Source: a virus. Taken from it: a DNA stretch of 36,396 nucleotides. The position numbers were made by a program, and so were the translations under genes. The notes beneath the pieces were generated by a model, which worked only from the letters and a program-made list of their open reading frames with translations, had not been told where the DNA came from and searched no databases. Shown piece by piece: positions 1 to 36,396 of this stretch; within the stretch, counting starts at the first letter, position 1, and each line of letters opens with the position of its first letter. The stretch lies in IMG/VR virus record IMGVR_UViG_3300035211_000028, positions 1-36,396 of that record; one strand, written 5' to 3'.

Positions 1-127
1 TAGTAGCCATCTTACTTTTTACACTTTCGCTCCAACAGGCGCTTGGCTCGCTCTGTCAATTCATCGTTTGACAATTCAAGTTTAGTTGTGACCTCGCCTT
101 CAAGTTGGAGGCGGGCAATATGGCCGT
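1..127. repeat. Terminal direct repeat, left copy (circular contig)
   Basis: These bases recur exactly at 36270-36396. The two copies join the terminase large subunit start at 36279 (position 10 in this copy) to the terminase small subunit stop at position 12 with one base between them, so the contig closes into a circle of 36,269 bp without breaking a gene. A repeat of 127 bases equals a common assembler k-mer length, so it is more likely an assembly overlap of a circular or permuted genome than a physical terminal repeat. Confidence 0.95.
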
Positions 128-458
128 AGTCTTTCGGGAAATGTTTTTCAAGTAGCCAGGCGTCCGCTTTCCAATCGCCAGGCTTGCCAGATGTTTTACC
201 TTTGGCGTCAGTTTTTAAAGTGCCCTGTCCGGCGCGTGCGATGTTAGATAGATGACGCGCCTTCATATTCGCCCTTGCTGACCCTGCGCGAACGTTGAAA
301 TCTTTATCAGTTTTCAACCAATAATAATAAGTTCCCTTGTCAATCTCACACAACGCACACGCTTCCTCAATGTCCATTCCAAGCCGTAAAAAGTCAAGGA
401 GTTTTTCGGCTCGTTCGGGTGTGAACTTATATTTTGGCATTACGCCGCGACGTGGCAT
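12..458 (-). CDS. terS: Terminase small subunit (TerS)
   Basis: This is the DNA-recognition subunit of the packaging motor; it binds the pac or cos region and loads TerL. The N-terminal third has a helix-turn-helix pattern (TPERAEKLLDFLRLG, then EACALCEIDKGTYYYWLK). It is followed by a helical middle and a charged C-terminus with LTERAKRLLERK, as in phage small terminases. It lies immediately upstream of TerL on the circle with a one-base gap. The longest open frame begins at a TTG at 494, but that codon coincides with a putative promoter -35 box and has no ribosome binding site. I prefer ATG 458 (148 residues) or ATG 440 (142 residues). Neither has a good Shine-Dalgarno sequence, so the mRNA may be leaderless. 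Confidence 0.85.
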   Translation of the reverse strand: MPRRGVMPKYKFTPERAEKLLDFLRLGMDIEEACALCEIDKGTYYYWLKTDKDFNVRAGSARANMKARHLSNIARAGQGTLKTDAKGKTSGKPGDWKADAWLLEKHFPKDYGHIARLQLEGEVTTKLELSNDELTERAKRLLERKCKK

Positions 459-464
459 ACTCCG

Positions 465-494
465 ATAATTGCACAATTTTTGTGCAGTTGTCAA
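465..494 (-). promoter_or_regulatory. Putative late promoter for the packaging/virion operon
   Basis: On the minus strand TTGACA (489-494) is followed after 18 bases by AATTAT (465-470, four of six matches to TATAAT). A start of transcription about seven bases further falls at about 458, the A of the preferred TerS ATG. The spacer contains a perfect palindrome. It is the only promoter-like sequence seen just upstream of the first late gene. Spacing is one base longer than ideal and the -10 is imperfect, which would suit a regulated promoter. Confidence 0.5.
470..486. promoter_or_regulatory. Putative operator palindrome inside the late promoter spacer
   Basis: TGCACAATTTTTGTGCA is a perfect inverted repeat with 7-base arms and a 3-base centre. 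It sits between the -35 and -10 elements of the putative late promoter. A repressor dimer bound here would block polymerase. No second perfect copy was noticed in the window. The Cro/CI-like protein at 6528-6719 or the HTH protein at 902-1111 are possible ligands, but the pairing is inference. Confidence 0.45.
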
Positions 495-553
495 GTTTTT
501 TTCAAGTTACGCTGATTTTCCTGAATGCCCTATTTTCCGTAAAATCTCCCCCG

Positions 554-585
554 CAACTTCTTCGATTTTAACACATCGGAAGTTG
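554..585. other. Imperfect hairpin in the divergent region
   Basis: CAACTTC (554-560) and CGAT (563-566) pair with ATCG (575-578) and GAAGTTG (579-585), leaving a two-base bulge and an 8-base loop. No U-tract follows on either strand and it lies outside both predicted transcripts, so a terminator role is unlikely. It could be a protein-binding or origin structure. Confidence 0.35.
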
Positions 586-608
586 TATTGCTCTCCCGAA
601 AAATACGT

Positions 609-620
609 ACCTATATAGGT
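609..620. promoter_or_regulatory. 12-bp perfect palindrome
   Basis: ACCTATATAGGT is a perfect 12-base palindrome in the AT-rich divergent region. It is a candidate protein-binding site, for example for a replication initiator or repressor. Nothing in the sequence identifies its partner. Confidence 0.3.
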
Positions 621-864
621 TTTTTATAAATAAACAAGTAAAATCAATAACTTAACTTATACATACTATAAAACTACTATTTAAATAAACGTTCTATTAT
701 ACAGTTAATCTATTACTCAATTATTATAGCTATACCGTTATACTGATATATCGGGATAGCATGTTTTCACCCTCTAAAATTATTTTTCATTTTTATTCTG
801 TTTATAAATCAAATAGTTATAAAATAGAATGTATTATACCATATAACTAATTTATGAAGGGGTA

Positions 865-893
865 TTGACTTTTTATATTTTATTATATATTTT
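865..893 (+). promoter_or_regulatory. Putative early promoter upstream of the HTH/primase operon
   Basis: TTGACT (865-870, five of six matches to TTGACA) is followed by TATATT at 886-891 (15-base spacer) or TATTTT at 888-893 (17-base spacer). The predicted transcription start lies at about 898-902, essentially at the ATG of the first gene (902), which has no Shine-Dalgarno sequence. Confidence 0.5.
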
Positions 894-901
894 TAACGGC
901 T

Positions 902-1111
902 ATGAACCGTTTATTGAACAATGAAGAGGCGGCGGAGATTTTAAACATATCCGCCAACACATTGAACGTCCTGCGTTCTAAGGGTCAAGGGCCGCGATAC
1001 ATTAAAGTGAGCGGCTCGATACGATATTATGAAAACGATATTGAGGAGTATATCCGCAATAACTCGATAGACCCGGCAACCCGCGAGACGCGTTCCAATG
1101 AAAACAGCTAA
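902..1111 (+). CDS. Excisionase/AlpA-like helix-turn-helix protein
   Basis: This 69-residue protein matches the MerR-like winged-helix fold of the helix_turn_helix_17 family used by phage excisionases and AlpA-type regulators. The pattern is NNEEAAEILNISANTLNVLR (helix-turn-helix), then a GQGPRYIKVSGSIRYYENDIEEYI wing and last helix. It is the first gene of the rightward operon and its end overlaps the primase-helicase start by 14 bases, so the two are probably coupled. With no integrase in the window, a role as transcription factor or replication accessory is more likely than excision. The ATG is preceded by AACGGCT with no ribosome binding site, consistent with leaderless translation. Confidence 0.8.
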   Translation: MNRLLNNEEAAEILNISANTLNVLRSKGQGPRYIKVSGSIRYYENDIEEYIRNNSIDPATRETRSNENS

Positions 1112-3275
1112 TCAGATTTTAGATACAATCAAGTCGAAGCTGACCGGTATCAAGTCCTTGCGTCCTGATTCTTTTCAGGCTCAATGTCCGGCGCATAAAG
1201 ACGACAAGGCTAGCCTAACGGTAAGCATCGGCAAATATAACGACCGGGTGATACTGCATTGTCACGCCGGTTGTGATTATGAATCGATCCTCGATAGCCT
1301 TGACTTAAAGCCCGTTGACTTGTATATCAGCAAGGATAAAAAGCAAATCCAAGCTCTATATGACTATTTAGGCCATGACGGGGAATTGAAGCACCAGACG
1401 GTTAGATTTTCAGATAAGACATTTAGCCAGCGCCGCCCCAATAAGAAGGGCGACTGGGTTTGGAGTCTTCAGGGAATCACGCCGGTGCTTTACCGGTTGC
1501 CTGAACTGCTGGCAATGCCTGATAAGATAGTTTTAGCGGTTGAAGGCGAAAAAGATGCCGACCGTTTAGCGGGAATGGGCTTTCTGGCGACCACAAACGC
1601 GATGGGCGCTGGCAAATGGCGTCCCCAGTATACTGAGACCCTGAGAGGCCGAAAAGTCGCTCTAATCGCAGATAACGATGAAGCAGGGCATAAACACGTT
1701 GAAACAGTAGCTCAATCGCTCCTGGGTAAAGCCGCAAGCGTCAAGGTTATAAAGCTGCCGGACTTGCCGGAAAAGGGCGACGTGAGCGACTGGTTAGATA
1801 ACGGCGGGACGGGCGAGGCGCTAATGGCTATTATTGAGCAAACGCCGGAACATGTCCCCAAGCCGAAAAACCTATCGCCAGAGGCAAGGATAGTCGAGGC
1901 GACACTTGCCGGGACGCCCGATGCTGCATTCTCGATTGTGCCGATACTTGCACGGATGGACGCCAGCGCCTGCGGGATAGCAAAGGCGCAACTTAAAGAC
2001 GCCTGCCCGAAGCTATCCATGCGCGACCTGTCGAAAGCGATAACCGAGGAGCAAAAGCGCATAGCTGAAAGTCAACCCGCCAGGCCGCCGCAACGAAGCA
2101 AAGGCCCGAAAGCTCCGCCCGCCACGTTGCAGGACGTGATTGAATCCTTCCGCAAGTATCTATTTTTTACAGACGACTCGGCAATAAAAATATCACTGGC
2201 AACAGTAGTCGCTAATTTTATGAAAGGTGATCCAGTGTGGCTTATGGTGGTTGCCCCGCCATCAGTTGGAAAAACAGAGATAGTTGAACCGCTTGGCGGG
2301 CTATGGGAGGCGCACGTTGTCTCGACAATTACCGAAGCCGGACTATTACCGGCAACATCGGCAAAGGATAGAGCCAAGAACGCTAATGATGGCCTGCTCC
2401 GGGAGATGGGCGAGTTTGGCATTTTGATCTTAAAGGATTTCGGTTCGATTCTATCAATGAACATGGAAAGCCGCGCCCCGATGCTTGCAGCGCTTCGGGA
2501 GATTTACGATGGGCATTGGTCGAGGATAGTCGGGACGGATGGCGGACGCAAAATCGAATGGAGTGGTAAGGTTGGAATAATCGCCGCGACCACCGATGCA
2601 ATAGACAAACATCACGGCGTTATGGCTACACTGGGAGAGCGGTTTGTTTTATATCGAATCAGCACGCGGGAAGAAGAAGAGCGCACCGACTTTGCGTTAC
2701 AGAGCATCGGCAATGAAGCCAAGCACCGGGAAGATACTCAAAAGAAAATCAGGGGCTTGATAGATAATTTAGACATAAAGGATCATGGCGTTAAACTGAC
2801 TGCTGAAGAGCGCAAGCGCATAAATGCTTTGGCTCGATTTACCGCCCACTGTCGCAGCCCGTCCGGGCGTGATACGCGCACTCACGAGATGTTAGTCCAT
2901 CTGGAATCGGAAGGCCCGACCCGACTGGCTAAGGTTTTCGCATTACTTTATACAGCGATGCTTATACTTGATATTCCTAACACAGAGGCTTGGACGTTGA
3001 TACAGCGTATAGCCAACAACAGTATGCCGAAGATACGCTTTGCCTGTATTTTAACAATTATGAAAGCTGAAAAAGACCTTGCCGGGTTTGCTTCGTTATC
3101 AACCCGTGAAATAGCAACAGCCATAACATTACCGACCTCGACCGTCGAGCGTGCGTTGTATGACCTTGTATCCCATAATGTCTTAACCCGAACTAAAAAA
3201 GCCGACACCGGCAACGCGCCCAACTTTTGGGAACTGAGCGAGTGGGCGCAAAAGACTTTAAAGGAGTGTACGTGA
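1098..3275 (+). CDS. TOPRIM primase-helicase replication protein
   Basis: A 725-residue fusion that probably primes and unwinds DNA at phage forks. The N-terminus has a CHC2-like zinc site (C30, H33, then H54-C-H-A-G-C59). A TOPRIM domain follows with VEGEKDADRL at about 148-157 (catalytic E149), ADNDEAG at 191-197 and DVSDW at 228-232. After a Pro-rich linker (about 326-342) comes an ATPase with a Walker A-like APPSVGKT (386-393), a Walker B-like stretch ending at D447 and a GERF arginine-finger candidate at 513-516. The last 70 residues look like a winged helix (LSTREIATAI...VERALYDL). The combination resembles phage/plasmid primase-helicases rather than DnaG or T7 gp4. No ribosome binding site precedes the ATG; translation is probably coupled to the gene before it. 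Confidence 0.88.
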   Translation: MKTANQILDTIKSKLTGIKSLRPDSFQAQCPAHKDDKASLTVSIGKYNDRVILHCHAGCDYESILDSLDLKPVDLYISKDKKQIQALYDYLGHDGELKHQTVRFSDKTFSQRRPNKKGDWVWSLQGITPVLYRLPELLAMPDKIVLAVEGEKDADRLAGMGFLATTNAMGAGKWRPQYTETLRGRKVALIADNDEAGHKHVETVAQSLLGKAASVKVIKLPDLPEKGDVSDWLDNGGTGEALMAIIEQTPEHVPKPKNLSPEARIVEATLAGTPDAAFSIVPILARMDASACGIAKAQLKDACPKLSMRDLSKAITEEQKRIAESQPARPPQRSKGPKAPPATLQDVIESFRKYLFFTDDSAIKISLATVVANFMKGDPVWLMVVAPPSVGKTEIVEPLGGLWEAHVVSTITEAGLLPATSAKDRAKNANDGLLREMGEFGILILKDFGSILSMNMESRAPMLAALREIYDGHWSRIVGTDGGRKIEWSGKVGIIAATTDAIDKHHGVMATLGERFVLYRISTREEEERTDFALQSIGNEAKHREDTQKKIRGLIDNLDIKDHGVKLTAEERKRINALARFTAHCRSPSGRDTRTHEMLVHLESEGPTRLAKVFALLYTAMLILDIPNTEAWTLIQRIANNSMPKIRFACILTIMKAEKDLAGFASLSTREIATAITLPTSTVERALYDLVSHNVLTRTKKADTGNAPNFWELSEWAQKTLKECT

Positions 3276-3745
3276 AAAGCAAGATATTTATTAAGGGACA
3301 ATCTGTCGGGATTTTCCGTTTAAATAAATATGAAGGATGTTTTATTTCACCGTTAGGACATGAATCTAAATGCTGGGATGTTACATGCGGTTGTTGTGAT
3401 ATAGATTGGTGGATAAGTGAAAAGGAATTGTTAAGAGTAAAACATTTTTATACTTGCGACAAAGTAAATCTACTTGACACTCTTCCAGGATATTTTGAAA
3501 ATAATAAATATCGAACAGAAGAAGGTTATATTTTATTACATAAGCCCGGATCGCTAGAAGTTAAGAATAACGGCTGGGGCTATGAACATCGAATAGTTAT
3601 GGCAGAGCATCTTGGATATGCTATCGGCAATAAAGAGGTACATCATAAAAATGAAAGAAGGAACGACAACAGATTAGAGAACCTTCAAGTATTGACAAAA
3701 GCAAAACATGCCCAAATACATGAACAGATTTTTCAAAGAGCCTGA
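3272..3745 (+). CDS. HNH homing-type endonuclease
   Basis: A 157-residue protein whose C-terminal half has an HNH_3-type nuclease pattern: EHR at 105-107, VHHKNERRNDNR at 123-134, ENLQVLT at 136-142 and H146/H150. Such free-standing nucleases are common mobile genes between phage genes and cut DNA lacking the insertion. The start is GTG 3272, which overlaps the primase stop (GTGA). It is preceded by AAGGAG at 3261-3266, a five-base spacing. An ATG at 3227 further upstream lies inside the primase gene and has no such site. The N-terminal half (Cys- and Trp-rich, CWDVTCGCCDIDWW) is unrecognised. Its codon use looks more AT-rich than the neighbouring primase, as expected for an acquired gene. 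Confidence 0.85.
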   Translation: MKSKIFIKGQSVGIFRLNKYEGCFISPLGHESKCWDVTCGCCDIDWWISEKELLRVKHFYTCDKVNLLDTLPGYFENNKYRTEEGYILLHKPGSLEVKNNGWGYEHRIVMAEHLGYAIGNKEVHHKNERRNDNRLENLQVLTKAKHAQIHEQIFQRA

Positions 3746-3772
3746 ATTGATTGCACGGGAAAAAAGATTTCA

Positions 3773-4570
3773 ATGAACGAACTATCATTATTTACAGGGG
3801 CCGGTGGCGGGATACTTGGAAGCCTTTTATTAGGATGGAGGACAATCGGTTATGTCGAAATTGAAGACTACTGCCAACGAGTGCTCAGACAGCGGATTGA
3901 TGACGGCATCCTGCACGACGCCCCCATCTTCGGCGATATCCGAGCATTCATCAGTGAAGGGTACGCCGAAGCATATTCGGGAATGGTTGACGTTGTTACG
4001 GGGGGATTCCCCTGCCAGCCCTTCTCAGTTGCGGGAAAACAACTGGGAGAGTCTGATAGCAGGAATATGTGGCCTGCCACCATTGAGGCCATTCGCCGAG
4101 TTAAGCCCCGATGGTGCTTGCTGGAGAACGTACCAGGGTTGCTTGCGGCTAGGGACGGGGCCGGACGGCCCTATTTTGGACGAATACTCGGAGACCTGGC
4201 CGAGAGCGGGTATGATGTTAGGTGGAAAGTTATATCGGCGGGAGAGTTGGGAGCGCCGCATCGGAGAGATAGGATTTGGATGCTTGCTACCAACTCCAAT
4301 GTCGAACGATGGAATGCTGAGATCAATCAAGAGGCCTTACGAAATTACTTCAGGGGGAGCTTACAAAATCCGTGGAAAGAAATCGCAGATTCGAGGAACG
4401 GCAACGTTAAAAGATTGCTTTTGGATTGTTTTCAACAAGCCTCTTCATCCGGGTTTATCGGAATGGATGATGGGCTTCCCAGCGAATTGGATGAATATTT
4501 CTCAGCCATTGGGAACGGACAAGTTCCGGCAGTGGTTAGAGCAGCATGGGAGTTATTGAATCATGCCTAA
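3773..4570 (+). CDS. C5 cytosine DNA methyltransferase
   Basis: Transfers methyl groups from S-adenosylmethionine to C5 of cytosine, most likely protecting phage DNA from host restriction. No cognate restriction endonuclease is visible nearby. The 265 residues contain motif I (FTGAGGG, 7-13), motif IV with the catalytic cysteine (GGFPCQPFS, Cys81), motif VI (ENVPG, 118-122), motif VIII (APHRRDRIW, 161-169) and motif X (AIGNGQVPAVV, near the end). The target-recognition region between VIII and IX is short. The ribosome binding site is weak (GGGAAAAAAG). A second long frame runs through most of this gene in the +1 register (3852-4559). Confidence 0.93.
   Translation: MNELSLFTGAGGGILGSLLLGWRTIGYVEIEDYCQRVLRQRIDDGILHDAPIFGDIRAFISEGYAEAYSGMVDVVTGGFPCQPFSVAGKQLGESDSRNMWPATIEAIRRVKPRWCLLENVPGLLAARDGAGRPYFGRILGDLAESGYDVRWKVISAGELGAPHRRDRIWMLATNSNVERWNAEINQEALRNYFRGSLQNPWKEIADSRNGNVKRLLLDCFQQASSSGFIGMDDGLPSELDEYFSAIGNGQVPAVVRAAWELLNHA
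3852..4559 (+). CDS. Overlapping +1-frame ORF within the methyltransferase gene
   Basis: A 235-codon frame lies wholly inside the methyltransferase gene, shifted by one base. It starts at ATG 3852, which has a GGAGG ribosome binding site at 3837-3841 (ten-base spacing). The product is Trp- and Pro-rich with the segments EYSETWPRAGMMLGG, CLLPTPMSNDG and LSEWMMGFPANW. I recall equivalent WPRSGMM...WPTP...EWLMGFP strings in phage and prophage proteins listed next to or inside C5 methyltransferase genes, which suggests a conserved overprinted product. Whether it is translated, and its role, are unknown. An alternative is that these strings are only the frame-shifted image of conserved methyltransferase codons. 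Confidence 0.5.
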   Translation: MSKLKTTANECSDSGLMTASCTTPPSSAISEHSSVKGTPKHIREWLTLLRGDSPASPSQLRENNWESLIAGICGLPPLRPFAELSPDGACWRTYQGCLRLGTGPDGPILDEYSETWPRAGMMLGGKLYRRESWERRIGEIGFGCLLPTPMSNDGMLRSIKRPYEITSGGAYKIRGKKSQIRGTATLKDCFWIVFNKPLHPGLSEWMMGFPANWMNISQPLGTDKFRQWLEQHGSY

Positions 4571-4637
4571 GCGCAAACCCAAGCTAATCCTCGAAACGCG
4601 CAAGCTCGCCGACCTCAAGCCCGCGCCGTACAACTGA
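4563..4637 (+). pseudogene. Truncated ParB-like/DNA-modification gene remnant (24 codons)
   Basis: The frame MPKRKPKLILETRKLADLKPAPYN ends in TGA. The string RKLADLKPAPYN matches the opening of ParB/Srx-type N-terminal domains, in which the motif normally continues as NPR; in phages these are often fused to adenine methyltransferases. Here the frame stops directly after the Asn. No frame downstream resumes the family pattern before the terminator at 4774-4819. Its ATG overlaps the methyltransferase stop by eight bases, as a co-expressed gene would. I infer a decayed or deleted methyltransferase-type gene. The match is short, so chance is possible. Confidence 0.45.
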
Positions 4638-4683
4638 TTTTAAGCGCCGATCCCCAAAAAAAACGTTAAACTTTTTGGCTCTG

Positions 4684-4699
4684 AAAAGTTGCAACTTTT
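4684..4699. promoter_or_regulatory. 16-bp palindrome followed by T-run
   Basis: AAAAGTTGCAACTTTT is a perfect palindrome followed by two more T residues. It may form a weak terminator hairpin for the operon ending at 4637. It may also be an operator, because it lies eight bases upstream of the -35 box of the next promoter candidate. Confidence 0.35.
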
Positions 4700-4706
4700 T
4701 TACCAC

Positions 4707-4734
4707 TTGACAATCCTGAAATCTGTGCTACTCT
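4707..4734 (+). promoter_or_regulatory. Putative promoter of the small RNA
   Basis: TTGACA (4707-4712) is followed after 16 bases by TACTCT (4729-4734), which carries an extended -10 TG at 4726-4727. The -10 matches only three of six positions, but the perfect -35 and the TG element compensate. Transcription would start near 4741, about 79 bases before the end of the terminator T-run. Confidence 0.4.
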
Positions 4735-4740
4735 TGTAAT

Positions 4741-4819
4741 TGCATATAGCTACCTTCCTGATAAAGCGAAAGGCCCGCCGATCCCTCCTCAAGGTTCAAG
4801 CAAAAACGGCGGGTTTTTT
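4741..4819 (+). ncRNA. Candidate small antisense RNA
   Basis: A promoter candidate just upstream and an intrinsic terminator at the end delimit a transcript of about 79 bases without a credible frame. Bases 4753-4762 (CCTTCCTGAT) are the exact complement of ATCAGGAAGG, which overlaps the ribosome binding sites of both following genes (4995-5004 and 5336-5345). For the second site, pairing extends through AGCTA (5346-5350) if one base bulges. A second C-rich, anti-Shine-Dalgarno-like stretch (CCCTCCTC) lies in the terminator loop. I infer a small RNA that could occlude translation starts. No family is recognised. Confidence 0.4.
4774..4819 (+). terminator. Intrinsic terminator
   Basis: CCCGCCG (4774-4780) pairs perfectly with CGGCGGG (4807-4813), closing a 26-base loop, and is followed directly by six T residues (4814-4819). 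It ends rightward transcription from the replication/modification operon and from the small RNA promoter. Confidence 0.85.
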
Positions 4820-4939
4820 GCGTTGAAAAAGCTCCATTATAGCTTATTATAATAGATAAATTACAAAATGTCCTGTAAGTTATTGATTTATAAAGGGAAT
4901 TTATTTTGCATTTTTTTAAAGAAAAATCGCCCTACCCTA

Positions 4940-4967
4940 TTGACATCCCGTTATAATATGTTATAAT
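4940..4967 (+). promoter_or_regulatory. Strong consensus early promoter
   Basis: TTGACA (4940-4945) and TATAAT (4962-4967) are both perfect sigma70 elements with a 16-base spacer. TG at 4959-4960 adds an extended -10. A second TATAAT at 4952-4957 is part of a short direct repeat and is too close to the -35 to serve it. Transcription would start near 4974, giving a leader of about 40 bases before the gene at 5015. This is the best promoter in the window and should drive the operon towards 15464. Confidence 0.8.
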
Positions 4968-5014
4968 GGATAGCAATGATCGAGAAAAACAAAAATCAGG
5001 AAGGAGTTAAGAAG

Positions 5015-5320
5015 ATGGAAGAAAAATTAGAAAAGGAATTAGCGGCATTAGCAGAATTTAGAGCCTTATCAAATCGAGAAATTCATCCTGAAGGGGAATT
5101 TGACAAGGCTGGCCGGTGGTATCCTTCAGACTACGAACGTTGCGATTGTTGCGATTCCATTCGCGCGCCATCGAGGGCGTATCCATATAGCTATATGGTT
5201 CATTGTCGCACATTAAAGCATGTTTGTTGCAAATATGGCGTCGACGAGCGAACTGTACGAAATTTAGCTAAAGGTCAAATCGCCAGACAACAGCGAGAGC
5301 AAAAAGAAGCGAGCTTGTAA
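5015..5320 (+). CDS. Conserved-looking small phage protein, Cys-rich
   Basis: 101 residues, first gene after the consensus promoter. ATG 5015 is chosen over an in-frame ATG at 4976 because AAGGAG (5001-5006) sits eight bases ahead of it. The centre reads GRWYPSDYERCDCCDSIRAPSRAYPYSYMVHCRTLKH..C with a CxCC and further Cys/His that could bind zinc. The C-terminus GVDERTVRNLAKGQIARQQREQK is a short charged helix. I recall similar GRWYP...SRAYPYSY...HC strings in uncharacterised phage proteins, but no function is known. Its ribosome binding site is inside the sequence complementary to the candidate small RNA. Confidence 0.65.
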   Translation: MEEKLEKELAALAEFRALSNREIHPEGEFDKAGRWYPSDYERCDCCDSIRAPSRAYPYSYMVHCRTLKHVCCKYGVDERTVRNLAKGQIARQQREQKEASL

Positions 5321-5355
5321 TAACATTATTTAAAAATCAGGAAGGAGCTAGGAAG

Positions 5356-5556
5356 ATGAACGGATTTGAAATTAAAGAATATCGAGAAGCACTTGAGGAT
5401 ATTTTTCAGAAGGAAACTCCAGAGGAAATATCTGAACGCAAGCGCAAGGCTCGCAACGCCCGCGCTCGCCGCAATCGTCGGGAACGTGAATCCTGCCTCA
5501 GAGACTTGGGCTTGACCAAAGTGCGCGGATCGCTCGGCGGGACTTACTGGGAATAA
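5356..5556 (+). CDS. Small basic protein of unknown function
   Basis: 66 residues with an acidic first half and a very basic middle (RKRKARNARARRNRRERES at 26-44), then LGLTKVRGSLGGTYWE. The basic stretch suggests nucleic-acid contact. The LGLxKVRGxLGGTYWE ending seems familiar from phage early proteins but carries no known function. GGAAGGAG precedes the ATG. The leader bases ATCAGGAAGGAGCTA match the candidate small RNA complement and are nearly repeated before the upstream gene. Confidence 0.6.
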   Translation: MNGFEIKEYREALEDIFQKETPEEISERKRKARNARARRNRRERESCLRDLGLTKVRGSLGGTYWE

Positions 5557-5571
5557 GGAAGGAGCGAGACG

Positions 5572-6207
5572 ATGATACAAACAATATTACGATATATCCG
5601 GCAGGGTGGATGGTTAAGCAGGTGCGATTTACGCGGGAGCGATTTACGCAGGTGCAATTTACGCGGGAGCAATTTAAGCGGGAGCGATTTAAGCGGGAGC
5701 AATTTACGCGGGAGCGATTTAAGCAGGAGCGATTTAAGCGAGAGCAATTTACGCGGGAGCGATTTAAGCGGTAGCGATTTAAGCGGTAGCAATTTAAGCG
5801 GGAGCGATTTAAGCAGGAGCGATTTAAGCGAGAGCAATTTACGCGGGAGCGATTTACGCGAGAGCAATTTACGCGGGAGCGATTTACGCAGGACATGCTT
5901 AGATTCTGGCTTAAGCGATTTTTCTGCCTTTAAACATCTACCCGATGGCCGTCTAATTGGATACCGTACCCGAAATTCAGAAATAATGAATCCATCATTT
6001 ATATACACTCCCGGCATTCATAGAGCGCCTGTATTTTCACTGGACATTTACAGTTCCTGCCACCCAGGTTTGTATTTTAAGCCTGAAAAAGTCGCAGGCG
6101 ATATAACTGTACTTGTAGACTGTGCAAAGGGCGCTATTTGTGTCGGCGGGAAATATCGTTGCGCCGAGTTCGAGGTTATGCCGAATGATTGGAAAGAAGG
6201 AAAATAA
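5572..6207 (+). CDS. Pentapeptide-repeat protein with DUF5758-like C-terminal domain
   Basis: 211 residues. From about 16 to 107 it is a run of five-residue units of the type (D/N)L(R/S)xS, which fold as a right-handed quadrilateral beta-helix. The C-terminal part (about 125-205: GYRTRNSEIM...HRAPVFSLDIYSSCHPGLYF..KCAEFEV) resembles the DUF5758 domain found after pentapeptide repeats in phage and bacterial proteins. Known pentapeptide proteins such as Qnr and MfpA mimic DNA and bind gyrase; whether this one does is unknown. GGAAGGAG precedes the ATG. The repeat is conserved at DNA level in 15-base units. Confidence 0.85.
   Translation: MIQTILRYIRQGGWLSRCDLRGSDLRRCNLRGSNLSGSDLSGSNLRGSDLSRSDLSESNLRGSDLSGSDLSGSNLSGSDLSRSDLSESNLRGSDLRESNLRGSDLRRTCLDSGLSDFSAFKHLPDGRLIGYRTRNSEIMNPSFIYTPGIHRAPVFSLDIYSSCHPGLYFKPEKVAGDITVLVDCAKGAICVGGKYRCAEFEVMPNDWKEGK
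5627..5892 (+). repeat. 15-bp tandem repeat array coding for the pentapeptides
   Basis: About 18 copies of a 15-base unit such as GATTTAAGCGGGAGC or AATTTACGCGGGAGC lie head to tail in frame. Alternating first base (G/A) and AAGC/ACGC variants give Asp/Asn and Ser/Arg. A block of about 50 bases starting at 5716 recurs at 5806, a period of 90 bases or six units, showing recent higher-order duplication. Confidence 0.9.
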
Positions 6208-6211
6208 AATC

Positions 6212-6397
6212 ATGGCATCCTTCAAAAACTGGACAGACGACAACGGCCTGAACATCCTGCTCTTATGGCAGGATGACAAGGGCCGGATTATAGCATGGGC
6301 CGACAAGCCACGCCATTGGTTCGCACCGCAGAAGATTGTCTTGCCGAAGGACGTAAAACCAACGCCAGAGGAAATGGAGGCTTACAAAGAATTATGA
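6212..6397 (+). CDS. Small hypothetical protein
   Basis: 61 residues beginning MASFKNWTDDNG. The ATG at 6212 has GAAGGAAAA upstream and is preferred to the longer frame from 6122, which overlaps the pentapeptide gene. Residues DDNGLNILLLWQDDKGRIIAWADKPRHWF and a Pro-rich acidic end show no motif I can name. Its stop overlaps the next ATG (ATGA), so it is in the same operon. Confidence 0.6.
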   Translation: MASFKNWTDDNGLNILLLWQDDKGRIIAWADKPRHWFAPQKIVLPKDVKPTPEEMEAYKEL

Positions 6398-6531
6398 ATG
6401 AAATAATCTGTTTACGTTGTGGCGAGAAATTTCTAGTGGATATAAACGGTGGAACTTGCCCGTATTGTGAATGTGAGTATACAGTGGACGTGCGCTTTTG
6501 GGATACTGATGGATCGGAGATAATAAAATGA
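6394..6531 (+). CDS. Zinc-ribbon mini-protein
   Basis: 45 residues (MNEIICLRCGEKF...NGGTCPYCECEY). Two CxxC knuckles (C6/C9 and C22/C25) make a rubredoxin-like zinc ribbon, probably for nucleic-acid or protein contact. Start and stop overlap both neighbours (ATGA), indicating translational coupling. The function is unknown. Confidence 0.65.
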   Translation: MNEIICLRCGEKFLVDINGGTCPYCECEYTVDVRFWDTDGSEIIK

Positions 6532-6719
6532 ACTGCCTTAAACAAATCCGTGAATCCAAGAACCTCTCGCAATCCCAGCTTGCCGAAATGACGGGTATTA
6601 AGGTGCCGAATATCAGCGCTTACGAAAATGGGCGCCTGAGAATGCGAGAGGACACTATCCGCCGCTTTGCCGAGGCGCTCGGCGTCAGACCGGGTGAGAT
6701 ACTGGGAGATAAGAAATGA
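6528..6719 (+). CDS. Cro/CI-family transcriptional regulator
   Basis: A 63-residue HTH_3/XRE-type DNA-binding domain with no other domain. LKQIRESKNLSQSQLAEMTGIKVPNISAYENGRLRMREDTIRRFAEALGVRPGEIL covers the five-helix fold, with recognition helix around VPNISAYENG. It lies in the middle of the early operon with ATGA overlaps on both sides, not in a divergent repressor pair. I therefore expect a Cro-like early-to-late switch rather than a lysogeny repressor. It is a candidate ligand of the palindrome at 470-486. Confidence 0.85.
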   Translation: MNCLKQIRESKNLSQSQLAEMTGIKVPNISAYENGRLRMREDTIRRFAEALGVRPGEILGDKK

Positions 6720-6970
6720 TGGAAAAAGAAATAATGGAATTTAGTTGGCGTGGTAAGCCGATAAAAGACATTCACAAATGGGCACGCAAACACAAAACTG
6801 ATATGATCGTATATCAGCACACGATAATTGAAACGAGTTTTTTGGGGCATTATCCCACCATTACGAATTATGAAGGCGAAATGCCTGAATTGTTTTGGGA
6901 TAGCTTAACCATTCATCAAACCATTTACATCCAACACCTTTATCAATTTGTTCGGAGGTATAAGCCATGA
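6716..6970 (+). CDS. Hypothetical protein
   Basis: 84 residues (MMEKEIMEFSWRGKPIKDIHKWARKH...). It is rich in aromatic residues and histidine, with no transmembrane segment or recognised motif. It overlaps the regulator upstream (ATGATG; the second ATG at 6719 is an alternative start) and the next gene by four bases. Confidence 0.6.
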   Translation: MMEKEIMEFSWRGKPIKDIHKWARKHKTDMIVYQHTIIETSFLGHYPTITNYEGEMPELFWDSLTIHQTIYIQHLYQFVRRYKP

Positions 6971-7221
6971 GAGTAGTAAAATCAAAAATGATTGACTACA
7001 AACCCGAAAAGCTACGCTTTCAAAAGCGCCCTCTCCGCTGGCGATTATTCAGGATAGCCAGGTGCTCGAATTGCGGGAATTATCAATTCTACTGGTCGCG
7101 CAATCCGTACAGATATTGCCGGAATTGCGCCGGTGAGCGCGATTGGACATTTATTGTTATTTGCACACTAATTGTAATAGTAACATGGATCGGATTGTTT
7201 GTTTTGGCGGGGAGAGTATGA
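6967..7221 (+). CDS. Zinc-ribbon membrane protein
   Basis: 84 residues. A basic N-terminus leads into a zinc ribbon (CSNCGNYQFYW...YRYCRNC, Cys 33/36 and 51/54), then a single hydrophobic helix (about 62-80: FIVICTLIVIVTWIGLFVL) with a short tail. It is probably a tail-anchored inner-membrane protein with a cytoplasmic ribbon. The function is unknown. ATGA overlaps join it to both neighbours. Confidence 0.65.
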   Translation: MRVVKSKMIDYKPEKLRFQKRPLRWRLFRIARCSNCGNYQFYWSRNPYRYCRNCAGERDWTFIVICTLIVIVTWIGLFVLAGRV

Positions 7222-7397
7222 TGAGTAAAATTATAAATGTAGCAGATGGTTTAATATGTCCTTATTGTGGACATTTAAAAAGCACTATAATGAGTGCAAA
7301 ACAAAAACGACGAAATACTATAATTTTTCGCCGTCGAAAATGCTTTAATTGTAATAAAAAATTTACTACCCATGAATTGGTAATAAAAAGCAAATGA
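7221..7397 (+). CDS. NrdR-like zinc-ribbon protein
   Basis: 58 residues. CPYCGH (Cys13/16) and RRRKCFNCNKKFTTHE (Cys41/44) match the N-terminal zinc ribbon of the ribonucleotide-reductase repressor NrdR, including the RRRxC..C..xFTTxE signature. The ATP-cone domain of NrdR is absent. It may be a stand-alone DNA-binding ribbon that copies or antagonises host NrdR, which would favour nucleotide supply; that is inference. ATG 7221 has GGGGAG at a six-base spacing; ATG 7218 (overlapping the stop before it) is an alternative. The gene overlaps the helicase start (ATGA). Confidence 0.65.
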   Translation: MSKIINVADGLICPYCGHLKSTIMSAKQKRRNTIIFRRRKCFNCNKKFTTHELVIKSK

Positions 7398-8764
7398 CAC
7401 CTTTACTCCCCCACCAGCGCCGCTGCATCGAGGCGGCAACTAAATCACCGCTGGGCCTCTTCCTTGAAATGGGCCTCGGCAAAACGCGCATAGCGCTTGA
7501 GCTTATGCCTGACTACCCCTCGCTTTCGATAGTGGTTTGCCCGATAAGCGTTAAGCACACGTGGGAATCAGAGGCGCAGTTATGGCGGATGGATATAGTA
7601 GTAAAATCTACAATTGGCTTAAACGCTTCTAAGCGTCAAAAAGTCAGGGCGCAAGTTCTATTCTGGAAAAATGAAAATCCGACTATCTTATTGATAAATT
7701 ATGAGCAGGCTGCCGAAACTGTTAAGTGGCTCAAGTCGAATCAAATTAGACCAAAAATAGCTGTAGCCGATGAATCTACTTATATCAAAAACCACAAGGC
7801 CAAGCGCTCAAAGGCCATGCACGCTCTAGCTTTAATATCAGTTCGTTGCTATGCCTTGACCGGAACGCCAGTTTTGCAAGGGCCGCTCGACCTTTACAGC
7901 CAATTAGAATTTGTTAATAATTTAATACTGCCTGAGAATTATTATGCCTTTCGTTCACGTTATGCCATCATGGGCGGCTTTGAACGTAAGCAGGTAGTTG
8001 GATATAAAAACCTCGACCATCTAACCAAGCGCATAAAAGACTGGACAATTTCAATAAAAAAAGAGGATGTTGCGCTCGACTTGCCGCCAAAAATCTATGT
8101 CGAGCGCTGCGTTAACTTATCTCCGAAAGAACGTAAAAATTACGATACAATCAAAAAAGAGGCTATCTTGAGCCTGCCCAAAGGCGAGTTTGTACCGCTG
8201 GTAAATGCACTATCGAAGCTTGCCAAGCTCATGCAGGCTTCAAGCGGTTTCAATTATATCCAAAACGGCTTTAAGCGCGATGTAATCGAATACGGCAAAA
8301 CCAAGCGCCAAGCCGCCATCGAGTTGATAACCGAGGGCGATCTTGCCGGACAGCCTACGGTAATATGGAGCGTCTTTATCCACGAGCTTCAGGCCATGCA
8401 CACCGAACTGGTCAAAGCTGGCGTCAATATAACTTCAGAAATTAACCACAAGACGCCCTCAGAGGCCGCTAGAGCATTCATAAATGGTCAGGCAGGGGTC
8501 TTACTCCTGAATCCAGCCTCAATGAGCCACGGTGTTAATCTGCAACGAGCAACGGCGGAGATATTTCTAAGCAATAATTTTAAATATGGTGATCGGGAAC
8601 AAGCTGAAGCGCGGTGTCACCGTATCGGGCAACAGTATCCGGTAACTATAGTTGACATAATCTCTCAGGATACGATAGATCGAAAAATCTTGAGGGTATT
8701 GTCAAAAAAAGCCGAACTTGCAGACGTAGTAACGTCAGAGCTTGGCGTAAAAATTCAACGTTAG
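7394..8764 (+). CDS. SNF2-like superfamily 2 helicase
   Basis: 456 residues, an ATP-dependent DNA translocase or helicase of the type found in phage replication modules. Motif I is MGLGKT (26-31), motif II DEST (126-129), motif III LTGTP (155-159) and motif VI QAEARCHRIGQ (about 402-412), the last typical of SNF2 proteins. The N-terminal LLPHQRRCIEA is a Q-like motif. Beside a TOPRIM primase-helicase and a PD-(D/E)XK nuclease it likely helps fork progression or recombination. Its ATG overlaps the preceding stop. Confidence 0.9.
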   Translation: MTPLLPHQRRCIEAATKSPLGLFLEMGLGKTRIALELMPDYPSLSIVVCPISVKHTWESEAQLWRMDIVVKSTIGLNASKRQKVRAQVLFWKNENPTILLINYEQAAETVKWLKSNQIRPKIAVADESTYIKNHKAKRSKAMHALALISVRCYALTGTPVLQGPLDLYSQLEFVNNLILPENYYAFRSRYAIMGGFERKQVVGYKNLDHLTKRIKDWTISIKKEDVALDLPPKIYVERCVNLSPKERKNYDTIKKEAILSLPKGEFVPLVNALSKLAKLMQASSGFNYIQNGFKRDVIEYGKTKRQAAIELITEGDLAGQPTVIWSVFIHELQAMHTELVKAGVNITSEINHKTPSEAARAFINGQAGVLLLNPASMSHGVNLQRATAEIFLSNNFKYGDREQAEARCHRIGQQYPVTIVDIISQDTIDRKILRVLSKKAELADVVTSELGVKIQR

Positions 8765-8776
8765 GAAGGAGACTAT

Positions 8777-9253
8777 ATGGCAAAAGTAACGACACTCAAG
8801 GATGTGGCGCAGCGCCTTGTAGAGATCAAAAAGGCAAGAGACGAACTGAAAAAGCAGGAAGCGGACTTAGTTCAAGAAAACAAGGCGCTTATAGCAGAGG
8901 CGCTGGCTATGATGGATATATCCGGCGTGGATTCGTTTACGGTGGATGACACCGCCAAGATAACCCGCCAGGCCAATGTGCGCGGCAACATCGAAAGTGC
9001 TGGTCAGTTTTTTGAATTTCTGAGCCAGCGAAAAGACGAATCGCTAGGAATGCTTCAGATTGATCCAACGATAATTCCACCGTCATTTAAAAAGAAAATC
9101 AAGGAACTTGAGCCGGGCCAAATTAAAATAGCAGTAGCTTGGAATCGTCTCGCCGCTTATTTGAAAGACGTCTGCGACCCACTTGATAAGGCGACATGGC
9201 CTCCCGGTGTCAAAGTTGATTTTTGGGAAGATGTAAGAGTATCGGTGAAATAA
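8777..9253 (+). CDS. Coiled-coil protein of the replication module
   Basis: 158 residues with a predicted N-terminal coiled coil (about 5-45: RLVEIKKARDELKKQEADLVQENKALIAEALAMM), then a compact domain with TVDDTAKITRQANVR and a C-terminal WPPGVKVDFWEDVRVSVK strand pair. The layout resembles phage Gp157-type coiled-coil proteins only loosely. It follows the helicase closely (GGAAGGAG in the 12-base gap) and overlaps the next gene, so a replication or recombination accessory role is likely. I do not recognise the family. Confidence 0.6.
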   Translation: MAKVTTLKDVAQRLVEIKKARDELKKQEADLVQENKALIAEALAMMDISGVDSFTVDDTAKITRQANVRGNIESAGQFFEFLSQRKDESLGMLQIDPTIIPPSFKKKIKELEPGQIKIAVAWNRLAAYLKDVCDPLDKATWPPGVKVDFWEDVRVSVK

Positions 9254-9519
9254 TGAGTAAAGCAAAAACAATCCAAGTAATAAATTTATTGGTTGACAGA
9301 CTTGAAGGTGCTCATATTGCTTATGGCAATTTCAGAGTTGAACGCAATGAATTAAAAAATCAAGTTAAAAAGTTAACCGATGAAAATAAAAAACTTGCAA
9401 CAGAAAAAAGCATTCTTGAAATGAAATTGAAGGGAACAACACAATTAGCAAAAAATTTACTTTCAAAAGATAAAGATAAATTAGACTCTTTTGAAAGTAA
9501 ATTGAGAAAATTAAAATGA
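9253..9519 (+). CDS. Small coiled-coil protein
   Basis: 88 residues, almost entirely helical and rich in Lys/Glu/Leu, with heptads around NELKNQVKKLTDENKKLATEKSILEMKLK. It starts at ATG 9253 (TAATG junction with the gene before) rather than 9223. It is probably a dimeric coiled coil; partner unknown. Confidence 0.55.
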   Translation: MSKAKTIQVINLLVDRLEGAHIAYGNFRVERNELKNQVKKLTDENKKLATEKSILEMKLKGTTQLAKNLLSKDKDKLDSFESKLRKLK

Positions 9520-9626
9520 TCGAATGGATTTGCAATAAGTGTGGCTATATCTGGCAAGGATTTTATAAAATCTGTGAAACGCCGCGCTGTCCAAAATGCA
9601 GATCAGTTAAAGTAAAACCAAAATGA
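9516..9626 (+). CDS. 36-residue zinc-ribbon peptide
   Basis: MIEWICNKCGYIW...RCPKCRSVKVKPK contains two CxxC knuckles (Cys6/9 and Cys25/28) in a complete mini zinc ribbon. The ATG overlaps the preceding stop (ATGA), and 14 bases with AAAGGAG follow before the next gene. It resembles the rubredoxin-like ribbons common in phages. The function is unknown. Confidence 0.55.
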   Translation: MIEWICNKCGYIWQGFYKICETPRCPKCRSVKVKPK

Positions 9627-9640
9627 AAAGGAGTAAATGA

Positions 9641-10477
9641 ATGGCAACAAAAAAGAAAGCAAACAACGGCAAAAGAAACGGAAATAATAAACCTAAATCA
9701 AAACCTCAAAACGGCTCAATAGCCAAGCGAGAAGATGCGCTACCCGCCATCTTCGGAAATGTCGAAGGCTTCCCGGCAGGGATGGAGAATGTAGATTCAA
9801 GCGATATTATTCTTCCACGCCTCGCCCTTGTGCAATCCATGTCACGCTGCGTCAATCCTGACGATGCCAGCGCCCCCAAGCCCGGTGAGTTTATCAACTC
9901 GCTATCGGTCGAGCGCTACAAACCGCCTGTGCGCCTAGTGCCGATATTCTACAACAAGGCGGCAATCCTATTTCCCGAAAAGATTAACGATCCGATAGAA
10001 TGCCAATCGCGTAACGCTAAAGAGGGTACGGCTTTCGGCACTTGCGCCGAATGCGAGAATAACTGGGCAGACTGGTCAAGAGGCGAACCGCCGCGCTGTT
10101 CACAAATTCATGAGTTTGTTTGCGTATTTGCAGACGATGACCCTGAATCAGCGCTGCCGTTTATTGTCTCCATGATGCGCACTAGCGCCGGTGTCGGCAA
10201 AAAGTGGCTAAGCGCTGCCCGTTTTGCCGGAGTCAATGCGCCGCTATTCGGTGTAGTTTATGAACTGAGCCGGGACGTGAAAGAGAACGAGCACGGCAAG
10301 TTCTATGTTTATACTATAAGGCCCGCAGGCCGCGTTGACGATCCGCACGCTTACGTTCCACTCTATCAAATGGTGAGCGGTGCATATAAGCAAGACCGCG
10401 TGGTGACTGACTTCGAGGAAGCGCCGGACAGAATAACGGGAGACGATGCAACGGACTTTGACCCTAACAAACTGTAA
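9641..10477 (+). CDS. Putative DNA-replication/recombination accessory protein
   Basis: 278 residues. A Lys/Asn-rich disordered start (1-30) precedes a domain with VDSSDIILPRLALVQSMSRCV and KPGEFINSLSVERYKPPVRLVPIFYNKAAILF, then a Cys pair (CAECENNW) and later Cys that may bind zinc, and an acidic C-terminus (TGDDATDFDPNKL). The DI-LPRL-L-Q opening, the beta-rich centre and acidic tail are reminiscent of phage single-stranded-DNA-binding proteins. I cannot assign it firmly. It is preceded by a strong AAAGGAG site and lies between helicase and nuclease genes. Confidence 0.6.
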   Translation: MATKKKANNGKRNGNNKPKSKPQNGSIAKREDALPAIFGNVEGFPAGMENVDSSDIILPRLALVQSMSRCVNPDDASAPKPGEFINSLSVERYKPPVRLVPIFYNKAAILFPEKINDPIECQSRNAKEGTAFGTCAECENNWADWSRGEPPRCSQIHEFVCVFADDDPESALPFIVSMMRTSAGVGKKWLSAARFAGVNAPLFGVVYELSRDVKENEHGKFYVYTIRPAGRVDDPHAYVPLYQMVSGAYKQDRVVTDFEEAPDRITGDDATDFDPNKL

Positions 10478-10483
10478 TCAGAC

Positions 10484-10638
10484 AAGGAGTGGCGGCATTA
10501 GAAGCCGATACCGGGGGGTGACTTAACGTTGGCAACGACCCCATTATTACTTTTCCGTCGTTGCCCCCTTCGGTAAAAACAGAATGCTAGCTTACTGACC
10601 GGGTGCAATCCTCGGCGCTCCTTGAAAAATAGAAAGGA
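10484..10638 (+). ncRNA. Candidate structured cis-regulatory RNA, class unknown
   Basis: The 167-base gap before the gene at 10645 folds as a closed multi-branch structure. AAGGAGTG (10484-10491) pairs with CGCTCCTT (10616-10623). Inside are CGGC/GCCG (10493-10496 with 10504-10507), a long arm ACCGGGG...CCC-TT-CGGT (10510-10516 with 10566-10574) that can also form GGCAACGAC/GTCGTTGCC (10531-10539 with 10557-10565), and CCGGG/CTCGG (10599-10603 with 10611-10615) closing a seven-base TGCAATC loop like a tRNA T-loop. The 3' strand TCCTT (10619-10623) can alternatively pair with the AAGGA ribosome binding site (10634-10638). That switch resembles a riboswitch expression platform. The structure was worked out by hand. 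Confidence 0.45.
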
Positions 10639-10644
10639 AAAAAG

Positions 10645-10854
10645 ATGAAAAGAATTTGTCCATTTGTAAATCAAGAATGTTTTGGTGAAGCTTGTGAAAT
10701 GTGGAACCATGATGGTTTTTGCAATATAAGTGTTGCTCTTGATTGGTTCATTGAGAATACCGATGTAGATTATGTCGGTATTCATGTCATTACAGGAATA
10801 GATCGCAAAGAAATTTATAATGATAAACAAAAAGAAAAAAAGGAAACCAAATGA
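10645..10854 (+). CDS. Small Cys-rich protein downstream of the RNA candidate
   Basis: 69 residues: KRICPFVNQECFGEACEMWNHDGFC has four cysteines (5, 12, 17, 26) in a C-x6-C-x4-C-x8-C pattern suited to zinc or an iron-sulfur cluster. A LDWFIENTDVDYVG stretch and a Lys/Glu-rich tail follow. AAAGGA (10633-10638) is six bases ahead of the ATG and may be masked by the upstream RNA. The gene overlaps the nuclease start (ATGA). No family is recognised; the protein at 12899 has a related Cys pattern. Confidence 0.6.
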   Translation: MKRICPFVNQECFGEACEMWNHDGFCNISVALDWFIENTDVDYVGIHVITGIDRKEIYNDKQKEKKETK

Positions 10855-11330
10855 GCGAAGCTAAATTTGTACACGAACTCCGAAAAAGTATCGAGCACTA
10901 CGCCCGCGCCAACGGCGTCGGGCCTGCGCCAACATGGAAACTACGCGGTGATGCCATTTTGTCCAGTTTGCCGGATATTCTAGGTGTCTATTGGCATACA
11001 ACGTTTTTTATGGAATGTAAAGTACGCGAAAAGCCCAAGCGCAAATTCGATCTAATGGTAGGCTTGACGCCATCGCAACGGGCAACGCTTCGAGCTATTA
11101 CAGTGGCTGGTGGACATGCATTTCTTGCAGTAAGAATAGGCAATAACCTTGCGACGATAACAAACTTCAAGAAAATATGGAGGATTGAAAAGAAATTCCC
11201 GAATAAAATAATCAGTGAACCATATAAAATATTAATTGATTATAATACATTCAATCCATATTTTGAAATTATCCAGCGTAAACCTCACGGCTTGTGGGAA
11301 AACATCGGAAGGGTGATTTACGATGAGTAG
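10851..11330 (+). CDS. PD-(D/E)XK nuclease (VRR-NUC/RecU-like)
   Basis: 159 residues. SLPDILGVYWHTTFFMECK gives Asp42 and the Glu55-x-Lys57 catalytic pair of the PD-(D/E)XK fold. The downstream LTPSQRATLRAITVAGGHAFLAV matches the helix-strand pattern of VRR-NUC and phage Holliday-junction resolvase-like nucleases. It probably cleaves branched DNA during replication or before packaging. It lies in an operon with the helicase and the putative DNA-binding protein. The C-terminal third (NKIISEPYKILIDYNTFNPYFEI) is unassigned. Confidence 0.8.
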   Translation: MSEAKFVHELRKSIEHYARANGVGPAPTWKLRGDAILSSLPDILGVYWHTTFFMECKVREKPKRKFDLMVGLTPSQRATLRAITVAGGHAFLAVRIGNNLATITNFKKIWRIEKKFPNKIISEPYKILIDYNTFNPYFEIIQRKPHGLWENIGRVIYDE

Positions 11331-11655
11331 TATAGAGTATATTCATAATATCAGGATACTTGCTGTCAAGAAGATGCTTGACGGTATTCAGGATCATGGC
11401 GTATTAAATCCTGAAAAAGATGAACAGTTTTTTGCCGTTGACGGAATGGAGGAGGCAGCCGATTCTTATAATTATTCCGCTGTGCTTGAACCTCAAAAGG
11501 TATTATGTAAATATAATCTATCTGTTGAGGATCGTGAGTTATTACTCAAAATGCTTGAAGATATAGCAGCAGCCTCGATACTGCTTGGCGTCCGGTGGTG
11601 TGAGTATGAGGCAGAATTAAAAAAATTAACGGAGGCAAATTGTGGAGGTGAATAA
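11323..11655 (+). CDS. Hypothetical helical protein
   Basis: 110 residues with an acidic, mainly helical composition (VKKMLDGIQDHGVLN, AVDGMEEAADSYNYSA, ELLLKMLEDIAAASILLG). It overlaps the nuclease gene by eight bases and is followed by GGAGG for the next gene. No motif can be named. Confidence 0.6.
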   Translation: MSSIEYIHNIRILAVKKMLDGIQDHGVLNPEKDEQFFAVDGMEEAADSYNYSAVLEPQKVLCKYNLSVEDRELLLKMLEDIAAASILLGVRWCEYEAELKKLTEANCGGE

Positions 11656-11656
11656 T

Positions 11657-11872
11657 ATGATAGAGGCAAGACGTGCAATGCTTTATTTCACAGCGAAAGA
11701 ACTGAGTATTACAACGGCAGATAAATTGCACAATCTTATACCGCTGTGCAAAGATAAGTTGGAAGAGACGCCAGACAAAGACAGGCGAGATATGGTAGAA
11801 CAAATAATGAAGGAGAGTAAGCAGAATAATGCGCCGATAACGGCGCAGGCGAAAGTTAAAGAGCCAAAATGA
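11657..11872 (+). CDS. Hypothetical small helical protein
   Basis: 71 residues (MIEARRAMLYFTAKELSITTADKL...). ATG 11657 has GGAGG (11644-11648) at an eight-base spacing and is preferred to a GTG at 11642. It is charged, helical and without a recognised domain. It overlaps the next start (ATGA). Confidence 0.5.
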   Translation: MIEARRAMLYFTAKELSITTADKLHNLIPLCKDKLEETPDKDRRDMVEQIMKESKQNNAPITAQAKVKEPK

Positions 11873-11979
11873 ACCGCACTAAAATATCTATTTCAAACCT
11901 CGCAGGGTCGTTAGCAAACGAAAATACTCTTATTTGCGCGATTGAAAAGAAAACAGCAATGGCCGGACAATTGAGGTGA
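11869..11979 (+). CDS. 36-residue hypothetical peptide
   Basis: MNRTKISISNLAGSLANENT... is coupled to the previous gene by an ATGA overlap and ends in GAGGTGA, which supplies the ribosome binding site of the next gene. No motif is visible. It is supported only by its tight fit in the operon. Confidence 0.35.
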   Translation: MNRTKISISNLAGSLANENTLICAIEKKTAMAGQLR

Positions 11980-11982
11980 AAA

Positions 11983-12159
11983 ATGAAAGGCTCTAAAATT
12001 ATTTTAACAATGGGCATGATTGCTTCGATTGCAATTATATTGTCCTTTTTCTGTATTTTGCCGCCGTTGCCACCAGACACGATATGGCTATGGCTTGTCC
12101 TTGTATGTGCGTACGCCATTTGTGAGTCAATCGAATCGTTAAGCCGAGGTGAAAAATGA
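11983..12159 (+). CDS. 58-residue membrane protein
   Basis: Two hydrophobic stretches (about 5-27, IILTMGMIASIAIILSFFCI, and 35-48, WLWLVLVCAYAICE) separated by PPLPPDT predict a small two-pass inner-membrane protein. It starts four bases after the previous stop with GAGGTG ahead of it and overlaps the next ATG (ATGA). The function is unknown. Small early membrane proteins in phages often block superinfection or alter host membranes, but nothing here shows that. Confidence 0.5.
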   Translation: MKGSKIILTMGMIASIAIILSFFCILPPLPPDTIWLWLVLVCAYAICESIESLSRGEK

Positions 12160-12632
12160 TGGATGAAAAAGAAATGGTTGAACTTGAAAGTATTATGGAG
12201 CGCTGGCAGGGCAATATGTGGGAAATTAAAAAAGATATTAAATCTCTTATCCAAGCCCTCCGCGCCGAGCGTGCCGCGCTGGAGAGGGCAGTTAATTATA
12301 TGGATAAAATGAATATCTCAATCGTTCAGAACGAATGTTACAGAATTGCTTTTGAGCATGACTTTCACGAAGATGATGAATGGATGCTTGCCAACCCTAA
12401 AATAAAACCAATACTGATTTTATCTTGGTTGGCTAAAATTGATTCAGAAGTTGGCGAGGCGGTCGAGGCGGTACGTAATGATGATATGAATAATTTAGCC
12501 GAAGAGCTTGCAGATATAGTTATCCGCGTTTTTGATACTGCAACATGCCTCGATATTTGTATGGAAACAGCTATAAAAAAGAAAATGGAAATTAACCGCA
12601 ACCGTCCGGCCAAACATGGTAAAAAATGTTGA
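12156..12632 (+). CDS. MazG-like nucleotide pyrophosphohydrolase
   Basis: 158 residues. The second half has the all-alpha NTP pyrophosphatase signature: E98-x2-E101 (SEVGEAVE) followed by E117-x2-D120 (EELADIVIRVFD), with a conserved ending KKMEINRNRPAKHGKK. Phage MazG proteins hydrolyse nucleotides or alter host (p)ppGpp signalling. The N-terminal 45 residues are an extra helical segment containing LIQALRAERAALERA, which is repeated almost exactly in the next gene. Start and stop are embedded in the operon. Confidence 0.8.
   Translation: MMDEKEMVELESIMERWQGNMWEIKKDIKSLIQALRAERAALERAVNYMDKMNISIVQNECYRIAFEHDFHEDDEWMLANPKIKPILILSWLAKIDSEVGEAVEAVRNDDMNNLAEELADIVIRVFDTATCLDICMETAIKKKMEINRNRPAKHGKKC
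12245..12288 (+). repeat. Dispersed coding repeat, copy 1
   Basis: About 44 bases coding LIQALRAERAALERA recur with a few changes from 12755 to about 12798 in the following gene. The match at DNA level shows a local duplication or gene conversion between neighbours. Confidence 0.8.
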
Positions 12633-12640
12633 GGTAAAAA

Positions 12641-12895
12641 ATGCTGACCGAAGAACAAATCAAGGCGATTGAGCGTCGCCTGAACCGCTGCAACATTCAT
12701 CTTCCGACCGCGCCTAACAATATGGCGATGCAGCATGAGGAGGATGTTTCGTTGCTTATCCAAGCCCTCCGCGCTGAGCGTGCCGCATTGGAGAGGGCGG
12801 CGGAATATGCGGCAGCGGAAAGTCCATATAAACGTGCTACGATAGAGTATTATATCAACTATTTTAGGGAGGTGAAAAATGATGAAAGGAGTTGA
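12641..12895 (+). CDS. Small helical protein sharing a segment with the MazG-like gene
   Basis: 84 residues. MLTEEQIKAIERRLN starts a helical protein whose middle (LLIQALRAERAALERAAEYAAAE) is nearly the same as residues 31-47 of the MazG-like protein. It lacks the pyrophosphatase motifs. Similar LIQALRAERAALE strings occur in short phage proteins that I cannot name. GAGG precedes the ATG. Confidence 0.6.
   Translation: MLTEEQIKAIERRLNRCNIHLPTAPNNMAMQHEEDVSLLIQALRAERAALERAAEYAAAESPYKRATIEYYINYFREVKNDERS
12755..12798 (+). repeat. Dispersed coding repeat, copy 2
   Basis: Second copy of the sequence at 12245-12288. It differs at a handful of bases, most of them silent, and keeps the peptide LIQALRAERAALERA. 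Confidence 0.8.
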
Positions 12896-12898
12896 AGG

Positions 12899-13105
12899 AT
12901 GAAAAAGGAACAAGCTAAAGAAAAGTATTGCCCATTGCTTCTAATAGCGAACAGAGAGATACACGACAATGATGGAAGGAATGTGGGCTGGATGTGCAAG
13001 GCTAATGATTGTATGTGGTGGGTTGAACAAGGAATGGTAGAAAAAGAGAAAGTGGGCGATTGCGTGTTGAATCATGTAGCATGGATAATGAGTGGTTCGC
13101 CATGA
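12899..13105 (+). CDS. Small Cys/Trp-rich protein
   Basis: 68 residues: KYCPLLLIANREIHDN...VGWMCKANDCMWWVEQGMVEKEKVGDCVLNHVAWI. Four cysteines (11, 33, 38, 54) and the CKANDCMWW string suggest metal binding. I recall CPLL...CxxxxCxWW...GDC proteins in phage early regions, all without function. It starts just after the stop of the gene before it and overlaps the next ATG. Confidence 0.55.
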   Translation: MKKEQAKEKYCPLLLIANREIHDNDGRNVGWMCKANDCMWWVEQGMVEKEKVGDCVLNHVAWIMSGSP

Positions 13106-13503
13106 CTGACGACCAGATCAACCGCGCAATCCATGAGAAGATCGAGGGAAAGTGCACGCATGAGTGGAAAAAACATGTCCAGAATGGTTATGTTTATCGA
13201 ATTTGTTTAAAGTGCAAAAAATATTCTCAAGTCTATGGCCTAGAAGATTTAGAACCATCAAAGCCTCCCGACTACCTTAACGATGATGCATATTGCTACC
13301 AGACGATGATTAATGCCAAAATGTCGGTAATGTGGTCTGTTATTGATAATGAATGGTCGGCGCAGATAACAGAATACAATCCTCGTTGCCAGATGTGCGG
13401 TCAGTGGAGTTTTAAATATTACAAGGCTGCAACACCTGAAGAAAAACCCAACCGCGCCATCCTGCTGGCGCTGCTCAAAAAGAAAGGAGTGGAAAATGAC
13501 TGA
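13102..13503 (+). CDS. Phage ABA-sandwich-like protein, copy 1
   Basis: 133 residues from ATG 13102, chosen because it forms an ATGA overlap; a frame from 13060 lies inside the previous gene. It begins MTDDQINRAIHEKIEG, holds a zinc-like CxxC pair (ICLKCKKY) and a PDYLNDDAY segment, and ends PNRAILLALLKKKGVE. This order matches the phage ABA sandwich domain proteins common in early regions. Their role is unknown. A paralogue follows directly. The C-terminal codons KKKGVE are the ribosome binding site of the next gene. Confidence 0.65.
   Translation: MTDDQINRAIHEKIEGKCTHEWKKHVQNGYVYRICLKCKKYSQVYGLEDLEPSKPPDYLNDDAYCYQTMINAKMSVMWSVIDNEWSAQITEYNPRCQMCGQWSFKYYKAATPEEKPNRAILLALLKKKGVEND
13449..13495 (+). 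repeat. 47-bp exact direct repeat, copy 1
   Basis: These 47 bases, coding NRAILLALLKKKGVE and containing AAAGGAGTGG, recur exactly at 13903-13949 at the end of the paralogous next gene. The identity at silent positions points to recent duplication or selection for the embedded ribosome binding site. Confidence 0.9.
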
Positions 13504-13954
13504 CGCCGAAATTAACCACGCAATACATGAAAAGGTCGAGGGATGTTGTGTGCATCGCAACTGTGAGACAATAATCGAGGTTAAATGGAATCTTGACGAT
13601 TATAGTGATGTGTCGTCCTATTGTGTTGACTGTGAAGATTGGGCACGAACACATTTTAGGTTACACGAAGGCAATATATTTAATCATTACGATTCTTTTT
13701 TTATATCGGAAATCCCCGACTACCTCAACGATCCGGCGTATGTGCTGGAGACGATAAAGAAATATAAAATTTCGATTCATTATGATGAGAAACAAAAGTG
13801 GATAGCTATGTTTAGTTGGATTAGCAAAACAAAAACTAAATATTATATAGGAATAGAAGATAGCAAGTGCCTTAATTGGGTGTCAGTGCAAGACGAATCC
13901 CTCAACCGCGCCATCCTGCTGGCGCTGCTCAAAAAGAAAGGAGTGGAAAGATGA
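13496..13954 (+). CDS. Phage ABA-sandwich-like protein, copy 2
   Basis: 152 residues with the same layout as its neighbour: MTDAEINHAIHEKVEG, Cys/His pairs (CCVHRNC, YCVDCEDW), IPDYLNDPAY and LNRAILLALLKKKGVE. The middle has diverged strongly while both ends are conserved, indicating an old tandem duplication with conserved termini. It overlaps the gene before by eight bases and the gene after by four. Confidence 0.65.
   Translation: MTDAEINHAIHEKVEGCCVHRNCETIIEVKWNLDDYSDVSSYCVDCEDWARTHFRLHEGNIFNHYDSFFISEIPDYLNDPAYVLETIKKYKISIHYDEKQKWIAMFSWISKTKTKYYIGIEDSKCLNWVSVQDESLNRAILLALLKKKGVER
13903..13949 (+). repeat. 47-bp exact direct repeat, copy 2
   Basis: Second copy of 13449-13495. It again spans the C-terminal codons of one gene and the ribosome binding site of the next. 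Confidence 0.9.
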
Positions 13955-14136
13955 GTGAAGGCGGATTAAAAATGAAATATTTCGTATTGAAACCAGAGGG
14001 CAATGATGAGTATGCTAAAGCCTCCCGGAAGGCTATGTTTGTTTACGCATCATCAATACAATTATTTAATCCTGAGTTAGCAGATGATTTATTTAAATGG
14101 CACGATAAGTGTAAGCAGGAGGCCGAGAATGAGTGA
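13951..14136 (+). CDS. Small hypothetical protein
   Basis: 61 residues, MSEGGLKMKYFVLKPEGNDEYAKASRKAMFVYASSIQLFNPELADDLFKWHDKCKQ. ATG 13951 has AAAGGAG seven bases upstream, inside the preceding gene. The KYFVLKP-G-D-YA-ASR-AM-YA pattern is one I recall from short phage proteins of unknown role. It overlaps the next gene by eight bases. Confidence 0.6.
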   Translation: MSEGGLKMKYFVLKPEGNDEYAKASRKAMFVYASSIQLFNPELADDLFKWHDKCKQEAENE

Positions 14137-14332
14137 AAAGGTGATATATGAGTGGGAATACAACGGCTTTAAATTACGGGCAACTAATGAAGATGGCGTG
14201 GCAGCTGTTTATCGAGATGGTGGAATTTATATGACTGGCCCACTAGCGATTGAAATAATCAGCCTCGCCGAGGAAAACAAAAAGCTGAGGGCGGAACTGG
14301 CGCGGCTACGGAAGGAAGGAGTGCAAGGATGA
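14129..14332 (+). CDS. Small coiled-coil protein, paralogue A
   Basis: 67 residues: MSEKVIYEWEYNGFKLRATNEDGVAAVYRDGGIYMTGPLAIEIISLAEENKKLRAELARLRKEG. A short beta part is followed by a C-terminal coiled coil. It is nearly identical to the protein at 14855-15058 and shares its EENKKLRA segment with the one at 15153-15464. ATG 14129 overlaps the preceding stop (ATGAGTGA). Its C-terminal codons contain GGAAGGAG for the next gene. Confidence 0.6.
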   Translation: MSEKVIYEWEYNGFKLRATNEDGVAAVYRDGGIYMTGPLAIEIISLAEENKKLRAELARLRKEGVQG

Positions 14333-14553
14333 GATATTTAGGAATGCTTTTTTTGGTATTGTTTTTTGGAATTATGGCTGTAGGATGGAATACTGAGTAC
14401 AAAGCCCATCAAGCCACCAAAGTAAAATTGGAAAAAGTGCTACATCAGTCGGAAGCTTGCGCGGAGACGTTGCGATATTGCCAATTCCGTTACGAGGCTC
14501 AAAGGGAATTGAATAGAGCGATAATAAAGGCGATCAAAGGAGACCGACGATGA
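14329..14553 (+). CDS. Membrane-anchored small protein
   Basis: 74 residues. The N-terminal hydrophobic helix (about 3-19, YLGMLFLVLFFGIMAVG) is followed by a charged helical region (KVKLEKVLHQSEACAETLRYCQFRYEAQRELNRAIIKAIKG). It could be an inner-membrane protein with a coiled-coil domain, spanin-like in shape, but it is far from the lysis genes and in the early operon. It has a GGAAGGAG site and an ATGA overlap. Confidence 0.55.
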   Translation: MRYLGMLFLVLFFGIMAVGWNTEYKAHQATKVKLEKVLHQSEACAETLRYCQFRYEAQRELNRAIIKAIKGDRR

Positions 14554-14571
14554 AAAGGAAGGAGTGGTGTG

Positions 14572-14862
14572 ATGAATAAACCAAAAATATATTTAACAGC
14601 AATTCCTGGCGGTATAGGAGATGGCGATTATATCGGACAGGCATTGGCTGAAGACGGAACAGGAATTTGCAGACATCTTTCGTCATCGTTGGAATTTGCT
14701 AAACACGATATGGGGCTGACGTCAGACTGGAAACATGAGCATTATAAAAAGTATTATCCAGACGGATATGAACTGGAATGGGTAGATAAGCCCGCCGAGC
14801 ATGAAGGATGGCAGGCCGCATTAAAATTAAACAAAGCAAAACAGGAGGCCAACAGTGAGTGA
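14572..14862 (+). CDS. Hypothetical protein
   Basis: 96 residues, MNKPKIYLTAIPGGIGDGDYIGQALAEDGTGICRHLSSS... The start could be ATG 14572 or GTG 14569; AAGGAG upstream fits the ATG. It resembles short phage proteins with GEDGxGxCxHxSSS segments, function unknown. It overlaps the next gene by eight bases. Confidence 0.6.
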   Translation: MNKPKIYLTAIPGGIGDGDYIGQALAEDGTGICRHLSSSLEFAKHDMGLTSDWKHEHYKKYYPDGYELEWVDKPAEHEGWQAALKLNKAKQEANSE

Positions 14863-15058
14863 AAAGGTGATATATGAGTGGGAATACAACGGCATTAAAT
14901 TACGGGCAACTAATGAAAATAACGTGGCAACTATTTATCGAGAGGGTGGAATTTATATGACTGGCCCACTAGCGATTGAAATAATCAGCCTCGCCGAGGA
15001 AAACAAAAAGCTGAGGGCGGAACTGGCGCGGCTCAAAAAGGAAGGAGTGGAAGGATGA
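14855..15058 (+). CDS. Small coiled-coil protein, paralogue B
   Basis: 67 residues starting at GTG 14855 in the same overlapped register as paralogue A. The two proteins differ at only about ten positions, and about 85 bases near the 3' ends are identical in DNA, so the duplication of the 14129-14855 block is recent. The function is unknown. Confidence 0.6.
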   Translation: MSEKVIYEWEYNGIKLRATNENNVATIYREGGIYMTGPLAIEIISLAEENKKLRAELARLKKEGVEG

Positions 15059-15150
15059 TTACAATACAAATAAGCGCTTTGATTATATTTGCTACGCACA
15101 TTTTTATAGTTGGGGCGCTCGTAGGATGGGCCGTAACTGAGGAGAACTAA
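15055..15150 (+). CDS. 31-residue single-pass membrane peptide
   Basis: MITIQISALIIFATHIFIVGALVGWAVTEEN is a single hydrophobic helix with a short acidic end. It starts at an ATGA overlap with AAGGAAGGAG ahead of it and stops two bases before the next gene. Peptides of this kind can regulate membrane proteins. No family is recognised. Confidence 0.45.
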   Translation: MITIQISALIIFATHIFIVGALVGWAVTEEN

Positions 15151-15152
15151 CG

Positions 15153-15464
15153 ATGAAGGATGAAAAGGTGATACATGAGTGGAAGGGTGAGTATGGACAT
15201 ACTTATCAATTAAAACAAAACGAGCATGGTGTTTTTACGCACTGGAAAAAAGATTTTACACAATATCCTTTTTCACCAATCGAAAAAGAACCACATGGGC
15301 AAATGATCTATATCGAACTCGGCCGCCTCGCAGAGGAAAACAAAAAGCTGAGGGCGGTGAGTAAATTAGCAAAGGTATTTTTGCATAAATGGGATTTTCT
15401 TGGAAATGAGCGTACCGATCTTGAATGTGCATTGGCAGGTGCCCTCGAAGCGCTGGAGGAATAA
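15153..15464 (+). CDS. Small protein, third member of the coiled-coil family
   Basis: 103 residues. MKDEKVIHEWKGEYGHTYQLKQNEHGVFTHW aligns with the start of paralogues A and B, and RLAEENKKLRAVSKLA keeps their coiled-coil segment (DNA nearly identical over about 30 bases). A new ending follows (FLHKWDFLGNERTDLECALAGALEALEE). It is the last gene of the rightward operon and appears to be a mosaic of the repeat family and another sequence. Confidence 0.6.
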   Translation: MKDEKVIHEWKGEYGHTYQLKQNEHGVFTHWKKDFTQYPFSPIEKEPHGQMIYIELGRLAEENKKLRAVSKLAKVFLHKWDFLGNERTDLECALAGALEALEE

Positions 15465-15501
15465 TAAAACGATCCCTGCGCCGCATACTACGCAGGGATC
15501 G
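15460..15501 (-). terminator. Terminator between the converging operons
   Basis: CGATCCCTGCG (15470-15480) pairs perfectly over 11 bases with CGCAGGGATCG (15491-15501) around a 10-base loop. Read leftward it is followed by TTTTATTATT (15460-15469), so it is an intrinsic terminator for the late operon. Read rightward no U-run follows, but the stem may still stabilise or end the early transcript. Confidence 0.75.
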
Positions 15502-15560
15502 AGAGTCTAGAAAAGTGGCGGTAAGAAAGCAGTGGAAAGAACCCGCCAGTATGCGCTCAG

Positions 15561-15803
15561 TTAATCTTCAAGAGCATCTAGGCCTTCTTTAACGCCAGTT
15601 GTTATATCCTCAAAAAGTTTTTTTTCATCCTTCGTCATTGGAACGAACTTGAAGGCGATGATTGCTAGCCGTAAAAGAATCCTCAACCAACGTAAAATTT
15701 TCTTTTTGTCTATTTTGGCCGTCAATTCATCAATCCTATCGAGTATCATTTCGGCTTGTGTTTTAGCAGGTTCCGGTGGTGTCGGGTCAATATCAAGAGC
15801 CAT
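15561..15803 (-). CDS. Small protein with hydrophobic/amphipathic helix, last late gene
   Basis: 80 residues. An N-terminal Pro-rich start and a helical stretch (AEMILDRIDELTAKIDKK) lead into ILRWLRILLRLAIIAFKFVPM (about 36-56), a basic amphipathic or membrane helix, then an acidic helix. AAAGGAA precedes the ATG. It overlaps the holin-like gene and so belongs to the lysis group; it may be a second holin, antiholin or membrane-associated partner. No family is recognised. Confidence 0.55.
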   Translation of the reverse strand: MALDIDPTPPEPAKTQAEMILDRIDELTAKIDKKKILRWLRILLRLAIIAFKFVPMTKDEKKLFEDITTGVKEGLDALED

Positions 15804-16011
15804 TGTTAGATTCCTTTCCTTTGTCGGCTATTCCCTGCCCAATGTTAAAGAACGAAACTATCAGGCCGGAAATCACAAGCCCTGCTTCGATAAGCGTCTG
15901 TTGTGATTCAGGCGTTAGGTCTAGTCCTTTTGATGCAAGGAATACAGCCAACCAGTTGACTACCAATCCGATAATAGTAGTCGTTAATTTTTTTCGTAAT
16001 TTTAATTTCAT
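15793..16011 (-). CDS. Putative holin
   Basis: 72 residues: a basic start (MKLKLRKK), two predicted transmembrane helices (about 10-27 and 41-62) joined by a short polar loop containing LTPESQQTLIEAG, then a polar tail. Size, topology and position near the endolysin fit a class II-like phage holin, which permeabilises the inner membrane so that the endolysin reaches peptidoglycan. A consensus AGGAGGT site precedes the ATG at a five-base spacing. Confidence 0.65.
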   Translation of the reverse strand: MKLKLRKKLTTTIIGLVVNWLAVFLASKGLDLTPESQQTLIEAGLVISGLIVSFFNIGQGIADKGKESNNGS

Positions 16012-16020
16012 TTATACCTC

Positions 16021-16188
16021 CTATTTTTTACGTCCTTGTCCCTTACCACGTCCTCCACCTTGTCCATGTCCTGGGCCGCTTCCGGCACAACTTCCAGAAT
16101 TGCGATTTATTTTTTGTCCTCCTACCATCCCACGTCCTTGCCCGCGTCCGTCTTGTGGGCGTGGTTGACCTCTTGGGTTCTTTGCCAT
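16021..16188 (-). CDS. Gly/Arg/Gln-rich 55-residue protein in the lysis cassette
   Basis: MAKNPRGQPRPQDGRGQGRG...GSGPGHGQGGGRGKGQGRKK is almost entirely Gly, Arg, Gln, Lys and Pro, with one Cys and one His, so it is intrinsically disordered and highly basic. It lies between endolysin and holin, with AAAGGCGGTGA ahead of the ATG and a full AGGAGGT site for the holin just after its stop. No function is known. RGG-like composition could bind RNA, DNA or anionic cell-wall polymers. Confidence 0.55.
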   Translation of the reverse strand: MAKNPRGQPRPQDGRGQGRGMVGGQKINRNSGSCAGSGPGHGQGGGRGKGQGRKK

Positions 16189-16218
16189 AAATTCACCGCC
16201 TTTCTTTTTTTAACTTTC

Positions 16219-16662
16219 TTAATTTCCTGTCCACCGTGTAGAACCGTGACCGTAGCCACAATCAATATGAACAAATTTTGAGCGTCCATAATATCCAAGC
16301 CGATAGGGACGGCCTGGAAACGATTTGTCAACGATGGCGCACATTTTATAAAAGTCGCCATAACTGAAATATTTATAGCCGCCTACTGGCTTAACGTCTG
16401 CTGCTTGGCCAGTAACATGACGGCTCGTATCGCTCGATCCTATCCGGCGGTTGTATGATAATGTCCTATGTCCGCTAATTATAATAATTCCAAGATCAAG
16501 CCACACACCTGTGTTTTTAGCAATATAGAAATTCATAAAGCCGCGCAAGCGCTCAAGAAATTCTACTGTATCCTTGATCGTTTCGGGAAAATTATCAGGC
16601 AATGGCGACCCGTCATGGCACCTAAACTCAGTTGAATTAAAATGTTCGCTTAAATCACCCAT
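16219..16662 (-). CDS. Endolysin, M15 peptidase family
   Basis: 147 residues. The SGHRT motif (63-67) and the zinc ligands SRH (His82), AAD (Asp89) and VHID (His132) match peptidase M15 (VanY/Ply500-like L,D- or D,D-carboxypeptidase/endopeptidase), which cleaves peptidoglycan peptides. There is no signal peptide, so release depends on the neighbouring holin. There is no separate cell-wall-binding domain. ATG 16662 has GGAG at a nine-base spacing; ATG 16668 and a GTG at 16698 are less well placed. The start overlaps the end of the upstream membrane protein gene. Confidence 0.85.
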   Translation of the reverse strand: MGDLSEHFNSTEFRCHDGSPLPDNFPETIKDTVEFLERLRGFMNFYIAKNTGVWLDLGIIIISGHRTLSYNRRIGSSDTSRHVTGQAADVKPVGGYKYFSYGDFYKMCAIVDKSFPGRPYRLGYYGRSKFVHIDCGYGHGSTRWTGN

Positions 16663-16912
16663 CTCCATTGACTCCTTTCTTGATAACCTTAATATCACCT
16701 GCCATGTCCATTAAAATATCGTTCTGTTTGTCTAACTTATCGAATAATGCCGAAAATTTCTTATCAGCTTCTGTATGTATGATTTTGCACGTTTCTTTTT
16801 CGACTTTAGTTGCTTTATTTTCTTTAACACGCTCTGTTAAATTACGCCATACCAATCCGATAAGTAAAATTACCGTAGCACCTGTTATGATTGAGCTAAT
16901 TATTGATTCCAT
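16655..16912 (-). CDS. Membrane-anchored coiled-coil lysis protein
   Basis: 85 residues. An N-terminal transmembrane helix (about 4-22, IISSIITGATVILLIGLVW) is followed by a basic/acidic helical region with heptads (KFSALFDKLDKQNDILMDMAGDIKVIKKG). This resembles XhlA/holin-associated or spanin-like proteins, though XhlA has its membrane helix at the other end. It sits just before the endolysin, so a role in lysis is likely. AAGGAAAA precedes the ATG. Confidence 0.6.
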   Translation of the reverse strand: MESIISSIITGATVILLIGLVWRNLTERVKENKATKVEKETCKIIHTEADKKFSALFDKLDKQNDILMDMAGDIKVIKKGVNGDG

Positions 16913-16922
16913 TACATTTTCC

Positions 16923-19900
16923 TTAGTAATACTTTAACAAAAATTCAAATCCGTAAGCATCATAATCGCCGTGAAATTCCCAGTGATCCATGAGAATATC
17001 GCCGCTTGTTATTGTATCACTGGCATTTTGAGTGTACATGATAATCTGTAATTGCGTTATGTCGTTGGGGTCTGGCGTTCCTACGGATGTCCAGCCTGAC
17101 AGAAAATCATCTCCAAACCGTTCCCATATATCAGCCGTTAAATCTGCTTTAGTGTACGATTTGTAATAATAGTTACCACTCGATGTATTGAGGCGAATCC
17201 GTAAACATTCGCCGGATGTTTTCATCACATTATAAGCAGCTGTTTTGAATTTCAACCAACAGCCTGCATTCTTGCCGTCAGGATCGGCGCTTGTAATTGA
17301 TTTAGTATATCCAAATTGTAATGCGGTAGTGCCGTTTTTTCCTAAATCGAGTGATGACCCGCCGAAAACGAAATCAGTATTATTTACAACCTCTGCCGTC
17401 GCCCTGGCGTCCTCTGTCCAATCCGCTGTATCACATGGATCGAGAATTGTCGGATACTTGTTATACCACGTATCTGATATTTTTTCGCCAGGCGTTCCCG
17501 GCGTTGTCGGATCGTCAACTTGTCCCCACGCCTCCCAGCGATTCTCTTCGTCTTCGAGCAATGCAAACCAAAAATCAGTATCGGTAATATCAACGTAACT
17601 GCTATCTGAATTTTTTTGCTTCCACGCAAGGCCATCGGCATAAGGATTAGTTGCAAGCCCCTGAACACTCCATTGATTTGAGTATTTTTCTGCAATCAAA
17701 TATGAAGCAATATCATAATAATCATCAGCAATCCAAGCACCATCTCGATATAAAACTAATTTACCATCAACATATTTATTATATGGTGAACCTAATGAAT
17801 AATATCGCTCTGGCCATGTTAAATCAAAAGTTTCAAGTATTATTGCATACAAAGTATTTGCTGTAAGTGTGGTTGTAAATTTATAAAATAATGTTGTTTG
17901 TATATTAGGCGGTATATCTACAGTGCCAGATGCATGAACAGTATTAGGCAATCCACCGCTAGTAGTATAAATTTTATAATTTAATGTTTGAGCTATTCCA
18001 GTTGTAACAAGATAACCTTTAAGTGCAATCGTTGGATTTATAATATCCCTGCTATCTTTAAACATCTGCCCACATTTAGCATCATTTGGGAAACCAGGCG
18101 GCTGCCTTCCACCGGTTTGACGTAAATTAGATTGGTCGGTATTAAAATTAACAATATCATCGCTGGCGTATGCTTCACATAATTTCCAGCAATAAGACGT
18201 TGCACCGGTTAATGTTGGCGGTGACGAAAAAGTATATATTTTTTTACCTTCACCAAAACTTGATAAATTTATAATATCAGAAGTGGCGAGCACTCCACCT
18301 GTAGGATGACCACTGCCATCAGCCGCATATATTTCAACATACGTGGCAAAATTTAACGTCCTTTTAGTATTCCATTTTAAATAAACAGCTATTCCGTCAA
18401 CTTGCGTTGTAGACGGTATTTGAAAACTCTGCCCGAATGCTTTTATATCATTATCACTTTCAGTAAAATCAATGAAATTGTCTGGATAATCAAACGGTTT
18501 GAAGAATTCCTCAGAAAATGGCAAATCAATTACAAATGCGTATTCCTTATCTTGTTCTACTTCAATTCTGGACGCAGCCGGAAATAAAAATGTATACGTT
18601 CCACTTGAAGCTGCATAAGGAATCAATGTCGGCTGGCTTATGCAAAGCGGATCACCAGTCGGTAAGCTGTTAGAATCGGTATCATATATTGATACTGTTA
18701 TATAAGTATCATTATCGAGCGAATGTTTCAATTCAAAATCAACTGAATAGGGTACAGCTTCATCCAATCCTAAAGCCCAAGACATTGAACCATATTCAAC
18801 TGTAGATGCAAATTTAATCCACTTATTACCGACGATTGGCGAATGTTCTGCCAATTGCTCAAGGATAGGTTTAGTATATTTTCTGCATTGTACAGTTAAT
18901 GAATGTCGTTTGCTTACATCAAAATCATGAGTAAGACCCATCACAATATATTTTTCATTGAGATTTAACAGTGTATTAGTATATTGAATAACCGTTCCAA
19001 TTTCGAGAGCGAAAATTTCAGGATATAATTCATCAAGTGTAAATTCAAGTTTAAATCCAGGAAATGAAAAATTGTTTAAAATATATCTCGCTACGAAAGT
19101 CGCATATAAGCCGCTTGGCGTTAATTCATTATCTACCTCAAGTTCTTTCAAGCCATATTTATCTTGACTTTCTTGATCTTCTTCTGTATACCACATACTG
19201 TTATAATCAACTTTTATACGATTTAATACCGAAGCAATATCCCAGCCGAATCTAGGTCTTCCTGAATTTATTTCATTAAAATACCATTCAGGGGCTTTGC
19301 CTGATAGCCATTGATTTGATTTGAAAACATAATTACCATTGCCGTCAATAAAATGATGATGCTGGCCAGCTTCAACAATTTTATTAAGACATTCAATTGC
19401 TTTTTCATTATTCCAAGTCACAGGCGCAAGTAAAACTTGACTTGTATCGTCAATATCCCAATCAACTTCATCAAGACCCATTGCCGTTAAAACGTTTATT
19501 ATTGTATCGCTTGCTATTTGTGCTGGAACTGAACCAAGAGAAATTTCAGTCTCTTTGAATTGATAAAATTCATCTTCAAGATAAACAGTTACAACTTGCA
19601 TTCCTATTTTTGGAGACGGAGTGATCTTTTTTATAAATCCAGTGAACAGCGGGCCTCCATATTCTTCGTAAAAACCAAAAACCTGTATCTCGGCCATAAT
19701 ATCAAATAGACCATAAAACGGTGATAATTCATTATCTGGATTAAATTGACCATCATCATTTTCTAAAGTAATATCACAAGTACCGACTATTATCTGACCG
19801 TCAACATCGTTCTTGCCTGTGTTGATAGTTACTTGTTTAACATAATCGGTTATATCATCTGCTTCAATCACGTAGGTCATATTGATTTTTGGAACATTGC

Positions 19901-20855
19901 TATCATAAGTTAATGCTCCAACATATTTATAAGCACGTTGAATATACATTTCATTATTATCGCCAAAATAACCAGCGCCAGGATCAGTGCTATAGTATCC
20001 ATACCATCTATTATTAGGCCATTTGAATGGGCCTGGATCGCCTTCCAATAAATCAGAATAGCAAATTATATAATAATAATCATTTTTAATTAGTGTCACA
20101 TCTGAAAAATAAAAAGTCCATTTACCATCTTGTTCGTAATAATTTTGAGACGTAGCTAATAAATCACCTGAATCATTTCTTATCTCACATCTTATAGAGC
20201 GTCTAGTTGTACCGTCAAAATGACCGTAAAAAGAAACGCTAGTAAAACGTATTGAAGAACCAGAGCCTACATAACGTATTCTTGCGCCAAATTTACTATA
20301 ATTGAAATAATCAAAAAGTAAATAGGCGTAGCAATCATCCGCCGAGATTTTAGTCCATGATCCACTTTCATATTTTATCGCATCTTCAATATAAGTAACG
20401 GGTGAAGAAGTATCTTTGTGTATTTTCCAATAATTTGTATCATCCTGTGCGCCAGTGCGCTCTACTGCAAAAAAGTATTCTTTATTAGCTTCTAACTCTA
20501 CATAAGGAAATTCAAAAACGCCATAACCAGAACCAGTCCCTACTAATTGTGATGAAATAGCGATAACTTCTTCATTAGAATTATATAATTTACATGTTAA
20601 ATAATCGGTAGGAGTCCCTTGCACAGTTCGCCATATCGCAACACCGAGGAAACGCCTTGCTCCATCAAACTCAAAGACTTGTCCATATTTTTGAATCCCG
20701 GTGGTCTTGCCTAGATCAATACTGTTAGTAACATTCCCGCAAGTTATTTCTTCAAAATATAAAATTCCAAAACTATGTTCAGAATTAGCATCAGGTTGGC
20801 GCAACGCCGCAGATTTGCCAAGACTTATTCTGTATTCAGGTAAGGTCACGACCAT
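16923..20855 (-). CDS. Tail-tip hub and adhesin (putative receptor-binding protein)
   Basis: About 1310 residues. A central domain (roughly 340-700) has the tail-hub pattern VDGQIIVGTCDITLENDDGQFNPDNELSPFYG, then GPLFTGFI and SIITVYLEDE-like strands. Several repeated beta-sandwich modules flank it: two before, and at least three after, recognised by K-GQ-F openings (KYGQVFEF, AFGQSFQI, KCGQMFKD) and LTANTLYAIILE/DGAWI-type endings. These resemble choice-of-anchor carbohydrate-binding-like domains. The last 180 residues look like a lectin-type jelly roll. The protein probably forms the tail tip and contacts the host surface. ATG 20855 has GAGG upstream and is preferred to a TTG at 20867; it overlaps the tape-measure gene. 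Confidence 0.75.
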   Translation of the reverse strand: MVVTLPEYRISLGKSAALRQPDANSEHSFGILYFEEITCGNVTNSIDLGKTTGIQKYGQVFEFDGARRFLGVAIWRTVQGTPTDYLTCKLYNSNEEVIAISSQLVGTGSGYGVFEFPYVELEANKEYFFAVERTGAQDDTNYWKIHKDTSSPVTYIEDAIKYESGSWTKISADDCYAYLLFDYFNYSKFGARIRYVGSGSSIRFTSVSFYGHFDGTTRRSIRCEIRNDSGDLLATSQNYYEQDGKWTFYFSDVTLIKNDYYYIICYSDLLEGDPGPFKWPNNRWYGYYSTDPGAGYFGDNNEMYIQRAYKYVGALTYDSNVPKINMTYVIEADDITDYVKQVTINTGKNDVDGQIIVGTCDITLENDDGQFNPDNELSPFYGLFDIMAEIQVFGFYEEYGGPLFTGFIKKITPSPKIGMQVVTVYLEDEFYQFKETEISLGSVPAQIASDTIINVLTAMGLDEVDWDIDDTSQVLLAPVTWNNEKAIECLNKIVEAGQHHHFIDGNGNYVFKSNQWLSGKAPEWYFNEINSGRPRFGWDIASVLNRIKVDYNSMWYTEEDQESQDKYGLKELEVDNELTPSGLYATFVARYILNNFSFPGFKLEFTLDELYPEIFALEIGTVIQYTNTLLNLNEKYIVMGLTHDFDVSKRHSLTVQCRKYTKPILEQLAEHSPIVGNKWIKFASTVEYGSMSWALGLDEAVPYSVDFELKHSLDNDTYITVSIYDTDSNSLPTGDPLCISQPTLIPYAASSGTYTFLFPAASRIEVEQDKEYAFVIDLPFSEEFFKPFDYPDNFIDFTESDNDIKAFGQSFQIPSTTQVDGIAVYLKWNTKRTLNFATYVEIYAADGSGHPTGGVLATSDIINLSSFGEGKKIYTFSSPPTLTGATSYCWKLCEAYASDDIVNFNTDQSNLRQTGGRQPPGFPNDAKCGQMFKDSRDIINPTIALKGYLVTTGIAQTLNYKIYTTSGGLPNTVHASGTVDIPPNIQTTLFYKFTTTLTANTLYAIILETFDLTWPERYYSLGSPYNKYVDGKLVLYRDGAWIADDYYDIASYLIAEKYSNQWSVQGLATNPYADGLAWKQKNSDSSYVDITDTDFWFALLEDEENRWEAWGQVDDPTTPGTPGEKISDTWYNKYPTILDPCDTADWTEDARATAEVVNNTDFVFGGSSLDLGKNGTTALQFGYTKSITSADPDGKNAGCWLKFKTAAYNVMKTSGECLRIRLNTSSGNYYYKSYTKADLTADIWERFGDDFLSGWTSVGTPDPNDITQLQIIMYTQNASDTITSGDILMDHWEFHGDYDAYGFEFLLKYY

Positions 20856-23001
20856 TTTCCTCGTCAATATACGTAATTATCTCACGAGCGAAAAGCCGTG
20901 CCTCAGAGGGATTTCCCATCATCGGGCCAGTGAAAGTAACATTATAATTTTTCGTTCCCATACCGCCCATTTTGCTAAGTGGGATAACAGCTTCGGGGCC
21001 ATCTTCGCCAAATAATCCTATTGTCGGCTTTTTAACTATACCGCCCGCTTGAAATCTCGGAAAGCTTTGTTTTATTTGTGCCCTAGTTATATCTGCCAAT
21101 GAGACGCCACCTGTCAAACCCATTGCCCAGGCCTGACCTCCGCTAACCGTCCCGCCAGTTGCGGCTTGTATTGCCTGTAAAGCCGAATCAGCGGCTTGAG
21201 CCATAGCGCTAGCAAGAGATGGTGCATTTTCAGTTACTCCGCTTGCTACTTCGTTGATTATATTTTTACCACTCTCCTGCAATCCAACCAACGGGCCGAT
21301 TTTAGCAGGTGAGAATGGAAGCATGTCACGAAGCGATTGTAATATGCCTTTCAATGCGTCAATTGGCTTATGGGCCATTGATTTTATGCCTTCCCATAGT
21401 TGCTTGATTATATTTACGCCAGCATCCCAAAATGCACTGCCGAGTCCTTTAATCCAATCAATAGCTTTCGTCCATATTCCCTTTATAAATTCCCATCCCT
21501 TATTGAAAATATCTTTTATCCAATCCCATGCCGCCGAAAATACGCCCTTAATTGTATCCCATATTCCACCGTAAAAATCTTTCACGAAATCCCACCATTG
21601 ATTAAAAATGTCAGTTAGCCAATCAAGTATTGGATCGAAAATTCCCTTGATAAATTCCCATGCCGCCTCAAAAGCTGATTTAATAGCATCCCATATACCG
21701 CCATAAAACGACTTAACAAAATCCCACCACGCCTCAAATACAGATTTAATTGTATCAAATATCATAGTATAATATCCCTGTATCCATCCCCAAGCTGTAG
21801 TAACTATGTTCTTTACAAAATCCCATGCGCCGCCGATAATATATTTAATGTATTCAATTACCATTTGAGTTTTCTCTTGTATGCCGCCCCAATTTCGAGA
21901 CCACGCAAGAGCCAGCGCGACAACGGCTAGTGCAATCCCTTCAATAATCCATAGTATTGGGCCGCCTGCTACTTGCAAGGCAATGAAACTAGCCGCTGCA
22001 GACGTAAGCGCTGGTATAACAGTAGACATAATCGTAGTCCCAATAGCAGCAAGAGCCGGAACTGCTGTAGTTGCTATTGTGCCAATTCCACCGATAGCCA
22101 TACCAATACCCATTAGTGGAGCGGATAACATTCCCGCTGCTTGCAATAATTCAGCATGTTCAAAAGCAAATTCTTTCATCCAATGCGCCGCTTTTTCTGT
22201 AGTAGTCATATTTTCAAGTACAACGTTTGCCATATCCTGCAGTTTACCATCGGCTGCTTCAACGTTTTGAGTCATGGCTTGTAATTGCTCATTTGTAAGC
22301 CCTAGTCCTTCTAAAAATTGTTCACGACCTTCAGCTGTCGTCATTATTTGATTGAGTTCTGTTAGGGCGGCACGCCCAGAAATACCACGTTCCTCGAGGA
22401 CTTTTAGTATTGCTGCCATTTCATTGACATCAGTTCCAACTTTCTTAGCTTCAGGAGCTAATCTTGTAAGCGTTCTAAGAAATTCCTCGACACCGGCAGT
22501 TGTTTGTGTATGAACAAATCCAAGCGCTGCCATTGCCTGTTGCTCTTCGCCAGCAGCAACGCCAAAGGCTTTTAAACCCACAGCACCTTCAGCCATAGCA
22601 ACGGAACTCGCACCTATTGCATCGCCTACAGTATCCCAAAACGTAGCAAACGCCTGCATATCCTCGGCAGTTTTTATACCCTGCTTCCCGGCAATAGCAA
22701 AAAGCTCTGTAACTTCTTTTAAAGGAAAAGTGGCATTAGATGTTTCAGTAGCTAAATTACGAAGCACCTCTGCATCCATATCAACAGCTATCGCAAGTTG
22801 ATCAAGGCTAACATTTACATCGCGTGCCTGTCGAGCTATCGCCTCAAGCGCAACGCCAGCCGCACCGATGCCAACGGCTAATTCCTTCCAGTTATCCTTG
22901 ATGAATTGTGCAGCCTGACCGCCAGCTTCACCAACCTGTTTAAACGTTGCCGAGGCATCGTCTTTAGCTGTAATAGTTACTGCTACTTTAGGGTCTGCCA
23001 T
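20836..23001 (-). CDS. Tape measure protein
   Basis: 721 residues. It sets tail length and is ejected with DNA. The N-terminal half is helical and Ala-rich; hydrophobic helices at about 290-375 are typical membrane-interacting segments. About 385-545 is a series of Trp-rich repeats (WDFVKSFYGGIWDAIKSAFEAAWEFIKGIFD type). The C-terminus has AGGIVKKPTIGLFGEDGPEAVIPL, a widespread tape-measure ending. At the usual 0.15 nm per residue it predicts a tail of about 110 nm. The ATG overlaps the stop of the preceding short frame (TAATG). Confidence 0.9.
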   Translation of the reverse strand: MADPKVAVTITAKDDASATFKQVGEAGGQAAQFIKDNWKELAVGIGAAGVALEAIARQARDVNVSLDQLAIAVDMDAEVLRNLATETSNATFPLKEVTELFAIAGKQGIKTAEDMQAFATFWDTVGDAIGASSVAMAEGAVGLKAFGVAAGEEQQAMAALGFVHTQTTAGVEEFLRTLTRLAPEAKKVGTDVNEMAAILKVLEERGISGRAALTELNQIMTTAEGREQFLEGLGLTNEQLQAMTQNVEAADGKLQDMANVVLENMTTTEKAAHWMKEFAFEHAELLQAAGMLSAPLMGIGMAIGGIGTIATTAVPALAAIGTTIMSTVIPALTSAAASFIALQVAGGPILWIIEGIALAVVALALAWSRNWGGIQEKTQMVIEYIKYIIGGAWDFVKNIVTTAWGWIQGYYTMIFDTIKSVFEAWWDFVKSFYGGIWDAIKSAFEAAWEFIKGIFDPILDWLTDIFNQWWDFVKDFYGGIWDTIKGVFSAAWDWIKDIFNKGWEFIKGIWTKAIDWIKGLGSAFWDAGVNIIKQLWEGIKSMAHKPIDALKGILQSLRDMLPFSPAKIGPLVGLQESGKNIINEVASGVTENAPSLASAMAQAADSALQAIQAATGGTVSGGQAWAMGLTGGVSLADITRAQIKQSFPRFQAGGIVKKPTIGLFGEDGPEAVIPLSKMGGMGTKNYNVTFTGPMMGNPSEARLFAREIITYIDEENGRDLT

Positions 23002-23162
23002 TATTTCATTGCCTTTTTAAGCGCTTCCATTGCTTCGTCATAGGCGAGTAATGTAAAATTTAACTGTGCTTCTGTTAATTCGCTCATAGTATTTGTAAAT
23101 GTATAACCATTCACAATCAATGAAGCGAGATTAACTCCTGTTTGTGATCTCACGAAATGGTT
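23001..23162 (-). CDS. Downstream tail assembly chaperone segment (+1/-2 frame)
   Basis: Between the chaperone gene and the tape measure, the register one base ahead of the chaperone frame is open from 23162 to the TAA at 23001-23003, giving ...QTGVNLASLIVNGYTFTNTMSELTEAQLNFTLLAYDEAMEALKKAMK. Its stop overlaps the tape-measure ATG. In many phages a second chaperone frame here is made by programmed frameshifting. The overlap with the upstream frame is about 30 bases. A separate start is also possible: the internal ATG 23087 (28 residues) has no ribosome binding site, but AGGAG (23135-23139) precedes TTG and GTG codons. Which applies is open. Confidence 0.5.
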   Translation of the reverse strand, partial: NHFVRSQTGVNLASLIVNGYTFTNTMSELTEAQLNFTLLAYDEAMEALKKAMK

Positions 23163-23559
23163 TCAAATCTTCGATTGACACCCCCGAGATTTCAAGGATT
23201 TTTTCAAACAGAGTATCAATGACCTTGTCAGACACTGTCATTGATTTTACTTTTTCAACTGTCATCGTTTTTTTACGGCACGATAAACCGTAGGAGAGCG
23301 TTAAGAATTTCTGCTCGTTTTGCATTTCACGAATGACATCAACGCCTATCGAAATGTTCATGTCTTTAGGCATTGATTCGCCGGGCTTTATCATGTCTGC
23401 CGTTGCTGAAGCGTTAATGGATTTCCATGGTAGGGTTTTCAATAACGCCTTTTCGCCAATAGTCAACGGCCTTACATGAAACAATCCTATTTCCGTTTCA
23501 ACTGGCTCGACATGGTCAGAGCCATTGACAACCAACGATTCTAAATTTACCTCTTCCAT
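23131..23559 (-). CDS. Tail assembly chaperone (gpG-like)
   Basis: 142 residues just upstream of the tape measure, the usual position of the chaperone that coats the tape-measure protein during tail assembly. The sequence (VETEIGLFHVRPLTIGEKALLKTLPWKS..., LSYGLSCRKKTMTVEKVKSMTVSDKVIDTLFEKILEISG) is acidic and mixed alpha/beta with a final helix pair, as in the gp13/gpG family, though without a decisive motif. Its stop TAA overlaps the open region of the out-of-frame extension. Confidence 0.7.
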   Translation of the reverse strand: MEEVNLESLVVNGSDHVEPVETEIGLFHVRPLTIGEKALLKTLPWKSINASATADMIKPGESMPKDMNISIGVDVIREMQNEQKFLTLSYGLSCRKKTMTVEKVKSMTVSDKVIDTLFEKILEISGVSIEDLKPFREITNRS

Positions 23560-23579
23560 TGCTTTCTTTCCTTTCGCTT

Positions 23580-25070
23580 TTATTTATGGTCTGCCAAGAC
23601 AGACGCCGTAACCGTCACAAGCGATTCGCTAACCGGATCGTATTGAACCTTCAAGGATATGGCCTGAGTCATCCTTGCCCGACCACTCGGAGCGTGCACT
23701 ACGCTGTTAATCAGACAGCGCGGGATGTCAATTTGAATGTCACCGAAGTCTCCAGCATCGAGAATTATTTGCGCAGCCTTGCGCGTTGGATCGTCTGTCG
23801 GGCCGGTAGCACCGCCCCAGAAATCCTCTTTAGCTTGCGTGCTCTCGAATTTCAACGTCAAGTCAACCATGATGTCGAGATTGCCTGCATAGATTTTACA
23901 GGGATAACGCGAGTTGAGACCGAGACCGCCTTCACCGTCTGCATTATTGTTTATGGTGAATGTCAACGAATCCACAAGGCAGTTTATCGCCTCTGCTGCC
24001 GATCCGTAATCTGCCCAGCCGAACGACACTTTATGAAATGGTATCGGAAACTCCTGCGGGAGGAAAAGATCATCTTCATCTTCAATGGTGCCCTTTTCAT
24101 CTGCACCGCCTGTCATATCAAGCGATATTGTGGCAAGCTCGCGTTCTACGGTCATAGTTAATTGGCTCAAAGCACTACCAGCGAAGATGTGCTCATAGAG
24201 GTCTTTACCAAGCCGTACGGTTGCGCTCGACATTTCCATATCATCTGTCGCTGTGATAACGTGGACATACTCGCCATAGCTGTAATCTGCGGTGTGCGCC
24301 TCTGTTGCACCAAGACCTGTCAACGCAAACGCGCCTGTCAGATAATTGATTGTGCCGCGCTTGGTGGCTACGGTCATGTGCGAATAGTCCATGTCGTAGG
24401 ATGTTGAACCAGCGAGGCCAGTAAGCGATACTATACCATTGATATAATCAATTGTGCCAGATATGCCAGAAGCGCCGTCTTCGACAATAGCGCCCGCACC
24501 GTCATCATGGGCGACAAGGCCACCGTCATCGAGTTCCCATGTTCCAGGAGTAACTCTCTGATTATCAAGCTGCTCAACTTTTGTCGTCTCGCCTACTCCA
24601 GTGGTCAAATCTTCGTCAACTACTGCGGTCAATGCTCTGAAAAACCCAGCGCCATCATCTTGAGCAACCGGAACCGCGCCAGAATCATAAACGATAATCG
24701 TATTAAAGTCGTCTGGCGTTTCATCAAGCGAACCTGAAAGATTACCGTCGCCATCGGTTGTACCGATAGACTCTCCCGTAACTGGCGTTACGCCACTTGT
24801 GTCTGTTGCCGCTTTGCTTCCGAGTGCAAGCCATAGAAAATACCATAGCGTTGAAACATCTGCCGCAAGCTCGATACTTCCCTCACTCCGGTATGCGCCA
24901 GGGATCGAGCGCCTCGGATAGCGGCCTAATCCACCTTCATAGTGTATAAATGGTTCCGCTGGCGAGTCCATACCGCCGCTAGTTATGTCGTTGTGAAATA
25001 CTGGGAGTACTTTCGTACCATAAGTTGACTCCCTGCCTATACCTAAATACCTTTTGATTGGAACTGACAT
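23580..25070 (-). CDS. Major tail tube protein with inserted repeat domains
   Basis: 496 residues. Both ends form a phage tail tube protein: MSVPIKRYLGIGRESTYGTKVLPV... opening, ADVSTLWYFLWLALGS, and a beta-rich C-terminal half with DSLTFTINNNA and repeated strands. Residues about 95-265 are an insertion with GTIDY-x2-G-x-VSLTGL (206-218) and a second GTINYLTGAFALTGL (239-253). The first copy closely matches an insertion in the major capsid protein. The surface-exposed insert may decorate the tail. It follows neck genes and precedes the chaperone. Confidence 0.8.
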   Translation of the reverse strand: MSVPIKRYLGIGRESTYGTKVLPVFHNDITSGGMDSPAEPFIHYEGGLGRYPRRSIPGAYRSEGSIELAADVSTLWYFLWLALGSKAATDTSGVTPVTGESIGTTDGDGNLSGSLDETPDDFNTIIVYDSGAVPVAQDDGAGFFRALTAVVDEDLTTGVGETTKVEQLDNQRVTPGTWELDDGGLVAHDDGAGAIVEDGASGISGTIDYINGIVSLTGLAGSTSYDMDYSHMTVATKRGTINYLTGAFALTGLGATEAHTADYSYGEYVHVITATDDMEMSSATVRLGKDLYEHIFAGSALSQLTMTVERELATISLDMTGGADEKGTIEDEDDLFLPQEFPIPFHKVSFGWADYGSAAEAINCLVDSLTFTINNNADGEGGLGLNSRYPCKIYAGNLDIMVDLTLKFESTQAKEDFWGGATGPTDDPTRKAAQIILDAGDFGDIQIDIPRCLINSVVHAPSGRARMTQAISLKVQYDPVSESLVTVTASVLADHK

Positions 25071-25072
25071 TA

Positions 25073-25525
25073 TCAGCCCTCCTTCGTTGAAAGTCTTATT
25101 TCAATTTCGACACCCGATCCAAACATGGTGTCCTCGTTTTGTACTCTATCTTGAGCCGGAATCCATCCGGTTCGTACTGTATCGCTTGCATTGCCGTCCA
25201 TCATACGACGAATTTCATTTTTAATCAATTCGTAACTTGCGCGCAATGCTAATAATTGACAATCGCGCCGTCCCTGTTCAATATCGTGATCGTTAGTTAC
25301 AGCAACTATCGTATACCGAAGCGTCCAGGCTTCACAAACACCAGAACCGCCGTTAGGCGTTATAGGGGACGGGCTTGGGAAAATCCATATCAAAGGCGGC
25401 TTGAATCTCGACGACCGATCCTTTTGGCCAAGTATCACTTCATTAAGTGCAATACCTAAATCAGCATTTTCGATTACATTTACCATATAATCTTCAATGG
25501 CTGGTATGCGTTCATCCATTTTCAC
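25073..25525 (-). CDS. Putative tail terminator/completion protein
   Basis: 150 residues between a gp10-like neck protein and the tail tube. The N-terminus (ERIPAIEDYMVNVIENADLGI) is helical. The middle (PPLIWIFPSPSPITPNGGSGVCEAWTLRYTIVAVTND) and the IEIRLSTKEG end are beta-rich, consistent with tail terminator proteins. The assignment rests mainly on gene order. The start is GTG 25525, overlapping the preceding stop (GTGA); ATG 25519 is an alternative. Confidence 0.55.
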   Translation of the reverse strand: MKMDERIPAIEDYMVNVIENADLGIALNEVILGQKDRSSRFKPPLIWIFPSPSPITPNGGSGVCEAWTLRYTIVAVTNDHDIEQGRRDCQLLALRASYELIKNEIRRMMDGNASDTVRTGWIPAQDRVQNEDTMFGSGVEIEIRLSTKEG

Positions 25526-25980
25526 GATGTACCTACCCTGTCGAGTGCTATCTGCACAAATTCAGGTATTCGTTTTTCCGTTGTTTCAATCGCTCGATCA
25601 ATAAACGGATTGCCAGGACGTGGCGGTATAGTAACCTTTTTGAAAAATACAAACTCACCGCGCCATTCAAAAGCAAGCGCTTTAGCATTAATCGGAAAAA
25701 TATCATAAGCCTTAGTTATTCCAAGTTGCACAGGCCGCCAGTAAGCTGCGCCAATATGAATTTCATAAACCAAGTCGCGAACTTTTACAGGCAAATCAAT
25801 CGAGCCTTTCAAAAATCCCTCATCAACTGGCGCTTCTAATTTCATCTGACGTGTAAGCTCCTGACCTGTTAAATCAAGTGCACGGTCAACAGCGTTGGGG
25901 AATTTCTTTGCTACTTCCTCAAGTTGTGACAAATCAAACTGTATAGATTTTTCGTCAACTAACAATTTCTTCATCCTCAT
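25522..25980 (-). CDS. HK97 gp10-like neck/head-tail joining protein
   Basis: About 152 residues. FDLSQLEEVAKKFPNAVDRALDLTGQELTRQMKLEAPVDEGFLKGSI followed by a beta-rich part and a final PPRPGNPFIDRAIETTEKRIPEFVQIAL has the gp10 layout: LxxxAPVDxGxLxxSI and a C-terminal RPFFxPAIE-like helix. These proteins complete the head-tail interface. The longest frame starts at a TTG (26007); ATG 25980 or 25974, both inside the end of the connector gene, are more plausible. Confidence 0.7.
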   Translation of the reverse strand: MRMKKLLVDEKSIQFDLSQLEEVAKKFPNAVDRALDLTGQELTRQMKLEAPVDEGFLKGSIDLPVKVRDLVYEIHIGAAYWRPVQLGITKAYDIFPINAKALAFEWRGEFVFFKKVTIPPRPGNPFIDRAIETTEKRIPEFVQIALDRVGTS

Positions 25981-26701
25981 CTGGCGGTATATAAACGCCC
26001 ATGCCAATAGTGTTAGTTCTGTCGGGATTCTTACGATATAAAGTAAGCCGCTCTTTTATGTCGTCAGATAGAAATATATCTTCAACCATCCGCACGGTAA
26101 ATTCACCAATTTGAACTATCGGAGATTTGCGTCGTTGAATGCTCGACATTATCAGATTAGCCACCATACGCATACAGCAGTTTTTAACTCCTCGTGGCGC
26201 ATCTTCAACTGGCGTCCACGACTGGTTGCAAAATTCGTCTATCATGTCAGTGGCGTCAAGTATCCATGATGTTAAAAGGCTTTGCAACGCCGCTTCCGAT
26301 CCACGCTCTAAGTCGTCTGTGCGAATACCTGTATAATTTATAACATCTTGTGCGCTGCAATATCCTTCAACTTCTTGGATAACCTCAAATGCTGAAGCTA
26401 GCATTGGATAAGGCTCAATCTCTTGGGCGTTTTTCTTAGCAAATGCTTGAACTGTTGCAATACCAAGCGCCCAATCTGTCAACGGAATATCTATCACTCG
26501 TAAGTAATCGCCATCGCCGTCTGATTCTTGCGTTATTGCCGGATCGCTTGATAGTGTAGCAGTGAATTGTAATACATCGTCTGAATCCCTGAACTCCCAA
26601 GATAAAGTTCCATCGAGGTCTGGCAGAATAACATTACCATCACCGTCATAATAACGGATTGAATAAAATCCATAATCATCAAGTCGTATTTTAGGTAACA
26701 T
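25955..26701 (-). CDS. Head-tail connector protein with N-terminal extension
   Basis: 248 residues. From about 112 onward (GYCSAQDVINYTGIRTDD..LQSLLTSWILDATDMIDEFCNQSW) it matches the gp6/gp15-type adaptor that binds beneath the portal, an alpha-helical bundle. The first 110 residues are a separate beta-rich domain (IRYYDGDGNVILPDLDGTLSWEFRDSDDVLQF...), so the protein appears to be a fusion. Its start overlaps the preceding stop by one base. It ends in a very acidic PPDEDEE stretch. Confidence 0.75.
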   Translation of the reverse strand: MLPKIRLDDYGFYSIRYYDGDGNVILPDLDGTLSWEFRDSDDVLQFTATLSSDPAITQESDGDGDYLRVIDIPLTDWALGIATVQAFAKKNAQEIEPYPMLASAFEVIQEVEGYCSAQDVINYTGIRTDDLERGSEAALQSLLTSWILDATDMIDEFCNQSWTPVEDAPRGVKNCCMRMVANLIMSSIQRRKSPIVQIGEFTVRMVEDIFLSDDIKERLTLYRKNPDRTNTIGMGVYIPPDEDEEIVS

Positions 26702-27225
26702 TATCTTTCCTCCTGTATCGGGCCGCTTCGTGGTAACTGGTAATAAATAGTTGAATCAAAATCTATTGCGCCGCCCACCCATTTACTTTCGGCCTCTATT
26801 GTTCGTGCTTTCACAAATACAGCGCCTTCCGGTATAACAACATTTAGCGCTAAGAAAATTCCAGCGTTTTGAAATTCGATTATATCTGTTGTTATCTCTG
26901 GCACAATAGGCGTATTACTAGAAGTATAATATCTATAACCGATTGACTTTCCGGTGTTGGCAATTCCGAAATCAAACACAAACGCCTTTTCCTGTAAACC
27001 CAAAACGAGGAACCATTCGTCACTATCGCCGGTTCGCCAAGCGAGCCAATATGCTTCTGCTGGTTGTTCAACATAAATGTAATAAATCCCTGTATCAGCT
27101 TCAAGCTCCAATACGCTGCCTGTCCATGATCCGATAACATCGCCTGCGCTGTCAAGCCATGCCCATTGAACGGTTGAAAGGCCGCCTTTCGATTCACCGA
27201 AATTTGCTGTAAAGCCATTCGCCAT
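26701..27225 (-). CDS. Structural-region protein, unknown
   Basis: 174 residues, beta-rich, with many Trp/Tyr and Gly turns (QWAWLDSAGDVIGSWTG, TGIYYIYVEQPAEAYWLAWRTGDSDEWFLV). No signal peptide or membrane helix. The position between capsid and connector genes suggests a virion surface or head-neck protein. No family is recognised. One-base overlaps link it to both neighbours. Confidence 0.6.
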   Translation of the reverse strand: MANGFTANFGESKGGLSTVQWAWLDSAGDVIGSWTGSVLELEADTGIYYIYVEQPAEAYWLAWRTGDSDEWFLVLGLQEKAFVFDFGIANTGKSIGYRYYTSSNTPIVPEITTDIIEFQNAGIFLALNVVIPEGAVFVKARTIEAESKWVGGAIDFDSTIYYQLPRSGPIQEER

Positions 27226-27593
27226 TAAGAAACCTCAAACGCCATCCATTCAACTTCGACAAATCCCTGTCCGTCATTCTTGGCTTGAATAGTAATGTAG
27301 GCAACGTCTCTATCATTACCAACTGGATTATCTTCAAGCTCCATAAACATAGGATGTTCGTCAGATTCCGAAAATACATATCGTGCAAGTTCTTTATCTG
27401 CAACCATATCTTTCACAATCAATGTCCCTGTACCACCATTTTTTTTCATTATAATTCCAACGATTTTAGCATTGTAATTTAATGGATAGATACTTGAAAT
27501 AAAATTACATTTTCCGATGATTTCAAAATCATCTTGATTAACTTTTTTCGTTTCTGTAATGATTGTTATATGATCTGGTGTACGTGTCGCCAT
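27225..27593 (-). CDS. Small beta-rich structural-region protein
   Basis: 122 residues (MATRTPDHITIITETKKVNQDDFEIIGKCNFISSIYPL...). Alternating hydrophobic strands suggest a beta-sandwich, possibly a capsid decoration protein. It overlaps both flanking genes by one base. No family is recognised. Confidence 0.55.
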   Translation of the reverse strand: MATRTPDHITIITETKKVNQDDFEIIGKCNFISSIYPLNYNAKIVGIIMKKNGGTGTLIVKDMVADKELARYVFSESDEHPMFMELEDNPVGNDRDVAYITIQAKNDGQGFVEVEWMAFEVS

Positions 27594-29008
27594 TAGTTTA
27601 CCACCGCCGTTATAACTATATTTAGGCCGTCTGGCTTTGGATTGTCAACGTCATCAATATCTATTGATAATAAATCTCCTGATTGAAGATTGATTATATC
27701 TGGTAAGGTAGCAATAAGATGCTCATAATCTCCAGCATTTGCCGGTATTGATGGGCGATTACCTTGCGTTGTATAAAGTGTATTTTTTATTCCATTTCGA
27801 TAATAGTTAACATCAATTATTGTCTGGCCATCATTGCCAGCTAATTGTCTAACCATGCAAATCCCCTCAATTGTCGAATCGCAAGGAACTAGTCGCAAAC
27901 CGTCCACATCAGAAGCAACTGATAATTGTCCTGCTATGTTAAATTCATAAGTTAATCGCGAACCTGCCGGGATAATCTTGCCTGTTACCCCGGAGCGTGT
28001 TGCGTAAGCGAATGACCGCGCATCTAAAATAGAACCGGAACCCTCAAGTACAATATCATACTGAAATGAATATCTCGAAAAACCTCCATACATTGATATA
28101 TTTGCATTATCTTCAAGTCGAATTCCATAGCCGTTAAAAAACATAACAGCATCAGTAAAATTTATCTTGCCGTATGACTCAACGTGTATCCCGTCAGTAT
28201 TGCCAATGATGATTAGCCTAGTAGCAACATAGTTGCCTAGACCTAAATCCGTTTGTAAAATTCCATCTGTGCAATTCGATATTATAACATTATCCGTAAG
28301 CATAATTTCAAGCGATGGGCTTTCGTATGTTGTATCACTAACTGTTGAAAATCCAAGCGCTGCGTTGGCTGTACCTGTTGATTTTACAGTTAACGCTGCG
28401 TCTGCTGGCGGAGTTCCAGCAGGCCTTATTTCAACTCGCCCATAACGATTTATGCCTTTTATGTTTGTACCTTGCGCCGTTATTGCCGCCGCTACGTCAT
28501 CAGCGTCTGTTTCTGTTCCGGCAAATGTAATTGTATTCGTTATTAAATTATGATCTACAATTAAAGTATCGCCTGCACCGATTGAACCAAACTCACTTTC
28601 GATAATAGTATAACCGCTATTGGCGTTTCTTATAAAAATACCAGCGGCCTGGATATCTCCTGTAAAAATTGTAACGTTAGAAATATATCCAATTCCAATC
28701 GAAATGGTAGGCTTATCTCTATGGCTTGGATCTCCTGTAATTATAGAACCAAGCGGCGCAATTCCAATTATGCCGACATAATCAGGCAACCATACATTTT
28801 CTGCAAATGCCGATGGATGCAGACGTAACATAAATGTATTTGTAAGCGATGGCTGTTCCTCTGCCGGCAGACTTTCGATATAGGCTAAAGCGTCAGCTAT
28901 CGTTTCAAACGATTCCAAATCCTTAGCGCCAGCAGCCTTATAGCCGACAAGTAATTCTCTGCCCCAGCTTGTCGGCGGCGGAACTCGATATATATTGTTA
29001 CGTGCCAT
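27593..29008 (-). CDS. Parallel beta-helix virion protein (putative head fibre or decoration)
   Basis: 471 residues. Repeated short strands with turns such as NVTIFTGDIQAAGIFIRNANSGYTIIESEFG and NVIISNCTDGILQ...LIIIGNTDGIHVESYGKINFTDAVMFFNGYGIRLEDNANISMYGG are typical of a right-handed parallel beta-helix. A separate domain at about 155-225 (TITFAGTETDADDVAAAITAQGTN...NAALGFST) interrupts it. The last 110 residues (SDVDGLRLVPCDSTIEG... onward) form a beta-sandwich, perhaps a trimerisation or binding domain. Located among head genes, it may project from the capsid. Catalytic residues are not obvious. Confidence 0.65.
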   Translation of the reverse strand: MARNNIYRVPPPTSWGRELLVGYKAAGAKDLESFETIADALAYIESLPAEEQPSLTNTFMLRLHPSAFAENVWLPDYVGIIGIAPLGSIITGDPSHRDKPTISIGIGYISNVTIFTGDIQAAGIFIRNANSGYTIIESEFGSIGAGDTLIVDHNLITNTITFAGTETDADDVAAAITAQGTNIKGINRYGRVEIRPAGTPPADAALTVKSTGTANAALGFSTVSDTTYESPSLEIMLTDNVIISNCTDGILQTDLGLGNYVATRLIIIGNTDGIHVESYGKINFTDAVMFFNGYGIRLEDNANISMYGGFSRYSFQYDIVLEGSGSILDARSFAYATRSGVTGKIIPAGSRLTYEFNIAGQLSVASDVDGLRLVPCDSTIEGICMVRQLAGNDGQTIIDVNYYRNGIKNTLYTTQGNRPSIPANAGDYEHLIATLPDIINLQSGDLLSIDIDDVDNPKPDGLNIVITAVVN

Positions 29009-29496
29009 TAGTCAGTATTTTCTAACAAAAAGATTTTTATCTCCGTTGTGGTTCCGGCGCTTGCCTCGGCTTTAACTTGCAAATTACCGTAAGGAATCTT
29101 GCCGTTTGATGTTACGATACATACTTCAGTTGTAGCCAGCGCGTCAACACAACCGATTTGTGATAACGATAATGATGGAGTTTCACCGCCAATAGCTGAT
29201 AAATCCTGTAAGTCGAATTCAGGAGTTACTCCGCTTTCAGGCGATAACAATATTTGCAAATCTCCAAGCGCGGCGTCTTCAGTGTAAATGTACAGTGAAA
29301 ATGGATTGCCGTTTAAAGCATAATCAGGGAATACTGTTACCAGCGTATCAGTCAATCCAGTTGTATTTTGAGTTACGCGCTTGACCGGATCGAATATCGT
29401 ACCGCCCGAAATGACTCGTGGGCCAACTACTGCAGCTGAATAAACGATAGCTGTCAAGGCTACAAATAGTATTATGGTATACAATAACTTTTTCAC
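29008..29496 (-). CDS. Signal-peptide-bearing protein in the structural operon
   Basis: 162 residues starting at GTG 29496 with GGAGG five bases upstream. MKKLLYTIILFVALTAIVYSAAVV is a classical Sec signal peptide with cleavage likely after Ser20-Ala21 or nearby. The rest is a beta-rich domain with two cysteines (CVDALATTEVC), which could form a disulphide outside the cytoplasm. An exported protein directly after the major capsid gene is unusual. It may alter the envelope, or be a virion protein assembled at the membrane. No family is recognised. Confidence 0.65.
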   Translation of the reverse strand: MKKLLYTIILFVALTAIVYSAAVVGPRVISGGTIFDPVKRVTQNTTGLTDTLVTVFPDYALNGNPFSLYIYTEDAALGDLQILLSPESGVTPEFDLQDLSAIGGETPSLSLSQIGCVDALATTEVCIVTSNGKIPYGNLQVKAEASAGTTTEIKIFLLENTD

Positions 29497-29513
29497 GTCT
29501 GCCTCCGTTTATA

Positions 29514-29541
29514 TACAGGGGCGCAATTGAACGCCCCTGTA
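29514..29541. other. Perfect 10-bp hairpin after the major capsid gene
   Basis: TACAGGGGCG (29514-29523) pairs with CGCCCCTGTA (29532-29541) around an eight-base loop, between the capsid stop and the next ribosome binding site. Leftward, no U-run follows, so full termination is unlikely. A partial terminator or an mRNA-stabilising 3' stem that raises capsid yield is plausible. Confidence 0.6.
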
Positions 29542-29561
29542 CCTTTTTGTACTTGCACCGC

Positions 29562-30761
29562 TTATGCGATTATCGCAACGATGCTGGCTTCTTTTTCCTC
29601 ATGCTTAACATCGAATTCGGTGTTAAGGATGAAATCCGTCCGCTTGGCTTTCGCTTCGCGCTCGCGCTCAAGCTGTACTTGGTGGAAGATTCCATACACG
29701 AGATTGTCAGGATGTCCGAGCATCGCTCGACCGCTTGGCATGTTGTTCACTACAACCAGTGGGACGCCCTTGTAAGCCAGGCCGCTCGCCATCGTTGTCT
29801 GTACGCTGTCGCCAAGCGCCGTCCCGCGACCTTTCAACAGATTGCGGTAAGCATTCTCAACTTCCCACGTTACGAAAAAGCGCCACTGGGAAGCCATCCT
29901 GAAATACGCTTTAGGCGTTGCAACGAGCATCGCCTCGAACATATCTTCGGGGTAGGTATCGCCAGCGGGGTTGTAGCTCTGCTGGTCGTAGTCATAAGTG
30001 TACTCAGTTTCTGCCGTCAAGCCAGTGAGTGAAACCTTGCCGCCTCGATAGTCAATCGTTCCAGCAATGCCGCTTGTATCATCCTGAACGATGTTACCAT
30101 TGCCGTCATCATGGGCCTTCTGTGTCGGGCCTGCTACTACAAGCGTCCATGTGCCCGGCTTTATCGGTACGCCCTCTTGACCGTGATCGAGAGTTTGCGT
30201 CGTTTCAAGAGCAGCGGTCGTAAACGAATCCGAAATGTCATCGTTGGTTGAATTCTGGACGCGCCTGTTGGCCGTCTTTAGCCATCCGTCTAGAAGCGCC
30301 AGGTAGTCGTCTGAACTGTCCGTGTCGCCTTTCAGCGCCAACTCTTCCAGGTCAATGCCTGCATGTTCTGAAAACAGGTCAACCAGCGTATTCTCGAAGT
30401 CGCCGCGCTCGATAGCACGCCGCGCCGCCTTGTCGGTCAAGGATACGATACCCTGAATCTCAACTGCATCGAGCTGTACCTTCTCGTCTATCGGAGTCGC
30501 CCAGTCATCGCTATCAAGGGCGCTGCCTTCGGTATTGGGTACACGCATGACGCGACTACCAAAGCCCACACGGTCAATGTCCTGCTTCTGAGCGGTCATT
30601 ATAATCTGTCGGGCTTCCGGCAATATCGAGGTTGAAATTTGCAGCATCCGCACGTATCGGTCAAACTGTGCTGGATTCAACACAATATCCGCTATTGTAG
30701 ATGATGTGGTGATTCCTTTGAACGCCGCGTCAATCTTGTCGAGTAGTTCTTTAATGGTCAT
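29562..30761 (-). CDS. Major capsid protein with inserted domain
   Basis: 399 residues. The start (DIVLNPAQFDRYVRMLQISTSILPEARQIIM), the strand VQLDAVEIQGIVSLTDKAARRAIERGDFENTLVDLFSEHAGIDLEELALKGD and the end (ASGLAYKGVPLVVVNNMP..., LGHPDNLVYGIF) match HK97-fold capsid proteins. Residues about 175-262 are an insertion (PGTWTLVVAG...AHDDGNGNIVQDDTSGIAGTIDYRGGKVSLTGLTAETEYTYDYD) placed in the region where the A-domain loop would lie, and related to the insertion in the tail tube protein. AAGGAGA precedes the ATG. Confidence 0.85.
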   Translation of the reverse strand: MTIKELLDKIDAAFKGITTSSTIADIVLNPAQFDRYVRMLQISTSILPEARQIIMTAQKQDIDRVGFGSRVMRVPNTEGSALDSDDWATPIDEKVQLDAVEIQGIVSLTDKAARRAIERGDFENTLVDLFSEHAGIDLEELALKGDTDSSDDYLALLDGWLKTANRRVQNSTNDDISDSFTTAALETTQTLDHGQEGVPIKPGTWTLVVAGPTQKAHDDGNGNIVQDDTSGIAGTIDYRGGKVSLTGLTAETEYTYDYDQQSYNPAGDTYPEDMFEAMLVATPKAYFRMASQWRFFVTWEVENAYRNLLKGRGTALGDSVQTTMASGLAYKGVPLVVVNNMPSGRAMLGHPDNLVYGIFHQVQLEREREAKAKRTDFILNTEFDVKHEEKEASIVAIIA

Positions 30762-30824
30762 TGTTTCAAGTCTCCTTGTTTGTTTTGTTAATAGTTTACT
30801 AATTCAATTCAAGCCAAGCCTGAA

Positions 30825-32324
30825 TTAAACCCTTATACGTCTGCCTAAACCATCACGCTTAATTTCAGGAATCGTCGATGGAGTTTTATCCTTGTGACCA
30901 TCCTGACCTTCAAGGCCACGAGACTTTGTACTCAGGCGCTTATCAAGATCGGCAATTTTCGCCTTCATCGCCTCGATGTCGTCAGGCTTGTCGTCTTTAT
31001 CCTTGCCGGATTTTTTTTCTGACAGCTCCTGATAAAATTCGAGCTTCTGTTTCAACGTGCCGATTTTATTGTCGCGCTCTTCATCGGGGTCTTGCTCGTA
31101 AAGATCAAGCAATTCCATCTTGACGCCGTTTATTTGCTCAGACAAATCAATGCCTTTATCGGCCTTGTCGTCTTTTTCTGTTTCGGTTCCATCTTCATCT
31201 TTTGCCGCTGTCTCTAATTTTTGCTCAAGCGCCTCGATGCGCTCTTTTAGAGTCGTCTCAGTTTCATCGTCGCCCTTCATCACCTCGGCAATCTCTGCCT
31301 TTACAGCGTCCTTGACGATTTGAGTAATTTCCTCTTTATTCATTTCGATGTCCTCCATTGTTTTTTGGTTTGATTTACCAGTTAGTTTATTCAATCGGGC
31401 TTTCACCCGCGAAAGTAGAGAAGGTTCTTTTGTAGCTTTTATTGCAACCCATTTCGCTTTCCATACTGCCGGATTCTCAACTATCGAGACGGTAGCCACA
31501 AGCCAATCGTCTCCGAGGTCACTTAAAAGCGTTTTGTCTTTTTTAGAGTCCTTGCTTTTTATTGCCTGCGCTTCATCGCGCCGCACTCCTGTTATCGAAA
31601 AGCCCTTGAACTTGCCGCTTAGTATTCCTTCCCAAGTTGAATCATCGTTTATCTTAGCAGACATCATCCAGGTACCTTCCGGCAATATCATATTTTCAAA
31701 GCGCTCCGCCTTGCGTAGTATCCACGATTCGACCGGGACGGCTGTTTGATTGAACGTATGGCCTACATCAACCAGTTGATATTTTTCCATAAATTCAAGC
31801 GCTACTGATTCGATTGTATCTTTGTTTACAACTTCGCCGTCTGCATCCGGTTCGCCGGGAACCAAGACGGGCGCTGTAACGATCCGCTTGGCGTTGTCTT
31901 TCAAAACGAACGGCCCGGCTAATGTGTACTTTGCTGCCCAATCTGGTATTGATTTTTCGGCAGGCCATTGACCTGTAGACTCGTGATGTAACCAAACACA
32001 CAAAGCCTCCGGATTGGTTATTCCGGGCTTACCAGATAGTTCGTCAACGCATCCTTCAAAGTCACCGGCCCACGAATTATAGGTTTCGATTATTCCTTCA
32101 ACTTGCTTGATACTCAAATCGGGATTTTTTAACAACGCTTCAGCAAGTAAAAAATCGTCTTTCGTTTTTAGAGCTTCTAACATAGTGCTCTCCTTATCCT
32201 TTACGCCACTTGGCCATGCGCCTGTAATCTCATAGTGCAACCATGCGCAGAATCCTTCAGGACTTGCCTTATCCTGATTGTCTGCTACGCACTCTTCAAA
32301 ATCAGCATACGGGCCAAATGGCAT
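30825..32324 (-). CDS. XkdF-like prohead protease fused to scaffold-like domain
   Basis: 499 residues. Two similar N-terminal modules (3-37 FGPYADFEECVADN...FCAWLHYEITGAWP and 86-121 AGDFEGCVDE...LCVWLHHESTGQWP) precede an XkdF-type serine protease (about 135-260) with candidate catalytic His189 (DVGHTFN), Glu199 (VESW) and Ser243 (FKGFSITGV). The rest is a highly charged coiled coil (about 320-470) like a scaffolding protein. The protease probably cleaves scaffold and capsid during head maturation. The CV-x-FCAWLHxExTGxWP modules look like a small conserved motif of phage head genes. Confidence 0.8.
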   Translation of the reverse strand: MPFGPYADFEECVADNQDKASPEGFCAWLHYEITGAWPSGVKDKESTMLEALKTKDDFLLAEALLKNPDLSIKQVEGIIETYNSWAGDFEGCVDELSGKPGITNPEALCVWLHHESTGQWPAEKSIPDWAAKYTLAGPFVLKDNAKRIVTAPVLVPGEPDADGEVVNKDTIESVALEFMEKYQLVDVGHTFNQTAVPVESWILRKAERFENMILPEGTWMMSAKINDDSTWEGILSGKFKGFSITGVRRDEAQAIKSKDSKKDKTLLSDLGDDWLVATVSIVENPAVWKAKWVAIKATKEPSLLSRVKARLNKLTGKSNQKTMEDIEMNKEEITQIVKDAVKAEIAEVMKGDDETETTLKERIEALEQKLETAAKDEDGTETEKDDKADKGIDLSEQINGVKMELLDLYEQDPDEERDNKIGTLKQKLEFYQELSEKKSGKDKDDKPDDIEAMKAKIADLDKRLSTKSRGLEGQDGHKDKTPSTIPEIKRDGLGRRIRV

Positions 32325-33100
32325 TAGTTAGACTCCATACTAATCAATTCGCCTTCGCGAAATTGCTCTTTACTTGGCGCTATCATTCCACGAGGCAGTA
32401 TAAACGGCACTACTGAGCAACGACAGTTTATCCATTCATCTATTGCGCCGTTTCTATCGCCTGGGTATTTAAGGCCGTTGCTGAATGTATCACCGACACG
32501 AATAATCTCGCCGTCAATTATGGCATGGCTTTCACGTTCACGCCCATCCATTGTTGTTGACCATTGCTGAAATTGCACGCCTCTGTCTAAGAACTGACCT
32601 TGTGTCGCCAAGCCCTGCGCTGCTTTAACCTCTGTCCGTGCAATGCGGTTTAATTCAAACTTTTTCATATCAGAAAAAACGCCGCGTAAATTTTGGGCAA
32701 TAGGTTTTATTCCAATCCCTTGATTGACGCCCTGTGATATAACTCCCATAACGTCGCCCTTTAATCGCTCAAGCGTTGCTTGACTTGCAGTAAATATATT
32801 ATCTCGCAATAACTGGACTACGTTACGCGGCAATGTTTTAAACTTTTCAATTTCATCTGCTATAGTCGCTGCAAATTGTGGAACCATTTTATTAAACGCC
32901 TGAGTCGCCATTGCCGGATTGCCAACGCTGCCGATAGCGCCAGGAGTTGTAATCTGTGCTTCAATCTCGGCTGCTATTTTATTAAACAAACCTCGGAGTT
33001 TCCTTTCAAGGTTGCGCTCAAGTCGCAACGCTTCGCCTTCAATATCGAGCTTAAAAACAAAGTCGCTTGTAGCTTCAAGCATTTCACTAAGCAGCGTCAT
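32324..33100 (-). CDS. Mu F-like minor head protein (SPP1 gp7 family)
   Basis: 258 residues. The C-terminal half carries the phage_Mu_F pattern: RIARTEVKAAQGLATQGQFLDRGVQFQQWSTTMDGRERESHAIIDGEIIRVGDTFSNGLKYPGDRNGAIDEWINCRCSVVPF, including the conserved R-TE and NCRC motifs. Such proteins bind the portal and act in head morphogenesis or DNA ejection. The first half is helical. It overlaps the portal gene by 14 bases and the protease gene by one. Confidence 0.87.
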   Translation of the reverse strand: MTLLSEMLEATSDFVFKLDIEGEALRLERNLERKLRGLFNKIAAEIEAQITTPGAIGSVGNPAMATQAFNKMVPQFAATIADEIEKFKTLPRNVVQLLRDNIFTASQATLERLKGDVMGVISQGVNQGIGIKPIAQNLRGVFSDMKKFELNRIARTEVKAAQGLATQGQFLDRGVQFQQWSTTMDGRERESHAIIDGEIIRVGDTFSNGLKYPGDRNGAIDEWINCRCSVVPFILPRGMIAPSKEQFREGELISMESN

Positions 33101-34622
33101 CTTGTGCTTTTTCCTTTATAGCGATATTTACTAATCGACTGTGAAGGCTCTTTACTGATTCCATCATTTCGTTTGTAACTTCTGCTTCCGTTTCAATTGG
33201 CGTCCAGTTAACGTAGTGATTGTCCATCGCTGGCTCACCTTCAACTTGCTCTAATCCGAATCGTTGACCAAAATACTTTATTAGTTCATTAGGTGTCATG
33301 GCTCCACGAGCAAATAAAAAGTCGGCTATTTCCTTATCGTGCTTTTCATCGCTTGTATCTAAATCTTCAAACCAGAACTCCCACGAGGTCACACCCAAGC
33401 CTGATTGTAAAATGTCCTTATTAATTATCGTTGCAAATAAATTCTTACTGGGAGTCAAGACAGAATCTTTATAAACGTCTGTCGCATCTTCGGCAACATT
33501 ACCGCCTAACGATCCTGTCTCCGCAATGCCGATTCGATATGGCGGCATTCCATGAGCCACAAGCAACTCGTCTCGATTGTCCTTGCGATAAAGTTTAAAA
33601 CTGGCCTCTTTAATCTCAATAGCTAATGGCTCAAAATGAACTTCCATTTTACCTGATCCACCCTCACCTTCAGGAATTGCAAATATAAAAGGCGCATGTG
33701 GATGTTGTCTAACAATATCAAGTTGAGCTTCTATTTGTTTTATGATCGCATATTGTCCAGTTGTAATATCGTATTCTGGATCATCTTCATCCTTACCATT
33801 TTTATCAACTTTTTTACCTAAATCATAGTCGCCTGTAATGTATATCGCATAACTTGGAATGCCGAATGTTTCAAAAAATGAAAGGTTATAATCTCTTAGC
33901 GCCTGCAATCCAAGCACGGAGCCAAGCGCGGGAATAACTGACGGTAATCCATAATACACTGAACGCGGGTTGTAGTTCTTAATGAATATCAGTTCGTTGC
34001 CGCGCCGGTCTTCTGGCATTGAGCCGGCTTCGTCAAGTTCGCCGGTTTCGTAGTCAATGTCTTTATCAAGGCCAAGGCGCTTAAACCAGCGCTTTTTAAT
34101 TCCAACTATCTGTGCATATTTATCGCCGCTTGAATGTACCCTGATATTATGCGCTGCAAGTTGTTTCAATAAAACTATTTCACCATCCGGCTTGAATCCC
34201 TCTCGCGCCACCTCGATTGTGCAATATCCTACAGCTTCATAATCAACCCAAGCAGCTACAAATAAATCGTCAATACTAGGATGGCCTTCAATGCCAGTCT
34301 CAAATAGATTTAAAATCTTTTCCTTTTCAGCTTGATTGCCTTCTTCTTCATCGCCGCTCGTTGGCGTCAAATCCCATCCAAGCCCGGCAACGTCTTGCGC
34401 CTTAGTATGCACACAACGCGAGTGCCAGGTATTCACTTCAAGTAGTCGAGCTAGCGCTTCAGGATTGTAAAGCGGTTCAACTAAACGATCTACTGTATAA
34501 CTGGCAATAAACCTGTCATCAGGCATTGCCCGGCTATCACTTTTAGTTGCGAATGCTGACAAGGCGTCTCGATGAACTACCTTGCCGCTCTTAGTCGCTA
34601 TGAATATCGGTTCGCGTGACAT
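33087..34622 (-). CDS. Portal protein (PBSX/HK97 family)
   Basis: 511 residues. It forms the dodecameric vertex through which DNA enters. YNPEALARLLEVNTWHSRCVHTKAQDVAGLGWDL (about 52-85) and LLVAHGMPPYRIGIAETGSLGGN (about 358-381) are typical of the PBSX-type portal family, with IVLLKQLAAHNIRVHSSGD between. A charged C-terminus (VKSLHSRLVNIAIKEKAQDDAA) follows. The gene order TerL, small protein, portal, Mu F-like is standard. Confidence 0.9.
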   Translation of the reverse strand: MSREPIFIATKSGKVVHRDALSAFATKSDSRAMPDDRFIASYTVDRLVEPLYNPEALARLLEVNTWHSRCVHTKAQDVAGLGWDLTPTSGDEEEGNQAEKEKILNLFETGIEGHPSIDDLFVAAWVDYEAVGYCTIEVAREGFKPDGEIVLLKQLAAHNIRVHSSGDKYAQIVGIKKRWFKRLGLDKDIDYETGELDEAGSMPEDRRGNELIFIKNYNPRSVYYGLPSVIPALGSVLGLQALRDYNLSFFETFGIPSYAIYITGDYDLGKKVDKNGKDEDDPEYDITTGQYAIIKQIEAQLDIVRQHPHAPFIFAIPEGEGGSGKMEVHFEPLAIEIKEASFKLYRKDNRDELLVAHGMPPYRIGIAETGSLGGNVAEDATDVYKDSVLTPSKNLFATIINKDILQSGLGVTSWEFWFEDLDTSDEKHDKEIADFLFARGAMTPNELIKYFGQRFGLEQVEGEPAMDNHYVNWTPIETEAEVTNEMMESVKSLHSRLVNIAIKEKAQDDAA

Positions 34623-34628
34623 TGTATT

Positions 34629-34880
34629 CTATATCGCTGATTTCTTTTTGCGCGGTTTATATGTTCGCTTCTTTTTAGGCTTTTCTAGTTCTGGCTCTGG
34701 CTTTGGCTTTGATTTCGCTTCGACTTTAGTTGCAACTATACCCGCCTTATTTAAGCAAATCTGATAAGCTGTTATTTCGCTCACGCTTTTTAATTTACTG
34801 ACTAACTTTACAGCTTCGATGAGCACGCATTCAGCTGGCGTTTTATCCGACTTGCCTTTCAATTCGTTCCATGCTTCCAT
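34629..34880 (-). CDS. Small Lys/Pro-rich protein between TerL and portal
   Basis: 83 residues. The first 45 form helices (AECVLIEAVKLVSKLKSVSEITAYQICLNKAGI). The rest is a disordered basic tail (KPKPEPELEKPKKKRTYKPRKKKS). The basic tail could contact DNA at the portal. It begins one base after the TerL stop and ends seven bases before the portal start. Family unknown. Confidence 0.6.
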   Translation of the reverse strand: MEAWNELKGKSDKTPAECVLIEAVKLVSKLKSVSEITAYQICLNKAGIVATKVEAKSKPKPEPELEKPKKKRTYKPRKKKSAI

Positions 34881-34881
34881 T

Positions 34882-36279
34882 TTATAACTCCTTGTTTATT
34901 GTGCCATAAACAAATGGCTGTGGTCGTTTATTGCGTATCAGCATCTCAATCCCATAGCCAAGCATATCAACCGTATCATCATGCGCTGCGCTAGGAAATG
35001 TAACGCATTCATCATATACGATCTGCTGGTCAGGATGAATGCCACCGTTTGAGCCGTGAAGATAAACGCGGCCATTTTCGATATGGACGCCTGCCCGTTC
35101 TGCTCGCCAATGCTTATTTTTTTCGGCAGTCAACGCCTTGATTGGAAAACGTGAGCCGCGCTTCATTGTCTGGGGAACGGCTTGTTGATAGGCTGTTGAT
35201 TCAATTCCAATAGTAGGAGTTAGATTGAATTGCGCTGCTGCTCTATCTGCCACTGCCTCGATGCGTTTTAATGTCGAGGGAAAATCAAGTTGTTCCCGCA
35301 CAACAGAAATGCAATATATATTACCTTGTTGGTCTGAGCCGAATAAACCAATCGCTGTATAGTCTGCTCCTTTTTTCGTGCTGATGGCCAGGTCAACTGC
35401 TATGGCAAGCCGCTGTATTTTCGGCAGCTCATGCCAATAGTTAAACCAATCACCTTTTATAACCGCGTCTTCCGGCGATACGGTGACAAGCTCGAATCCA
35501 CGAGCAAAGGCCATGCTACCAATATCGTCTCGCTTGGCTTTTAGCGCTTCACTATTCCAGCGCTCCGGCCATACCGGATTGAATCCTTGAACTGCAAACT
35601 TTAATTCAGGCCATCCCGTCTGAATCCTAGAGTGAGCTATATCACGCTCATGCCAGGGAGTACAAAGCAGATAAGCCCGGCCTTCAGGTGGTAAGAGATT
35701 CAACCATACGTTATCAATCTTATCTACGTTACGCCGGCGCACCGCTTCGGAGTAAACTACCTCTTCGTCGTCAGGATCATCGAAAAATATAATATCAGCC
35801 CGACCACCTGTAGCCAGCGATTTAATACCGTAGCATTCAAGCGTCCCGTCCGGCGATATGACGTTACGTTTGACAATCAGCTTTGAGTCCGTCCAGATAT
35901 TACCTTTCTTTATGTTAGGAAAAATACTCTGATATAGCGGGGTTTCAATCAAGCGCCGGATAGCGCCGCCTCTGGCAGTGGCGATGTTGTCGCTTGACGA
36001 AACGATCTTGATTCGTTTGTTAGGATTCTTGCCAATCTCCCAGGCTACACGGCCTATCATTTGAGTGGTCTTGCCGTGCTCACGCGGGAACAACACAACG
36101 CCTCGATTGTTGTTAGTTATAAAACGCTGCATCGCCAGGTGGATGTCGCCCTGAATTATCGCTTTATTGTTTTCGTCTGTTATGGCATTTTCAATAAAGG
36201 CGGATGAATCGCGCTGCGATTCGGAGAGGATAAACGCCTCGAGGGTCTGGCGTTCGTCTATGGCGTAATTAGTAGCCAT
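34882..36279 (-). CDS. terL: Terminase large subunit (TerL)
   Basis: 465 residues; the ATPase-nuclease that pumps and cuts DNA. The ATPase has a Walker A-like PREHGKT (65-71) and Walker B IIFFDDPDD (163-171), with the C-motif-like LLCTPWH (204-210). The RNase H-fold nuclease follows with acidic residues in AVDLAIS (Asp296), GIEST (Glu360) and HDDTVDM (Asp434/435). The REHGKT variant is common in phage terminases. ATG 36279 is one base after the TerS stop on the closed circle. Confidence 0.95.
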   Translation of the reverse strand: MATNYAIDERQTLEAFILSESQRDSSAFIENAITDENNKAIIQGDIHLAMQRFITNNNRGVVLFPREHGKTTQMIGRVAWEIGKNPNKRIKIVSSSDNIATARGGAIRRLIETPLYQSIFPNIKKGNIWTDSKLIVKRNVISPDGTLECYGIKSLATGGRADIIFFDDPDDEEVVYSEAVRRRNVDKIDNVWLNLLPPEGRAYLLCTPWHERDIAHSRIQTGWPELKFAVQGFNPVWPERWNSEALKAKRDDIGSMAFARGFELVTVSPEDAVIKGDWFNYWHELPKIQRLAIAVDLAISTKKGADYTAIGLFGSDQQGNIYCISVVREQLDFPSTLKRIEAVADRAAAQFNLTPTIGIESTAYQQAVPQTMKRGSRFPIKALTAEKNKHWRAERAGVHIENGRVYLHGSNGGIHPDQQIVYDECVTFPSAAHDDTVDMLGYGIEMLIRNKRPQPFVYGTINKEL

Positions 36280-36396
36280 CTTACTTTTTACACTTTCGCT
36301 CCAACAGGCGCTTGGCTCGCTCTGTCAATTCATCGTTTGACAATTCAAGTTTAGTTGTGACCTCGCCTTCAAGTTGGAGGCGGGCAATATGGCCGT
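36270..36396. repeat. Terminal direct repeat, right copy
   Basis: Identical to bases 1-127, see that entry. When the contig is closed this copy is redundant. Confidence 0.95.
36281..36396 (-). CDS. terS: Terminase small subunit, partial duplicate at contig end
   Basis: C-terminal 38 codons of the gene at 12-458, present again because the contig ends overlap. It stops at 36281, one base before the TerL start, and confirms the TerS-TerL junction. Confidence 0.9.
   Translation of the reverse strand, partial: GHIARLQLEGEVTTKLELSNDELTERAKRLLERKCKK

Follow-up and report, generated by a model that had tools for sequence, protein, structure and literature searches.

A nested +1-frame gene that probably encodes the DNA-recognition subunit of a phage C5 cytosine methyltransferase

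INTRODUCTION

Enzymes of the kind considered here, C5 cytosine methyltransferases composed of two polypeptides, are already known, and M.AquI and M.EcoHK31I are examples. In C5 methyltransferases generally, the part of the chain from motif VIII to motif X is assigned to the small domain, which has the target-recognition domain and motif IX (PMC3404938). M.AquI is divided in the variable region, such that its small subunit carries motifs IX and X (PMC3404938). In M.EcoHK31I, the alpha polypeptide holds motifs I-VIII and X and motif IX resides alone on a small polypeptide, and the recognition domain is predicted to lie in the large subunit (PMC3404938). Fragments of M.SssI complement each other best if the C-terminal piece begins between motif VIII and the recognition domain (PMC3404938), which marks this point as a natural place to split the enzyme. 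Both M.EcoHK31I (YGGCCR) and M.EaeI belong to restriction-modification systems, and in this respect the phage locus described below may differ. The small gene of M.EcoHK31I reportedly lies wholly within the large gene, in a different reading frame.

Where two genes on one strand of a bacterial or large-phage genome overlap over a long distance, the overlap is usually taken as an annotation error, and gene finders retain only one of the two frames. Here we describe such an overlap in a phage methyltransferase gene, in which two frames of the same DNA very probably encode a two-subunit C5 methyltransferase of the M.EcoHK31I kind, as judged from sequence comparisons, with a catalytic subunit (alpha) and a subunit predicted to recognize DNA (beta).

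RESULTS AND DISCUSSION

Organization of the methyltransferase locus

The window, by which we mean the whole stretch of DNA that was analysed, is a 36,396-base record of a tailed phage in which terminase, portal, head protease and tape-measure genes were found. The features of the methyltransferase locus are listed in Table 1.

Table 1. Features of the methyltransferase locus and their positions in the window
Feature	Positions	Strand	Basis or remark
HNH endonuclease	3275..3745	+	PF13392, 6.7e-11; directly upstream of alpha
Alpha, C5 cytosine methyltransferase, 265 aa	3773..4570	+	Motifs I-VIII and X, without motif IX
Alpha frame, motifs I-VIII	3773..4288	+	PCQ 4010-4018, ENV 4124-4132; alignment
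GGAGG, Shine-Dalgarno-like	3837..3841	+	10 nt 5' of beta ATG
Beta, nested +1-frame gene, 235 aa	3852..4559	+	phrog_1008, 2e-16; family stop depletion, codon register
Conserved beta N-terminal domain, SETWPRAGMM	4086..4301	+	TWPRAGMM 4194-4217; overprinted on alpha motifs VI-VIII
LLPTP, start of proposed beta recognition segment	4284..4298	+	Sequence; LPTP modules in relatives
VIII-IX segment: proposed target-recognition segment (beta), passenger linker (alpha)	4289..4432	+	Register in relatives
EWMMGFPANW, motif-IX-like, beta frame	4461..4490	+	hhalign to single-chain relatives
GNGQVP, motif X, alpha frame	4511..4528	+	Alignments

The alpha product matches phrog_363 (5e-57) and, through residues 2-187 only, PF00145 (1.9e-36). 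The PCQ and EN motifs are invariant in the alignments, and alpha possesses the catalytic core with PCQ and ENV motifs expected of a PF00145 C5 enzyme. It is not a complete single chain with motifs IX and X, since motif X is found in frame 0 and motif IX is absent there. The initial annotation had credited the main frame with every catalytic motif; this is correct for motifs I-VIII and X, but motif IX is missing and the alignment to PF00145 covers only profile positions 2-175 of 324. In an AlphaFold model of alpha, core residues 1-180 mostly have pLDDT values above 83, residues 191-250 fall to about 41-56, and the final helix, which carries motif X, returns to 84-87. Foldseek matched this model to M.HaeIII and M.HhaI over about 180 of 325 residues. 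Judging from the model, alpha is devoid of a folded small domain.

Beta lies entirely within the alpha reading frame and extends for 235 codons, from the ATG at 3852 to a stop codon at 4557-4559. This open frame, the GGAGG ten bases before its ATG and the strings TWPRAGMM, LLPTP and EWMMGFPANW are all present as the initial annotation had reported, and the same strings are indeed found again in proteins of phages and prophages that neighbour C5 methyltransferases. LPTP modules likewise recur among relatives, single-chain enzymes included. The database search that had been suggested for the alternate frame returned phrog_1008 (E 2e-16), phrog_26627 and phrog_35493 from PHROG, as well as 33 phage records at E<=1e-3, seven of which match over at least 80% of the length of the beta product. 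No Pfam or NCBIfam family matched this product. Of the 12 loci in the window's group, 9 have an ATG within alpha codons 23-30 that is accompanied by a Shine-Dalgarno-like tetramer, compared with 1.6 expected from synonymous shuffling.

The HNH_3 endonuclease encoded upstream of alpha resembles phage HNH proteins and may be a homing endonuclease. Elsewhere in the window, positions 5572-6207 encode a protein of pentapeptide-type repeats (SDLRGSDLRRCNLRGS), and an open reading frame of about 1313 aa on the minus strand (16923-20867), for which no PHROG match was found, adjoins the tape-measure gene.

Conservation of the +1 frame as protein

Synonymous shuffling, which preserves both the alpha protein and its codon usage, was used to estimate how often the +1 frame would be open by chance. 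Only 2 of 20,000 synonymous shuffles of the alpha gene in the window left the +1 frame open over the span of beta, and no shuffle of codon order did so (0 of 20,000). Over the whole gene, the real +1 frame contains three stop codons versus a mean of 8.7 in synonymous shuffles. Furthermore, the beta N-terminal domain of the window scores 92 bits against its profile, compared with at most 40 bits in synonymous shuffles of the same gene.

The same pattern extends to the relatives. Frequent +1 stops in homologous methyltransferase genes had been named in advance as evidence against dual coding. However, 165 homologous loci that were picked by alpha only, with no requirement for a beta hit, carry 229 such stops versus 680 expected from shuffles, even though the 229 include the stop codons of beta itself and any located further downstream. 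The +2 frame of these loci exhibits no depletion (1842 stops versus 1896 expected). A second set of 95 loci, for which hits to both beta domains were required and whose stop count is circular to that extent, has no stops in 15,206 beta codons versus 300 expected. Within this set, the real beta motif-IX profile score was reached by no shuffle at any locus, and the N-domain score averages 57 versus 17 in shuffles, with the real N-domain score being reached by at least one shuffle in 17 of the 95 loci. As a control, we analysed 18 canonical single-chain C5 methyltransferases from Enterobacteriaceae, whose +1 frames carry 279 stops versus 290 expected and yield no beta-like match. Finally, the excess of +1 identity over synonymous shuffles is.05-.11 in the family versus.006 in these canonical controls. 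From these results we conclude that the +1 frame is conserved as protein.

Codon register in the two frames

To establish which frame is constrained in which part of the gene, differences were counted for each alpha codon position in close pairs of relatives. Over motifs I-VIII, all 52 pairs vary more at alpha position 3 than at position 1, as in any ordinary gene. Downstream of motif VIII and as far as motif IX, the beta register takes over in all 20 independent close pairs in which this segment can be aligned. When these pairs are pooled, alpha position 1, which is position 3 of beta, differs at a rate of.260, and the other two positions differ at.078 and.065. Amino acid differences in the segment accordingly amount to.293 for alpha versus.112 for beta. 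This strict set required at least 75% identity in the recognition segment, and it was adopted because the register signal becomes blurred in pairs whose recognition segments are unrelated to each other (31 of 52 in the wider set). Where the beta motif-IX stretch overlaps alpha motif X, both frames are constrained. The nearest relatives of the window gene are only about 60-64% identical to it in nucleotide sequence, and the register switch is therefore a result for the family and not for this particular gene.

By the measure of codon register, the catalytic half is encoded by alpha and the variable segment by beta, and either frame is for the most part a passenger in the part that the other governs. 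Across the family, the results bear out the selection test that the initial annotation had proposed, in that synonymous variation in the main frame is reduced and the alternate frame is under purifying selection. On these sequence comparisons, we regard the nesting, the conservation of beta as protein and the segment-wise constraint of the two frames within the family as demonstrated.

Identity of the nested product

Several actinobacteriophage enzymes are single chains that carry, in order, motifs I-VIII, LPTP modules, a stretch resembling EWMMGWPTGW and motif X. The C-terminal part of beta aligns with the segment just before motif X in these single-chain relatives (hhalign probability 97.3, E 2e-11). 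Moreover, phrog_1008 spans both the C-terminal part of beta and the corresponding single-chain segment, matching the latter at 1e-57 in one such enzyme (L003). Beta, which the initial annotation had left with no assigned function, would thus be related to the smaller subunit of those C5 methyltransferases that are made of two polypeptides. Most likely it constitutes the DNA-recognition half of the enzyme, with a target-recognition segment followed by a stretch that resembles motif IX.

Ordinary C5 methyltransferases showed no significant match to beta at the profile level, and the motif-IX label is therefore founded on where the stretch lies, on its pattern and on the single-chain relatives. 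PDB likewise returned nothing significant for beta, whether searched by sequence or by profile. When modelled alone, beta reached a low pLDDT of 63 with no PDB fold match, and this structure was not used as evidence.

Architectures and distribution of the family

Four arrangements of the motifs were encountered. The nested type found in the window, in which alpha carries motifs I-VIII and X and beta carries the recognition segment and motif IX, accounts for 249 loci by automatic classification. In the staggered type (13 loci, scattered on the tree), alpha stops after motif VIII and beta contains the recognition segment and motifs IX and X. In a sister lineage, motifs IX and X are in frame 0 and the recognition segment is in a +1 open reading frame (52 loci with motif IX in frame 0). 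At several of its loci (L311, L320, L343, L348) the +1 frame ends at the frame-0 motif IX. Stop codons in the +1 frame of 49 sister-lineage loci number 27 versus 105 expected between motifs VIII and IX, and 236 versus 203 expected after motif IX. The fourth type comprises some actinobacteriophage genes that have the recognition modules in frame 0 (L003, L296-L298). On a tree of the alpha core, the canonical enzymes are placed apart, and architecture changes state 11 times, compared with about 57 times when labels are shuffled.

Host records span many bacterial phyla and include plasmids of Leptospira, Nostoc and Acinetobacter, as well as a plasmid of the archaeon Methanomethylovorans. Alpha alone is annotated in the records from these four genera and from E. 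coli, and in phage SOVA965 part of beta alone is annotated. On balance, we favour the view that one whole lineage of C5 methyltransferases, found in phages, across many bacterial phyla and on a plasmid of at least one archaeon, shares a +1-nested gene for a recognition subunit, that motif IX, and sometimes motif X, has moved between the frames, and that databases annotate a single protein in most of the records inspected.

At the loci examined, beta always accompanies an alpha gene, except for one extra copy. This second, stand-alone beta-like copy (L110:3629-4195; phrog_1008, 1.8e-7) is located directly 3' of a complete nested pair and could be a spare recognition subunit. An E. coli prophage copy (L290:1501-2262), which is annotated as a pseudogene, has an internal stop codon in alpha and a stop nearby in the beta frame.

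Proposed mechanism and alternative explanations

We propose that translation of alpha from the ATG at 3773 would yield the SAM-binding, catalytic half of the enzyme, with motifs I-VIII and X. On the same message, 79 bases further on and in the +1 frame, beta would be started from a ribosome-binding site of its own, and such independent initiation is supported by the conserved start site. The beta protein, composed of the overprinted N-terminal domain, the target-recognition segment and the motif-IX-like stretch, is predicted to recognize DNA. Alpha and beta would assemble into an enzyme that methylates the phage DNA, most likely as protection against host restriction.

Other explanations for the overlap were weighed. 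The +1 frame could be open and similar among relatives merely through conservation of the main-frame protein, and parts of the beta N-terminal region do echo alpha. Such a codon echo is nevertheless extremely improbable and was rejected, given that neither synonymous shuffles nor the +2 frame nor canonical enzymes behave in this way and that the codon register changes over to beta; on this point the initial annotation, which had raised conservation as protein as the condition for dual coding, is upheld. A frameshifted or broken gene was likewise rejected because both frames are intact and conserved, in agreement with the earlier judgement that this is not a simple frameshift.

Ribosomal frameshifting, in turn, could join the frames into one fused alpha-beta chain, in which case beta would not be started separately. 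Such frameshifts are known in phages, and in staggered relatives (L016, L017, L305) a single +1 shift beyond motif VIII would produce a complete chain with motifs I-X. However, any shift that served this purpose would have to occur downstream of the beta N-terminal domain, and the conservation of that domain in the +1 frame makes a single frameshift product unlikely. The start site with its Shine-Dalgarno sequence is also conserved in the window's group, linking motifs I-VIII, IX and X in the window type would demand two shifts of opposite sense, and the frame in which motif IX is found differs among lineages. It is very unlikely that beta is instead a real protein of unrelated function, such as a regulator, an anti-restriction factor or a lysis factor, that merely happens to be located inside a methyltransferase gene. 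Overprinted phage genes are often accessory factors, and beta alone has neither a known fold nor a Pfam family, but its C-terminal part is homologous to the VIII-X segment of single-chain C5 methyltransferases, alpha has neither motif IX nor a folded small domain, and beta stays beside alpha at the loci examined, save for the extra copy in L110. We therefore retain the two-subunit methyltransferase as the preferred explanation.

Comparison with described systems

The window was compared with M.EcoHK31I and M.EaeI through their descriptions. As in those enzymes, the large subunit predicted from the window sequence carries motifs I-VIII and X, and a motif-IX-like stretch resides on a second polypeptide. 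The nesting of 3852-4559 inside 3773-4570 also parallels the arrangement said to exist for M.EcoHK31I. The recognition domain is placed differently, since register and homology assign it here to beta and not to the large subunit; the location predicted for M.EcoHK31I, a weak defining feature, does not hold in the family, in which the segment between motifs VIII and IX is constrained in the beta frame in 20 of 20 pairs of relatives. The likeness to M.AquI consists in the division of a C5 methyltransferase into two polypeptides, but the window keeps motif X on alpha and so does not have the M.AquI-type split. Staggered relatives (L004, L016, L017, L022, L035, L043) do have the M.AquI division of motifs, with a long +1 overlap in addition.

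Alpha and beta correspond to phrog_363 and phrog_1008, phage 'DNA methyltransferase' families that are listed as separate proteins in library entries that make no mention of the two being frames of a single gene. Another enzyme of possible relevance is M.BatI, a C5 methyltransferase encoded by a prophage and toxic to E. coli independently of its catalysis (PMC8936443). Its small size, its CxGxxG motif I and its very short recognition domain resemble the sister lineage (SLCSGYGG). M.BatI is described as one protein, whereas the sister lineage has its recognition segment in the +1 frame; by analogy, M.BatI might have a hidden nested +1 gene.

We found no description of this overlap in phages in open-access papers. 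Likewise, the open-access literature yielded no account of the breadth of the nested family, of a recognition segment in the nested subunit or of the movement of motif IX. Three points thus appear to be new: the breadth of nesting, the placing of the recognition segment in beta and the change of motif IX from one frame to the other in sister lineages.

Implications

If the interpretation offered here is true, many annotated cytosine methyltransferases are represented in databases without their recognition subunit, and predictions of specificity or cloning efforts that start from the annotated protein could fail. Two enzyme halves encoded by the same DNA, with the frames constrained in different segments, would also constitute a clean natural system of overlapping genes. 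Moreover, members of the family would be naturally split methyltransferases with exchangeable recognition subunits.
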